From Anaeramoeba flamelloides (lineage: Eukaryota > Metamonada > Anaeramoebidae), in NCBI GenBank assembly GCA_027625915.1, contig JANTQA010000026.1, positions 6,014,001-6,078,000 on the forward strand: a stretch of 64,000 nucleotides of DNA, read 5' to 3'. Position numbers and translations under genes: made by a program. Below the pieces are notes generated by a model. The model made no database searches. It had not been told where the DNA came from and saw only the letters and a program-made list of their open reading frames with translations. This document shows, piece by piece, positions 1 to 64,000 of the stretch. The stretch's first letter is position 1. The number at the start of each line of letters is the position of its first letter.

Positions 1-272
1 CTTCCATCAATAAAAAAAAAAACTTGTATGTTTTTTTATATTAAGTTTTGAAAAATATAATAAATTGAGTTTTATTTTGCCCATAATTTTGATTTTGGGT
101 ATTGTCCAAATTTTTGGAATGGCGTTTAAATTGCCAACTTTCGTCAATATAAAATTTACCCAAATCTATCATAAAAAATGCAAACATTAACCGAAATATT
201 AATATCAAAACAATTAATAATAAACTTTATAATATCCTTTAATTTTTTTAAAAAAAAAAAGAAAAAAAAACA

Positions 273-1673
273 ATGGTACTAATAAGGGATTATATAGGGA
301 AGTACTTTTGGAATTTTTATTTCAGAATTTCGCCAGATTTTAATAATAATGATTTTTCTGAAGAATATTTAACAAAAGAAGGAATAAAGAAAAAACCAAT
401 TCCACCGAGATACCCACAAGCTAAAATTTTAACAAAGAAGGAAAAAGGCGAGCTTAATTATAGATATGGTGTTGATTATAATTCAAAATATTTCATTCCC
501 CAAGAAAAATATTTACTGATTAAAAAAATCAAATCAGCATTAAATACACAACACAAAAATGAAAACATGTACAGATTTTTCGAAGATCAATTAAAAAATG
601 TAGATCTATCGATCAAACCAAAAAAAAGAAATAAAAATTTCTGCCTTGAGGATAAGACTAATAATTCTAGAATGTTTTTTTCAAATTTCGGAATATTTGA
701 TATTAATAATGAAAAAAATTTAAAATTGATCAATTTCAATTCAAATTTTATTCAAGAGATTCAAGAATTAGATCAAACACCTGAAAGAGAGCAATTTACA
801 ATTGGCATAATATATGTTGGAAAAGGACAAAATCGAGAAAGCAATGGGCAAAGTATATTCGAGAATGAAGAAGCAGAGAAGGATTTTGATAATTTTATTC
901 AAGAAATCGGATGGAAGATTAACTTAAAAACTCATAAAGGTTATAAAGGAAATTTACAATGGGAAGAAACGGGTTTAGATGCAATTTATTATTCAAATTA
1001 TTCCACCGAAATTATTTTCCATATTTCAACCATGTTAAAAAATGTAAGTGCAGAGAAGAAAAAAGAAATCCTTTTAAATAATAATCAAGTGATCATTGTT
1101 TGGTGTGATGACGAAAGAAAATTCAATCCTAAATGCATAAAAAATAAAAATAATTTGATCTATTTCATAATCCGCCCCCATTATACCGGATTATATTCAA
1201 TCGAAATAATTGATTATTCTGAAGATAAAATTAACTATTATTCACAATTGTTATTTGAAACTTCTTTAATATCGAGAGCCATTTTAGGTACTTTAATAAG
1301 ATCCTCGATAATAAATATATTCAGAGAATTGCAGTTAAAAGATAGCAATTATATCCATCCCGTTATGAAAAGAAAGAAAATAATAAAACAAATTATTCAA
1401 AAATATTCACAAAACTTGAATAATGAGAAATTCTTTTATAATTTTTTTAATCAAAAAAAAGAAATAAATATCAACCTTTCAATTGATCCGGAAAGAAAAT
1501 CACCTATTAATACAAGAAAAGAATCACAAACAGAAAAAACGGAGAGCAATGGCCAATTAGATAAAAAATCATCTTCAACCACTAACATTAATGTTAATGG
1601 CAAAGTTGAATTAAATTTTAATAATAATATCGAAAAGGAAAAAGAAAAAGAAATAGAGAACTCAATTTATTAA
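273..1673 (+). CDS. RalGAP/tuberin-type Rap/Ran-GAP domain protein
   Basis: A 466-residue protein predicted to stimulate GTP hydrolysis on a Rap/Ral/Rheb-type small GTPase. The GAP domain runs from about residue 172 to 365. It opens with FTIGIIYVGKGQ (from F175), continues with an acidic segment and an IGWKINLKTHKGYKG stretch, then EIIFHISTM, and then LLNNNQVIIVW. In this family the last block carries the catalytic 'asparagine thumb' (usual form xIGNDxVxIV); N270 falls at that position, so the protein looks catalytically competent. The N-terminal 170 residues and the Asn/Lys/Glu-rich tail after about 390 are not recognised. Family members such as RalGAP alpha and tuberin are usually well over 1000 residues, so this is almost only the catalytic domain. 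The ATG lies just after an A-rich leader, as in other genes here, and no upstream exon is evident. The Ral versus Rheb assignment is inference. Confidence 0.82.
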   Translation: MVLIRDYIGKYFWNFYFRISPDFNNNDFSEEYLTKEGIKKKPIPPRYPQAKILTKKEKGELNYRYGVDYNSKYFIPQEKYLLIKKIKSALNTQHKNENMYRFFEDQLKNVDLSIKPKKRNKNFCLEDKTNNSRMFFSNFGIFDINNEKNLKLINFNSNFIQEIQELDQTPEREQFTIGIIYVGKGQNRESNGQSIFENEEAEKDFDNFIQEIGWKINLKTHKGYKGNLQWEETGLDAIYYSNYSTEIIFHISTMLKNVSAEKKKEILLNNNQVIIVWCDDERKFNPKCIKNKNNLIYFIIRPHYTGLYSIEIIDYSEDKINYYSQLLFETSLISRAILGTLIRSSIINIFRELQLKDSNYIHPVMKRKKIIKQIIQKYSQNLNNEKFFYNFFNQKKEININLSIDPERKSPINTRKESQTEKTESNGQLDKKSSSTTNINVNGKVELNFNNNIEKEKEKEIENSIY

Positions 1674-2140
1674 TAAATATATTTCTCAAACTTTACACAG
1701 AAAAAAATTGTTGAGATAATCCATATTATAAAATGTTAGAAATTAATGGAGATGAAAAAAAATAACAAATATTTTTTCTCATCTTTTTTTTTTTTTCTGA
1801 AATTCTTTTGAAAGATTAAAAATAATAATTTTTTAAAAAAACACTTTTATTAAAAAAATATTGAAAAAATTTCCTAAATAAATAATTTTTTGAATATTTT
1901 TTTCAAATTATAACCTTATTTAAAGTAACTTTAAAAAAGTGTGAAATATCATTTTTAATATAAGTACATAAATAGGTAATAATAAGTTTTTCTTCTTTTT
2001 TGAAAATTTTTTTTAGTCACAGTTTTTTAAAATTATTTTCTTAGTAATTTATTTATATCTAAACACTAAAATTACAGTTTTTTTTATTTTTTTGATTAAA
2101 GAGAATATCTAAAAATTCATTAAAAAATAAATTAAAATTT
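1674..2140. other. AT-rich intergenic spacer
   Basis: Homopolymer-rich spacer downstream of the GAP-domain gene. I see no gene, RNA or repeat that I can support. Confidence 0.5.
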
Positions 2141-2189
2141 AATTTTTTTTTTTTTCATTGAAGAGAGGTGGTTTAACAAAATTACCTCC

Positions 2190-2430
2190 TATTTGCCTTT
2201 AGGTTTTTTTAAATTTGAGAAATAAACTGAAAATTTATTTAATTTTTGGTTTATTACTCAAATTAAAAAAAAAACGCTATTAACTTTTCCAGAATTTAAA
2301 AGAATTGAGTTGAAATCTTTGAGTTTTCTTTATCCTTTTGAATTCTGGAAAACCTAGGCACTAGATGGCACTTGAAAGCACTTCCCGGAATCTTTATGGT
2401 ACTCCATGGCACTTGACGGCACTTTCTAAT
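2190..2430 (-). repeat. Two-hairpin repeat element nested in LINE 3' end
   Basis: Copy of the hairpin element found as a triple array at 20984-21475. Arms at about 2203-2230 and 2245-2274 pair as a hairpin (AATTTGAGAAATAAAC against its complement). A second hairpin uses CTTTTCCAGAATTTAAAAG at 2284 and its complement near 2335-2350. GC-richer GTGCC/GGCAC motifs sit at the edge near 2355-2425. The element interrupts the LINE tail just after the KNLEIRK codons, where the sister copies run straight to their stop, so it inserted after the LINE did. Confidence 0.65.
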
Positions 2431-2739
2431 TTCTAAATTTTTGTTTAGAAATTTAAATAAATAGTCATAAATTTCTTTATCATTAACTAATGATAAAATA
2501 AATAATGAGTCTTTATTTTGAATAATATAAAAAATATTATTCTTTAATTGCTTATTATTTTTATTTATTTGGATTAATTGTTTCATCCAAATTTTTCAAT
2601 TTTTTCCATAGAAGGGGCAGTTCCAAAGAAAATGATCGAGATCTTCTTTTATTTCTAGATTAGAATGATTTTTACATAAGTTACGAATTTTGTTTTTAAT
2701 TGATTTTTATCATAAACATATGTAAACTCTTTTTCAGTC

Positions 2740-3320
2740 AACGGAGGTATGTTTTATTGAAGAAATCGAACATATTCTCTGAGTTTAATTCATGATTCTT
2801 CTCAAACTAAAATTTCAATTTTTACATCAAAATAATTTTTTCTCATTTTGTCAAAATTATTTTTTATCATTTTGTAAAATATTTTTTTTTTCTTGTTTTC
2901 TTTTTTATTTTTTTTTTTTTAAAATTAAATTTGACAAAAAAAATGTTTGAAACCCCAAATTAGCATTAAGAAAAGTTAGGATTTATATTTTTTTATAAAA
3001 TAACGACACTTATAATTAAAAAATCATATTGTCAACAATTTTTAATTTCCGAAAGAAATTGAAAAATTTTGCACGAGACGTTCTAATGAAAGTTGCCCAA
3101 AAATCTTTTAATCATTTTTTTTTTTTTTGAAATTTATGGTTTTTTCAGGTATTTCATTTATGATTATCGGCTCTAATTGGAAGTTTATTATTCCTCTTCT
3201 TTCTAAACTATCTCATTTTGATTGATTATTTGATATAAATGAATTGTATTTTTGGCTAACCCCTTTGAGTGAAATGGAGTTTATATCTATTTAGATAATT
3301 CGTGAAATTTTTTTATTTTA
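2740..3320. repeat. Dispersed repeat, partner at 17226-17790
   Basis: Plus-strand alignment by eye to 17226-17790 over about 570 bp. Shared anchors include GTTTTATTGAAGAAAT, a CCAAATTAGCATTAAGAAAAG block, the TTGTCAACAATTTTTAATTT block and GCCCAAAAAT. It has many indels and no intact reading frame. The element type is unknown; it lies next to LINE sequence in both places. Confidence 0.6.
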
Positions 3321-3349
3321 AAATGGAAGTGGAAACCTTCGATTTTAAA

Positions 3350-3475
3350 TTTTTTTTATCTTTCGGGTTTTTTTTAATTTGAGAAATAAATAGAAAATTT
3401 AATAAAATTTTGGTTTATTTCTCACTTTTTTAAAAAAAGACTGTACTCTATGGAACTTGAATTAACTCCACTCCA
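3350..3475 (-). repeat. Partial hairpin element
   Basis: TTTTTTTTAATTTGAGAAATAAATAG at 3370 pairs with TTGGTTTATTTCTCACTT near 3411, the same hairpin as in the 20984-21475 array. The GC-richer flank near 3435-3475 (TATGGAACTTG...CTCCACTCC) is a decayed version of the edge motif. Confidence 0.5.
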
Positions 3476-3876
3476 TGACTGTTTGTCGTTATTATTATAT
3501 TATACCAAATGATTATTAAATATTCTTGACTTTTCAATCCTTAACTATTTATAATTAAGTTTTCTCTAATATTATTTAGATTTGTCACCTTTAAATTTTC
3601 TATTTCCCAATTGGTATTTTCATCTATTTTTACGAACTATTTATAATTTTCCAAATATGTTCAAACCCTAGAATTTCTAATTTCTTTTTGAGTTTATATA
3701 CATCTTTTATAAATTGGGATTCTGGTTTGGTCAATTTTTACTTCAGTTTTATAAATTATTCTTCGAGAATGTGGATTGATTTTTAAAAATTGTGTTACTT
3801 TTTAATTTATCTAAACATCAACTGAGTAGAAATATTTTCGATTATAATTAAAAATTAATAGTCCTTTAATAATTGG

Positions 3877-3880
<4 letters not shown>

Positions 3881-3914
<34 letters not shown>
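3881..3914. repeat. (TA)n microsatellite
   Basis: Uninterrupted TA dinucleotide run inside the decayed LINE copy. Similar runs lie at about 16971-17000 and 17177-17208. Confidence 0.9.
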
Positions 3915-3915
<1 letters not shown>

Positions 3916-4200
3916 ATTTGTACGTTTATAATTTTACACAATTATCTATTTTTTTTTTCTTTTTTTTAACTATATTTGTTTTTTATTTTTTTGAAACTAT
4001 TTTTTACTTTTTTAAAATTTTCTAAGTAAATATTTTTCTTTTTCTCTAACCAGATTCCTATATATTTAATTTTTGTTAAATTTTTTGAATTTAGTGATTT
4101 ATTAATATTTGGGTTTATTCCAAATTCTTGAATAAAATTATAAATTAATATTAATTATTTGTCAATTTCTCAAATGGGTTAAAATCCCAATTTTATATGA

Positions 4201-5641
4201 TTTTTTTATCTTAATAATAATCTAGACTAGATAATAACCTATATGATAGCTTTTCCTAAAAAAATGAAAAGAAAAATTTTTAATTTTTGAAAAAAGACAA
4301 AGAAAGAAAGAAAGAAAGGCAAGGAACTGGAAAGAGTAAAAATAATTAATAAAAAAAAAAAGAAATTACTTACTTTTCTATTTTTTATATATTGTGATTG
4401 ATGAATGGGTTGGTGGTTGTTTTCTTTTATATCGATTATTTCAAAATTTTCAAGAAAATCACCATAATTTCACCTTTTTTCAGAATATAATACTTAGTAG
4501 ATGTTTTATAGGGGTACAAAATATTGTGATATCATACTGGTTACAAGTTAATCAAGTAAAAGTCAATTGCGGATAATAGGGTTAAATTGTAACGCCTTTC
4601 TCTTCTCCAATACTTTGCTAACCAGGTTATAACCACATGTTTTTATATTAATCTTCTATTATTATTTTGTTTTTTTTTTTTCAAATTATATATAATGTTC
4701 TCTAACATATTAAAACCAACATTAATTTCATTTTTTGAAATATGGTATAGGTAACCTCCAAAAATCCCGATCCCAGAATATAAAGATAGTAGTTTCAACT
4801 AAACCCCATACCCTTTTTTTCTGTTGTTCCAATATAATATATAATTTACCCGAATAGTATATCAAAAATAAATCAATTATGAAGGATAACTCCTTAATAT
4901 TTAGAAAAAACTATTAAATTATTAATTGAATTTGTTTAAAATTATTCATAATTTTTTTTTATATTTTGGGATTTCTAAGGTTTTTTTGATGCTAAAAATT
5001 GATAAAAAATTAACTCTATTTCTCGAGAAAAATTTACAATTTGATCCTTCACTTTTAGAATTTTGGCCATAGATCTTTAAAAAATCAATACCAGAGTTAC
5101 TTTATAAATTTATTTACCATTCTATGATCCTTAAAAATATAAACCTTCTCTAAAAAAGAAACACTTAAGTGAATTAAAATCACGGATTAACACGATTAAA
5201 CAGGCTAATGGAACCATAATATTTCTTTTTAAATTTTTAATTCCATAAACTAATGGGTTTCCCTTTGAGAACTAAAAGTTGATAGACGGATTTATTTCTT
5301 AGACTTTTTTTTTTTAAACAGAAATCTGAATTTTGTTCATTTTACCATGGAACTGAAATAATACATTGAAACATCAACTGTTAAAAATTTATTGACGAAA
5401 TATGAAGAATTAATTGAGTAGAAATCAATCTTAAATTCTTTGTCTTAAAAAATTAAGTTGATTTTTATTTAAAGCCCAAATTCAAAGACAACTCATCACA
5501 TAATGGCGGAAAAAGAATTTGTTCATTAAAGAATCAAACTAAAGAAGAGATATAATTTTGTTTTAATAAATTCTTTCATTTTTTTATTATTTTTTTTCTT
5601 CCTTTCAAAAAAGTTTTCAAAAATAAAAAAAAAACCGAAGA
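4201..5641. other. AT-rich intergenic spacer
   Basis: No supported gene. An (AAAG)n run lies near 4300-4317. A short motif near 4399-4425 (GGTTGGTGGTTGTTTTCTTTTAT) recurs inverted near 20727-20750. The 60-codon open frame at 4394-4576 has no recognisable domain. Confidence 0.45.
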
Positions 5642-6136
5642 ATGACAAATAAATCATCATTTGACCTTAACAACCTCAACCCACTTCAATTAAATTCACT
5701 TAAAGAGCAAATTAGTTCAGAGTATCAGAAATATAGGCAATCTTATACACAATTACTCGAAATTAAATCTTTATATTCAAACACCTTATTTTCGTTGGAA
5801 TCCTTACAACCAGAAAATTTGAACCAACCAATTTTGGCACCATTAACAGAATCCTTATACCTACCTGGGAAATTGACAAACGTTAAAAGCGTGTTAACAG
5901 ATATCGGAACTAATTTCTTTGTCGAAAGGAGTGTGAAAGATGCTCAAGAATATTTCAAAAGACAAACAAAAATTGTCGAAGAAAAAGCACAAGAGGTGTT
6001 AAAAACGATGAAACAAAACGAAGAAAGTTTAAAGGCAGTCAACACTGTTCTTGAACGTAAAGTTTACCAACAACAAAAAAATTTTGTAGGTCAACAACAA
6101 CAACAACAACAACAAAAAAAAGTCTTAAAAAAATAA
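5642..6136 (+). CDS. PFDN5: Prefoldin subunit 5
   Basis: A 164-residue alpha-class subunit of prefoldin, the hexameric cytosolic chaperone that hands unfolded actin and tubulin to the chaperonin CCT. It opens with LNPLQLNSLKEQI leading into a coiled-coil helix (about 13-55). The family-typical beta-hairpin segment follows: LTESLYLPGKLTNV, then LTDIGTNFFVE (about 64-96). A second coiled-coil helix ends near residue 143. Length is close to the usual ~150; the excess is a C-terminal poly-Gln/Lys tail encoded by CAA and AAA runs. The ATG at 5642 follows an A-rich leader and opens directly on family-like sequence, so the start is well supported. It is a single exon with no neighbour of related function. 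Confidence 0.93.
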   Translation: MTNKSSFDLNNLNPLQLNSLKEQISSEYQKYRQSYTQLLEIKSLYSNTLFSLESLQPENLNQPILAPLTESLYLPGKLTNVKSVLTDIGTNFFVERSVKDAQEYFKRQTKIVEEKAQEVLKTMKQNEESLKAVNTVLERKVYQQQKNFVGQQQQQQQQKKVLKK

Positions 6137-6599
6137 AAAAAATTAACAAACCTTTCAAAAAGAAAAATCTTTTCTTTTATAAAAAATTATTCCGATCTCT
6201 TTGATTCTCAAGATATTTGAAATCATTACCCTTCTTTTCCTTTCTTGTTTTTTTTTTTTTGGATTTTTTAAAAACAAAACAAATCAAAACAAACCATTAA
6301 AAACTCTTTTTTATTTTTCTTTTATTCTTTTTTTTTTTGATATTGCTTTTTTCTTTTCTTTTCCTTTTTTTGGTACACACTTTTCGTAAATGATTTTTTT
6401 TTTATGAGAATAAATAAAACAAAAGGTGGAATGAATTTTTATGAAGATCTCTTTTCATTTAAAAAAAAAATGATTTGTACACAAAAAATAAAAAAAAATT
6501 GGAGGGTAAAATTCAAACAAAGAGAATTGACTAACACCACAATTTGATAAAGAATTGATTCGTAATTAATACAGATCTTGACAATTTGGTTTTAGATCT
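6137..6599. other. Spacer downstream of prefoldin gene
   Basis: Pyrimidine-rich 3' flank. The open frame at 6201-6389 is an artefact of T-runs (mostly Phe/Leu), and I see no gene. Confidence 0.5.
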
Positions 6600-8150
6600 T
6601 TGGAACGAAATAATTTTTACATTAAGGTGACAGGAAACCTAAAAAAATCTTCATGTAAATTTAATAGTAAAATTCAAAAAAAAATTACTAAATCTTGAAA
6701 ATGAAAAATGAAGTAAAAAAAATCTGATTACCACAAAAGCAAACTTACTTTTAAAGCTATTTTCAGAAATGAATTATTGTTTTTCAAAAGTTTGATCCAT
6801 TTTCTCGTTTTGAAAAGCCTAAAATCCTAACTATTTTTACAAATTATTTCAGAAAAAAATTATTTTCTTCGGAAGAATTAAGAAATCTTAATATATTGAA
6901 GAAGGAAGTCTACCAAAATACACTTTAAAAAATAAAACCACTTAGTTCTAAAAAAAAACCAGTATAAAAAATCTATTTAATTTCAAAAAAAAAATTATAA
7001 TAATTCTTTTAAACTTGAAAAAAATATAATTTGTTTATTCAAAGATGAGTTCTAATCAATTTCTTTTGATTCAACAAAATAAATCAGATAAGAAAAACCA
7101 AACAATTGAATTAAAAATTCTTCCAAAATACTTTTTTTAAAAGCCTCGATATGACAATTTATAATCTAAAAGAAATACTTTTTAATTTGATTTTTTATAA
7201 TCAATTATTAATTACCCAATCTTAATTTTTCATTGAGTTAGTAATAACCCAAAAATTAAATCTATGAATAGGCTTTATTATTTTTTCTCAATTTTTTAAA
7301 TATTTTCAAAATAAATAAAACCAATTCAAATTAATACTTCTAATAAAAAAAAATAATAATAGAAATTATAATATAATTAATTTATAATACTAATAGTTCC
7401 TTGTTTATAATACTCGGTATATTTGAAAAAGAATATTGTCTTATCTTTTAAATTTCTAGAAATTTAATAAATATTTGTGAATAAAATAAATCATCATTTT
7501 TTTTAGGATCTTCAAGGGTTTAATCATTGATTTATTTTGATTTTATTTTTTAAAATAAGATTAAAGTTTCAAGGTTATTTTTTCATATCGACTAATAGAA
7601 ACTACTAAAAGTGAAATTTCCTTTTTTTTTTTTTTTTTTATTTTGAAGGGAGGAAATTAATTTCCTCTTACAGTCCTAATTTCTAAATTTTTGTTTAGAA
7701 ATTCTAATAAAGAATCATAATTTTCTTTACCATTAACTAATAATAAGATAAATAATGAGTCTTTGTTATGAATAATATCATTATATTATTCTTATTGTTT
7801 TTGTTAATTTGAATTAGTTCTTTAATTCAAATTGTCAATTTTTTTTTAGAATGGACAGTCTGATAAAAAATGATCGATATAAAAGTCAGATTTCATAAAA
7901 AGAAAAAAGTTTTGTCAATTTTTTCTTTTTATTTATTGATCCTAAAAATACAAAATAAAAAAGATCGGATCTTCAGATTGAAAATTTAAATTGTGGATAA
8001 AATTAACTATTATAAAAATGATAACTCACTTCTCTAACGTTGATAAAGCATTTTATTTTATCAAGTTTAATAGAATCTTTATGAAAATAATTATTTTATT
8101 ACCTTTAGGATGGAATATCAATAAGTTTGTGAGTTTATTATTATATATAT
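6600..8150. repeat. Long duplicated segment, copy 1 (partner 60120-61835)
   Basis: Diverged direct repeat of 60120-61835. Shared blocks run in the same order, for example CTAAAAAAATCTTCA at 6639, the ACTTGAAAAAAATATAAT block near 7013, AAATACTTTTTAATTTGATT near 7176, TAGTTCCTTG at 7393 and TTTATTACCTTTAGGA at 8095. This copy carries a LINE insertion (7621-7880) that is absent from the partner. It lacks the 478-bp MITE found in the partner: the intact TA target is at 6656-6657. Confidence 0.75.
7621..7880 (-). mobile_element. 5'-truncated LINE copy with target-site duplication
   Basis: Minus-strand LINE tail of about 260 bp. A poly(A) tail (T-run at 7622-7639) follows a reading frame holding YIDHFLSDCPF, then DSLFILLLVNGKENYDSLLEFLNKNLE and a short terminal segment, the same order as in the other copies. 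Flanks AAAAGTGAAATTTC (7607-7620) and AAAAGTCAGATTTC (7881-7894) match at 12 of 14 positions and look like a target-site duplication. The partner segment near 61600 has the single uninterrupted site. Confidence 0.75.
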
Positions 8151-8469
8151 ATATAGACATTACATGAAAAATAATTCTTTTGAAATTGAAATGAACAAAA
8201 AAATCTTATTTTTTAATTTTTATTACTATCAAATACCAATAAAAAATTAACCAATATGTGATTTACATTCAATTTCTAAAAATCGATTATCAAATAAGAG
8301 GACATTTTTATAAAAAATTGCCAAAGAGTAAAAATCAATTTCAGAATTGAATGGATATGAATTATAATTTTGAAAACAACTGTTGTATTTATTTTGAATT
8401 TTCGTTCTTTCTTGCTTTTTGAGATCCAAAAGTTTTTTTTTTTCAATTTTTCAAAAAAGTTATTTTTAT

Positions 8470-9080
8470 CTTGAGTATGGAGCAAAATCCTTACACTTCC
8501 AATATCATGGTAAACAAAATGACTACAAATTTTATTAAATCAAATGAAATTATTTTGTTTCTTGATAGAAAACATTTTGGTTCAAATTGAATAATTTTAA
8601 CTACTTGGAAATTTAATTAAAGAAAATATATTAATTATTTTCCCAAAAATTTGATTTTTTGGAATTAATAATTCTTAACTTTTTTATTAATAAGAATTTA
8701 TTTACTAATGAAGATCCCCTGAAATTTTGAACTTGGTATTAGAATATTTACTAATAATAATTCTATGAAATTTATTTTATTCAACAAATTTTATACCAAA
8801 AAGAACCTATTTATTTTTACTTTTTGATCATTATATAGATTTTTCTAATTGTGATCTTGTCACTTTATTTGTTTTTGAAATTTTTTAAAATATAATCGCA
8901 TTTTTTTAATAGAAAAACAAGTGATTTTATATTACGTTGTTTAAATTTTTAATTTTGATAATTCTTTGAATTGTTTTTATTATTATTTGAATTTTGTCAA
9001 TCAAAATGAAGTGAAATTTCAAAATATCCTTTTTAATGCAAACTCGCACTTTGGGTATGGAGCAAATCCTGAGTAATTGA
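8470..9080. repeat. Dispersed repeat, partner about 48960-49420
   Basis: Both copies share a CTTGAGTATGGAGCAAAATCCTTAC-like start, a GATAGAAAACATTTTGGTT block and the TTATTTGAATTTTGTCAATCAAAA block, and end at TATGGAGCAAATCC. No coding capacity is evident. The TATGGAGCAAATCC motif recurs twice per copy. Confidence 0.5.
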
Positions 9081-9519
9081 AAAGTCGATTAAATCTCATT
9101 TTAGGATTAGGAAATTTAACTCCTGATCACATAAAAAATTTGTTCATTTGTGCTCCTTTATGAATTTTTTTCAATATGAGCTTTCTTATCCTTGTATTCA
9201 ACTTTTTAAAAATCAATATCAGATTGAAAATTTGAAAAATCTCAAAAAATTTCATGGTAGACTTGGAAAGGATGTACGATTTTTTTCAAAAATAATTAGT
9301 ATTTTAAAAGTTTAAAAAGAGAATAGAATTAGTTGATCTTCAAAATGTAAATTAAGATAGAGTATAAAAAAAATTAATCTAGATGAAAATTTAACAAAAT
9401 TAAAATTATGAAAAAAAAAAGCAAAAAAAAAAAAGATAAAAAATGAAATAAGGAGAATATTTTAATTTATTCAAGAAAATAATAATAACCTAAATAGTTA
9501 AAAAATATAAAAATTAAAA
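9081..9519. other. Spacer with a possible Tc1-like end
   Basis: CATGGTAGACTTGGAAAGGATGTA near 9253-9276 resembles the right end of the Tc1-like element at 58181-59994. The remainder is AT-rich 3' flank of the ATAD2-like gene. Confidence 0.35.
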
Positions 9520-12500
9520 TTATTTGATTTTGTAGTTATAAATTCTAATAACAAAAGTTAATTGGTTATTTAATTCTTTTAAAAGAAAATTTTTATTTGG
9601 TTTTTTTCGGTATTCTTTTATTATCTTATATAATCTGCTTCGAAGAAATAATAAATGTTCCACTGTAAAAGATTTTGTGTTTTGAATTACTGTTTTTTTA
9701 AATTTTTTATATACATCCATATCAATAATTATATCTTGGATTTCATCATCATCACTATCATCATCATCATGTTTGGTCTGATCATTCTTGGTTGTAATTT
9801 GGGAATTTAATTTAATTTCTTTTTCAGAATTTAGACCTTGAATTTCTTCATTTACTTTATGATTATCATTTTCATTTTCAATTATAATTTCCATTTCTTT
9901 TTGATTTTCCTTTTTTTCTTCTTTTTCTTTTTCCTTTTCCTTTTTCTTTTCTTCTTCTTCTTTTTGTTTCCCCATTTCTATTTCCCTTTCTCTTTCTTTT
10001 TCTTCTTTTTCCTTTTCCTTTTCATTTTTTTCAGTTTTTTTCTTTTCTTTTTCAATTTCTTTGTCTTTTTCATATAATTCAGTCTTTTCTTCTTCATTTA
10101 TGTTTTCATTAGTTTGAATATAATTTTTGGTTTCATTTTCCTTTTCATTTTCCTTTTCAGTTTCTTTTTCTTCTTTTTCTTTTTTCTTTTCTTTTTCAAT
10201 TTCAATTTCTTTTTCTTTTTCAATTTCTTTTCCCTTTTCATATATTTCAGTCTTTTCTTCTTCATTTATGTTTTCATTAGTTTGGATATCTTTTTTAGTT
10301 TCATTTTCCTTTTCCTGATCGTTTTCATTTTCTAAGTGTAAATTATTTTCAGTGTTCTCGTTATTTTTTACAATTTTAGGGAATTGTTTGAATTCAAAAG
10401 TAAAAGAATAATTCCCCACTTTTTCCTTGGTGGGCTTTGATTCCTTGGCTCTCCTGATTGCAATTCTATTACATTTTTCTAATAATTCTGGTTCTAATAA
10501 GGCAATCAATGAATCTAAGGCTTCAATCATCCATGTGACTTTTCTGTTTATTTGATTGTAATTTTTCCAACCTTTGAATGTTTTTGTGTTTTGTTTAATT
10601 AAATGCACATCCTTCAAAAAATGGTTTAAGCATAAATATTCTTTAGAATCGATTTTATCATGTATGGTAGTAAAATCAATTGGACAATCAATTTGATAAT
10701 AATATTCTGGATAAATATTAGGATTTACGGGATCAAAAAACATTTTGAATTTCTTTTGGTCAGATAATTTTTGAACTAAATCCTTTAATACAAATCGAAA
10801 TTCTTTCAAATATATTTCTTCTTCGATACGTATCTTTCTTTCAAGGTGTTTTTTCCTTTTTTCTCTTAATTCTTCTTCAAGGCGAATTCCAGTTATTTCA
10901 AGTTTCTGTTGCTCATTTTTCGTTAAGCCATAATTTAAAATTGATTCTTTTAACATTTTTTTCCGTTTTTTTAGCAGTTGCTCCCTGGTGATAGGTGGCT
11001 TTTTAATTTCTTTAAAAATGGATTTATAAAAATTTTTTCTCTTTAATTTGTTTGGTGCAACTATGGAATAAGAATTGAATTTTTCCGAGAACAATTCACT
11101 TATATCTTGATCTAATTCTTCAAGTGGAATTTCGCATGTGGCTAATAATAAAATAGGTGTTGAGGATGGTATTTCTTTTAATAACGTGAGAAAGGTTTTT
11201 TTGGCGAGGGACAAAATGAAATTTTCAGATAGGCATTCTATATTTGGAATAAAAATTACCGATGGAATTGTTCTCAGTGCTTCTGAAAAATGAATAGTAA
11301 AAACTTCTTCGGGATTCCGAGTTGTTAGATCACCGACAATAGATTGCAAATTGATTTTATAGATTGTTGCTTCGTCAAGTTCATGTAAAATTGCATTTGC
11401 TAAATAATTTTGTCCACAATTTGTTTCACCATAAATTAATAATCTGGGTCTATAATGTGTGTTTTGAAATCTAGATAATTTATTGATTAAATTTTCAGAA
11501 TAATCATTTTCACAATTCATCATTTGCTCTTCTTCTTCAATTTGTTTCCAAATTTCATCAGAACTAAAATTATCCAAAATATCTTCATCATCTTCATCAT
11601 TTTCATCATTATTATGACTATTTATATTACTATTACTATTACTATTATTATTATTATTATTGATATTACATGTTTCCTTTTGATTAAAATTTTGTGAATT
11701 ATTAACAAGAATTTGATTTTGTATATTATTATTATTATTCTTTGAATTTAAGGTTCTTTTTCTTTTTAATATTTGTTGTTTTTCAATAATTTTTTCAATT
11801 TCATTACTAGATAAATCAAAATTATTCTTTAAATTATCCTTTTTATCTAATTTATTTCTATTACGTTTTCTTTCATTTTTTAATTTTTTTTCTAAATAGA
11901 CTGGGAAAATTTGTTCTAACATTTTGAATAAATATTCTAGATCCTCTTGCAATAATGGTTTCAAAATATTGGATAAAGGCTTTGTGGTTACAAATCCACT
12001 CCTATGAGAAGAAGGTACAATATTTTTCATTGCCTCAAAAAAATCTTGTTTGGTGATTACAATTTTATTAATATCAATTGGTAGTTTGATTTCAGCATGA
12101 TAAATTTGTGGATAAACTCTTCGAACCGCTCGAAGTGCTGCTTCAGTACATAAAGATTTTATATCTGCACCACAATAACCAACAGTTAATTTTACAATTA
12201 AGTTTTTAAAATCTTCATTCAATGGTGGGTTCCAGTGTTTTGTGTGTATTTCCAAAATTTCCTTTCTTCCCTCCTTATTTGGTAATGGGAATAGCATTTC
12301 TCGATCAAATCTTCCTGGTCTTCTTAAAGCTGGATCAATGGCATCCGGTCTATTTGTTGCTCCAATTACAACAACATTACCTCTATCATCTAATCCGTCC
12401 ATCATTGAATTATGAATAATTATTGGTTGATCGTTTCCTGCGATAAAATTTTCATTTTCAGTACAGAGATCATACATTTTATGAATACCTTTTAATTTTA

Positions 12501-15500
12501 TTTTTGAAATGATTGATATAGGAATTATTTCTTCTTCTTTATTTTTGATTTCTTTGTTTTTTTGATTTTGAAATTTTAAAATTAACTTTTTCAACATTTC
12601 ATTATGATTAGAATCATAATAATTATAAAATACTTTTTTTAATTCATTTGGTAATAATGAAATAATTATCGGTATTTTATTATTCTGGGTATTGTTGTTA
12701 TTATTTGGAATGTTGTTGTTGTTGTTGTTGTTTTTATTTGAAAACCAATTTATTTTAAAGATTGTTTTTATAAATTTTAATATTGTAATATTTTTAAATG
12801 TATTACTTATTTTACCAAAAATCTTAAAAATTAATTTTTTTCCAAACGCTTTTAATAAATTATTTTTCAAAATGATACCATTTAATTTGGAAAATTCAAT
12901 AGATTTTAAAATTAATGAAATTAAAATAATTAATTCTTTTGAATAATATTTTGGTAATTTTAAAAATTTTTTAGTATTTTTATATTTAAATTTTGTAAAA
13001 TTATTGTTAAAAATCCATTTGCTTTGAGAATTTTTTTTCTCAAGTTTTGTAATATTTATATTAAGTTTATTAGGTATTGCTATTTGATCATTAATTTTAA
13101 TATCTTTAATAAAAATCCATTTCCATTTATTATTTAATTTTTCATTTTCTTTTTTATTATTATAACTGCAATTAATGTTATAATTATGGTTTTTACAATT
13201 ATTATTATTCTCATTATTATTCTTTATTAATTTCAAGAGTTTTGTGTTTTCCGAACAAATCAATTGACAATTATTTTTCAAAATAATTTTAATTGGATTT
13301 TTAATAAAAGTTTTAGAAATGGCTTTAATTTGGCATTTTTCCAAAGTATTATTTATTTTATTTTTACTATAAATTTTTAAATTATTATTAATTTTTTTAA
13401 TTTGTATTTTTTCTCCGATGGGATTAATAAAATTATTCTTTCTTGAATTAGTTACTTTCCATAATTCTTGTATTTTAATAATTTTATTTTTCAAATATAT
13501 TGAAGTGTCTTTATGTAAACATAATAAAGTACTAACCACCGAACTATGAATTTGATCTTGTTTCGAAGATCTGACTGGTGCCAATCCATCGATCTCATCA
13601 AAAAATATAATTGAAGGTTCATATTTTTTAGCATTTTCAAACAATAACCTTAATTGTCTTTCTGCTTCGCCAATCCATTTGGATAAAATATCAGATCCCT
13701 TACGCATAAAAAATGAAATTTTTTTACCTTCTTCGCTCATACAAGAATTAGCCAAGGCTCTTGCCACAAGGGTCTTACCAGTACCCGGTGGACCAGTAAA
13801 TAGCATGCCCCGAGGTGGCTTGATCCCAAATTTTGTAAAAACCTGTGGGTATAGCAAAGGTAACATCACAACTTCCTTTAGTGCTTGTATATGCTTTTTT
13901 AGCCCCCCCACCGAATTAAAGGAAACAGTCTTGTCAATCCTTATAGGATTAACATCAATTGATTGATTTATTGAACTTTTGGAAATTAATTTATCTTGAT
14001 CAGATTTTTGGCTATTGGGGAATTTTGTTCTTGAATTATTATTTAAATTTGCAAAGGAAGTCGTTGTAGATGTTGAATTCTGAGTCTTTGATTTGGGTAA
14101 TTTTTTTTTCATTTTTTTAAAATGTGAACTTAAAGTCTTTTCCAATCTATTCAATTTTGATAAATAATATTTTGTAAAATTTTCAGGTAACAATTCAAGC
14201 CCCTGAAGATCGAAAGTGGTTAGATCACCTAATGAGGACAATGGTTTTTGTTGTTGATAGAATTGTTGGTAATAATTCATTTGAGAATATGGATCATTTA
14301 GAAATTGTGTTGATGGTTGTAAAATATTATTTTCGTTAATTAATTGTGGAGATAGCTGTGGTATTGACGACTGTGGCTGTGTTAATTTATTTACATTGGT
14401 ATTGTTAGTACTAATATTACTTGATCGATTGATTGTTGTTGTTGTCTGAGGAGACATTGATTTGGTAATATTTTGTTGCGGAGGCGGTGGTGTGGTAGTG
14501 TTGTTGAGATTTGGATTTGTTGTTAGTGGTATTGTTGATGTTGGCGCCGTTGTTGTTGTGTTTAAAAGATTTGGTTTTGAAATTTTTTTGATTTTGGATC
14601 TTGTCATAATTCCTCTTGTTTGATTGGTTGTAATATTTGGATCGATCCACCGATTTTGTTCATAAAATGTCTTTGTCTGTTCAGTTATCGATGACTCGTA
14701 TGCCCTGAGACTATTTCTGGTGTTTCTTCTTGATCTAGTATTATAATTTCTTAAAATGGGTTGATTTAAATTGTTTTGATTCGTCAAATTCATCAACTCA
14801 TGCTGAAGGTCGTGTAATTCTTCATTTCTGTTTAAAGTTAACTTGTCTTCCAAAAGATCGATTTCATCTTGTTCAGAAATTGAATCATTAATCTCAAAAT
14901 CAGAAACGTCAGACTCCTCTTGATAAAACATTGAACTCGTGACTGAAGATGCACGATCTCGATCCTTAGATCTTGTTTTTCTATTCTTTGTTGCCTTGAT
15001 AAAATATTTTTTTTTAAACACCTTCATTTTATTTTGTGGCTTTTTTCTGTTTCTTCGGCTCCTCCTTCGGGTCTCGTCTCTTCTCAGTCTATTGTTTTTT
15101 CTTCGGTACTCGTTATTTTTGGATTCATTTAATTCCTCATAATCATCAAAAATTTCGTTGTCAGAATACGAATCAGTATCTGTTTCTCCAGATGGTTCAA
15201 ATGAATCGGAACCGTCATTCTTTTTTTTGGCTTTTGGGTGAGTATTTTTTTCATCACTAATTGTTTTGTTAGACTCTTCTTCTTCTTCTTTTTCTTTTTC
15301 ATTTTCATTTACTTGTTTTTCTTCTTCTTCTTCTTCTTCTTCTTCTTCGGTCACATTTATTTCATCAAGGTGATTGTCAAAATTATATGATTGTGTTCGA
15401 CGGGAACCTCTCCTAAGGCTATACCTTTTTTCAGGATAATCATGTGATCTTTCAGGTTTTCTATTTGTTTTTTTTTGGTTGTTGTTTCTTGTTGAAGTAA

Positions 15501-15840
15501 AAGACGACGAAGACTGTTCACTACTTGGGTAGTTCTCGTCCTTGGAAGAGGAAAGTTGTGACATGCTTTCATTATAAGAACTTTCAGAATTTTCTGATTG
15601 TTGCTTTTTTTTGAGATCCCTTCTGCCTCTGTTTCTGCTTCGATTCCTACTTCGACTCCTACTGCCTCTACGACTGCTGCTTCGACTGTCTCTATGGCTG
15701 ATACTTCTTCTTCTTCCCTTTCTTTTTCTTCTTCGATTATTTGTAACCTTTTTTGGAGATGAATAACTTGGCTCAAATTCACTTTCTTCACTTTCATCAC
15801 TTTCATCAGAGGGCGGCGAAAAACTGCTTGACTGAGACAT
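9520..15840 (-). CDS. ATAD2/Yta7-like AAA ATPase with bromodomain, containing an intein
   Basis: A chromatin-associated AAA ATPase of the ATAD2/Yta7/Abo1 type (2106 residues before splicing, about 1735 after). I start it at the ATG at 15840 (MSQSSSF...). The frame is open a further 79 codons upstream, but that part reads like AT-rich leader. Order: acidic, Ser/Arg-rich N-terminus; AAA1 from about 639 with GPPGTGKT (Walker Lys689), FFDEIDG (D748, E749), VIGATNR sensor (N1163) and RRPGRFD; an inactive AAA2-like domain with GETNCGQN in place of Walker A (Q1477 where Lys is expected), as is usual in this family; a bromodomain at about 1680-1790; and a Lys/Glu-rich tail with two similar ~55-residue units. 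The intein (residues 774-1144) splits AAA1 between STLL and SMMDGLDDRG, normally contiguous. The family remodels or disassembles nucleosomes. The usual acetyl-lysine-binding Asn of the bromodomain aligns with Lys1756. Confidence 0.9.
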   Translation of the reverse strand: MSQSSSFSPPSDESDESEESEFEPSYSSPKKVTNNRRRKRKGRRRSISHRDSRSSSRRGSRSRSRNRSRNRGRRDLKKKQQSENSESSYNESMSQLSSSKDENYPSSEQSSSSFTSTRNNNQKKTNRKPERSHDYPEKRYSLRRGSRRTQSYNFDNHLDEINVTEEEEEEEEEEKQVNENEKEKEEEEESNKTISDEKNTHPKAKKKNDGSDSFEPSGETDTDSYSDNEIFDDYEELNESKNNEYRRKNNRLRRDETRRRSRRNRKKPQNKMKVFKKKYFIKATKNRKTRSKDRDRASSVTSSMFYQEESDVSDFEINDSISEQDEIDLLEDKLTLNRNEELHDLQHELMNLTNQNNLNQPILRNYNTRSRRNTRNSLRAYESSITEQTKTFYEQNRWIDPNITTNQTRGIMTRSKIKKISKPNLLNTTTTAPTSTIPLTTNPNLNNTTTPPPPQQNITKSMSPQTTTTINRSSNISTNNTNVNKLTQPQSSIPQLSPQLINENNILQPSTQFLNDPYSQMNYYQQFYQQQKPLSSLGDLTTFDLQGLELLPENFTKYYLSKLNRLEKTLSSHFKKMKKKLPKSKTQNSTSTTTSFANLNNNSRTKFPNSQKSDQDKLISKSSINQSIDVNPIRIDKTVSFNSVGGLKKHIQALKEVVMLPLLYPQVFTKFGIKPPRGMLFTGPPGTGKTLVARALANSCMSEEGKKISFFMRKGSDILSKWIGEAERQLRLLFENAKKYEPSIIFFDEIDGLAPVRSSKQDQIHSSVVSTLLCLHKDTSIYLKNKIIKIQELWKVTNSRKNNFINPIGEKIQIKKINNNLKIYSKNKINNTLEKCQIKAISKTFIKNPIKIILKNNCQLICSENTKLLKLIKNNNENNNNCKNHNYNINCSYNNKKENEKLNNKWKWIFIKDIKINDQIAIPNKLNINITKLEKKNSQSKWIFNNNFTKFKYKNTKKFLKLPKYYSKELIILISLILKSIEFSKLNGIILKNNLLKAFGKKLIFKIFGKISNTFKNITILKFIKTIFKINWFSNKNNNNNNNIPNNNNNTQNNKIPIIISLLPNELKKVFYNYYDSNHNEMLKKLILKFQNQKNKEIKNKEEEIIPISIISKIKLKGIHKMYDLCTENENFIAGNDQPIIIHNSMMDGLDDRGNVVVIGATNRPDAIDPALRRPGRFDREMLFPLPNKEGRKEILEIHTKHWNPPLNEDFKNLIVKLTVGYCGADIKSLCTEAALRAVRRVYPQIYHAEIKLPIDINKIVITKQDFFEAMKNIVPSSHRSGFVTTKPLSNILKPLLQEDLEYLFKMLEQIFPVYLEKKLKNERKRNRNKLDKKDNLKNNFDLSSNEIEKIIEKQQILKRKRTLNSKNNNNNIQNQILVNNSQNFNQKETCNINNNNNNSNSNSNINSHNNDENDEDDEDILDNFSSDEIWKQIEEEEQMMNCENDYSENLINKLSRFQNTHYRPRLLIYGETNCGQNYLANAILHELDEATIYKINLQSIVGDLTTRNPEEVFTIHFSEALRTIPSVIFIPNIECLSENFILSLAKKTFLTLLKEIPSSTPILLLATCEIPLEELDQDISELFSEKFNSYSIVAPNKLKRKNFYKSIFKEIKKPPITREQLLKKRKKMLKESILNYGLTKNEQQKLEITGIRLEEELREKRKKHLERKIRIEEEIYLKEFRFVLKDLVQKLSDQKKFKMFFDPVNPNIYPEYYYQIDCPIDFTTIHDKIDSKEYLCLNHFLKDVHLIKQNTKTFKGWKNYNQINRKVTWMIEALDSLIALLEPELLEKCNRIAIRRAKESKPTKEKVGNYSFTFEFKQFPKIVKNNENTENNLHLENENDQEKENETKKDIQTNENINEEEKTEIYEKGKEIEKEKEIEIEKEKKKEKEEKETEKENEKENETKNYIQTNENINEEEKTELYEKDKEIEKEKKKTEKNEKEKEKEEKEREREIEMGKQKEEEEKKKEKEKEKEEKKENQKEMEIIIENENDNHKVNEEIQGLNSEKEIKLNSQITTKNDQTKHDDDDSDDDEIQDIIIDMDVYKKFKKTVIQNTKSFTVEHLLFLRSRLYKIIKEYRKKPNKNFLLKELNNQLTFVIRIYNYKIK
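12409..13521 (-). other. Intein inside the ATAD2-like AAA1 domain
   Basis: A 371-residue in-frame insertion with intein hallmarks. Block A starts CLHKDTSIYL (Cys774). The block B region has KIILKNNCQLICSENTKLL; the usual TxxH reads S863-E-N-T866. WIFIKDIKINDQIAIP resembles the conserved 'W..v.di..GD.i..P' stretch. Block F is MYDLCTENENFIAG. Block G ends IIIHN (His1143-Asn1144), followed by Ser1145 as the +1 nucleophile. Removing it restores the uninterrupted AAA second region of homology. The central part has two LAGLIDADG-like helices without the acidic residues (about 969-985 and 1064-1080) and a poly-Asn stretch, so the homing endonuclease looks dead. A spliceosomal intron is unlikely: 371 codons without a stop in DNA this AT-rich, no AG at the 3' junction, and clear motifs at both ends. 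Confidence 0.88.
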
Positions 15841-16259
15841 TTTAAGTCGTACTAATTGTTGTTTTTTTTGATGAAAAAAAACACACCAAAAAGAAACCTG
15901 AAGAAGATAAAAATGAAAATTTCGAGTTTTTTTTTTTATTTCATTTTTAATTGAGAAGATATCGCTTTGTACTCTTTTGTGAGGGAAATAAAAAAATTTT
16001 ATTATCAATTTTGACTTTGATAAGGTTCTAGGATAAAAAGAAGTATGGTAAAACAGTTTTGAAATAAATATAGTCAATCTTTAGAGTTTGTTTTAACAGT
16101 GGTAAAGATATTGCTTATTTCAGAATTAAAAGGGTATTTATATGATCGGTCTAGGGAATTTCTTTCGTTAAATTTAAACCAATACTGTTGTTAAAATGTC
16201 CATGTAAAGACCAAACAAACCTTTGTTTCAAATAAAAAAGTCTATATATATTTCCTGAA
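15841..16259. other. Upstream flank of the ATAD2-like gene
   Basis: Likely promoter and 5' leader of the minus-strand gene. The frame remains open to 16077, but the predicted residues (Phe/Lys/Ile-rich) do not resemble the acidic start of ATAD2-type proteins. No defined promoter motif is recognised. Confidence 0.4.
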
Positions 16260-16710
16260 AACCTTGAAAATTAAATGATAATAGAAACTTATAATAAGAA
16301 AGAACTTAATGTGGTATGGGACTGATTTCTTAAAGTTCTATTATTATAAAATTAAATTTATAACAATAAAGGATCAAAAGTTAAAATTTTTCTTCAAAAA
16401 AAGGAGTAAATTCTTGATATAATTTTTAAAGTCGAAAAAATAGAAAAATAATATTCAAAATAATATAGTAAAATCATGAAAAATTCACAACCAAACACAA
16501 TTCATATTTTAAAATTTACATGTAATATCGAGGATTTTACATTCAATATTGGCTTGGTGCTCTGTATATTATTGGGTAGTGATTTGATTTGGAATTTTAA
16601 CAACAAAAAAAAAAAGTACAGGTTTTATTTTGAAACACAGGTCTTATACTCTGGGATGAAATATTTATCCTTTTTAAAAGTTTTTATAAATACTTATTTT
16701 TTTTTGAATC
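16260..16710. repeat. Repeat shared by two gene upstream regions
   Basis: Aligns by eye with 26630-27060: GAAACTTATAATAA, AAGGATCAAAA, TATTATTTGATAGTA-like and TTTTATCCTTT blocks occur in the same order and spacing. Both copies lie a few hundred bases 5' of a minus-strand gene (the ATAD2-like gene and the PH/RUN gene). The small open frame at 16476-16784 lies within this repeat and is not conserved in the partner. Confidence 0.5.
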
Positions 16711-16966
16711 AAATAAATATAGATTATTTCACATACATTGTTTTTTATTATTATTATTATTCTGAAAAATTCTCTTATTTTTGAATTATAATTAAAAAAA
16801 ATTGAAATCAATAGAAATTAGGAAATGATATTTCCTACCAAAAAAAAATATTATGATATCTTTTATCAGATGATCTTTGATTTTCAATGGTAAAAATGTG
16901 AAACTTTTGAAAATAACCAAAATAGACCATTTCTAATGAAAATTAAAAAAAATAAATTTTCCAATT

Positions 16967-17004
<38 letters not shown>

Positions 17005-17171
17005 AAAAAATGTTGAAGAGAGAAAAATCGTTTTCTTAAATAAACTTTACGTTTTTTTTTGATTTAAAAGGAATAAGAGAAATGATAATTTTTAATTAAT
17101 TCTTATAATTTTAGAAAATTTTGTTGTTTTAAAGCACTTTTCTCATTACAAAACTTTCTTGGTTAATTTCT

Positions 17172-17209
<38 letters not shown>

Positions 17210-17225
17210 CCCTTTTTCATCAAAA

Positions 17226-17790
17226 GGGTACAGTTTTATTGAAGAAATAGAACATATTATGAGTTTTATTCGTTATTCTTCTCAAATTTTATTTATAAAT
17301 TTTTTGGATTAAAATCATTTTTTCTAATGAAATCTGAACATTTTTTCTATTTTAAGCCAGTTTATTTTTTTTCTTTTTGATATTCTTTTTTTTTTAATAA
17401 AAAGTGAATTTGAAAAAAAAAAATTGAAACTCCAAATTAACATTAAGAAAAGTGTGGCTTTGTATTTTCTTTTTAAATTCATACTTACAATTAAAAAATA
17501 TTATTGTCAACAATTTTAATTTTCCTAAAGAAATTGAGAAATTTAATACAAGGTGTTCCTATGATAGACGCCCAAAAATTTTTTGAACATTTTTTTTTTC
17601 TGGTAATTTTATTGTTTGTTTAATATTTCATTTATGATTATTGACTCTAATCTGAAGTATTAGTTTCTCTTATTTCTAAACTGTCGAATAGTTGGTCAAT
17701 TCTTGTAAAATGTAAATTTTTCATTTTTATCTGGGACTTTTGAGTGAAATAGAGTTTATATATATTATCATTTATTAATTAAAATATAAA
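17226..17790. repeat. Dispersed repeat, partner at 2740-3320
   Basis: Same-orientation copy of the 2740-3320 repeat. It is flanked on the left by a (TA)n run at 17177-17208 and lies immediately downstream of the 3' end of the LINE copy at 18002-19189. Confidence 0.6.
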
Positions 17791-18001
17791 TGTAGATTTC
17801 TTTTTATTAATAATATCACGGATATTATTTATTTTTCTATTATTTTTATAAAATTCAGATATATTGTTTTTTATTTTTTATTTCTCAGTAAGATATTGTT
17901 AGATTTTCTTGGTTTTTTGGTTTATTCCAAAAATACAATGTGTTTTCTGAATAATACAAAAAAATATCAAAACAAGTTCGATTTGGAATTATTTTATTTT
18001 T

Positions 18002-19189
18002 TTTTTTTTTTTATTGAGGAGGAAGTGTAGATTACACTCTAAGTGCCCTTTTACTTAAATTCCCTTTCAGAAATTTAAGCGTAAAATCATAGATTTCACG
18101 ATTATTAATTAACGAAAATAATTTTAAGCTATCATAATTTAAAATTATTTCATTAAAATTTAATTCTTTTAACTTTTTCAGAAAAATTAATCTATCTCTT
18201 TTTATAGGAAGGACATACCCATAAAAAAGTGATCAATATTTTCTATTATTTCCTTATGTTCATATTTTAAACATAAAGGACAAAATTTATTTGAATTATT
18301 ATTTATTACATAATAATATCTATTTAAGCAGTTGGTAAATGTTCTGAATTTTAGAATTGTTGAACTTGATGGATAACTTAAATATCTTTGATTAATAAAT
18401 AAATTTTTTTGGTTTTTAATTATTGTGAAATATTTTTGTACCTTCCAACTGGTAGAATTCAACAACTCATTATAATTATAATTATAAATTTCCTTTTTAA
18501 GAAGGTTTAAACTCTCCGACTTCCAGTTAATTTTATTGTTTATTCTATGATTAAATTTTATTAATTTTTCCAGATAGGGTAGAGATAATTCTTTTTAATT
18601 TATTTTTGAATTTGAATTTCTTTTTATTGATTGATATTACCAAATTTTCGAATTTAAATTCTGTTTTATAAATAAGAATTGGTGTGTTTCTGTTTATTTT
18701 GCAGATTTCAGTAATACATGTATTAATCCAAGAGTTTAAATAGTTTAGGGTTGCTATTTTATAATTATATATTTCTAATCCATATGTTAATTGACTTTAT
18801 ATAAAAGATTTAAATAATCTTATTTTTAAATTATTTGTTAATAAATTATTATTGAATAATTGTTTAGAACTATTATAAGTTTCTTTTGCCTTTTTTAGGT
18901 TATAGACTAAATGTGAAATTTTTTCCAAAAAAATTCCCAAATATTTAATTTTTGATAAATCTTGAGTAATTTCTGTTTTGTCTTCATTAGGTTTTAATCC
19001 AAATTGGACAATTACTTGATATATAGCATTTAATTTTTCATTTATTTGATTCATATTCCCTTTTATGATTAAAATTAAATCATCTGCAAACATTTGACAA
19101 TGATTTGTTAATGGTATTATTTTTAATAATAGAAAATGTGAAATAAGAGCAAATATAATCGGTGATAAGGGATCCCCTTGGAATATACC
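18002..19189 (-). mobile_element. 5'-truncated LINE with reverse transcriptase, target-site duplication
   Basis: Best copy of the LINE family here (about 1.19 kb). Reading down from 19189, the reverse transcriptase shows GIFQGDPLSPIIFAL, then the catalytic MFADDLILI (A/YxDD motif), FGLKPNEDKTEI and IKYLGIFLEK. An in-frame stop follows at RLFKSFI-stop-SQLTYGLEIY, and further down a frameshift near 18570. Then come a Trp-rich segment, a CPLC...ENIDHF zinc-knuckle-like end (18202-18465), REIYDFTLKFLKGNLS, and a poly(A) tail (T-run at 17996-18012). Flanking GGAATTATTTTATTTTT occurs at 17985-18001 and 19190-19206, a clear 17-bp target-site duplication. The copy is inactive: it lacks the endonuclease and the 5' part of the RT, and is disrupted. 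Retroelement of the protist, not a virus. Confidence 0.88.
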
Positions 19190-19206
19190 GGAATTATTTT
19201 ATTTTT

Positions 19207-20983
19207 GGTTTTATTTATAAAAATAGATATTATTTCTTTAAAAAAAATAATTCATTTTAAAAATCTGTTATTTTTTCCAGAATTTAAATTTATTTATCTA
19301 AATCTAAGATTCGAGGGTTTAAATTTGAATTAAAGAAAACTTATACATGCATCAACAAAAAAATGTTTGAAATCTTGAACTATATCAATATTTAACTTTT
19401 TTTTTGTAAATAAAAATTATTTCTTGTGTTTTTATATGGTAATAAAAAGTATTTATTCAAATAATTAAAAAAAAAACAAATTTTCATATTATTGAAAGTT
19501 TTAATATAATTCTTTGTTATATTTTCCAGAATTGAAATAGGATTTAGTGAGATAATATTTTTCGCCCAATTCTTTTGAATTCTTGAAAAGTATTTTAATT
19601 AAAGATATTTTGCGATATGGTTTTTTAAATAATAATTTTATCAATTATTATTTTTTTAAACTCAAACCTTTTATTTGAAAAAAATTAACTTAGATATTTT
19701 TTGATAACTACTGATAAGAAAGATAAATTTCTCATATGTAGTGAATAAGATAGATTGAATAACCTAATCTCCATTTCTAAATTTTTGACTAACCTCAAAT
19801 AATAAATTGAAATAAAAAAAATATATCCTTTTAGTTTTCAAGAACAACAAATAATTAAATCTGATTAGTAATTCACTGTTAAATCATTTTAAAAATATAA
19901 AAGCCTACTATTTTCAAAATTAAAAAAAATAAAAACCAAATAACTAAAAAAAAAGTGAGTCTCAATTTTTGAAATGAGCATTGCCAATTTTTTATTACTG
20001 AATTTTCGCTGAAACAAAGTTTGACAAGAAGATTTTTTGGTCATAATCAAATTCATTTTAAAAGACGTTACATCAGTATCAATTATCTGAGTGATTATTT
20101 CTATTTTTGTGGATCTTTTTTTTTTCTCAGATCTTTTGTTTAAAAAATATTAAAAAAAAAAAAGTCAAAAAAAGGAAGAAATAAAAAAAAACACAAAAAA
20201 AGAAGAAAAAGAAAAAGAAAAACAAAAGTAAAGCAATAATTTGAAAAGACAAAACAGAAATTTACAAAATTTGAAAAAATAGTTCTGATCCAAAAATTTG
20301 AAAATATTTTTTTTAAAAAGAATACGGGAATAAACCCTCAAAAAACTTAAAATAACATTATAAAGTGAATCAAATTTATTTAATAGTGTATATAAAAAAA
20401 AATTATTTTATTTCCTTTTTTATAGTTGAAAAATGTATTTTGGACTATTCTGATCAAATAGAGATGAACTCTGTACTTTGCAAACAAAAATAATTACAAA
20501 TATAAATTCTTGGTATTAGACAATTCATGATAAATCTGGAAGTGAAGACTACACGTATTCCAGATCAAAAATTTTCAGCTAAAGTAGTCAATACGACCTT
20601 ATGTGTAAATGAGAAGAATCAACAAATAAATTTCTAAAGCAAAACTTTTTTTCTTATTTATTTTCGTATTATCGAGAAAGGTATATTATGGTTGTGTTCT
20701 AGATATTCTTGACATAATCAACATAAAAGGAAACAACCACCAACCTTTCAACATCTTATTAAAACAAAACAAAAAAAAAAGTTTTAATTAATTTTTGTTT
20801 TTGTTATTTTGTTAATCTTTTAATCTCTTTTATTTCTTTTTTTCTTTTTCTTGATCTTTTTTTGTCTTTGTTTTAAATATTTATATATATTAAAGAAAAG
20901 CTATATTTTGAGTTATAATCTTGCCCACATTATATCTAGTATAAAAAAAAAAATCTAAATAAATTTAGTGTTTCAGACAAACT
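19207..20983. other. AT-rich intergenic region with hairpin-element fragments
   Basis: Weak fragments of the hairpin element near 19270-19330 (TTTTCCAGAATTTAAATTT) and 19526-19595 (TTTTCCAGAATTG...CAATTCTTTTGAATTCTTGAAAAG). No gene is recognised. Confidence 0.4.
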
Positions 20984-21475
20984 GTAGAGTGCCGGCAAGT
21001 GAAGAGCTTTTCCAGAATTCACAAGAATCGAGAAAAACCAAAGATTTTATTCAATTCTTTTAAATACTGAAAAAACTAACGACTGTTTTCTTGAATTTTT
21101 GAAATAAACAGAAAAGTAAATAATTTTTCAATTTAATACATAAAAAAAAAACCTAACGTGAAGTGCCGTCAAGTGCCTAGCTTTTCCATAATTCAAAAGA
21201 ATAGAGAAAAATCAAAGATTTTACTCAATTCTTTTAAATTCTGGAAAAGCTAACGGCAGTTATTTTTAATTTGAGAAATAAACCGAAAATTAAAGAAATT
21301 TTCGGTTTATTTCTCAAATTAAAAAAAACCTAACTTAAGTTTCGTCAAGTGCCTAGATTTTACTCAATTCTTTTAAATTCTGGAAAAGCTAACGGCGGTT
21401 TTTATTGCTTTTTTTTTTTGATTAGAAAATCAATAGATTTTCGAAACAAAAACAAAAAGTAAAAAAAACCTAACG
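20984..21475. repeat. Tandem triple array of a two-hairpin element
   Basis: Three diverged units of about 140-175 bp each open with AGTGCCGKCAAGTG-like sequence. Hairpin 1 pairs AGCTTTTCCATAATTCAAAAG (21179-21203) with its complement at 21227-21251. Hairpin 2 in the middle unit is a perfect 29-bp inverted repeat (21263-21291 with 21297-21325) around a 5-base loop. The units are joined by AAAAACCTAAC(GT). Single decayed copies lie at 2190-2430, 3350-3475 and 32250-32415. No coding capacity. A foldback-type element or a structured RNA-producing repeat are both possible. Confidence 0.75.
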
Positions 21476-21733
21476 GCAAATACAAGGTAATTTTGTGAAT
21501 CGGGTTTCTTCATTAAAAATAATAAATAAATAAAAATTATCACGATTTTTATTTTCTTATCACGATTTTATAAACTTTCTCATGAATTGAATTGAAAAAT
21601 CATGATTTTCTCTCATAAATTGTTTTTTTTGTTTTTTATTCAATTTCAATTTGAAATGCTATATTAAAAAAATACAGGGCTTTGATGTGAAAGAGATATT
21701 TTTTATAATAAGTAAAATATTCTCTTGATAAAT

Positions 21734-24700
21734 TTACATTTCATCATTTTGTGTCAAATAGTAAATTTGTGTATGGAAATCGAATTTACTCAAAGGTTGT
21801 AATATTTTTGTTAATTTGCTAAAACGTTTTTCAAACCACTTTTGGTCATAAATAATTTTTTTTTTTAAATGAAGATAATTATCTTTTAGTGCACTAAAAA
21901 ATGTATCCAAGTGTTTATCGTCTAAGCACCATATAAAAAAGGCAATGATTTTCTTTTTCCAATCAAGATTATCAATTTTTTGTTTATTAATTTCCATAAC
22001 CGATTGGCTAATCCAGTTGTAATAGGGGTTTTTCTTTAATCTTTTTACTTTCACAAATATTTCAAGTAAATTCCAGATTGTGAATTTTTTTTGATCAACT
22101 TTCAAACCAAAAGATAATGCGGAAAGTAAATGTGGGAAAAAATTTAAATATAATATTTTTGATAATTCTTCATCTTTTTGAGCATTTCCGAATTGTGCTT
22201 TTAATTTTTTTAATTTTTTGTCATTGTCCATTTGATCAAATCCCAAATCTAAATTGGTGTTAGTGTTCGTGTTGGGATTTAAGTTGGGATCAGAGTCAGA
22301 ATCTGTGTCAGATTTGAGATCAGAATCAGTGTCGGATTTGAGATCGGAATCGGTTTCGGATTTGAGATCAGAATCGGTGTCAGCATCGTCAGAATTATTC
22401 TCATTATTTGTATTATTTTTTTCGTTCTTATTGTTATTTTTATGAATAAGAATATGATTATTTTTGTTTTTTTTAATTTTTTTTAATTTCAAAATCTTTT
22501 TTTTAAGAATAAACAAATAATTCACAATTTGTACAACGTCCTGTTGTAATAATGATATTTTTGTAGGAATTATTTCTGATGGTGGGTAAAGAGTATTAAT
22601 AAAGTTTTTTTGGCCAATTTCAACCACTGGGAATTCCTGAACAATTAAAAATTGATCTGCAATTTTTTGTAAAATGCTTACGATTTGTTTGACAAAGGAA
22701 ATCTGATATAATTTAGATTGTGGTAAATAAAACTTTTCTAATAATTCTTTGTTTTGATGTATTTCACTGAGGTAATCAATAATTTTTAAATTATTGAATA
22801 AATTCTGTATTAATAAAATATCTTTAATTAAAAAATGTTCTGATTCGTTTCTATCCTTGAAAATTTGTCTTTTTAATTGGCGGATAATTGATAATACAAT
22901 TTCTTTTTTTTCTGTTTGTTCAAATATTTCCAAAATTGTTGTTTTTTCATCAACTTTATCACGATTCAAGATATGGTATAATAATTTTATAATATTTGAA
23001 ATTTCAGAATTGCATGACTGGATTTTAATGAAAGTACCATTTTTGCTGATAAATCTTTTTTTTTCTTCCGTGTTTATTCGTAAAACTTTGTAATTTACCT
23101 TGATTTTTTTTAATAATTCTTCATATCCCAATGGTTCAAGATCAACATTTTTAAACTCAATTATTTCAAATTCGTTTTCATTTCCAGTGGATTCAAATGG
23201 GTTTTCTTGTTTATTTTTTTGGTAAATATCAGATCCAAAATTGTCTTTAAGATCATTATCAAATTCTTTATTTGAATCGTCATCTATTAGATATAAATTT
23301 AGTTTATTTTTTTTATTTTTATCCTGTGTTTTTTCGTTTACAGTCTCTTGATCTTTATCTTGATCTTTCTCTTTCTCTTTCTCTTTCTCTTTCTCTTTCT
23401 CTTTCTCTTTCTCTTTCTCTTTCTCTTTCTCTTTCTCTTTCTCTTTCTCTTTCTCTTTCTCTTTCTCTTTCTCTTTCTCTTTCTCTTTCTCTTTCTCTTT
23501 CTCTTTCTCTTTCTCTTTCTCTTTCTCTTTCTCTTTCTCTTTCTCTTTCTCTTTCTCTTTCTCTTTCTTCTTCTCCTTCCCCTTTCCCTTTTCTTCTTCT
23601 TCTTCTTTTTCTTCTTTTTCTTTTTGATTTTTATTTTCCAATTTTTTGATCTTCTTTATTTCCTTTTGTCTTGAATTAATTATTAAATTTGAATTATCTG
23701 GTTCTTTATGTTTGATCAATAATTGCTTTTCGTTTTGTGTTTCATAATTCTGTGAATCTAAATCTTTTTTTAATTTTATTAAATAATTCAAAAAATCATT
23801 TTTATTCATTTTTTCATTCAGAGATAATTTATTAATTTTTTGTTGAATTTTATTAAGGAGTATTTGAAAATTTTTTTCATTATTTAAATTAGTAATTTCA
23901 TTTTTTAAATTCTTTATTTCATCGTTTTGATTATTTAAATCTTTTTTTAATTTTTCAATTTGATCAACTTTTTCCTTTTCCTTGTCATTTTTTTTCTCAT
24001 ACTTTTTTTCCTTTCTGTTATCTTCATCTAAATCTTCCATTGACTTCTCTGGATACTGTTTTGATTGTTTTATTCCTTTTGGTTGTATATTATCATCATC
24101 GTCATCATTAGTGGTAGTAATATTTAGCTCTTTTTCCTTTTCATTTTCTTTTTTTTTTTCTTCTTCTTCCTCTCCTTCTTCTTCACCTCCTTCTTCTCCT
24201 TCTTTTTCTTTTTCTTTTTCTTTACCATTATCTTTGGCATTGTTTTTTTCTAAATTTAACTTTTGGAATTCTTTTTTTTCCAGGTTATCATCATTTTCAT
24301 TTATATTTAACTTGGGATTGTTTTTAATAAACACTTTTTTAATTTTTTTCTTTTCAATTTCTTCAGTTAAGTTATTAAAATTTATTTCTAATTCTATAAT
24401 TTCATTTTTAATATTTTGAAAAAAATCATCCTCATTATCATTATTGGTCAATAAATTGATATTAAAATCTTTTTTGAATTTATCATTTAAATTCTTGATA
24501 GATAATCCATATATATTTTTAGGTGATTTAAGATTTTTATTCAGATTTTTTTCAATTAATTCTTCAATTAACTGTTTTTTGTCAATTAAATCATTTTTTA
24601 AATTTTGATATTCATTTTTTAAGTCATTTAATTCATTGTTTAAATCGTCTTTTTGTCCATTATTTGAGTGTTTTATACAATTGCTTTCAATTTTTTTTAA

Positions 24701-26409
24701 TTTTAATTCTAATTTATTTTTTTCAATTGGTAATTCTAAATGATTTAAGATTTTTTTTAAAATTTTATTCAATTCAATATTTAATTCATTCACTTTTAAT
24801 TGATTAAAAGTCTTCAATAAGACCTTATTATCATTCATGGTATTTTGTAATTCTTTTAGAATTATATTTAATTTTTTTTTAATTTTTTTTTTGATATTTG
24901 AAATTAATTCAAATTTTTTTTCAATTGTTAAATCTAAAATTCCATTGTTAGTGGTCATGCTGTTATTATTCTTGTTGTTGTTGTTGTTGTTGTTGTTGTT
25001 AAGGTTGTAGTTTTGATTTTCTTTTTTATTAAATAATTCCGGTTTTATTCTTTTCAATAATAAAATTAATTTTAAAGAAATCTCATTCAAATTATATGTT
25101 TGATTAAAAGTTTTTGAATCATAATTTTTAATTTTGATTTTTTTTTCAATAATATTTTTATTTACATGAATCATCTCTTGAAATATTTTTTCGTGTGTTT
25201 CATTGTGAAGCCCATTATTCAAATCATGATTAATTTTAAATTGGTTAATTTTTATATTCATTTCTTTAATTTCTTTTTCAATTTCTTTTAATTCTTTGTT
25301 AGTTGATTTTGCAATTAAATATTGCTCAAATGATAAATCGAGTTTTTTTAATTTTGAAATCCAATACTCAGCATTTTTTGCATTATATTTTCTGTTGCTC
25401 CAATTAATCAAAATATCAAGAGGAAGATTCAAACCCTTTGATTTCAGATTGTTGACGATTGAAATCAACAATTTTGGATCATCGATTTTTGATAAGGGAT
25501 CGATCCATTTCTTTTCTTCGATAATTAAATTTAGTTCACCTGTTTGTGACAAGTCATAATTACATTTTTCAATTAATGCTAACAATAACGGATCAGAGCC
25601 ATTTTGGAGGAGAAATTTTAAAAAGATTCCTTCTTTTTTTTCATTTCTGATGATCGGGAAATCTTTGACAGTTAAATTGCCCTGTTTTAAGGAATTAAAG
25701 AGAATTATTTCGGGGCTTTCAGACTTTATGAATTTTTTGATAATCGGATAATTCTTATCAACTTGCTTTCTTAGCGAGAGCACTGTTTTTAATGCAGAGT
25801 GCCACTCTTCCAATGTGGGCTGATCTTCAAAGTTTATGTAATAGACCCGATCTTCAACTTTGATATTTAAAGTCCTTTTTTGAATGTTCATCTGAAAGGT
25901 TTTAATTAACCCAAGCTTAATGCTCCCCTTTTGTTCCTTGTTTAACGGACTCAAATAATAGTTTAGTGTAAAGTCTGTTAAAACAAACCATCTTTTTCGT
26001 TCAGCCTTCCAGTTCTTCCCTTTTTTGTTTCCATACCCACAAAAACGAATAATCTCATTTGTGCCTTCTTTTGGGAGTTTGTGTGAGGGGAAAGCTACAA
26101 CACACCCTTTAAATATTTTTTTTTTTTTAGTTTTGGTTTTGTTTTTGTTTTGTGAGTTTAATCGATTTTTTTCTTGTTTAGTTGTTTTTTTTCTTTTTTT
26201 TTTTTTTGATAAAAAGAGAAATTACCAATTCTCCAATTTTTAAACCAACACTCAACAAATTGCGGTTTGTTAGAATTGTCAACTACAATGGTAGTCCCAT
26301 GATAATTTATCTCTTGTTCTTCGTGAGAGAAGTGGTAACGTTTTATACTTTTGTTTCCAAAGTTTTCTATTGTGCTTATTAAATCCCTTTTAAAATTAAA
26401 AAGATCCAT
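21734..26409 (-). CDS. PH-domain, coiled-coil, RUN-like domain protein
   Basis: Two-exon model: exon 1 26409-26226 (ATG at 26409), intron 26225-26095 (131 nt, GTAATT...TAG), exon 2 26094-21734; 1514 residues. The junction keeps frame (Ala62 codon split G|CT). A PH domain follows at about 78-170, with GYGNKKGKNWKAERKRWFVL, then YYLSPLNKEQKGSIKL and the conserved Trp159 (LEEWHSAL), suggesting phosphoinositide or protein binding at membranes. Residues ~300-1000 are mostly coiled coil, with a perfect (Lys-Glu)n tract encoded by a CTTTCT hexamer array (about 23366-23568). The last ~155 residues resemble a RUN domain (FFPHLLSALSFGLK, IWNLLEIF, IWCLDDKHLDTFFSAL), a module that binds small GTPases. 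The combination suggests a GTPase effector in membrane traffic or cytoskeleton. Exon 1 beyond the PH domain is unrecognised. The RUN call is moderate. Confidence 0.75.
23366..23568. repeat. Hexanucleotide (CTTTCT)n array, coding (Lys-Glu)n
   Basis: About 33 near-perfect copies of CTTTCT on the plus strand, read as alternating Glu and Lys codons in the PH/RUN gene. The same hexamer, as AAAGAG, recurs at about 50213-50249 in the RCC1-BTB gene. Confidence 0.9.
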
Positions 26410-26629
26410 TAATGTCGCAAAAAACTAGAAAAAATGAAAAATACATATTCCTATTTAGAATCTAATGAAGAAATTATGATTCTTGATGCTATTTTTGTGT
26501 TACTTAGTTGTTTTGAATTGAAAAATTTGTCTGCTACAGTTGTGAATACCACCAGTGAAAACTAATATAACTTGATGAGAAAAATAAAAGTACTTTATCT
26601 TTTACTCAAAAGGTCTACACATTAATTGA

Positions 26630-27060
26630 TCACAGAAACTTACAATAAACTATATGGCCATAGGATCTTGGTTTCTTAAAATTTTCTTAGTAAAAAATTA
26701 AAATCATGAAAATGAAGGATCAAAATTATAAAAATTTATCTTTCAAAAAATAGAGTTAATTTTTCTAAAATTACCAATAAAAAAAAAAAAAAAAATAATT
26801 CAAAAAATATTGAGAAAATTACTAAAAATTTCAACAAAGCTCATTCATAATTTAAATTTTACTGAAATAACCAGACCTCTACCTTCAAAATTGATTTGAA
26901 CTTAGGTATATTATTTGATAGTAGATTGAATGTTGCCTTATTACATGAAGAAAAAAAAGCACAGTTTATATTTTGAATCACTGAGATATAGTCTAAGGGC
27001 ACACAGTATATTGATAACTGTATATTTTATCCTTTGGAAAAGTTTGGAGAAAAAAAGTTG
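26630..27060. repeat. Repeat shared by two gene upstream regions, copy 2
   Basis: Partner of 16260-16710 in the same orientation, located 5' of the PH/RUN gene as the other copy is 5' of the ATAD2-like gene. No open frame is conserved between the two. Confidence 0.5.
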
Positions 27061-27265
27061 ATCTACACTTTTTATCAATTAAATGAGTATTCTATATACA
27101 CCTCACTTTGATGAACTACATGTAGATTTATTACTAGTTCATAAAAAAGTTTGGTTATTTATAAAAAATTTGTTTTTAAATATTTGCAATTGCACAACAA
27201 TTTAATTAATATTAACAATTAAAAGCTTATTCAAGAATTATATACATAAAAACTGTTTTTATTTA

Positions 27266-27455
27266 CAGTCAGTCTCACTTTTAATACACAAACTTTCTAC
27301 AAAAATTAAGGTATAGAATAAATTCCAAATCATATCACAAAAATTCTAATTCTAGTAAAAATAATTTGTTTAAAAAAATTCTAAAAAATGTGACTTAATT
27401 CGAGATTTTTTTTTTTCCTGAAATTTGGTTCAAATTCTAAGCCTAAACGTGGTAC
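27266..27455. mobile_element. MITE family A, copy 1 (Tc1-like ends)
   Basis: Starts TA|CAGTCAGTCTCACTTTTAATACAC and ends near ACGTGGTAC|TA, with internal complementary arms around TTAAGGT...ACTTAATTCGAGA. Size (190 bp), layout and ends match copies at 39964-40155 and 53065-53260. The right end is the most decayed. Confidence 0.65.
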
Positions 27456-27688
27456 TAGGTGTAGAAACACTTATTTTTTTGATCACAGAAACAAATTATT
27501 ACGTTCTGTTGAAGACGGATATTTTATACTTTAAAATCTTGTTTATTGATTGTTGAGCCTTTAATTTTTTTTGTAAAAAAAGATTTTTTCTGAAATTCTT
27601 GGGTTTTTTTATTAATACAATAAAAGATCTTTTTTAATTTATGAGATCAAATTTATAATCTTTATTTACTGATGCTTTTCTTGATACC

Positions 27689-28500
27689 TTACGGAAGTAG
27701 CTGTAGTAAAGGAAATTATTTCACTTTTTTGTAATTTTGAAGAAGATCAGCAAAACATATTTTTTTACTTTGGGAATAACAATTGATTTTTATTATTTAA
27801 ATTACTTCATTAATTAGATTTTTAAATTTTTTGTCAAAATTCTCAAAGAAATTGCCATAATATAATGTTGGGTTAAAGTGCTTAAATTGGTGTTTGGGGT
27901 GTTGAATGGCTTATCTTTTATCCTTCTCTCAGTATTCTATTGTGGCATTTAATTTTTTCCTTTTTATTTTTTCATCATTTATTAATTTTTTTAATCATGA
28001 GAACAAAAAGCAATTAGAAATATATTTTTATCAGAAACATTTGGGATAAATGGATTTTGTTTAAAATAAACAACAATATTACAATCGAGAGAACCACAGA
28101 AGGAAATATAAATAGTACTTTAATTGCTATGGAGGATTCCCAAAAATAATAATTATACCCATATAATAATCTGGTTAGGATTTTAAATAGTTGGATTTGG
28201 TGGAATTGGAGAATTGAATATGATTATATTTTATCAAATTTTAAACCAAAAAATAACTATAATTTTTATGTTGAGAATCTAAAATTATCTTCTCCAAAAA
28301 AAAAAAATATTTAAATAAAAAAAAATCGAACTTTTTTTATCAATATATTCTATTTTTTTTAACATTAATAAAAAAAAAATATCAAATTATTTTTTTAAAT
28401 GAAATTTTTCGACAATATAAGATCACACAGCACTTAAATAAAATACTTTTCTCCCATCTCTCTAAAAATTCTATCATGTCTTATGGTACATTTACTCGCT
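27689..28500. mobile_element. Relic related to the inner part of the Tc1-like element
   Basis: Inverted relative of the inside of 58181-59994. It starts CGGAAGTAGCTGTAGTAAAGGAAAT, which is the complement of the right inner end there, and finishes TCTATCATGTCTTATGGTAC, the complement of the left inner end. In between, CATTCTATTGTGGCA-like and TTTTTATTTTTTCATCATTT blocks match, and both copies share the frame ILNxWIWWNWRxEYDYILS (here about 28172-28250). This copy lacks the ~550-bp block that holds the helix-turn-helix-like frame in the other. Confidence 0.6.
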
Positions 28501-31500
28501 TAAAACATGGAGTGTACATGGTTAAAATAGCAACCAATTACAATAGAATTTAATTATTCTCTTCTCTATTATAGTCTCGGCTCCTTCATACTTATAATTG
28601 TAGTGGGTTTTAATTGTTTTTTTTAAATTATGATTTACACTTTTTTCAGAAATAAGTGGGTGAATATGTCAGGTAAGTTATGGATTGATCTTAAGGAATT
28701 AGTGAAACTATAAGTTTGTCAATAATCAATGTATGTTGTAATTAAGTGCAAATCATATTATTACACAATATTTCAAATAGCTCTAAAAAATTTATGATAA
28801 ATATTATTGAAAAATAAATTATTGTATTTTTACTAATGATCACAATTAAATATTTGTTATTTTTGTAATTATTCTTTTCTTAATTCTTTTTTCCAATCTT
28901 AAAATAAAAACTTAAAAAATCTATTCTGGTGTTTCATAATTCTTATTAAGAATTTTCTAAAGTTATTATTTTTTAATTTTTTTAATTTCAAATATTAGGT
29001 CAATAATAATCAACATTATAAAACAAGGACTGGTTATTTTTTGTTTACTTTTTATAAATCTGTCTGGAACATCAATATTATTACAAGTATCGAAAATAAT
29101 TTATCAAAATAATCTTAAAGTTTATTTTTAAGGGTTTAAAAAACTTGAAATTTTTTAGCAAGTAAATTAACTTTTCAGATAAATTTAAGAAAGTTGTTTT
29201 TCAAAATTGGAATCTGGATATTGATAATTCAAATGTTAAATTTAGGTCAGAATTTTATTCTGAAATTGTTCGGATTTTTACAAAAAAGGATACTTTTTAA
29301 TTGAAGGGGTGAACACATATTACTACTTGAATAATAGAATTTTTAGAGACCTTTAAATTATTTCAGTACCAGGAGGTTTTATGTCAAATGGTAATATATT
29401 TTTATCTTAGATTTCTCCTAGGTGGATTCTAATTACTTAAATGGCATTTCTTTTTATTTAAATATTATTTTTTTAATTCAATTTTCTCATTTGACTAATC
29501 AAGGATCAGAGAACAAAATGAAAATTCTCAGAAAATTAATTAATATTTCGCCTTTTTTTAAAATCAATTGATTTCTTGTTTCTTGATTCTTGAGTTAAAA
29601 TATAATAACTAATCGTGATAATAAGCAGGTTATTATACAAAAAAACAGATAAGAACAATTCGTCAGACCACTCTCAAAAGATAATTACCTTACAAATATT
29701 TCCATAGATTTAAAAAAAGGGATACTTACTGTGTTTTTCTAATTAATAAATGAAAATTTTTAGTTCAATTTCCAAAATATTTTTATAATTATTAGTCAGA
29801 AAACCCCAAAAGATCCTAACAATACCAATTTGAAGGAATATTTCCTGAGATATAATTAATATTCTTTCTTGGACTTTGAACTAAAATTGGAATCAGGGTT
29901 TGAAGGAATATCTAAAAAAGGGGGGGTTAAGAGGGGGCATGTGTGTCAAAACACTGTAGAAATATTCTCTTTTTCTCTTGAGGTATCAGAAGAACTATTA
30001 CTTTGACAAAATTTAAGGATTTGGGAATTTTGTATGAATAGATACTTAATTGTCGGCTGTTGGTGGTTTACCAAAACCTAAATATTATTGATAAAAATGT
30101 TTTTTTTCAAAGTTTTTTATTGGAAACTAGATAATACTTGTCTTAGAACAAAAAGTGTTTCGTTTTGTGGTTTTTTCAGTTCGTACTACTTAATATTAAG
30201 GATCTGATCAAGTTAAAATTTCGAAATTCCTTACTAATATTTGTTTTATAAAAAGGAAAAAATTTTCACTTTATTTTCAATTTCCTTTTTAAATAGAGAC
30301 CACAAATACCAACAAACTTCTGAGAAAACTCTTTTTATTAAAGAAAAGTATGGAAAATGTGGTGAAAATTTTGTCCCATTTAGAATTCAAATACCAGTAA
30401 AAATTTGAAATTCATGGAGTTCTTCTTGATCCCTAAAGATAAAGAGTCTATTTCCATGATGTTTTGACAAAAGGTATCTAATATTGGAATTTTATAGATC
30501 ATCCTTAATTTTATTCTGATTGGATGAGGTAATCGGAATAAAAAGAAGGAAAAGAATACAGGATAATAAATTAATTTTTTCACACCATTTTTCAACATCA
30601 CCTTGCAAACACAACTTACGATCAGCTGGGAAAAAAAACAAAAGTTCTCTTGGACATTTGATATCTTGGTACTTTGTAAATTAAACTTTTTTTTCTCAGA
30701 GTAAAAACAAGAATTTATCTCAAAGATCAGAAAGAAGAAATTGGTTGATATTAAAAAAAAGGGAATTTTTGATTAGTGTATTGAGAACTTTTCATTATTT
30801 TGATATGTTGTGAAAAACCAGCTATTTTGCTCTTGACAGATTCAATTTTTTTTATGTGATCTTAATATTTACAGGAACAAAAATAACATGACTGTTGAAT
30901 ATTTTTTACACCCTAAAATGTCTTGTTCTTTTCTGAGTTCCAAAGTAATAAATTTGGGAGAGTGATGATTACTTTTTAAAAAACACAACTTTACTTGTTT
31001 TGTTGTTCTAAACAAGAGCAAAATTTGAATTTGTGTGTTACTGTATCAATTTCTTCGGTTTGATTCATTTTCAAAATTCTCGTTAGATTTGTAAAATCTA
31101 TTTATGAGAGATTAGTTGTTAATAATCGAAGAATAGTTTTAATAGAAACAGGGTGGAATAGTGGGATTTTTTCAAATAGTAAAAGAAGATTCATAAAAAA
31201 TCTTATTGTTCAAAACATTCTTAGACACACAAAGAGGGAATTGGGTTCCTTGTCGTTTAACCTGAAAAAGATTTCAAGAATGTCTAGAATTTTAAAACAT
31301 TTTTGAGATCTATTACGTAAGTTTGCAAAAATTTCCTAAAAAAGCATATTTACTATTGAATTTCTTTTTGTATTTAAAGGCATTAAGCGGAAGTAAATAT
31401 TTCAGATAATTTAAAAGCATTTTTTACTGTTTCAGAAATCATTTTTTTTATTACAACTTAAAATTTGTTTTTTCAATTTTTAATTAGTTTTTTTTTTTTT

Positions 31501-31553
31501 TTTTTTTTTTCCTTTTCCTTTTCCTTTCTTCGAAAAAAAAAAATTTATTTACA
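28501..31553. other. AT-rich intergenic region
   Basis: No supported gene. A purine run GGGGGGGTTAAGAGGGGG at about 29923-29940 stands out. Segments near 30250-30400 resemble 36620-36690 and 55250-55320 (CATTTAGAATTC and CACTTTATTTTC blocks), so dispersed repeat debris is present. Confidence 0.4.
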
Positions 31554-31674
31554 TTAATTTTGGACAATGAAGATCCCTAAGGACATATGTCTGCAGTTTC
31601 GTTCAGAACCTTGTTCACCCACGCTTACACGGGGAAGAATATGTTGAAAATGTCTTTTCTGAGTCCAAATTAAT
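31554..31674 (+). ncRNA. Candidate C/D box snoRNA, U13/snR45-like
   Basis: A GC-richer island in AT-rich spacer with a terminal stem of about 12 bp (31553-31565 with 31663-31674, one bulge). A box C-like ATGAAGA (31567-31573) and box D CTGA (31659-31662) sit just inside it. The interior has CTGCAGTTTC (31591-31600) and GAACCTTGTT (31606-31615). These can pair with two stretches near the universally conserved 18S rRNA 3' end: GAACCTGCGG (one mismatch, one G-U) and AACAAGGTT. Their order leaves the target loop TCCGTAGGT between them. U13 (human) and snR45 (yeast) use such a bipartite pairing to guide cytidine acetylation in helix 45. Box C is imperfect (usual RTGATGA). The rRNA sequence is recalled from general knowledge, as no rRNA is in the window. 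A short minus-strand open frame overlaps but has no recognisable domain. Confidence 0.6.
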
Positions 31675-32249
31675 TTAAAAATTAAATTTTCTTTTTCCTT
31701 GTTCCTTTTACTTGTTATATTAAACAAAAGAAAAATGTTTAGTTTTTCAACACTTGTTTGATTTTCGATTTGTTTTTGTTTTTTTTTTTTATTTACTTTG
31801 ATGAAAAAATAACTGTGCGATTATATACCAAAAAAGATATTTTTATATGTTTATTATTTTCTTAACAAGACTAGTAACTCAAAAATCATAAATTTGAAGA
31901 AAATTTTAAAACCAAGTTAAATTGAATGTAAAAAGTTTAAATTTAGAACCTTTGTTCAAAAATTCTTTTATAACATTTTGACTACTTTAAGTTCTATTTT
32001 CATCTCATGATTTTTTGCATATATTGTTCAGATTTGCAAAATAGGTATTTTTGGTTGAAAATATTAATTATGAGATCTTGTTAAAATTGAAATTTCATAT
32101 TTTTTTATTATTTATTTATAAAGAGAAAGAGAAATTATAGAAAATTTAATCAGATAAAAAAAGAAAAGAAGAAAGATAAAATAATTAAAATATGAGTGTA
32201 AAAATTTATAATACCATTTACATCACAATGTTAAAAGCATATCCACTGT
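31675..32249. other. AT-rich spacer
   Basis: Nothing supported beyond A/T runs. T-runs immediately after the snoRNA candidate (31687-31696) could serve as a terminator, which cannot be judged from sequence alone. Confidence 0.35.
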
Positions 32250-32415
32250 AGAAAGGTTTTTCCAGAATTTTAAATAATTCTTAGAATTCAGTAAAATCTC
32301 TATTAGCTTTTTTTTTAATTTCAGAAATAAAAAGAAAATTTCTTTAATTTTAGATTGATTCCTCAAATTAAATAAAAACGTCAACTCGATTCACTCCACA
32401 GCACTCAAAACCACG
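32250..32415. repeat. Decayed hairpin element
   Basis: TTTTTCCAGAATTTTAAATAATTC with a complement-like AGAATTCAGTAAAATC, then TTTAATTTCAGAAATAAAAAG paired with GATTGATTCCTCAAATTAAA. A GC-richer edge follows (CTCCACAGCACTCAAAACCACGT). Same order as in the 20984-21475 units. Confidence 0.5.
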
Positions 32416-32623
32416 TCCCCGGAATTCACAGGAGGGGCAATGACCCGATAGAAATATTGTCAATAATTTATAAAAATACCACAATCTATACTTAATTATT
32501 GGTATTAAGCAACTCTTCAGGTTTTTTTTAATGAGATAGAATACTACAAACTTGTTACTTTACTTCAATTCTTTTAAATTACAAAAAAAATCTAGGCACT
32601 ATCACTAATAGTGGACATTGCAT

Positions 32624-32657
32624 ACCCACACACCCACACACACACACATATATATAT
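32624..32657. repeat. (CA)n/(TA)n microsatellite
   Basis: ACCCACACACCCACACACACACACATATATATAT run, with no neighbouring gene. Confidence 0.85.
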
Positions 32658-33487
32658 TACAATTCGAAGTATTTTTTTTTTCATTTTTTAATTTTTCTTT
32701 CTCTTTATTACCACAATTTTTCTAATAATTATAAAATTTAGATTTTTTTAAGAAAAAAATAAATGGGAGAATTCTCGACAATGATTTTTTAGTTTGAAAA
32801 ATGATGAAATTCTTTCACGAGAATTTGAAAAGTTTATATATTAATATTTCGTTTTTTTAACATTGTGGCCTTTTATTCAAACACCAATTAAAATTATTAA
32901 TCTTTACTTATTTCTAATTTTAAATAAAAAAAAAAAAAAACATTTGCTTTTTTTTCTTCTAAAAAGAATCAATATGCGAACCCTAGTAATGAATTTTTGA
33001 AAAAAAAAATCAATATCCAAAATACAGGCTTTATTTCAAAAAACTCTAAAATGAAGGTTATATTGTTAATTATTAATATAAAATCATTCATTTCAATCTG
33101 ATCTATTATTTAATCATGAAGTTACTTGTATATCTCGAATTTTGCTGAAATTTTTATTATTAATTTGGAATAAAATGTAATTAATTATTTGTAAAACATT
33201 CTATTAAGAATTAAAGATCGATAAAAAACCAAAACAAAAAATAAAAATAATTTTCATTATAATTGTTTTTATTGTGATAATTTTAAATATGCTAGGTTTA
33301 ATTAAGATTATTTATATATTTTTTACAATAGGATAAATAAAGTAAAAAAGAAACTTTATATTAATTTAATTTATTTTTAATTTTTTTTTATCTTTCAAGA
33401 ATCTATGGTGTTATTTTAAAATGAAAAAATGAAAACATAAATATATATAAAAAACTTGAAATAAATCTTAATTACAAAAAATATCAA

Positions 33488-36400
33488 TTATTTAACCTTT
33501 TTGATTTTTAATTTGGTTTCTTTTTTAGTTTTTTTGTGTTTTTCGTTATCGCTTCTAATATCGCCGTCCACTCTGCCTGTTTTGAATAAGCGAATGATCA
33601 TTTTGGTGATCAAAATGGTCCATAAGATTTGCATGTATTCTAAGGTGACGAGTGGTATCGCGGTGAAGATATAATGGAGTACCCTTTTGAACCCAGGCTC
33701 GAAATCTAATCGACCCAAGACAATACCCGAAATGGCATGGCAGGGGTAAGCGGTTAGACGGGTTGGTATCCAAATAAAGGCAAGTACAAGTAAAAGCTTA
33801 TGCGCAATTTTTTCATAATTAAGATAATTAACGGTTTTGGAAATATATAATAAAGTTACACCCAAATCGTTTACAAAAAAAATTGTTTCCCCGTATAAGT
33901 TTTGGTATCCCAAATAAGAAAAGATCACGGTGCTTGCAGTCACAACATGATGGAGTAACATCAAATATACACCCTTGCCGCTTTCAAGTTTTGGTACTAA
34001 AGGTGCCATAACAAAGACATAAGAAAGTTCAAACATGTAAATAAATTTTCCAGCAAAGGTGAAATCTGAGGTTGGGTATTTTTCTAAAAATTTCAAATCA
34101 ATCCATGGAAAAAGTGCAAATTTTAAAAGCCCTCTCTTTGAATGTTAATTAATAATAAATGTATATCATTTTTAAATTTAATAAAATTAAATGATTAGTC
34201 ATGTGAAATGTGAAATGTGAAATGTGGAATGTGGAATGTGTAATGTGTGATTTGCGGTGTTAAATGGACAATGGGCAAAATACAATGGGCAAAGAAGAAT
34301 GAATAAGTAAAATTTGAAGATTATGTTAAAATAACTAAATTATTTATAATGATAATTATATTTTTTTTTTCGCTAATTCTATTTTTTGATCATCATAATT
34401 AAGTTATTGAATTGAACACGATTAAGATTAGATCCATTGAAAATTTCTGAAATTACTAAAATTGGATTTATTTCTAATAGTGTTATTTAAAAGATGTATT
34501 TTATTATCTTTAGATACTTCTCTTTAATTACGTTGAAATGTTTTTTTTTTTTTTTTTCCTTTTTTTTTCAATATTTATTTTATTTATGAGATAAAAGTAA
34601 CATAAAACAAAAAAAAAATGAAATTCTTTTTTTGTCAATTCTAGAGAATAAAAGTCAAAATCAAAAATTGTTTTAAAATAGTGTTTCATAAACTACCATT
34701 TTTGGAGAAAAATCAGAATAAAATTTAGAAAAAAAAAAAATTCAAATTTATCATTTAGGAAAAAAAGTCCAACACAATTTTTAATTGACAATATTGATAG
34801 AATCACAGAAATCACAGAAACCTGAAAGTGAAAAGTAAAACCAATTAAAAAAAGAAGAAACAAATTAACTTTAAATTATAATTGTTGGTTTGGTTGATAA
34901 TAAATGAATGAATTATTTTTTAGATCTACTTTTTTATCAAGAACACAACAGATATGTTTTTGAAGATCTCAAAAATAGTCAATTTTTTATTGAAAATATT
35001 GATCATTTTTTATGGGTCTATCCTTCCTATGAAAAAGATAGATTAATATTTCATAACAAATTAAAAAAAAAAAAAATCTTAATGAATTAATTTAAAACAA
35101 ACAGTTTGAAACTATTTTCATTAAATAATAATCGTGAAATCTATGATTTTACGCTTAAATTTCTGAAAGGGAATTTAAGTAAAAGGGTATCCAGAGTGTA
35201 ATTTACACTTCTTCAACAATAAAAAAAAAAAAAAAATAGTCAATTTTTTTCAACAAATTTTTCATAATAGATGAATCAATCAAAGAAAAACCCAGTAACA
35301 AAAGAAAGTATTAAAAAAAAAGAAAAACTGTTATTGTGTTGAATCCTCCATTTTGTCTTTAATCTATTTATTTTTTCTTTTATTAATAGATCTTACGTTA
35401 ACATTTTCGGGTTCTATTAGGTTTCCCAATTGAAAATCGTATTGGGCTTTTTTTCTGTGTTTCACTTTTTTTCCCAAATGGCTATCTTAAAAGTTTGGAT
35501 TTTGGACTTATTGGAAATGAACTTTGTGTGAAATACACTTTATCTGTTCAAGAGGGAATTTTGAATTGACTAAATTTGTGGCTTCTAGTTCAAAGAGTGT
35601 CTCAGATATTAATTAGTTTCTAGAAAGTGTTTTTCGAAACATTTTAAACTCAATTTAGTTTTCTCAGATAAAATGAAGAGTCACTAATTTGGATCTTTTT
35701 TAGTGAGCTTTGAGATAAAATGAAGATTTTTCTAAAATGAAATTGAACATTATAATGACATTTTTATCTTTAATGGCAACCAAGATTTACAATAAAGTAA
35801 TTTGTCAACCAAATGTTTTTTTTAGAATTTTTTTTTCAAAATAGTGTTAAATTCAAAAAAAAAAGTTATAAACTTTTTGGTTCAATTCCCATTTTTTATA
35901 TATCTTGTAAACCAACTTTTAAAAGATTTTTTTCCTTTTCAACAAAGTCTTTTGTAACTAATTTGAAAATGTTCATTGTCGTTAGAACAAGAAAGTTCTT
36001 TCTTCAAATCTCATAAAAACCTTTTCTAATTAGGAAAGTTAAGTAAAAAGTGAAAAACACTTATGTGAATTTAAACGTAATTTGTACGTTTTGTCATCTT
36101 CTCAGTTAAAAAACCAATTTGATTTGGCTCAAAGATAATTTGTTTTGAAGGCTACTATTTATTGCAAAATAAATGGAACAAAATTTTCATTCAGCTTTCT
36201 AAAAAAAGATTTTCAAAAAGTCTTCTAAAATTTCAATTTTTTAATTCTTAAAAGAATCTTAAAGTATGAATTTCCACTTTTATAATTTAGAATGTTTACG
36301 ATTTATTTTATTTCTTGTGCTGTGATTTTTTGGAAACCTGACTGAAAATTTTGATTATTTTATTTTACAATTAATAGTGTGTAGATCTTTAGATTTATGT

Positions 36401-37314
36401 TTATTAATACTGTTATTTTGTTATTTTTTGTAATTTTCGAATTGATCCTGGTATTTGAAATTTAAATCATACTCAGTGTCAGTTGATTTTCTTTTTTCAA
36501 TTCTTACAATTTTTCTTTGATTTCGGATTTCTTAGTTCACCCAAAAGATATATAACAAAAAAAGAACCAACAAATAAATTGAGATCAAAAATATCAATCT
36601 ATTTCTTTTGGAAATTTATTTGTAAAAGAAAAAAATGAAATGAAAATTTTTTCCCATTTAGAATTCGAATATCAATAATTAACAGTTAAGGAAAAAATAT
36701 TTTGAATTCAATTTCTCAAAAGAGTGTTTCCTTTCAATAAAGTAAAAGATTAAAAAGGCCTTCACAGACCAATTCAAAACGAAAATTGCCAAAATAAATA
36801 GGCTTTTCGTTATTGATTTTCCAATAAAAAATGAAAATTTTTTTAAAGTGGGGTTGGATTGTAACAAAAATTAAATAAAATTATGGTTTTGCCAAATGGA
36901 ATTCCAAAATCTTTGTGGAAAATTTGCTGTTGGTAATTGTGTGGCTTTAAAAAAAATTTGTGTCTTTTGTTTGCTTTTTGTTTGAGAAATAAAAAAAATT
37001 TACATTTGTTGACAAAGAAAAAAGAATTAAAAGAAAAAGACAAAACGTACTGAATAGAACGAGTACACCAACACAATAATGCAAATGATTCTAAAAAAGC
37101 CTTGGAAAGTTAATGTTTTGAATTTCAAATGTTTTGATTTGGAAACTCGATAGAGAAAAATATCTGTAACGCGATCTACGGCTAATTTGAGTAACCACAC
37201 TATAAGTACTATTACTGATAAAGTGACAAAGTCTAATGGACCGTATTTATATAGGCCACTTTTTTGCTTATAAAAAAAAAGATTGGTATAGTCAAGACTC
37301 ATTTCTTTGTTCAT
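33488..37314 (-). CDS. TLC-domain, ceramide-synthase-like membrane protein
   Basis: Two-exon model: exon 1 37314-37051 (88 codons), intron 37050-34136 (GTACGT...AAAG), exon 2 34135-33488; 303 residues. Ceramide synthases acylate sphingoid bases in the ER. Exon 1 has one clear membrane helix (GPLDFVTLSVIVLIVWLL) and the start of another. Exon 2 continues FALFPWIDLKFLEKYP and then the Lag1-motif region: LHHVVTASTVIFSYLGYQN with His150-His151, followed by FFVNDLGVTLLYISKTVNY. In canonical enzymes this last stretch is usually HDxSD; here it is N177-D178...V181, so activity is uncertain. The tail ends KKVK, a dilysine ER-retrieval signal. The exon junction is in frame and restores family-like order, but the 2.9 kb intron (with a LINE insertion) is far longer than the others here (81-392 nt). 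A TLC protein of other function remains possible. Confidence 0.72.
34202..34250. repeat. Short tandem repeat (GTGAAAT)n
   Basis: Six or so 7-bp units drifting from GTGAAAT to GTGGAAT to GTGTAAT, in the long intron just upstream of exon 2 of the TLC gene. Confidence 0.85.
34989..35236 (+). mobile_element. 5'-truncated LINE copy with target-site duplication, in intron
   Basis: Plus-strand LINE tail of 248 bp inside the intron of the TLC gene, inserted antisense to it. It starts at the codons for ENIDHFLWVYPSYEKDRLIF, continues with LKLFSLNNNREIYDFTLKFL and ends in AGTGTAATTTACACTTCTTC and a 16-base poly(A). TAGTCAATTTTTT is present at both 34976-34988 and 35237-35249, extendable through adjoining A's. 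The open frame from 34908 is a fusion of flank and LINE and is not a gene. Confidence 0.9.
35237..37050. other. Remainder of the long TLC-gene intron
   Basis: AT-rich intronic DNA with a repeat segment (about 36480-36690) related to 56617-56850: CAGTTGATTTTCTTTTTTCAATTC and a CAATCTATTTC...AAAAGAAAAAAATG block. Small open frames at 35813-36016 and 36679-36867 lack recognisable domains. Confidence 0.4.
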
Positions 37315-38378
37315 CTGCCCAATGGATAGGAAAAAAATATCTAGAAGAGATTTAAAAAAAAATAAAAAGTGAAATTTGGATTTAAAATTCTCAAAAAAAG
37401 AATTGTCTTGGAAAAGTGTTTAAAATTTTGAACTCAAGAAAATGTCTTTAAATTGTGAAAAATCAAATAATTGGAGAAATTTATCATAATTTTTCATTTT
37501 TCCATAACAAATTACGAAATAATTTATTTATCATTTTACACTTGGAAATTCAAAATCATGTGTGATGATGATTTGCCACTTAAACAGACACTCCTCAATT
37601 TTTCCAATTACAGTATCATAAAAAAAGTTTCTTACTTTTCAAGTTTGGTTTTGGAGAGCTTTGTAAACCCTTTCCTCAAGAATGTGCCTTGAACTGAAAA
37701 ATGTTATTGTCAAAAATGCAGAATTTAGACAATATTTTTTAGAAATTTGTAGAATTTTCCTTTAAATAAAATCGGAAATTGGGTTCTCTTGAATTGAATA
37801 CAACCGATAGTTTTAATTGATCTTTTTCAAAGTTGTCATGGCAAAACTTAAATTATGTAGGTTAAAAATGTATTTCGTCCTTTTTAATCTGAATGTTGTG
37901 TGATTTTTTTTTTCTGAACCTTACTAATAATATACTACAATTGTGTGTGATGAATTTTGTCCAAATTTCATGAACAACAGTTTTTCATGTTTTGGAAATT
38001 TCGAATTAAAATATTTCAGATCTTGAGTGACTGGTTTTCTCTTGAAAAGAGACTTTAGTGAAAGAATTTTCATTTGATAGGTATATGTATAAGTTTTACA
38101 TTTAAAAAAATGGACTATGATTGTGGAAATTGCCTTTTCTAATTGTATTTTTGGGTAATTGTTATAACTCTGATTAATCTTGGAACAAAAAGAAGGCCAA
38201 AAAAAATTTTTCTTGATACTATTAAATGATCAGGAATTCAATTTTGAAAATATCAGGAATTAAAAATTGAAAATTAGAAATTGATTGAATGAACTTTTAT
38301 TTTTGGAGATAAAAATTGAAGGAAATAAAAATTCACTTAAAAATGCGAAATTTGAAAAATAATTTGGTGTTTGTTAAG
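37315..38378. other. Intergenic region upstream of the TLC gene
   Basis: Probably contains the TLC promoter. The plus-strand open frame at 37471-37692 ends in a stretch slightly richer in G+C (MCDDDLPLKQTLLNF...), but I cannot recognise it or find splice partners. I leave it uncalled. Confidence 0.35.
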
Positions 38379-38913
38379 GTTTACAATCCCCGAAATTTGA
38401 AAAAGGATTATCTTGTATGGTGGCTTGTTAATTTGGTTTTTAACTGATCGATCTTGGGTTTGGTATGGGTTTTTAAAAGTTGTTCAAATCAGCAATTTAT
38501 TTTTTTTTTCAAAATATAAATTTATAAGTAAAATACCAATAGATTGGTCGTTATTAAATGATGAATTTTAATATTTGGGTTGTTGGATGAAAAAATTATT
38601 TCCCATTTATTCAATTAACCAAATCAAAAAATAGAGAAATTTTTTGAAAATCTCCAAATAAATTGAAAATTTTATAAAAATTTCAATTAACACACAAACC
38701 AAATTTTTTTATAACTTAAGTTTCAGCTTATTATAGTCATACACTCTTCAATTTGGATGTCGGAAAAAATAAAAATAAATTGTCAAAAATTACCATTTTT
38801 GTACCACTATTAAAACCCATACAAACTTCAAGATCGATCAGTTGAAAACCAAATTAACAAGTTGCCACACCCAATACAAGATAATCTTTTCTCAAATTTC
38901 AGGAATTGTAAAC
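38379..38913. repeat. Imperfect inverted repeat, ~100-bp arms
   Basis: Left arm 38379-38477 (GTTTACAATCCCCGAAATTTG...TTATCTTGTATGG...ACTGATCGATCTTG) is complementary to right arm 38811-38913, with a ~330-bp spacer. No reading frame and no shared ends with the other elements here. Confidence 0.75.
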
Positions 38914-39963
38914 TTTAAATCAGTGCTCAAGTGAATCTACAAATTAATTTTTACAAACAATTGATAAATTCTTAAGTTAGTTGGGAATTTTAAGTGAATT
39001 GATCTTGCAATTTGTGCCAAAAAAAAAAACCTTCTTACCACCACTTTAAGAGATTAGTAACTCTTATTTATTTTTTTTCCAAAAAGTAATATAGAAATTT
39101 GTTTTCTAAAAGATTCAATTAAACTTAATTAATAAATAATTTCTCAACTTTAGATAAACGAATTATCATTTTTAAAAAAACTTATTTTTTTACTATTCAA
39201 TTTTAAGTCAGAAGTTCAGATCTTTTTTGATAGGAAATTTAAAAAATAAAGAAATAATAAAGTTGAAAAAACCAGTTATTTTTTTATTAAATCTCACTTT
39301 TAGGAATTCTAAACCATATTTATGAGAAAAATTATTGTCTATTCATGTATATTCTCGTTATAAAAAATACAAGAATAATAAATCAAACAAAACCCTACGA
39401 CCTTTTAACGCACACCCCGGTGAATTAAAAAAGGTTGAAAAAAATATAAATATGGTACAAAAAAATCAATAAAGTACAAAAAAGATTGACCATAGTAACA
39501 CACAATCCCATTTTTCAACCAAAACACTATTCTAAATATAATTAAAAAAAAAAAAAAAACAAATACAGTTTTAATATTATATCCAAATCCAGTGACTTAC
39601 AAAAAACAAATTATTTGTATTTCTGGTCTTATTGTTTGGATCATGTATTAAAAATTGTAAGACTGTGTTTGAAACCTTGAGGAACGGAAGAAATCGAAAA
39701 TTTATTTTATTTATCATTTATTAAATTATTGAAATTTAAAAGATTTTATAATTTTTTTTTTCAAACATAAAAAGGTTAAACAATGAATTTATATTATTTA
39801 AATAAATATATTTGATAATATTTATTAATTGTTATTTCTTGAAAATCATAGTAGAGAATTGATTGTGCCTTTTTGAAAATATGAAAAATATTTAGAAATT
39901 CTAGTAAAACATTTTAATACTTTTAATTTAAAATACAGTTTTTGATTTAATTATATTGGAATA
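38914..39963. other. AT-rich spacer
   Basis: No gene supported. A GC-richer spot at about 39403-39424 (ACGACC...CGCACACCCCGG) has no recognised structure. Confidence 0.35.
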
Positions 39964-40155
39964 GAGTCAGTTCCACTTTTAATACACACACTTTCAACGA
40001 AATTTAAGGTGCACAAATATCTCAAATTAAGGCCCATTTTTTGGAAAATTTTTTTACATAAAATTAGTTTAATAGAATTTGAATTTTGTTTTCAATTTGG
40101 AAGATTTTGCCTTAAATATCGTTCTAAGTTTGTGTCTTAAAAATAGAACTGAATG
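39964..40155. mobile_element. MITE family A, copy 2
   Basis: TA|GAGTCAGTTCCACTTTTAATACACAC at the left and GTGTCTTAAAAATAGAACTGAATG|TA at the right are complementary, with further pairing arms (GAAATTTAAGGTGCACAAAT against CCTTAAATATCG). 192 bp, no coding capacity, probably mobilised by a Tc1/mariner transposase. Confidence 0.8.
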
Positions 40156-42435
40156 TAATTAAATACAAAAAAAAAAAAAAATCACAAGTATTTCAATAAG
40201 TTAGAGATGACCCAGATATTTATAGTTGATTTCTACAAGTTTTAAAAATTTATTTATTGACAAAAAGAAGTGACAAAATAAATTTCATTAAAATAAAAAA
40301 TTAGAATAAAAATAATAATTCAAACATCATAAAATAATAAGAATTACCCTTTGTTTTAAAAAAGAATTCTGAGGGAAACTTTTAATTTAATTGTTTTTAG
40401 GATTGTTCTTATATTTTTTTGCCAATGAATATGGAGTAAATGTAATTTTAAATAAAAAGTTAAATAAAGTACTATATTCTTTTCGACTTTATAATAAGTA
40501 TTGTTTTGTTTTACTACCAAGGATCAATATATCAAAGAAATTCTTTAGGTATCATTTATAAATAAATACCTTCTATTTTTAGTATAAATATAGTATTTTA
40601 TAATCATTTTAAAATCATTTTAAAATCATTTATTTATTTTTTTTTTCAATTAATGATATTTATTGGTCGTTTATTTTATTTGGGCTTATAGTAACTCACA
40701 CTAAATCGTTAAAAATAAACATCAAACTATTTCTACAAGGTGTTTTTCAATTTAGTTAATTATTAAAACTTTACTTCAAATAAATTAATTAATTTCAATA
40801 TTTACCCCATAAATAGAAACGAGATTTTATGTAAAGGCTTTTTTTAATTTTGTGGATATTCACAACATTCCGAAAACCTATGAATGCAGAATAGCAATTC
40901 CTTGCAAAAAAAAAACGAATTAGTGTATAAAAGATCATAAACACCCTATTAAAAAAAAAAGGTTTACTTGATTACACATCTTCAGAATTGATTTATAATA
41001 AATCCAATTACGTATATTTTTATTACAATTTAATTTCTTAATTTAGTTTTTTTATTTTTGAATTGTATTTTTAAAAAATTTTCTTTACAATCAATAAATT
41101 TTATTTTTTTAATATAAATAAGATAATAACCTGAATTTTATGCTTTTTGAAACTATTAAAAGATTGATCATACTTTTAAATATAATAATTAATTTCTGAA
41201 AATGGATTAAAGCAAGTCTATTTTAGTTGTAATTAAATTTGTCACTTGATTTTTCAATTTCAAGATTTGATAATTTTTCTTTGAAAATTTACTATTAAAT
41301 ATAACTGGTTGTTTTTTCTTGTTTCTAGTTACCCAAGAGCCATCTAATAAACAAAAAAAAAAAAAAAATCATTTAAAAAATAGTTTTTGTCTCATTTTAA
41401 ATATTTCTTTAAGGAAATGAAATCTTTATTTGTGGTGCCAAAAATAATAATAGTTTTTTCAAATAAAAAAATGTCTAAACTTTATTTAATATAAAAAAAA
41501 AATTAAGAAATTTTATTTTTTTGATTTTCTCTTCTATTGTATTCACTTAATATGAAGTTTTTAATTTGATGAAATCAAATTGACATCCACAGTGAATCTT
41601 TATTTCCGATAACCCTTCAAATATTCTATAAAAGAAATTTAAATACTTTTAAGGCATTATGAAAAAATCCATATTTCCTTTTACTTGTTCCAATATCAGT
41701 ATCTAATCAGTGCCTACTAGCATACCTAAGTTCAAAACAATTTTGAAGGTAAACAACTTTATATTTTTATGATAAATTTTAAAATTATTTAACAAAATTG
41801 TTGAAAATTTTATCTAATATTCTCGGTTTTTTTGAATTTTTTTTGTTTTGTTGATTAATTAAAATTTTGAAAAATTCATTCTATTTTTTCAGATGAATTT
41901 TCCAATTATTATATCCTTCATTTTATTATTTCTTTTTTAATAACAGAACTAAGAAATCAATACCATATTTTCTCATTAGTTTATCATCAGTTTCTTTTTA
42001 TTTTAATACATGAACACTTCTAGAAAAAAAAAATAAGTTTTTTCTTTTGTAACACTTATTTTACCAAGTAAGTTACTTATTCTTTTCGCAATGTTCTTGT
42101 AAAGTAAGGTGTTACCAGTCCAAAAATTAAACTAGAATCTTAAAATTTTTTGTTTTGTACAATTGTAAATACCTTCCATAACCCATTTTTTCCAAAGAGT
42201 AACTTGACTATTTAATAAAGATAGATCAAATGAGAAAAAAAAAACTGAATTATTGGTTACAGATAATAAACAACAAAAATGAACAATAGAAGATACTTTT
42301 CACTATTCGTCTGTATTATTCTACAAACATAAAACACAAATAAGGAAATTTGTTCTTTCAAAAGGACTGAAAGACTTTGATTTTTCATTTTTGTTTTTTT
42401 CACAAGTAATAAAAGAAATCTTTATAATTTGAAAA
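40156..42435. other. AT-rich intergenic region
   Basis: Contains a short tandem repeat ATCATTTTAAA (about 40598-40632). No gene or RNA is recognised. Confidence 0.45.
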
Positions 42436-44857
42436 ATGAAAAGTTTAATTACTGCACTTGAGTTGAATAACATTGAAAAATTAAATGAAGCAATCAACGA
42501 AGGTTTTCCTGAGAACTCGTTTACTGGGGGCACGAATCCCTTACACTTAGCAACATGGTATAGCTGCGACGAAGAAATTTTTGACAAGTTAGCCAAAATG
42601 GGTTTATCACCATTAACCAATGAACCAGACGACACTGGCAAAACTTGCCTCCAATACGCAGCACTTAGAGGATCAAAATTACATGTCTGGGAATGGTTAT
42701 TAGAAAATAATGGTGATCCAAATATTGGAATAGATTCTGATTATCCAGTCTTATCTACAAGCATTTCTTCAAAACTAAGTCACGAAATAATTAGCTTGTT
42801 ATTAAGTAAAGATGCCAAATATAATATTAATAAAGTAAATTTTTTTAACAATTCAAATCAAAAAAAGAAAAAAAAAGCCAAAAAGAAAAAGAAGAAAAAA
42901 CAACAACAACAAAAAAAAAAAAAAAAAACAAAAATTTTTTTCTGAATTCTTTTTATTTTTTGAATTTTTTCTCTTTGTTTTTTAAAAATCAATTTTTTAT
43001 GTTTGAATTGACTTAATACTCAAAAATTAAATATTTACATCTTTTTATAAAGGAGGATCAAAATTCGCTTTTACACTTAGCAATTGGGTGTGGATCTGAA
43101 ATAAATACTCTGAAAGAAATTATTAACAAATTTCCTGAACAAGTTCATCATGTAAACAAAATGGTTTGTGTTTTCTTCATTTAGATTTTTTTATATTTTT
43201 TCGCCTTTATTTTTCTGATACAGTGCTACAAAAAAAACAGTTCAAAACAAAAACAAAATTAAAAAAACAAAAGCAAAAATAAAAAGAGAAAACAAAAAAC
43301 AAAAAGAAAAAACAAAACCTCTCCATTTTAAAAATAAAAAAAAAAATTAAGGTTGCAATATAAAGAAGTAACTTTATTCTTTGAATAGAGCTGTTTCAGA
43401 ATTTACATTAGATTTGAATGTTTTTCTGTCAAAACAAAAAGTTTCCACTGTTTCAAAAATACAATTAATAAGTACTAAAATAAAAGGAATAACTCCTGCC
43501 GACATTCTATTAAAAAAAAAAACAACAACAACAACAACAAAATAACAAAATAAAGGGTTTAACACCGTTCCTAATGGCATGTAAAAAAAAATCAACATTT
43601 GAAGTTATTAAATTATTAATTGAATCCGGATCAAAAGTGGATGTTATTTCTAAAATTAAAAACACATGTTTGCATTATTTGTGTAAAACAAAGCCCGATC
43701 CCAAAATCATTGAAATTGTCTTAAAATTGGGTGTTAATCCGAATTTAGAAAACATGGGCAAACGAACGTGTTTACACTTAGCCATTATGAATAACGCGTG
43801 TTCTGATGCTATTGGCATGCTATTAATCCATGGCGCCGATCCAAGTCTCTGTGACTCCTTTAAGCAGACTGCGTTACACTACTCATACCGATCCAATTTG
43901 GAGGCCGTTGGTGTTCTTTTAAAGCACAAGAAGGCCGATGTTACAAGCCTAAATGTGTGGTTAGACACACCACTGTATGTGTGCATCCTCAACCAGGCAG
44001 ATACACAGATCTTGTTGTTATTGCTCAGGGCAGGCTCTGATCCAAATTTCATTGGCAATAATGGGAACAATTCGATCCATCTCTTGATTGAAAGCGAATA
44101 CCCAATTGAAGCGTATATCTTATTTTTGAAATATAATGCAAAAATGACAATCACAAACAAAGAAGGTTTCACACCAATTAACCAACTCCCATTTGAATTA
44201 AGAAGCATCCACGATCATATGTATTGCCTTCGTGGAGATCTACTTTTACTTTTAAAACTCAATTTAGGCGATTCGTTAATCCAATGCTCAGATTCCATCA
44301 AAATTAATTTTTTTAAAGCAATTCTTTTACAGAGAACGAACAGCCAAGATCTGAATTCCTTAATTTCAATTTTAGAAAAGCACAATTTTGAGACTGTTAA
44401 TAACTTTTTAAAATACATCTATGGTGGTCTTTTGCCCGCAGAAAGCGAGTTGAAAAAAGAAATTGTTCAGCTAGGAACGCAATTGGGGTTAAAGGAAAAG
44501 GATTTTGAAGGAGATCTTTATCAAAAATTGTTAGATGATCTCTCACGATTAAGGGAAAATGAAGAAACAATGGATTTTAAAATTGTTGTTCAAAACAAGA
44601 CATTCCCCATCCACAAGTTTATTTTATTGGCTAGAAGTAAATTGTTACTTGGTTTAGAAATGTCTTCGAAAGCACCACTGTCTCAATACCAAGAAACAAA
44701 GGATTTCCCACCTCAAGTGATAAACCATTTGATCAATTTCTTGTATACACAAGATATGGAAATTAAATATTCATCAGAAATCAAAAATCAAATGAAAATT
44801 GCTATTAGTCATTATTTATTAAATCCAAATAATGTACTTTCCCAATTATTAAAATAA
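42436..44857 (+). CDS. Ankyrin-repeat protein with C-terminal BTB/POZ domain
   Basis: Three-exon model: 42436-42834, 43053-43163, 43556-44857. Introns are 218 nt (GTAAAT...AAAG) and 392 nt (GTTTGT...AAAG), both phase 0; 603 residues. Ankyrin repeats fill roughly residues 1-370. Examples are GTNPLHLATWYSC, DDTGKTCLQYAALRGS, the repeat completed across exon 2 (EDQNSLLHLAIGCG), exon 3 start GLTPFLMACKKK, and KRTCLHLAIMNNA. After them a half-BTB-like segment (FETVNNFLKYIYGGLL...LGLKEKDF) precedes a better BTB domain from about 505 (MDFKIVVQNKTFPIHKFILLARSKLLLGLE). BTB domains dimerise and often recruit Cullin-3 ligases, so a substrate-adaptor or scaffold role is plausible but not shown. Without splicing, exon 1 would run into a poly-Lys tail and exon 2 would be lost; the ankyrin consensus across both junctions supports the model. 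Confidence 0.87.
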
Positions 44858-47564
44858 TCATTTAGGTAAAAATATTGGATCATTTTTACTTTAAAGAATT
44901 TATTTTTTTTTTTTTTTTTTCTCAATATTTTAAATAATGAAATTATTTATCACAAGTATACCATTAAAAATTAATCTTTAATTAATTTTTAAAATGCATT
45001 TTATCTATTCCATATAATAAATTTCCTAAATTTTGATCTTTTTCTAAACTGATATTAACTTCTTAATTCAATATTTTTGTTTATTATCTTTTTTGTTTTT
45101 ACACAAATCCAAAATTTTGTGACTTATGTCAACATTCATTCACAAATAAGCTAAATAAAATTCATATATAAGATCTTTTGATGATAACTTGTATTATCAC
45201 AATATTAACAATTAATTCGTGATAATAGTCTCAAAAAATCACGATTAGTCCAATAGAATCGCGGAAATCTGAAAAAATCATAAATTCGTCATATTATTGC
45301 TATAAATAAAAATCATAAAAAAAAGAAAATTTATATTTTTAGAAAAATCATACTTACAAGAAATCATAGATCAATTTTACAAAAAGAAACACTTTTACAA
45401 CACTTTTCTTTTTTAAAAATGTTAGAAATTGTTTTAAGGGGTTTCAAAGTGTCCCAAACTGTTTGAAAGGCATCAAAGACAGAAAAAGTTTAGAAAAGGC
45501 ATGGGATTTTTTGTAGTAAAAAAAAATTTTATTCTTTTCATTTTTACTTTTTACCAAAGTAAAATAACATGCGAAATTTATGAACAAATAAGTAGGAATC
45601 CGTTTCAAAAATCTAATTGTATATAAAATTTTTTTTTTTTAAAAATAACATTAATTACCTTCACTAGTTATATAATCTAAAAAAAGGGAGGCGAATTATC
45701 TTTATTATTGGTGATGGATCCAACAAAAACACCTTTAAACTCTAGTTATCTTTTATTTACAATTAAAGATATGTGTAGGATATTAAACCAGTAGAAAAAA
45801 AATTGCCCAAAATATCTTAATAATAAGTGATAATATGGTTAAGTTGTTGTGAAATCTTTTCAAAAGTTAGTACACTCCTTTCAGCCTTAATAGAATAAAG
45901 TAGAGGTTTTAACCTAAAATTATATTCTTTAAAGAACCTGTGAAGGGTAAGTTATTTTAGAATCCTTTTTATTCAAATAAAATTTATAACACCATGATTG
46001 ACTGAGAAAGTATTTATTTGCCTTTTTTTATCACGATTCTAGATCTAAAGGGATCGATCGATCTTTCAACCAAATTAAAAAAAAATATTGACAACCCTTG
46101 ATCTGATCCTTGATTGAACCAAGTTATCTTTTTTGTTGTTTTTTACAAGAATAAATTTTTTTTTCAATGATCTATTTTTTGATCAAACAAAATATTTTTT
46201 TTAAAATAGTGAATTCCTTTGAATTATCCCAAAAAGGTATCGACTATTATATTGCGATTTAATTTTTATCATGATATTGCTACATTTATCACAATTTTTA
46301 ATAATTATTACAATTTTATAGAACATACCAATTCGTGATAATATCTCGAAATTATTGATTATCTCGATTTTCTACAATATCATAGTTTGATTAAAATAAT
46401 TTCTATTTTACAACTTTATCTTGTTTCGACAAAGATATCCTCAAATTCTCAATATTACAAACTATTAATTATTAACCATTTATTTCTTTTCCTCAATATC
46501 TCTTCTAAAATATAAACCTTTGAAAATAAGAAGAAAATTAAAACATTGATGATGGAAACAGAGAAAAAAAAAATAGATTTTGAAAAAAATATATAACCCA
46601 TTTCAAATCAATACAGATAAAATAGAATTATATCAAAAGAAAAAGAAAATTGGAAGCTCAAAAAATCCACCAAAATCGCCAATTTTCATAAAAAATCAAT
46701 AAAAAATAGCCATACATAAACCTGAAATCATAAAAAACACTATTTAAACTCAAATACTTTGCAAGGGGATAGATAAATACACAATAATAAAGTGAGTACA
46801 ACCCAAAATATGTCCAGGTTCTAAAAAGAAAGATGATTGTTTCGATGGCTTCATAGAGATATGTTAAAAAATAATAAAAATTGGAAAAATATTCAAAAAA
46901 ATCAAAAAGTTTAGATTCAATATAAAAGCCAAAGAGGAGACAGATGTATTATTGAGGAAAATGAAGATAAAATAAATGTATGATGTTTATGTAAGCTAAA
47001 TTCTAAAAATAGTGACAGATTTTTCATTAGAAAAAAATTTGTTTAATTATTTTTTTTTTTTGAATAATAAAGTATTTTATTAAAGTTTTTTGTGATAATA
47101 AACCATATAGATTAATAAATAAAAATATAGTGTAATCATTTAATTTTTTGAAAGACAAATGAAAAAAGATAAAAATAATAATAAATAATTTGACACTAAT
47201 TTTGAAATTTGGCTTATTATAATTTTTAACCAATATTATTCAAATTATTATTAGGAAATGAGATCTCAAAAAGAAATAACCCACATTAACCAACACACTC
47301 AGAAATTCATTTAGAACAATTTGATTCCTTTTTTTTCATATCAATTGTTGTTAAATTTTTCATTGTATTATTTGAAACTCTTCATTTTCTTGTGTTACTC
47401 TTGTTTTTTCCCTCTTTGTTTACAAAAACAAAAGTTTGTTTCTAAAAATAATAATTACTGTTTCTATTTTAGATAGTCCATGAATTATAAGTCACAAAAT
47501 TATTTACTTCATTATTATCTTGTTACCAGATTATGTGTCTTCTTCATTTATGTATAAATAATAA
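44858..47564. other. AT-rich intergenic region
   Basis: No gene supported. Scattered near-repeats of ATCACGATT/AATCGTGAT occur around 45180-45300 and 46260-46390, resembling 21538-21570 and 34386-34430. They are too short to define an element. Confidence 0.4.
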
Positions 47565-47800
47565 CTCTTATTTCGATATTTTTTGAAAATAGAAAATAAG
47601 AATAGAAAAATCAATTATGTTTTATTAAAAATTTATTGGTAGCCTTGGAAAGACTGTAACTTTAATTTTGATTTTAACAAACTTTTTTATCTTTTTTTGT
47701 CTTTTCTGTTTTGTTTTCATTTTCTTTTTTCCAGTTACCTAATATGTTTTACTAGATTGGGAAATTTTTTTAATTGTGGGAATAAAGGTTATATTGTGTT
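47565..47800. mobile_element. Fragment related to the Tc1-like element
   Basis: 47569-47658 matches the right terminal repeat of 58181-59994 (ATTTTTTGAAAATAGAAAATAAGAATAG..., ending TTGGTAGCCTTGGAAAGACTG|TA). The following ~110 bp matches its internal 58645-58750 segment (TTTGTCTTTTCTGTTTTG..., CAGTTACCTAATATGTTT), encoded on the minus strand as a Lys/Thr-rich stretch. Confidence 0.55.
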
Positions 47801-48959
47801 CTATTAAATATATAAATCACCTAGAGTTTGTTCATAGTTTTTATTCAGATGATTGATGATTAATGTTTGTGAAATTTAAACAAATTTAGTAATATATATA
47901 TATTTGGCCCCTTTCATTATTCTGGGCAGAAAAGATGTTTGCTTTCTGTTTATATTTTTTTCTTTTTATTGCAGAGAAATAGTTACAGATAAAAAAATGT
48001 ATAATATACAATTTAAATGTGATTTAATATGAATTTTTGAAAAACATAAAATAATTGACAATATTTTTCATATATTTTTGAGTGTTGCTGTGTTCAGAAT
48101 TTTCAAATAAAGTTTAATAATATCATTTGAACCAATGATAATTTCCCCCTTTTTTTCTGAATTCTTTTGTTTATTTTTTTATTAATATAATGAAAATAGT
48201 TGATTTATAGTTCATGAACTAAAAACATCCTAATTATGATTACAATTTAATAGATAATTCTTGTTATTTTGAGTTGTACTTATAAAACACCAATTCAATT
48301 ATAATTCAAATGATGATAAAATGTATTCGATCTCCTATTTAAAAATAAAATTTATTTTATTTAATAAACTAAATTTCATAATAAATGCCCCAATTTTTTT
48401 TTTTTTTTTTTACTTTTTTTTATTTTAATTATCCACAAAAATAAATATTTCTAGAATATAGAACTGAATATTAAATCAGTAATTGTTTTTTATTATAGAG
48501 AACTTCAGTTTATAAAAAATTTTTTTTTTCAATATTGATTTTGAATGGGGAAATGATTTTGAAATGGAGTTTATTTTGCTTGGTATGATTATGAATACTA
48601 AATCTGTAATTGTACTATATTTCTAAAATTTCACTCAATAGTGATAGAATCATGAAGTACAAAAATATTTTCAAATTGCAGATTTTTTTTTGAGTACTTT
48701 TTATGAGTACCTAATTACAATCAAAAACCGGACAATCCAATGATGTATGATACATCTTGTAAAATGAAAAATGAAAAATGTGGACATTTTTTGAAAAAAA
48801 CACCAAAGAGCCACAGCTAATTGCCAATATAAATAATTGTGAATGATGGTTTTGGATAAAACCAAGTCAGGTATGAAGTGTAGTACTTTTGCTCTTTTTG
48901 AGATTGATATTATTTTTTTTTTCTTTTTGATTATTATTTCAAAAATAAGTTTTTTTTAT
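47801..48959. other. AT-rich intergenic region
   Basis: Nothing recognised beyond homopolymer runs and a short (AT)n near 47891. Confidence 0.45.
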
Positions 48960-49420
48960 CTTAAGAATGTGACAAAAATCCTTACTCTCTCTAATATAGA
49001 GAGTTAAAACTCTAACCACATATTAGATTAAATCGAATTAAATCGATTTTTTACGTGATAGAAAACAATTTGGTTTAAATTGAAGAAATTTATCCTTTTG
49101 TTAATTTAAAACAAACATTGAAGCAAGTATTTTTTTTCTTAATTATTTTATTTTTTGAAATTGAGATCATGATTTTGTTCATTGAATTTTTTATCAATGA
49201 GATCCTCTAGAAACTTTTTATTTTGGTTATTGGAATTTTTGTTAATGGGAAGCTTTGAAATTGTGATCATTCTTTTCAACTTTTAGTGTCAATTGAATTT
49301 TTTTATTGTTAGGAAATTTTGTTTTTGTTATTTGAATTTTGTCAATCAAAAGAAGTTCAATTTCACAATACTGTTTTTCGTTTCAAATCACTCCTTGTGT
49401 ATGGAGCAAATCCAAAGTAA
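48960..49420. repeat. Dispersed repeat, partner 8470-9080
   Basis: Same-orientation copy sharing the ATCCTTAC, GATAGAAAACAATTTGGTTTAAATTGA and TTATTTGAATTTTGTCAATCAAAAG blocks, and ending in TATGGAGCAAATCC, directly upstream of the RCC1-BTB gene. The open frame at 49293-49613 lies mostly in this repeat and has no recognisable domain. Confidence 0.5.
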
Positions 49421-49709
49421 ATACTGTTTATTTCCTCAAAACTCTTTGAGAGGCAAACCAGTCCTTGGCGGTCTGAGGAAATTCACAGTAAGTTCATCGG
49501 CTCTGAAATCCCTTATTTTTCTCAAACATTTCAAAAAGATAAAAAAAACTTCAAAAAATCCCCCAAACGTTAAAATTTCTTCTTCTCTTGCAATAAAAAA
49601 CAGAGGACATTAAAAATAGATCTCCAAATTATTTCATTTTTTAACTTTTTTTCCATCAAGGAATCAAAAACTAAAATCAACAAATTTACAATAATTTTTT
49701 CCACTCTTT

Positions 49710-52085
49710 ATGCTAAAAAATAATGTTCGTTCATTTGGAACAAACAAGAATGGGTATTTAGGATTTTCACAATCAAACAATGATTTCATCAACTTTGTGT
49801 GCCCACCGCTTTTCAAAAACGAAAATTATCAGTTGTTTAGTGAACAAACAAATGGGATCAATCTGTGCTTACGTGACAATGGGAAAGTAATTGCTTTTTA
49901 TCCGTTTCTGTTGCAAAAACGATCGTTACATTTTCCCAAACGAGTCAAAAAGATAAGTTCTGGAGTAAGACATCATCTTGTTCTTGACGAAGAAGGATCA
50001 ATTTATTCTTGGAGGAACGGGTACCATTACTCTTCTACTTCTGGAGAATTGGGTCATGGCAATTTGTCTTGTGTTTGTGTTCCTAAAAAAATTAAATTTT
50101 TTAATCAACAAAGAAAAATCACAAATCAAAATACAAAAGAAAAAGAAAAACAAACGAAGAATCAAAAGACAAAAGAAAAAGAAAAACAAAAGAAAAACAA
50201 GAAACAGAAAGAAAAAGAGAAAGAGAAAGAGAAAGAGAAAGAGAAAGAGACAGGGATGGAAAAGAAAATTCTTCAATCAAAACCAAAAACAATTGCTTGT
50301 GGGCCCTTTCAATCCTTTGTATTATTTAAAAACGGTGATTTGTATGCTTTTGGTGATGGAAGAACGAATTCGATTGGCTTTGGCGAGTTTAAAATCCAAT
50401 ACAAGCCAAGGCTGTTATCAAGAAACGTGTACAAAATCTTTGCGTCACCATTTAATAATCATTTTGTGTATCAAAAATTTGATGACACCTTTTATGCCTT
50501 TGGCAACAACTTTTTTACTGAGTGTGGCATTCTAAATTCCGAAAAGAATGTCTCGACACCACAAATGATCCCATTCCTCTCGAAAAAGAAAATCCAAAAC
50601 ATATGCCTGTGTAACAAAAAGACTTACGCCTTGGATGAAAACGGGGTTATTTATCATACAAAGCAACACTCTTATAACTCCTTTACCAACAAAGACATTC
50701 ACAAAGAAAACATCTGGTGCGTGATCGATCCCAAGATCCTCGGCGTGGGGCCAATCGAAAAAATGCGTGACGCGTACAACATCTTAATCTTTCTTACCAA
50801 AGACAACCATTTTTTTATAGTCGGCGAGCATGATTTGAATGTCGGGCACCAAGTCAACAATTGCTATGAAAACTTTAAGATACGGATTACAAAATTATCT
50901 TTTAAGTTGCCAACGAATATTGAAATAGACAAGATTTGCCATAGCTCGAATTTTTCAATCTTTTTCATTTTAAAAAAATTATCAATCCAGATCGATTTAT
51001 ACAATCTATTTTTAAATTCGATTCTCACAGATTTCAAAATTAAAGGAATAAAGACACATTTACAATTAATTCTTTGCAGAACTAGAGTGTCGAAAGAGGA
51101 AATCATTTTAACTTTGAAAAGGTTTAATAGAATTGAAATACACACTTGGCTAAAATGGATTTATTCAGATTATTTAGAAGAAATCGATCCAATTTCTCAG
51201 ATTTGCGAAAGCTTTGGGATTTATGATTATAAAACAAAGTGTATTAAAGACGATTTAAAAGACCTGTGGCTAAATTCTTCAAAATCCTTTGATTTTATTA
51301 TTTGTGTAAATAGTAATCAAAAGAAACGACGAAGAGTAATGGAAATGGAAACGAAAGGGAGAAAGGGAAGGATAAGAAGAAAGGAAGGAGAAGAAGATAA
51401 AGAAGAAGAAGAAGATAAAGAAGAAGAAGAAGAAGAAGAAGAAGAAGAAGAAGAAGAAGAAGAAGAAGAAGAAGAAGAAGAAGAAGAAGAAGAAGAAGAA
51501 GAAGAAGAAGAAGAAGAAGAAGAAGAAGAAGAAGAAGAAGAAGAAGAAGAAGAAGAAGAAGAAGAAGAAGAAGAAGAAGAAGAAGAAAAGGGAGGAGAAG
51601 AAGAAAAGAAAAAGGAAAAGGAAAAAGAAAAAGAAGAAAAAAAGGAAATTAAAAAAGAAATTGATATTGAAATGGAAATGGAAATGGAAATGGAAATTGA
51701 TAATCAAAATGTAGATGAAAGTGAACTAATTGAAATACCAGTGCACCGTTTCATACTTTCGGCAAGATGTAAATTTTTTCGTCAACTATTTTTAAAAAAA
51801 GGAAACAATCAAGAAAAACAAACTTCAACTTCCAATAAATGGGTTTATACATCAAGTATAGCACCTTCCTTGATAGAAAAGGCATTATATTCTTTATATA
51901 CAGATGAATTAAATTATACTAAATCTGAAATTCCTTCACTATTGAAAATTGCGAAGTTTTGGGGGGTTTCAAAGGATTCATCTCTTGGCAAATTAATTAA
52001 AAAAGAAAAAATTGAAATTAAAAAAAAATTTTTACAAAAAAATGAAATTTCAAAATCAACAGAAAATAAATGTATATGTTTTTAA
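49710..52085 (+). CDS. RCC1-repeat protein with C-terminal BTB/POZ domain and poly-Glu insertion
   Basis: A single-exon 791-residue protein. RCC1-like beta-propeller blades lie in about residues 1-400: VRSFGTNKNGYLGF, GVRHHLVLDEEGSIYSW, CGPFQSFVLFKNGDLYAFGDG and DDTFYAFGNNFFTECGI. A Lys/Glu-rich loop lies between blades. A half-BTB-like segment (WLKWIYSDYLEEI) then leads to a BTB domain that starts at SFDFIICVN (D528) and resumes at EIPVHRFILSARCKFFRQLF (H679). The ~140 residues between include 56 consecutive Glu codons (571-626), where other BTB proteins have a short turn. The chain ends NKCICF, a CaaX-type prenylation motif. The architecture parallels the ankyrin-BTB protein upstream, so both may be adaptor or scaffold proteins, but no partner can be read from sequence. 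The ATG follows an A/T-rich leader, and the first blade begins at once. Confidence 0.87.
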   Translation: MLKNNVRSFGTNKNGYLGFSQSNNDFINFVCPPLFKNENYQLFSEQTNGINLCLRDNGKVIAFYPFLLQKRSLHFPKRVKKISSGVRHHLVLDEEGSIYSWRNGYHYSSTSGELGHGNLSCVCVPKKIKFFNQQRKITNQNTKEKEKQTKNQKTKEKEKQKKNKKQKEKEKEKEKEKEKETGMEKKILQSKPKTIACGPFQSFVLFKNGDLYAFGDGRTNSIGFGEFKIQYKPRLLSRNVYKIFASPFNNHFVYQKFDDTFYAFGNNFFTECGILNSEKNVSTPQMIPFLSKKKIQNICLCNKKTYALDENGVIYHTKQHSYNSFTNKDIHKENIWCVIDPKILGVGPIEKMRDAYNILIFLTKDNHFFIVGEHDLNVGHQVNNCYENFKIRITKLSFKLPTNIEIDKICHSSNFSIFFILKKLSIQIDLYNLFLNSILTDFKIKGIKTHLQLILCRTRVSKEEIILTLKRFNRIEIHTWLKWIYSDYLEEIDPISQICESFGIYDYKTKCIKDDLKDLWLNSSKSFDFIICVNSNQKKRRRVMEMETKGRKGRIRRKEGEEDKEEEEDKEEEEEEEEEEEEEEEEEEEEEEEEEEEEEEEEEEEEEEEEEEEEEEEEEEEEEEEEKGGEEEKKKEKEKEKEEKKEIKKEIDIEMEMEMEMEIDNQNVDESELIEIPVHRFILSARCKFFRQLFLKKGNNQEKQTSTSNKWVYTSSIAPSLIEKALYSLYTDELNYTKSEIPSLLKIAKFWGVSKDSSLGKLIKKEKIEIKKKFLQKNEISKSTENKCICF
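51420..51587 (+). repeat. (GAA)56 trinucleotide tract in coding sequence
   Basis: Uninterrupted in-frame GAA codons encoding 56 Glu within the BTB domain of the RCC1-BTB gene. Impure GAA/GAT/AAA codons flank it on both sides. Confidence 0.95.
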
Positions 52086-53064
52086 TTTTTTTTTTCATTT
52101 CTTTTGCTTTTGCCTTTTCCTAATAAACTCTATTTATATAATATATATAGAATATGAAATAAATAAATTAATGATAAATTTATTAAATTTAATTATTATT
52201 TATGGTGTTTTAATTTTTTAAAAAAATTAAATTGAAAATATTTTTAGATTTTGTGTAATTATCAGGTAGTATTTTTATATATACCATATAAGATATAATT
52301 ATCACATTTTGGAAAAAATCACCTTTTTCACAATTTATAATATATCGCAACCTGTCAGCTATATCAATTACTAACTAATACGTTGATTGATCAGAATACT
52401 GTTAAAAAGTTCAAATAAAAAATGAAAATAAAAAATAATTTTTTTCAAAGATACTTTTTTTTTAATATATTTAGTTTTCAGAAAATGAACATAATCAAAA
52501 CAGTTTGTGATAATTTGTATAATGATTATTACACGATTAATAAGTAGTGCATAAAAATTTCTTTTCAAATATTATCAATATTATTAATAAATCCATCTGG
52601 GATTGATAAATTCCAAGATCTGTTTACCACCAAAGCATTCAAATTCATATAACCTAAATCTTTTGCTTATTCAAACAAAAAATTACCCTGTCATTTGTTT
52701 TTTTTAACAATTGATCAAAAAATAATTTTTGTTAGAAATTAACATTTTAGAGGAAAAAAAAAAATGAAAATCACTTTTCAAGAAAAATGTTTATTTTCAA
52801 AAAGAAACGTATTTAAACCTTGATTGCTAATATTCACAAACAAAGTAAATATTTGAGAGCGTATATCGAATAGTTTTAAATTGTTTAATTTTGTTTTTTA
52901 TTGATTTCCAATCTTTCTTTATACCTTTCGGTTTAGTTTGTTTCTCATTCATAGTTGGTAATTTGGGTTGTAACTTAATTAAAGATTTATTAAGAAAATT
53001 TTAAATTGAAAATAATAATTTCCATCAAAGAGTATATAAATTAAATAGATAAGATTTTTTGATA
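52086..53064. other. AT-rich intergenic region
   Basis: 3' flank of the RCC1-BTB gene with no recognised feature. Confidence 0.45.
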
Positions 53065-53260
53065 CTGTTAGTTCCACTTTTAAGACAGAAAATAACAAAG
53101 AAATTTAAGGCATAATATAAATCTCAAATTACGACACAAAATTCAAATTCCAGTAAAAATAAATTGTATAAAACAAAATTCCAAAAAATGTTCCTTAATT
53201 TGAGATTTTCTGTGTCTTAAATTTCGTTGTTATTTTGTTTTTTAAAGATGGAACTGACTG
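53065..53260. mobile_element. MITE family A, copy 3
   Basis: Best-preserved inverted repeat of the family. TA|CTGTTAGTTCCACTTTTAAGACAG...AACAAAGAAATTTAAGGCA on the left pairs with TGTCTTAAATTTCGTTGTTATTTTG...GATGGAACTGACTG|TA on the right over roughly 80 bp per arm. 196 bp, non-coding. Confidence 0.85.
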
Positions 53261-54859
53261 TATAAAATCATTTATAGCATTTTTATTTTAATTTAAGTTC
53301 AAAAAGTAAATTCTTTGAAATAGTACATAACTATTTTTTTAGCCTTTAAAAAGTTTGAAATTTGAAAAATTAAATTGAAATTTTACTTGTTTATTTTTTG
53401 AGGGAATACAAGAAATACAAAATAAACTTCTGACAAAGACACTTTAATTAATTCAAATTTGTTTTTCAAGATCAAGGTTGAGAATTTATTTAGAAAGTAC
53501 TGTCATTCCCTTGAATGGAAATCTTTGATAAAAAATCATTCACTTATTTTTAATTTAATTTATTATTAGTTATTTCCAAACAAACCTAAAAACTCATTAT
53601 ACAAAAAATTATTTAAAATCCATTGTGATATTCCAATATATTGTTAAGTTTCTAAATTTTTTTTTTTAAATTGTAAAACAGATTTTATCACTTTCTTTCC
53701 AATTTAGAGATTTTGAGAATTTTTATACCTGATGAGAAATTCTAAACTATTAGACATACTAGAGAAACGATTAATAGTAGAGAAATTATTTTAATTTTCC
53801 CATTGAATCTAGATGTTAAAAATAATAATATAAAGAAGATACACCAATTATTAAAAATAGCATATGAAAAAATGATAAAATAAAAATAACAAAAAAAAAA
53901 AGTAGAATCAGGAATTTAATAATGAAAACCAAAATGAATATAAACCAGAGTAATAAAGGGGCGAAGACAAAAATAGAAATTTTTTAGTGTTTAAAATATT
54001 AGATATGATAAGATAAAGGGGAAGAAGTAGATATTAGGAAAGAGAAAGAAAACATGAAATAGATTTATTTCAAAAGTTCAAAAGAAAACAATATTACTAA
54101 TACCGCATAAAAACAAGCCATTTAAATTAAAATGTCACGGAAATTGTAAAAAAATATTATAAGTAATATCTCAAATCTCAATAAATCTATTTTTTTTAAA
54201 TTCACTAATAAATTACTGAAAAAAAATCAAAAAAATTATCACAATTGATTTTGAAAGAACAAATTTTTGAATATTTTAATTTTTTAAACTGTTGAGATCA
54301 TAAAATAATTTTGAGTTTTTTGAGTTTTCGTGGATATAAAGGAATAATAATAGTTTTTTTATTAAAAAAAAATTGTAACAAAAATACTGTTAAATTTTCT
54401 TAAAATGTATATGAATTGAAAAAAATAAAAGATCCTTCTCAATTCTTTATAAAACAGAAAATATCAAAAAAAAAAAAATAAAATAAATAAAAAAATAAAT
54501 ACTCAACAAAAAGATTTGAAATACATAAAATATCAAAATTAATATTTAATAACTAAAATATATTCAAATTATCCCTTAAGCACAACAATTCAAAAAATCC
54601 GGATAATTTTTAATTGCTTAAATAGATACTATTAATAATTAAATAAATATTCAAATAAATTTTTTGCTTTATGTTTAAAATATAAATAAACGAAAGTAAT
54701 ATAAAAAATTGATATGCTTTCCGTTTCTAATTTTCCTATTGAAACTCATATAATAATATCAAAATAAAAGTATTAAAAAAATATAATAAAAAAATTAATT
54801 TCAAACCAATAAAGTTTAAAATAATTATTAATTAAAAAAATAACTCCAAATATCTGATT
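53261..54859. other. AT-rich intergenic region
   Basis: No gene, RNA or clear repeat that I can support. Confidence 0.45.
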
Positions 54860-54940
54860 TTTAACTCAAATTTCTGAACAGAAGCTTATATAAAGGGGTA
54901 ACTAGAATGTAATTACAACTTATTTCCTAATTATAAATAT
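54860..54940 (+). mobile_element. Possible LINE 3'-end fragment
   Basis: TTTCTGAACAGAAGCTTATATAAAGGGGTAACTAGAATGTAATTACAACTT resembles the last ~60 bp of the LINE copy at 35157-35215, but it lacks a poly(A) tail and coding sequence. Confidence 0.35.
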
Positions 54941-55329
54941 AAATTTTCTTCTACTTCTTTTATTTCAAATTAATATTCTAAATAACCAATTAAAAATAAA
55001 TATTTTCTAAAGAATCATTTTTATTTTTGTTACTTGGTCTTGATTATATATTATTTGTAAATGTTTAGAAGTGTGATAGAAAATAAAATCAATATAAAAA
55101 TATTCACAAAAAAAAAAATGAATCCATATTTTGTCATAAAAAAAATCATCAATAAATGTTATATTCTTAACTAAATCGCAGAAGTGGGAAACCAGTTTCA
55201 TAAAAATAATTTTTAATAAAAATATACGTTTATTTGAATAATAAATAATAGAAAATTTTCACTTTGTTTTCCGATTTCCTTTTTGAAAGAATATTACAAA
55301 TAAAAACCTACAAATTAAAAAAAATCTTT

Positions 55330-56750
55330 TTTTACGGAAGTAGTTACATTTTACTATTTTGAAATTTTTTAATCTTTACAATATTACTCAAAAATGGTTT
55401 TTCGTACATCATGAGATATTAAAATTTTGAAACCAAAATACCATTCTTAAATTACTTTGTTTATGAAAGGTTATATAAACCAAAAAAAAAAAAAACAGAG
55501 TTAAAACTTTAATTTTTAAATTTATTGGAACATTTTTTTTTGATTATCATTTTTTGGTTTTATTTGATTGTGCTTTGGATTTGAAAAGTATTTATAGGTA
55601 TGCTCGAAAATAATCCTATACTTAAAGTAATAAATAGACCCAAGAGAAGGTGTTTATTTTAAACAAATATTTTATTTTTGAAGACCAAACAAGAAAGTTC
55701 AACTTTCCAGAGAAAGTTGTTAAAATCAATTAAAAAAAATACAAAATTCGATAAAAGACTTATTTTGGAGGATAAAAAATCTTGAATTCCTTAATTTGGA
55801 AGAACCCAAATAATTTATAACTTGGATATCTCACACCATTGCTATTTATTATTATTTTACAAAATATCATTTTTTAACATATTTGTTTTCGTAATTAATT
55901 TTTCAAATATTTTTATGAGAATAAGCCAAAACAAATAATACTGTATTAAAGATTAAAGTAAAAGTGTTCAAATATTGAAATTAAAAAATAATTACAAAGG
56001 GTTTAAACCAAAGAAAAAGAAAAATTTCAATTACATATTCAGAATTATTTTGAGTTTTACAATTTAAAGGAAAAATAAATAATTACCAAATCAAATATAT
56101 ACTTACATTAAATCTTTATTTATAATAAAGAGTTGATATAATATCATATTATACTAACCAAAACTAAAATTAGATGAATTAAATGAAATTAGGATTTTGA
56201 AATTCATTTTGGAAAATTCTTTATTAACAAAAAGTAATTTGTTTATCAAAAAATTTCCAAACAAAAGATAAACCATTCAGTATTAAAAACAAAGCTTTTT
56301 AAAGTAGAAGCGATTGCGTCAAAGGTTAGAGATAAGATCGGGAAATTAAATATTTTTTTTTTTATTATTTCTTGATCAATCTTATTATTTGTTTTAATTT
56401 TCAGTTTTTAATTATAATGTAAATATTTTTAAACTAGGACATATTCAACTCTCATAGCTATTAAAATATTAAAGTGTTTGGTGTAAGAAATGATTTGAAT
56501 CATTCAGTTTAGTATAAACTGGAGCACTCAAAATTGAAAAAATATACTTCCTCCCTTAAATACTTTTAGTGAATTTTTATTATTTGGATGATATTCGAAA
56601 TTCAAATGAGATAAAATTTCAGTTGATTTTCTTATTTTTCAAGACTTAAATATTGGTTTTTGATTGGGATTCTTCGTTCGTAGAAAATATACTAATGTAT
56701 CAAAATATTAGAAAAGAGGACCAAACAAAGAAACTGAAATCACAAATTTC
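55330..56750. repeat. Long duplicated segment (partner 61855-63230)
   Basis: About 1.4 kb collinear with 61855-63230. Shared blocks include TTTGAAACCAAAATACCAT, GAAGACCAAACAAGAAAG, the TGCTATTTATTATTATTTTA block, TAGATGAATTAAATGAAAT and AAAAGTAATTTGTTTATCAAA. Many indels and no conserved reading frame. Its last part (56617-56850) also resembles 36480-36690. Confidence 0.7.
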
Positions 56751-57483
56751 AATCTATTTCCTTGATGGGTTACTCCCTTATAAAAGAAAAAAACAGTAAA
56801 ACAAAGTAAAAATATTTTCCCATTTATTATACAAATAACCGTAAAAGACAAAGGAAGTTTCAGAACAAACAACTGGTTTTCTAAATAACAAAAACAAGCC
56901 TGGGTTAATTGAGAATTGTTTTTGCTCTTTCCAAAATCATAAGGCTAAAAGATATTCGCTTGAAATTCTTATTTTGATTTTTAATCAAAAATGTTTTTCA
57001 AGTAAAAAGGATCTTATTGTCAAGTGTATTAAATAAACAAAATGGGGTTGATTGAAGATCTCGAACAAAAAATTTTAAAATTCCGGACTAAAACTAATTG
57101 TATTCTTTTAATGGTGTGTTACCTGAATCGAGATCAGAGAAAAAAGAATTTACATTTGCAAAGAAATAAATTATATCTCATTTGAATTTTATTCTATGTG
57201 AATTAAAACCAAATCTTTAATCTCGTTTATGACAACATGTTAAAAATATTGAGAGTAACACAAAAAAAAGAGATCGGTATGTTCTATTTTCAAAAAATTT
57301 CCAACCTTTTTTCAAAAATTGTGTTTCAATTTTTCGCCTTGTGGGAATTCGTTCATAAACCGTGTTTATTTTCAAGAAATTGACTTTAACCTTTCTCAAG
57401 AATATAATAATGAGAAAAAAAAATTGATTTATTCCGAGAATTCACTTTGAGATTTTTATTTTTTTTTAATAATCTTGAACAAC
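56751..57483. other. Spacer upstream of the VOC gene
   Basis: Repeat debris then AT-rich DNA. The minus-strand open frame at 57217-57399 has no recognisable domain. Confidence 0.4.
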
Positions 57484-57987
57484 ATGAACAAACTATCATC
57501 TATTGGAAAATTACACCACATTGGAATGATTACAAAGAACGTGAGAAATCAGATTATGCTTTTTGAAAGTCTCTTTGGTGAAGGAGAAAGCAAAATAACA
57601 GTAAAATATTTTGATTATTTTCAATATTTTTCTTGAATTTTCAAAGTTTTCAAATACTTACTTCCTCTTTATTATAAATAGGATCTTCCCGAGGAAGAGA
57701 GTGTTATGGGCGAACTGACAATAAACGGAACAATGTACCAACTTTGGCAAGCGAATGGTGAAAAGAGTCCCGCTTGGGAGGCTAGTAAACGGTTGCCTGA
57801 AGGAGGACTCCACCATTTGTGCTATTTAGTTGAAGATTTAGACACCGCGCTGGAGCAAGTACAAAATCTAGGGATCAGAAAATCCTTTCAAGAAAATGTT
57901 GTTATGAAAAATGGAGACAAGATGAATTTTTTAAAAGAAGAAGATTGTGGTGGTATTTCGATTGAACTTTGGCAAAATAAAAAATAA
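57484..57987 (+). CDS. VOC-fold protein, methylmalonyl-CoA epimerase-like
   Basis: Two-exon model: 57484-57600 and 57682-57987, intron 81 nt (GTAAAA...ATAG, phase 0); 140 residues, the usual length for this enzyme. Methylmalonyl-CoA epimerase interconverts the R and S isomers on the route between propionyl-CoA and succinyl-CoA. Two vicinal-oxygen-chelate modules are visible: KLHHIGMIT...GTMYQLWQ, and GGLHHLCYLVEDLDTAL...DCGGISIELWQ. His12, Gln59, His84 and Glu134 occupy the positions of the family's His-Gln-His-Glu metal ligands, and the DCGG near the end is typical. Exon 1 is required: without it the first His module is missing. There is no obvious mitochondrial presequence (only about 9 residues precede the domain). 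Another VOC enzyme cannot be excluded. Confidence 0.78.
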
Positions 57988-58180
57988 ATTCCTATTCTCG
58001 AAACATAGAGCCTTCAAATTAAATCCAATTGTCTTACATTCTCTTGGACCCCTGTAACAATAAAATATTTGTTACGCGTTGAACTCGTTGTTTCATTGCG
58101 TTTGGTCTCGCTTTCACAAAATATGCTTTGTCTCTTTTAATAATTTTTTTCTTTCTGAGATTTCTTTTTTTGAGGGGTTA
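57988..58180. other. 3' flank of the VOC gene
   Basis: Slightly GC-richer than its surroundings. GTAACAATAAAATATTTGTTAC at about 58055-58076 forms a 7-bp stem and may belong to the 3' UTR. A 40-codon minus-strand open frame overlaps it, with no recognisable domain. Confidence 0.35.
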
Positions 58181-59994
58181 CAGCTGTTCCAAGGATACCA
58201 TAAAATTTAAAATAAATCAAAATTGAGTTTTCTATTCTTATTGTCTATTTTCAAAAAATTCCGAAAGAAGAGTTATTATTCCAAAAATTTTTTCAATAAA
58301 TGAGTTATTATTCAAATTTTGGAACAGTGAAAAAAAAAATTTCAAGATCCCTGAAACTTAAGGGAGTAGCTACACCATAAGACATGATAAAAAATTGAGA
58401 GAGATGAGATTAGAACATTTTATTTTAGTGACCTGTGATCGTAGATTCTCTAAAAATTTTTTTAAAAAAATTATTTGATATTTTTTTTTTTTGTAGTGTT
58501 TAACAATAAAACAAAACGAGAATGAATTGATAAAATAGTTTTTATTTAATTTTTTTTTTTTTTTTTATTAAAAAAATTTAATTCGAAAAATTTTTTCTCA
58601 GTTTAAACAGTCGAAAGAATAGCAATACTAAACTTTACATCCAATTTGGAAATAATTTTGATTTTACAAACCATTTTATTTTTTGTCTTTATTGTTTGTG
58701 TTTTCGTTTTCTTTTTTTCAGTTACGAAATCTGTTTCGTTTGATCTGGAATTTTTTTTCAACAGTTGATAGAATGTTACTGTTGAGTTTCTTAAATTGAA
58801 AAATCCACATACAATTGGTCCATGGTATCTTATCATTTGATCGATCAACAATCGTTGGTGAAATTTCAACAAATTAACCAATACATTTTTTGTTCAGCTA
58901 GTTTCCGTATTTGGGACACACCCATTTTTTTATTTTTTTGTTTTATATTTTTTTCTTTTATTTGGATGAAAATGATTACTTATAAAAACATTAATACTAT
59001 GTTACTTATATGTGATTTTATATTACGTTTGTAAAAATATAATTATTTGGGTTTTTTTTTTCCTATTTTTGATTTTAGATGTGTACAAAATTTTGGAATG
59101 GGGTATAGGTTTTTTTTCGGGAGAAGATAATTTTAGATTTTTAGAATAAAACCTATAGCTATTTTGTGGTTTAAAATTTGATAAAATATAATCATATTCA
59201 CTTCTCCAATTCCACCAAATCCAACGATTTAAAATCCTAAAAAGTATGAAATGTTTTAGGATAATTATTTTTTTTTGGAATCCTACGAGTCATTTAATTC
59301 CCATTCATGTTTTCTTTTGTGGTTCTCCCGATTATAATGTTTTTGTTCATTATAAACAAAATCCATTAATCCCTAATACCACTGATAAAAAAATTTTGCT
59401 TATTACTTTTTTATTGTCATGATTAAAAAATTGAAAATGATGAAAGAATAAAAAATGAAAAAATTTAATGCCACAATAGAATGCCGAGATAAGGACGAAA
59501 TATAAGTTATTCAACATTCGAAACACTATTTTAAGCAATTCAACCCAACATTCTATTGTGGAAATTTCTTTGAGATTTTGAAAAAAAAAATTATAAAAAA
59601 TCTAATGAATTAAGTACTTTATTTAATAAAAAGCAATGAGGTAACCAAAGTAAAAAATGTTATTTTCTAATCCTCTTCAAAATTATAAAGAAGTGAAATT
59701 TTTTCCTTTACCGTGGCTACTCCCTTAAAAATTATTAGTCCAAAGAAGTTCAAAAAAAATATCAATATTTACTGATCTTTAAAAATTTACCATTTTTGAA
59801 CAATATTTTTAAGTGCTTCAAGAATCTTCAATTTTGTTTCTTTTTGATTTTTCAAAAATTTGAATAATAGCTCATTTATTGAAATAATTTTTGGAATAAT
59901 AACTCTTATTTCGGAATTTTTTGAAAATAGAAAATAAGAATAGAAAACTCAATTGTGTTTTATTTAAAATTTTATGGTAGACTTGGAAAGACTG
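58181..59994 (-). mobile_element. Tc1/mariner-like transposon with long inverted repeats, decayed
   Basis: TA|CAGCTGTTCCAAGGATACC at the left and GGTAGACTTGGAAAGACTG|TA at the right are complementary. The inverted repeats extend inward for about 190-290 bp, through ATTTTCAAAAAATTCC to AAGGGAGTAGCYAC near 58361 and 59726. Size is 1814 bp. On the minus strand 58881-58603 gives a helix-turn-helix-like segment (QRLLIDQMIRYHG...LRNSTVTFYQLLKKN) followed by a basic stretch, as at the start of Tc1-type transposases. Another conserved frame, ILNRWIWWNWRSEYDYILS, lies near 59238-59182. No intact catalytic domain is seen, so it is not autonomous. Fragments occur at 27689-28500 and 47565-47800. Confidence 0.72.
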
Positions 59995-60119
59995 TAATCC
60001 TCCAAACGAATAAATGGTGTATTTCCTTTAACAATAATATTTTTTTCAATTTTAAAGTTTCGAGACAAAGAGTCTAAAATATATTATTGTACCAATTCAT
60101 AGTAATTGCTATTATCTTT

Positions 60120-61835
60120 ATTGTTTTTATTTCGATTCTGAAGTGATGAGTAAACTAAAAAAATCTTCAAGTACAGTGGTGTAAATAACATATGCTTTTT
60201 ATTTTAACTCATTAGTAAAATTTAACTCATGTAAAAAATATTGGATTACTCTATAAATAAAAGAAACAAACCAATGTGATGAAAACAGTATATAAACAAG
60301 AAATAAGGTTCTTTAAATAAATTTTAAAAAAGAATTATCAAGATATTGAAAGATTAAAAGGTAATTTTTTGACAAACAAAAGAGTGAAATTTTACTTTTT
60401 TCAATTTTTATTTAAAAAAATCATTTAAAGTCAATTATTGAGAATATGATAAATTTTTTGAAACAAAATCATTTAATATTATTGAGCCATTTCAATTAAT
60501 AAAAGATCTAACCCCTAAAGACAATTTGAATCTGAACCAAGAATATATGTGTGTCTTCCTATCTTCAAATTCCTAAGTCTGAAAAAAAAAAACACGAGTT
60601 AAATTTTCGTAATGGGTTAAAGGTTGTCAACAGGTGTTATTTACACCACTGTAAATCTAATAACAAATTCAAAAAAAATTACTGTATCTTGTAAATGAAA
60701 AATGAAAAGTCAAAATTCTGATTACTACAATACATAAAATTATCATTTAAAGATATTTTCAGAATGAATTATTTTTTTTAAAAGAGATATCAATTTTCCA
60801 AATTTTGAATAAGTCTAAAATTCAACATATTTCCAATTTATTTCAAAAAATATTATTTTCTTTGAGAAGGAAAAAGAAATCTTATTGTAGAAAGGGAAGT
60901 GTACAAAAATACACTTTAAAAATTTAAATCCTCTAAATTCTAAACAAACCAGCATAAAAAATCTACTTAATTTGAAAAGAAATTACAATAATTTTTTTAA
61001 ACTTGAGAAAAATATAATATATTGATTCAAAAATCCGTTCAAATCATTTTTTTTTTCTTTTTATTGAACCAAAAAAATCAGTGAAAAACAACCAGAAAAT
61101 CAAATTAAAAATTCTCCCAAAATACTTTTTTAAAACCTGGAAAATTCAACTTATAATCTAAAGAAATACTTTTTAATTTGATTATTAAAAATAATATATT
61201 TGATTAAGAACCAAATATAAATATTTCCAGTTAGTAAGTAAAAACCCAAATATTAAATGCACCCATGGAATTTATTATACTATCTCAATTTTTTATCGAT
61301 TTTCAAACAAATAAATAAATTCTAATTAATAAATAAAAAAAAAATAAAAAAAAGAATATTTATCAAATAAAAATTTAAAACAAATAGTTCCTTGAATATA
61401 CCCTCTGAATATTTGTAAGAGAATATTGACTGGTCTTTTAAATAAGAAAATTCAAAATATTTTGAGAATAAAATAAATGATCAAGTTTTTGAGATCTTCC
61501 AGGATTCAATATTTGATTTATTTTTATTGTATTTTTAAAATAAGATTAAATTTGAAAAATTTTATTAATTATAAAAACTCCCAGAAATTACTTAATAGTG
61601 AGATTTCTTCAAAATAAAAAATGTTTTGAAAATTTTTCTTTGTCTGTTTTGGATCTAAAAATTTAAATAAAAAGGATCAGATCGTTTGATTTTTAAATTA
61701 ATTTGGGAAAATATTAACCTCTTTTAAAAATGATACACCATCCCTCAAAAGCTGATCAAGAAAGTTACACACATTGCTTAATTAGATACTTGTGAAAATA
61801 AATACTTTATTACCTTTAGGAAAAAAATCAAATAT
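60120..61835. repeat. Long duplicated segment, copy 2 (partner 6600-8150)
   Basis: Collinear with 6600-8150 (see that entry for anchors). It contains the MITE at 60174-60651 and lacks the LINE insertion of copy 1: the single target reads AATAGTGAGATTTCTTC near 61597-61613. Confidence 0.75.
60174..60651. mobile_element. MITE family B with perfect 17-bp terminal inverted repeats
   Basis: CAGTGGTGTAAATAACA at the left (60174-60190) is repeated in perfect inverse at 60635-60651, and TA dinucleotides flank both sides (60172-60173, 60652-60653). 478 bp with no coding capacity. The allied sequence at 6639-6665 shows the unoccupied site with a single TA. Confidence 0.9.
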
Positions 61836-61854
61836 GAGTTATTAGTTACTTAAG

Positions 61855-63230
61855 GATGTACGTACATTTTCCCATTTTGAAAAATTTTAATTGTGTGAAC
61901 ATTACTGAAAATTATTTTTTGAGTGCCAACAGATATTGAAACTTTGGAACCAAAACACCATCCACTAGTCTATTCGTGAAAAGAATCAAAGTAATTCAGA
62001 GTTGAATCTTAAATTTTTTGATTTTTTGAACATTTTTTTTGATGAAATTTTTGGTTTTATTAAATTTGGTTTTGGATCTCGAGATGTGTTTATACGAACA
62101 ATTGAAATTAATCAAACAGTAAACCAAAAAAATATACCTGAAAGGGTGTGCATTTGAAACAAATATTTTCTTTTCGAAGACCAAACACGAAAGATAACCA
62201 TTCCAAATAAATTTGTTGAAATCGAGAATGATTAAAAAAAAAAACGATAAAAGCCTATTTTTGAAGATTGGTTTTCATTATCTTCTTAATTTGTATGAAT
62301 ACAAACTATTTTTTTCCTTGAATTTCTAGCCCCATTACTATTTATTAATATTTTATAAAACCTTTTGTGACAAATTTGCTTTCAAAATTCAATTTTAAAA
62401 TATTTCTATCAAACAAAGCCAAAACAAAGAATACTATTAAAAAAATTAAAATAAAGGAGTTGAATTCTTGGAATCAAAAAACAGTTACAAAAGATTCAAA
62501 TCAAAATAATTGAGAAATTCAATAACAAATTGTTATCAGATTCAGAATTTATTTGAGTTCTCATTTTAATGGAAAATAAATAATTATTAAATCAAACGCA
62601 TTTGTCCAATAAACCCTCATTCTTAAGAAGAATTACAAAAATCTCTGATTTTCTGAACTAAAACTAGAATTAGATGAATTAAATGAAAATAGGATTTTTA
62701 AATTCATTTTGGAAATTCTTTAGAAATAAAAAGTAATTTGTTTATCAAATATTTTCAAAACATGATTTTTTTCATAAAGAATTAAAAATAAAACCAAATA
62801 AAGAATAAGTAATTGTGTAAAATTTTATAGATAAGATCAAGTAATAAATGATTTTTATTTATTTTTTTTTGATCAATTTTTTCATTTTTTTGATTTGCGT
62901 TTTTTTTGTTGGTATGAAAATATCTTCTACTAAGATATATTCCACTCTAGTGTTATGGAAAATATCAATGTATTTGGCTTAAGAAATGATTTGAAGAATT
63001 CAGTTTCACATAAATGGTGGCACTCAAAAAATGAAAAATGTAATTACCTCCTTAATAGAGCCAATATTGTTTTTAAGGGATTAGTATCCCCACAAAAAAA
63101 AGTAACATTTTAAAATATATTATTGGTGATATTCTCTACTTACAAATTTTGGTTATTCCAAAGTATCAAAAAATTATGATCGACTCAGAAACCTAGAAAA
63201 AAATTTTTTTCTGATATTTAAATTTTTGTT
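61855..63230. repeat. Long duplicated segment, copy 2 (partner 55330-56750)
   Basis: See partner entry. It directly follows the other duplicated segment. The minus-strand open frame at 61996-62184 lies inside and is not conserved in the partner. Confidence 0.7.
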
Positions 63231-64000
63231 TCGATTTTTTTCAAAAAAAAAAAACTTTTAAATTGATTTTATTTCTTACTTTATAAAAATTTTTTATGTT
63301 TTTATTCCCCTTTACATCATTATTATACAATAGCAAGCCTTTTTTCCTGGATTCTCAAGGTAAAGATTTTTTTTCTTTTGTGAGATAATTCTTTTGGTTT
63401 ACCAAAAAAAAAAAATGATTTATTTAGCATAGAAAAAAAATATTGATATTGCTTAAAGTGGGATTGTTATAACTATTATCGATTTTTAAAGATATTTACC
63501 CATTTTACTCAAGAATTGTATTTTTGTGTTAACAAAATTTGATTTTTCAAAATATTATTTTCTTTAAGAACGAATTTGAATTTTGTAATTTTATCCTCAA
63601 AAATTAAAATCATTTTTTTCTTAAAATATGATTTAAATTGTTACAATAGTTCTTGTGAATAAAGGCAAACAATTTGTTAAAAATATTTTTCAATTTTTGA
63701 ATTTTTTTTTTTTTTGAGTAACCAGAAAACAACTTTTTTTAAAAAAAAAAAAAAAGTTAATAGATAGATCTGAATTTCTTAGATAAAATTTTTGTTAAAT
63801 TTCTCTCAAAATTTCATTTATTAAATCACCTATACCTCAATTTATTTCATTTGCTGAGATTTGAATTGAAATATTAAGAATGAATAATAATAATTAAATA
63901 TAAAAATTTATGACAAAATCAATACTTTCCAACCTAAAAGAACAAATGGTCTTTACCCTTTACAAGAATTAACTTAATTTTCTAACACAAATAATTGGTA
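63231..64000. other. AT-rich end of window
   Basis: Homopolymer-rich DNA with no recognised gene, RNA or repeat. Confidence 0.45.

Follow-up and report, generated by a model that had tools for sequence, protein, structure and literature searches.

How does a conserved stretch of an AAA ATPase gene come to hold several hundred additional codons without losing its reading frame? In the 64,000-nucleotide stretch of Anaeramoeba flamelloides DNA analysed here (the window), 371 in-frame codons separate STLL from MMDGLDDRG, and we asked what this insert is, whether it leaves the protein and where it came from. We consider it very probable that an intein of the archaeal CDC48-site type has become fixed in ATAD2 of A. 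flamelloides: it would splice, it would have come from archaea, its endonuclease would have decayed, and its inheritance would have been vertical.

The insert and its host gene

The host gene occupies positions 9520–15840 of the minus strand, on which all features below also lie. Its ATG frame has 2106 codons with the intein and 1735 after splicing. The protein has Pfam matches to AAA, AAA_lid_3 and Bromodomain, and its best PDB relatives are ATAD2, S. pombe C31G5.19 and YTA7. With an AAA domain and lid, a bromodomain, and ATAD2/Yta7 as its nearest relatives, it belongs to the ATAD2/Yta7 type. The first AAA domain contains a Walker A motif (GPPGTGKT, 13771–13794) and a Walker B motif (IIFFDEID, 13588–13611). 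The bromodomain (PF00439, E = 1.6e-12) lies at 10570–10785, coordinates computed by hand from residues 1687–1758. A second, degenerate AAA domain was spotted by eye.

The insert (12409–13521) reads CLHKDTSIYL...MYDLCTENENFIAGNDQPIIIHN and is flanked by ...HSSVVSTLL and SMMDGLDDRGNVVVIGATNR. It starts 22 codons past the Walker B octet, in agreement with the preliminary description, which had placed it just after that motif, and, as claimed there, all 371 codons are free of stops within one 2106-residue frame. When the insert was simulated 2000 times with a first-order Markov model, the mean number of in-frame stops was 35.5, the minimum was 19 and the longest open stretch was 141 codons; the open frame is therefore not due to chance. 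Comparison with inteinless homologues, proposed earlier as a check, bore the insert out: among the matches listed, the site is uninterrupted in 111 of 118 other homologues. Six of the remaining seven carry a CDC48-site intein, and P0011, itself uninterrupted, reads VTQLLT.

The intein_Nterm profile (TIGR01445) matches the insert from residue 1 (residues 1–96) with 22.5 bits, against a curated cut-off of 24.5, and all 13 rows of the family alignment match it at E ≤ 1. The match to a Hint/intein profile that had been suggested as a test was thus obtained, short of the curated cut-off. Pfam has no match in the window insert; PADLOC gave no match. The predicted structure is a Hint fold, modelled from an input alignment that included archaeal inteins. 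Blocks A and B lie in the N-terminal part of the Hint domain (residues 1–153, 13063–13521), with pLDDT mostly 79–93 outside an Asn/Lys-rich loop (residues 102–129, 13135–13218) that has pLDDT below 50 and varies in the seven-copy alignment. Blocks F and G lie in the C-terminal part (residues 329–371, 12409–12537; pLDDT 82–94). Between the two, residues 154–328 (12538–13062), nearly all with pLDDT below 50, align to the archaeal endonuclease part and form the remnant of a LAGLIDADG homing endonuclease, an optional intein feature with no Pfam match in the window copy. LAGLIDADG_3 matches six of the 13 rows of alignment A3, a number equal to that of its archaeal rows (the matching rows are not named). 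In the alignments, the acidic residues of the motifs are missing from the Anaeramoeba ATAD2 inteins, and the six archaeal rows of A3 have them in both motifs. The central claim of the preliminary description, that a nuclear ATAD2/Yta7-like ATPase contains an intein, is upheld by the profile match from residue 1, the predicted Hint fold, the codon shared by all seven copies found, and the presence of ATAD2/Yta7 among the best solved relatives.

Splice junctions and catalytic residues

Seven ATAD2 copies were found in the genome, all with an open homologous insert of 371–428 residues at the identical codon; no inteinless copy was found among them. In all seven the insert begins with Cys and ends with His-Asn followed by Ser, as first noticed in the window copy. 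Cys1, the N-terminal nucleophile (13519–13521), is invariant in all 13 rows; the block G His-Asn, placed by the family alignment, supplies the last two intein residues (12409–12414); and Ser+1, the C-extein nucleophile (12406–12408), stands where almost every uninterrupted relative of ATAD2 type that was examined has Ala. These are the junction residues of class 1 inteins. The block F Asp (F:4) in MYDL (12469–12471) is also invariant in the family alignment.

Block B reads SENT (13243–13254), with Ser at B:7 (13252–13254) and Thr at B:10 (13243–13245) replacing the usual His. Rather than Thr-x-x-His, all seven copies and all 16 distinct CDC48-site relatives have Ser-x-x-Thr (L014, L051, L054 and C57 are left out of the block B alignment as displayed). 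The block F His is absent too, with Glu before NF. The earlier claim of intein blocks with all splice-junction nucleophiles thus holds for the junction residues and needs one correction, as the standard catalytic set is incomplete. The accessible parts of PMC4031507 describe the block B His as the most conserved intein residue, and they and those of PMC7664689 describe inteins lacking it as able to splice. Since this His is not universal among splicing inteins, membership among the inteins stands, and membership in standard class 1 does not. The Tko CDC21-1 intein, whose host CDC21 is an MCM, likewise lacks the block B His and compensates via Lys58. In our reading of the alignment the counterpart of Lys58 is not conserved in the ATAD2 inteins; the seven copies have Gln or Lys at this place, and the archaeal rows mostly have an aromatic residue. 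Compensation of this type is thus not supported. The Tko intein is reported as functional without the block B His (PMC4031507, in the part available).

On our preferred reading, the intein would be translated together with its host and would then adopt the Hint fold. The N-extein would move from its last Leu onto Cys1 and then onto Ser+1, and cyclization of the C-terminal Asn, aided by the penultimate His, would release the intein. The exteins would be rejoined as ...VSTLL-SMMDGL..., restoring the AAA domain in a mature host of 1735 residues, with QDQIHSSVVSTLLSMMDGLDDR as the tryptic peptide of the ligated exteins. The first step would have to do without the block B His, for which the conserved Thr-Lys/Arg that occupies its place family-wide may substitute. 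Given the missing block B and block F His, splicing might proceed slowly or depend on conditions.

The same two missing His residues would also be found in a degenerate intein that descends from a Hint domain and has lost splicing, leaving ATAD2 permanently interrupted and altered or inactive; the decayed endonuclease and the poly-Asn loops, whose lengths differ greatly between copies in the seven-copy alignment, fit this reading as well. However, the Thr is common to the archaeal relatives and predates the decay of the endonuclease, because the archaeal A3 rows with Thr keep the acidic residues in both motifs. All seven copies, moreover, retain the junction residues, and the insert is under purifying selection, with a median dN/dS of 0.23 in Hint-N versus 0.40–0.45 in the middle (flanking AAA, 0.01–0.17). 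Loss of splicing is therefore unlikely, and we favor an intein that still splices.

Archaeal relatives and the probable route of transfer

Inteins occupy the same site in CDC48 of DPANN archaea, and 16 distinct ones were compared (L021–L026, P0125, L083, L084, P0012, P0014, P0015, P0016, P0029, P0124 and P0126); P0128 and P0129 fall outside this set because the full intein could not be cut. The host is CDC48 in these archaea and ATAD2 in the window, yet the insertion residue is identical ([SA]Q[LMI]L/C...HN/T.MDG, slashes marking the junctions). Both groups share a Ser-x-x-Thr-Lys/Arg block B, an M[YF]D[LM]TT...NF block F and an HN end, and their profiles match each other in both directions. 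Unlike the 371-residue window intein, the archaeal inteins have 551–565 residues with winged-helix and LAGLIDADG parts; they also differ in the +1 residue (Thr versus Ser) and in block F (TT..SNF versus CTENENF).

The ATAD2 Hint profiles match all 12 archaeal same-site rows, at 24.7–52.4 bits for the N part and 29.6–42.5 bits for the C part; among these rows, P0017 and L021 are identical and P0029 and L022 nearly so. For P0017/L021 the N model gave 7.9 bits as a single domain versus 29.9 for the whole sequence, in a single-domain test whose 60 control loci are not independent inteins, as some overlap or hold intein halves. Full-length models are blurred by the endonuclease parts. The archaeal one scored P0042, an intein from a different site of archaeal CDC48, at 67.5 bits, above all seven ATAD2 copies (29.1–55.5), and an Anaeramoeba RPB1-type intein at 38.1 bits, above one ATAD2 copy. 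We ascribe both high scores to the endonuclease parts because the Hint-only models reverse the order. Thus, the identical insertion residue and the specific profile kinship place the window intein with the DPANN CDC48-site lineage. When the intein region of P0012 was used to search for homologues, 10 proteins came back, the query among them: nine of the AAA/CDC48 type and one with MCM domains. A protein-database search with P0001 alone gave no match at E ≤ 1, probably because full-length hosts exceed length limits and the sequence is of low complexity.

The site would have been invaded by an ancestral intein whose LAGLIDADG endonuclease was intact, most likely from the CDC48 gene of a DPANN-like archaeon; such a transfer from archaeal CDC48 into ATAD2 may have succeeded thanks to the conservation of the AAA target. 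Decay of the endonuclease would have followed, and the intein would have passed vertically through duplications to the seven ATAD2 copies.

We also considered the CDC48 (p97) of A. flamelloides as a local donor and rejected it: five of 12 more distant AAA loci (L065–L069), called p97 by eye from sequence, read VSQLLTLMDGL with no intein, and the MDG motif was not found in the fetched stretch of the remaining seven. Among viral contigs, the archaeal alignment found four loci, with matches limited to query residues 250–445, the endonuclease part, and the mixed alignment found none; a viral carrier is not shown.

Since the genome is rich in inteins (at least 30 places at E ≤ 10, at least 23 of them above the cut-off), the ATAD2 intein could instead have been copied from another intein gene of the same amoeba, its likeness to archaeal CDC48 inteins being convergence at a shared site. 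Against this, the ATAD2 Hint profiles reach at most 3.7 bits for the N part on 11 other Anaeramoeba inteins, an incomplete set in which the boundaries of L013, L014, L051 and L054 are approximate, and at most 12.7 bits for the C part on 10 of them (L013 was dropped), well below the archaeal rows in both parts. A local origin thus seems quite improbable, and archaeal descent remains our preferred reading. A spliceosomal intron, open by chance and removed from the mRNA, has nothing in its favor beyond the presence of an insert and is most implausible, given that, in all seven copies, every GT/GC-AG pair lying up to 60 nt from the ends fails to restore the host exactly, that none of 11 frame-keeping pairs in the window copy retains both STLL and MMDGL, that near misses in C75, C34, C48 and C57 leave 3–11 surplus residues, and that purifying selection acts at the codon level, and that a Hint fold is predicted.

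Earlier records and the seven duplicated copies

The suggestion that host and site might be new did not survive: the C34 copy, a member of the window gene's own family, is deposited at NCBI as 'intein-containing tat-binding precursor [Anaeramoeba flamelloides]', and Gallot-Lavallee et al. 2023 (PNAS) name the inteins of Anaeramoeba, the same genus, in their title as the subject of the paper. The bare fact of an intein in Anaeramoeba ATAD2 is thus already known. Like the classical nuclear inteins (PRP8, VMA1, RNA polymerases, ThrRS, GLT and CHS), it is nuclear-encoded and has a Hint fold; those sit in hosts other than ATAD2. 'AAA' and 'CDC48' do not occur in the main text of a 2018 survey (PMC5784728) as available, nor 'intein' in the accessible text of PMC11550330, and titles and abstract openings yielded no literature on an archaeal-eukaryotic link of this site.

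On balance, we lean towards a single intein lineage that sits at one and the same AAA residue of two paralogous host proteins from two domains of life, CDC48 of DPANN archaea and ATAD2 of a eukaryote. In all members seen, Thr-Lys/Arg would have taken over from the block B His, so that the N-terminal junction would be activated in another way, and in Anaeramoeba the intein would have outlived its endonuclease, every ATAD2 copy now carrying it as an obligate passenger. With 23 natural variants in hand, the onset of splicing without the block B His can now be tested, as can the passage of inteins from archaea into eukaryotic nuclei, the two paralogous ATPases being interrupted at the same residue. 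The seven duplicates would represent an intein surviving past the decay of its endonuclease; in a tree of the remaining C-terminal extein, C9 and C57 are placed differently.

Probable splicing of the insert in ATAD2

The host frame (9520-15840, minus strand; 2106 codons) encodes a protein with an AAA domain, an AAA lid and a bromodomain according to Pfam; among proteins with solved structures, ATAD2, S. pombe C31G5.19 and Yta7 match it best. The AAA domain is broken after ...HSSVVSTLL by an insert of 371 codons running from Cys to His-Asn (12409-13521, minus strand) and continues as SMMDGLDDRG. The open frame, the terminal residues and the Ser that follows confirm the in-frame insert of the preliminary description, and its reading as an intein in an ATAD2/Yta7-like ATPase was right. 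The insert has no stop codon; 2000 simulated inserts of the same composition each had at least 19 in-frame stops. An intron can be rejected, as splice-site pairs do not rebuild the host: no GT/GC-AG pair within 60 nt of each insert end gives the exact host back in any of the seven copies of the gene, and none of the 11 frame-keeping pairs in the window copy retains STLL and MMDGL together.

These copies lie on contigs C26 (the window), C76, C75, C34, C9, C48 and C57 of the A. flamelloides genome. They were found with the insert as query, and the C-extein returned the identical seven loci (82-100% identity), followed by 12 more distant AAA matches (43-48%); neither search found an uninterrupted ATAD2 copy in this genome. 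In each of them an intein with an open frame, 371-428 aa long, sits at this one codon; Cys1, MYDLCT, His-Asn and Ser+1 are preserved in all seven. The dN/dS ratio is 0.23-0.42 in the intein (Nei-Gojobori, 21 pairs, 325 gap-free codons), with medians of 0.23 in Hint N, 0.30 in Hint C (Hint being the splicing fold) and 0.40-0.45 in the middle part, and 0.01-0.17 in the adjoining AAA pieces for pairs with unsaturated dS. In close pairs, dS is of similar order inside and outside the intein (C26-C76, 0.19 vs 0.22 and 0.33). Unrooted, the trees of the intein and of its flanks agree in topology; the tree of the remaining C-terminal extein places C9 and C57 otherwise. The ratios and trees fit vertical inheritance through duplications, with selection that would keep splicing intact. 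With every ATAD2 copy found interrupted within a tightly constrained AAA domain, splicing would be the simplest explanation. The C57 copy (L046) has a Hint N loop enlarged to ~85-90 residues, almost all Asn/Asp, and its splicing blocks are unharmed.

Archaeal inteins at the same residue

Among 118 other proteins compared, drawn from the best 120 hits of one search and hence not a random sample, the motif is uninterrupted in 111, reading VSTLL plus Ala in 107, VSTLL plus Ser in one (database protein P0096) and VSQLL plus Thr in three. Of the remaining seven, P0011 is uninterrupted and reads VTQLLT, and six CDC48-type proteins carry an intein exactly at the ATAD2 insertion point. The +1 residue is Ser in 7/7 amoeba ATAD2 copies. 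Since Ala could not serve as the nucleophile, host and intein are, judging by sequence, matched to each other at +1.

A single pattern-based scan, in which the alignment of these six was run against the genome collection, located six loci: two in Woesearchaeota, one in Pacearchaeota and three in Aenigmatarchaeota. The same-site intein is rare, occurring in 4 of 156 genomes from the phylum of genome G006 and 3 of 371 sampled from that of G001 (E <= 1e-60), counts that take in the seed genomes. With the ATAD2 Hint N profile, 12 of 12 same-site inteins scored 24.7-52.4 bits, 11 further Anaeramoeba inteins no more than 3.7 and an archaeal CDC48 intein from a different site 11.3; with the Hint C profile the figures were 29.6-42.5 bits (12/12), at most 12.7 (10 Anaeramoeba inteins) and 9.6, respectively. 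In reverse, archaeal Hint profiles gave 38.7-46.5 (N) and 39.5-49.6 (C) for the ATAD2 copies, the best others reaching 23.9 and 20.4. Among 60 partly overlapping DPANN intein loci used as controls, the N model gave 30.4 and 32.1 bits for two complete same-site inteins, 8.4 and 7.3 for two truncated ones and at most 9.4 for the other 56; the best other-site locus with the C model reached 13.3 bits. The full-length archaeal model ranks differently: P0042, the archaeal CDC48 intein from a different site, scored 67.5 bits, more than any of the seven ATAD2 copies (29.1-55.5), one of which was also outscored by an amoeba intein of RPB1 type (38.1). In our view, these high scores come from the endonuclease parts. 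We take the ATAD2 and archaeal CDC48-site inteins to be one probable lineage, and we infer that it may have reached the amoeba horizontally, out of the CDC48 gene of an archaeon. A viral carrier of the intein was looked for and not found. Five p97-like loci of A. flamelloides are uninterrupted.

The top non-ATAD2 amoeba match to the archaeal Hint N profile is the intein of an MCM gene (L001; 23.4 bits). Two small DPANN genomes, G005 and G178, have 25 intein_Nterm matches each (E <= 0.001), several within single frames.

Block B and the endonuclease

Block B reads Ser-x-x-Thr, then Lys or Arg, in 16/16 distinct CDC48-site inteins (7 in records that carry a DPANN archaeal name, 2 in genomes from those phyla and 7 others) and 7/7 amoeba copies, and its His is missing throughout. 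The block F His is substituted by Ser in archaea and Glu in the amoeba; the block F Asp and block G His-Asn are retained in both. The block B His has been called the best conserved residue of inteins (PMC4031507); later work describes several inteins without it as splicing nevertheless (PMC7664689). The six archaeal rows of our 13-row alignment retain acidic residues in both endonuclease motifs, so the His change seems characteristic of a functioning lineage and not a sign of decay. The N-terminal junction may be activated by Lys70, which is invariant, or by the Thr-Lys pair. The L001 intein has Thr-Lys at the block B His position and keeps its block F His.

Archaeal CDC48-site inteins contain winged-helix-like and LAGLIDADG parts. 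Acidic residues are missing from the aligned endonuclease motifs of the amoeba copies (in the window copy, LILKS against LISDG and WFSNK against LLEGD, the second alignment being of low certainty), so homing is probably dead in them.

The novelty proposed for host and site does not hold, because a database entry already labels the gene family as intein-containing and inteins of Anaeramoeba have been published: the NCBI record 'intein-containing tat-binding precursor [Anaeramoeba flamelloides]' carries, by eye, the same intein as the C34 locus, and a 2025 paper references Gallot-Lavallee et al. 2023 (PNAS) on Anaeramoeba inteins. What is added here is the archaeal kinship at the same site and the loss of the block B His throughout the lineage, neither of which was found in the literature searched, its scope being without the text of the 2023 PNAS paper.

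Other inteins and the rest of the window

In the 254-Mb genome, of which contig C26 holds the window, the intein_Nterm model matches at least 30 places at E <= 10, at least 23 of them above cut-off, a lower bound because the window's own intein is absent from it. This is consistent with Gallot-Lavallee and colleagues, who reportedly found from some tens up to roughly a hundred inteins in each Anaeramoeba strain. Pfam hosts among eight loci scanned are three MCMs, RPB2, an RPB1-type subunit, a family B DNA polymerase and an epimerase; for the eighth, L048, no Pfam family was found. PRP8 was identified as a host (L052) by eye only. An RPB2-type gene on C29 (L004 and L054; one 1799-codon frame) apparently holds two inteins, the second at 20.7 bits, below cut-off, with clear blocks F and G at its end. 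The first residue is seemingly Ser, not Cys, in the inteins of L006 (RPB1-type subunit), L010 (MCM) and L018 (family B DNA polymerase). L048, L049 and L050 are three divergent copies of one large protein with an intein, and the L048 intein has the block B His.

Elsewhere in the window are genes for a Rap-GAP protein (273-1673), an ankyrin-BTB protein (43574-44857) and an RCC1-BTB protein (49710-52085). A 1385-aa frame without a Pfam match (21734-25891, minus strand) contains a long hexanucleotide repeat (23344-23625). A 174-bp tandem repeat is present in two copies at 20988-21361, with a third, partial copy seemingly next to them by eye.
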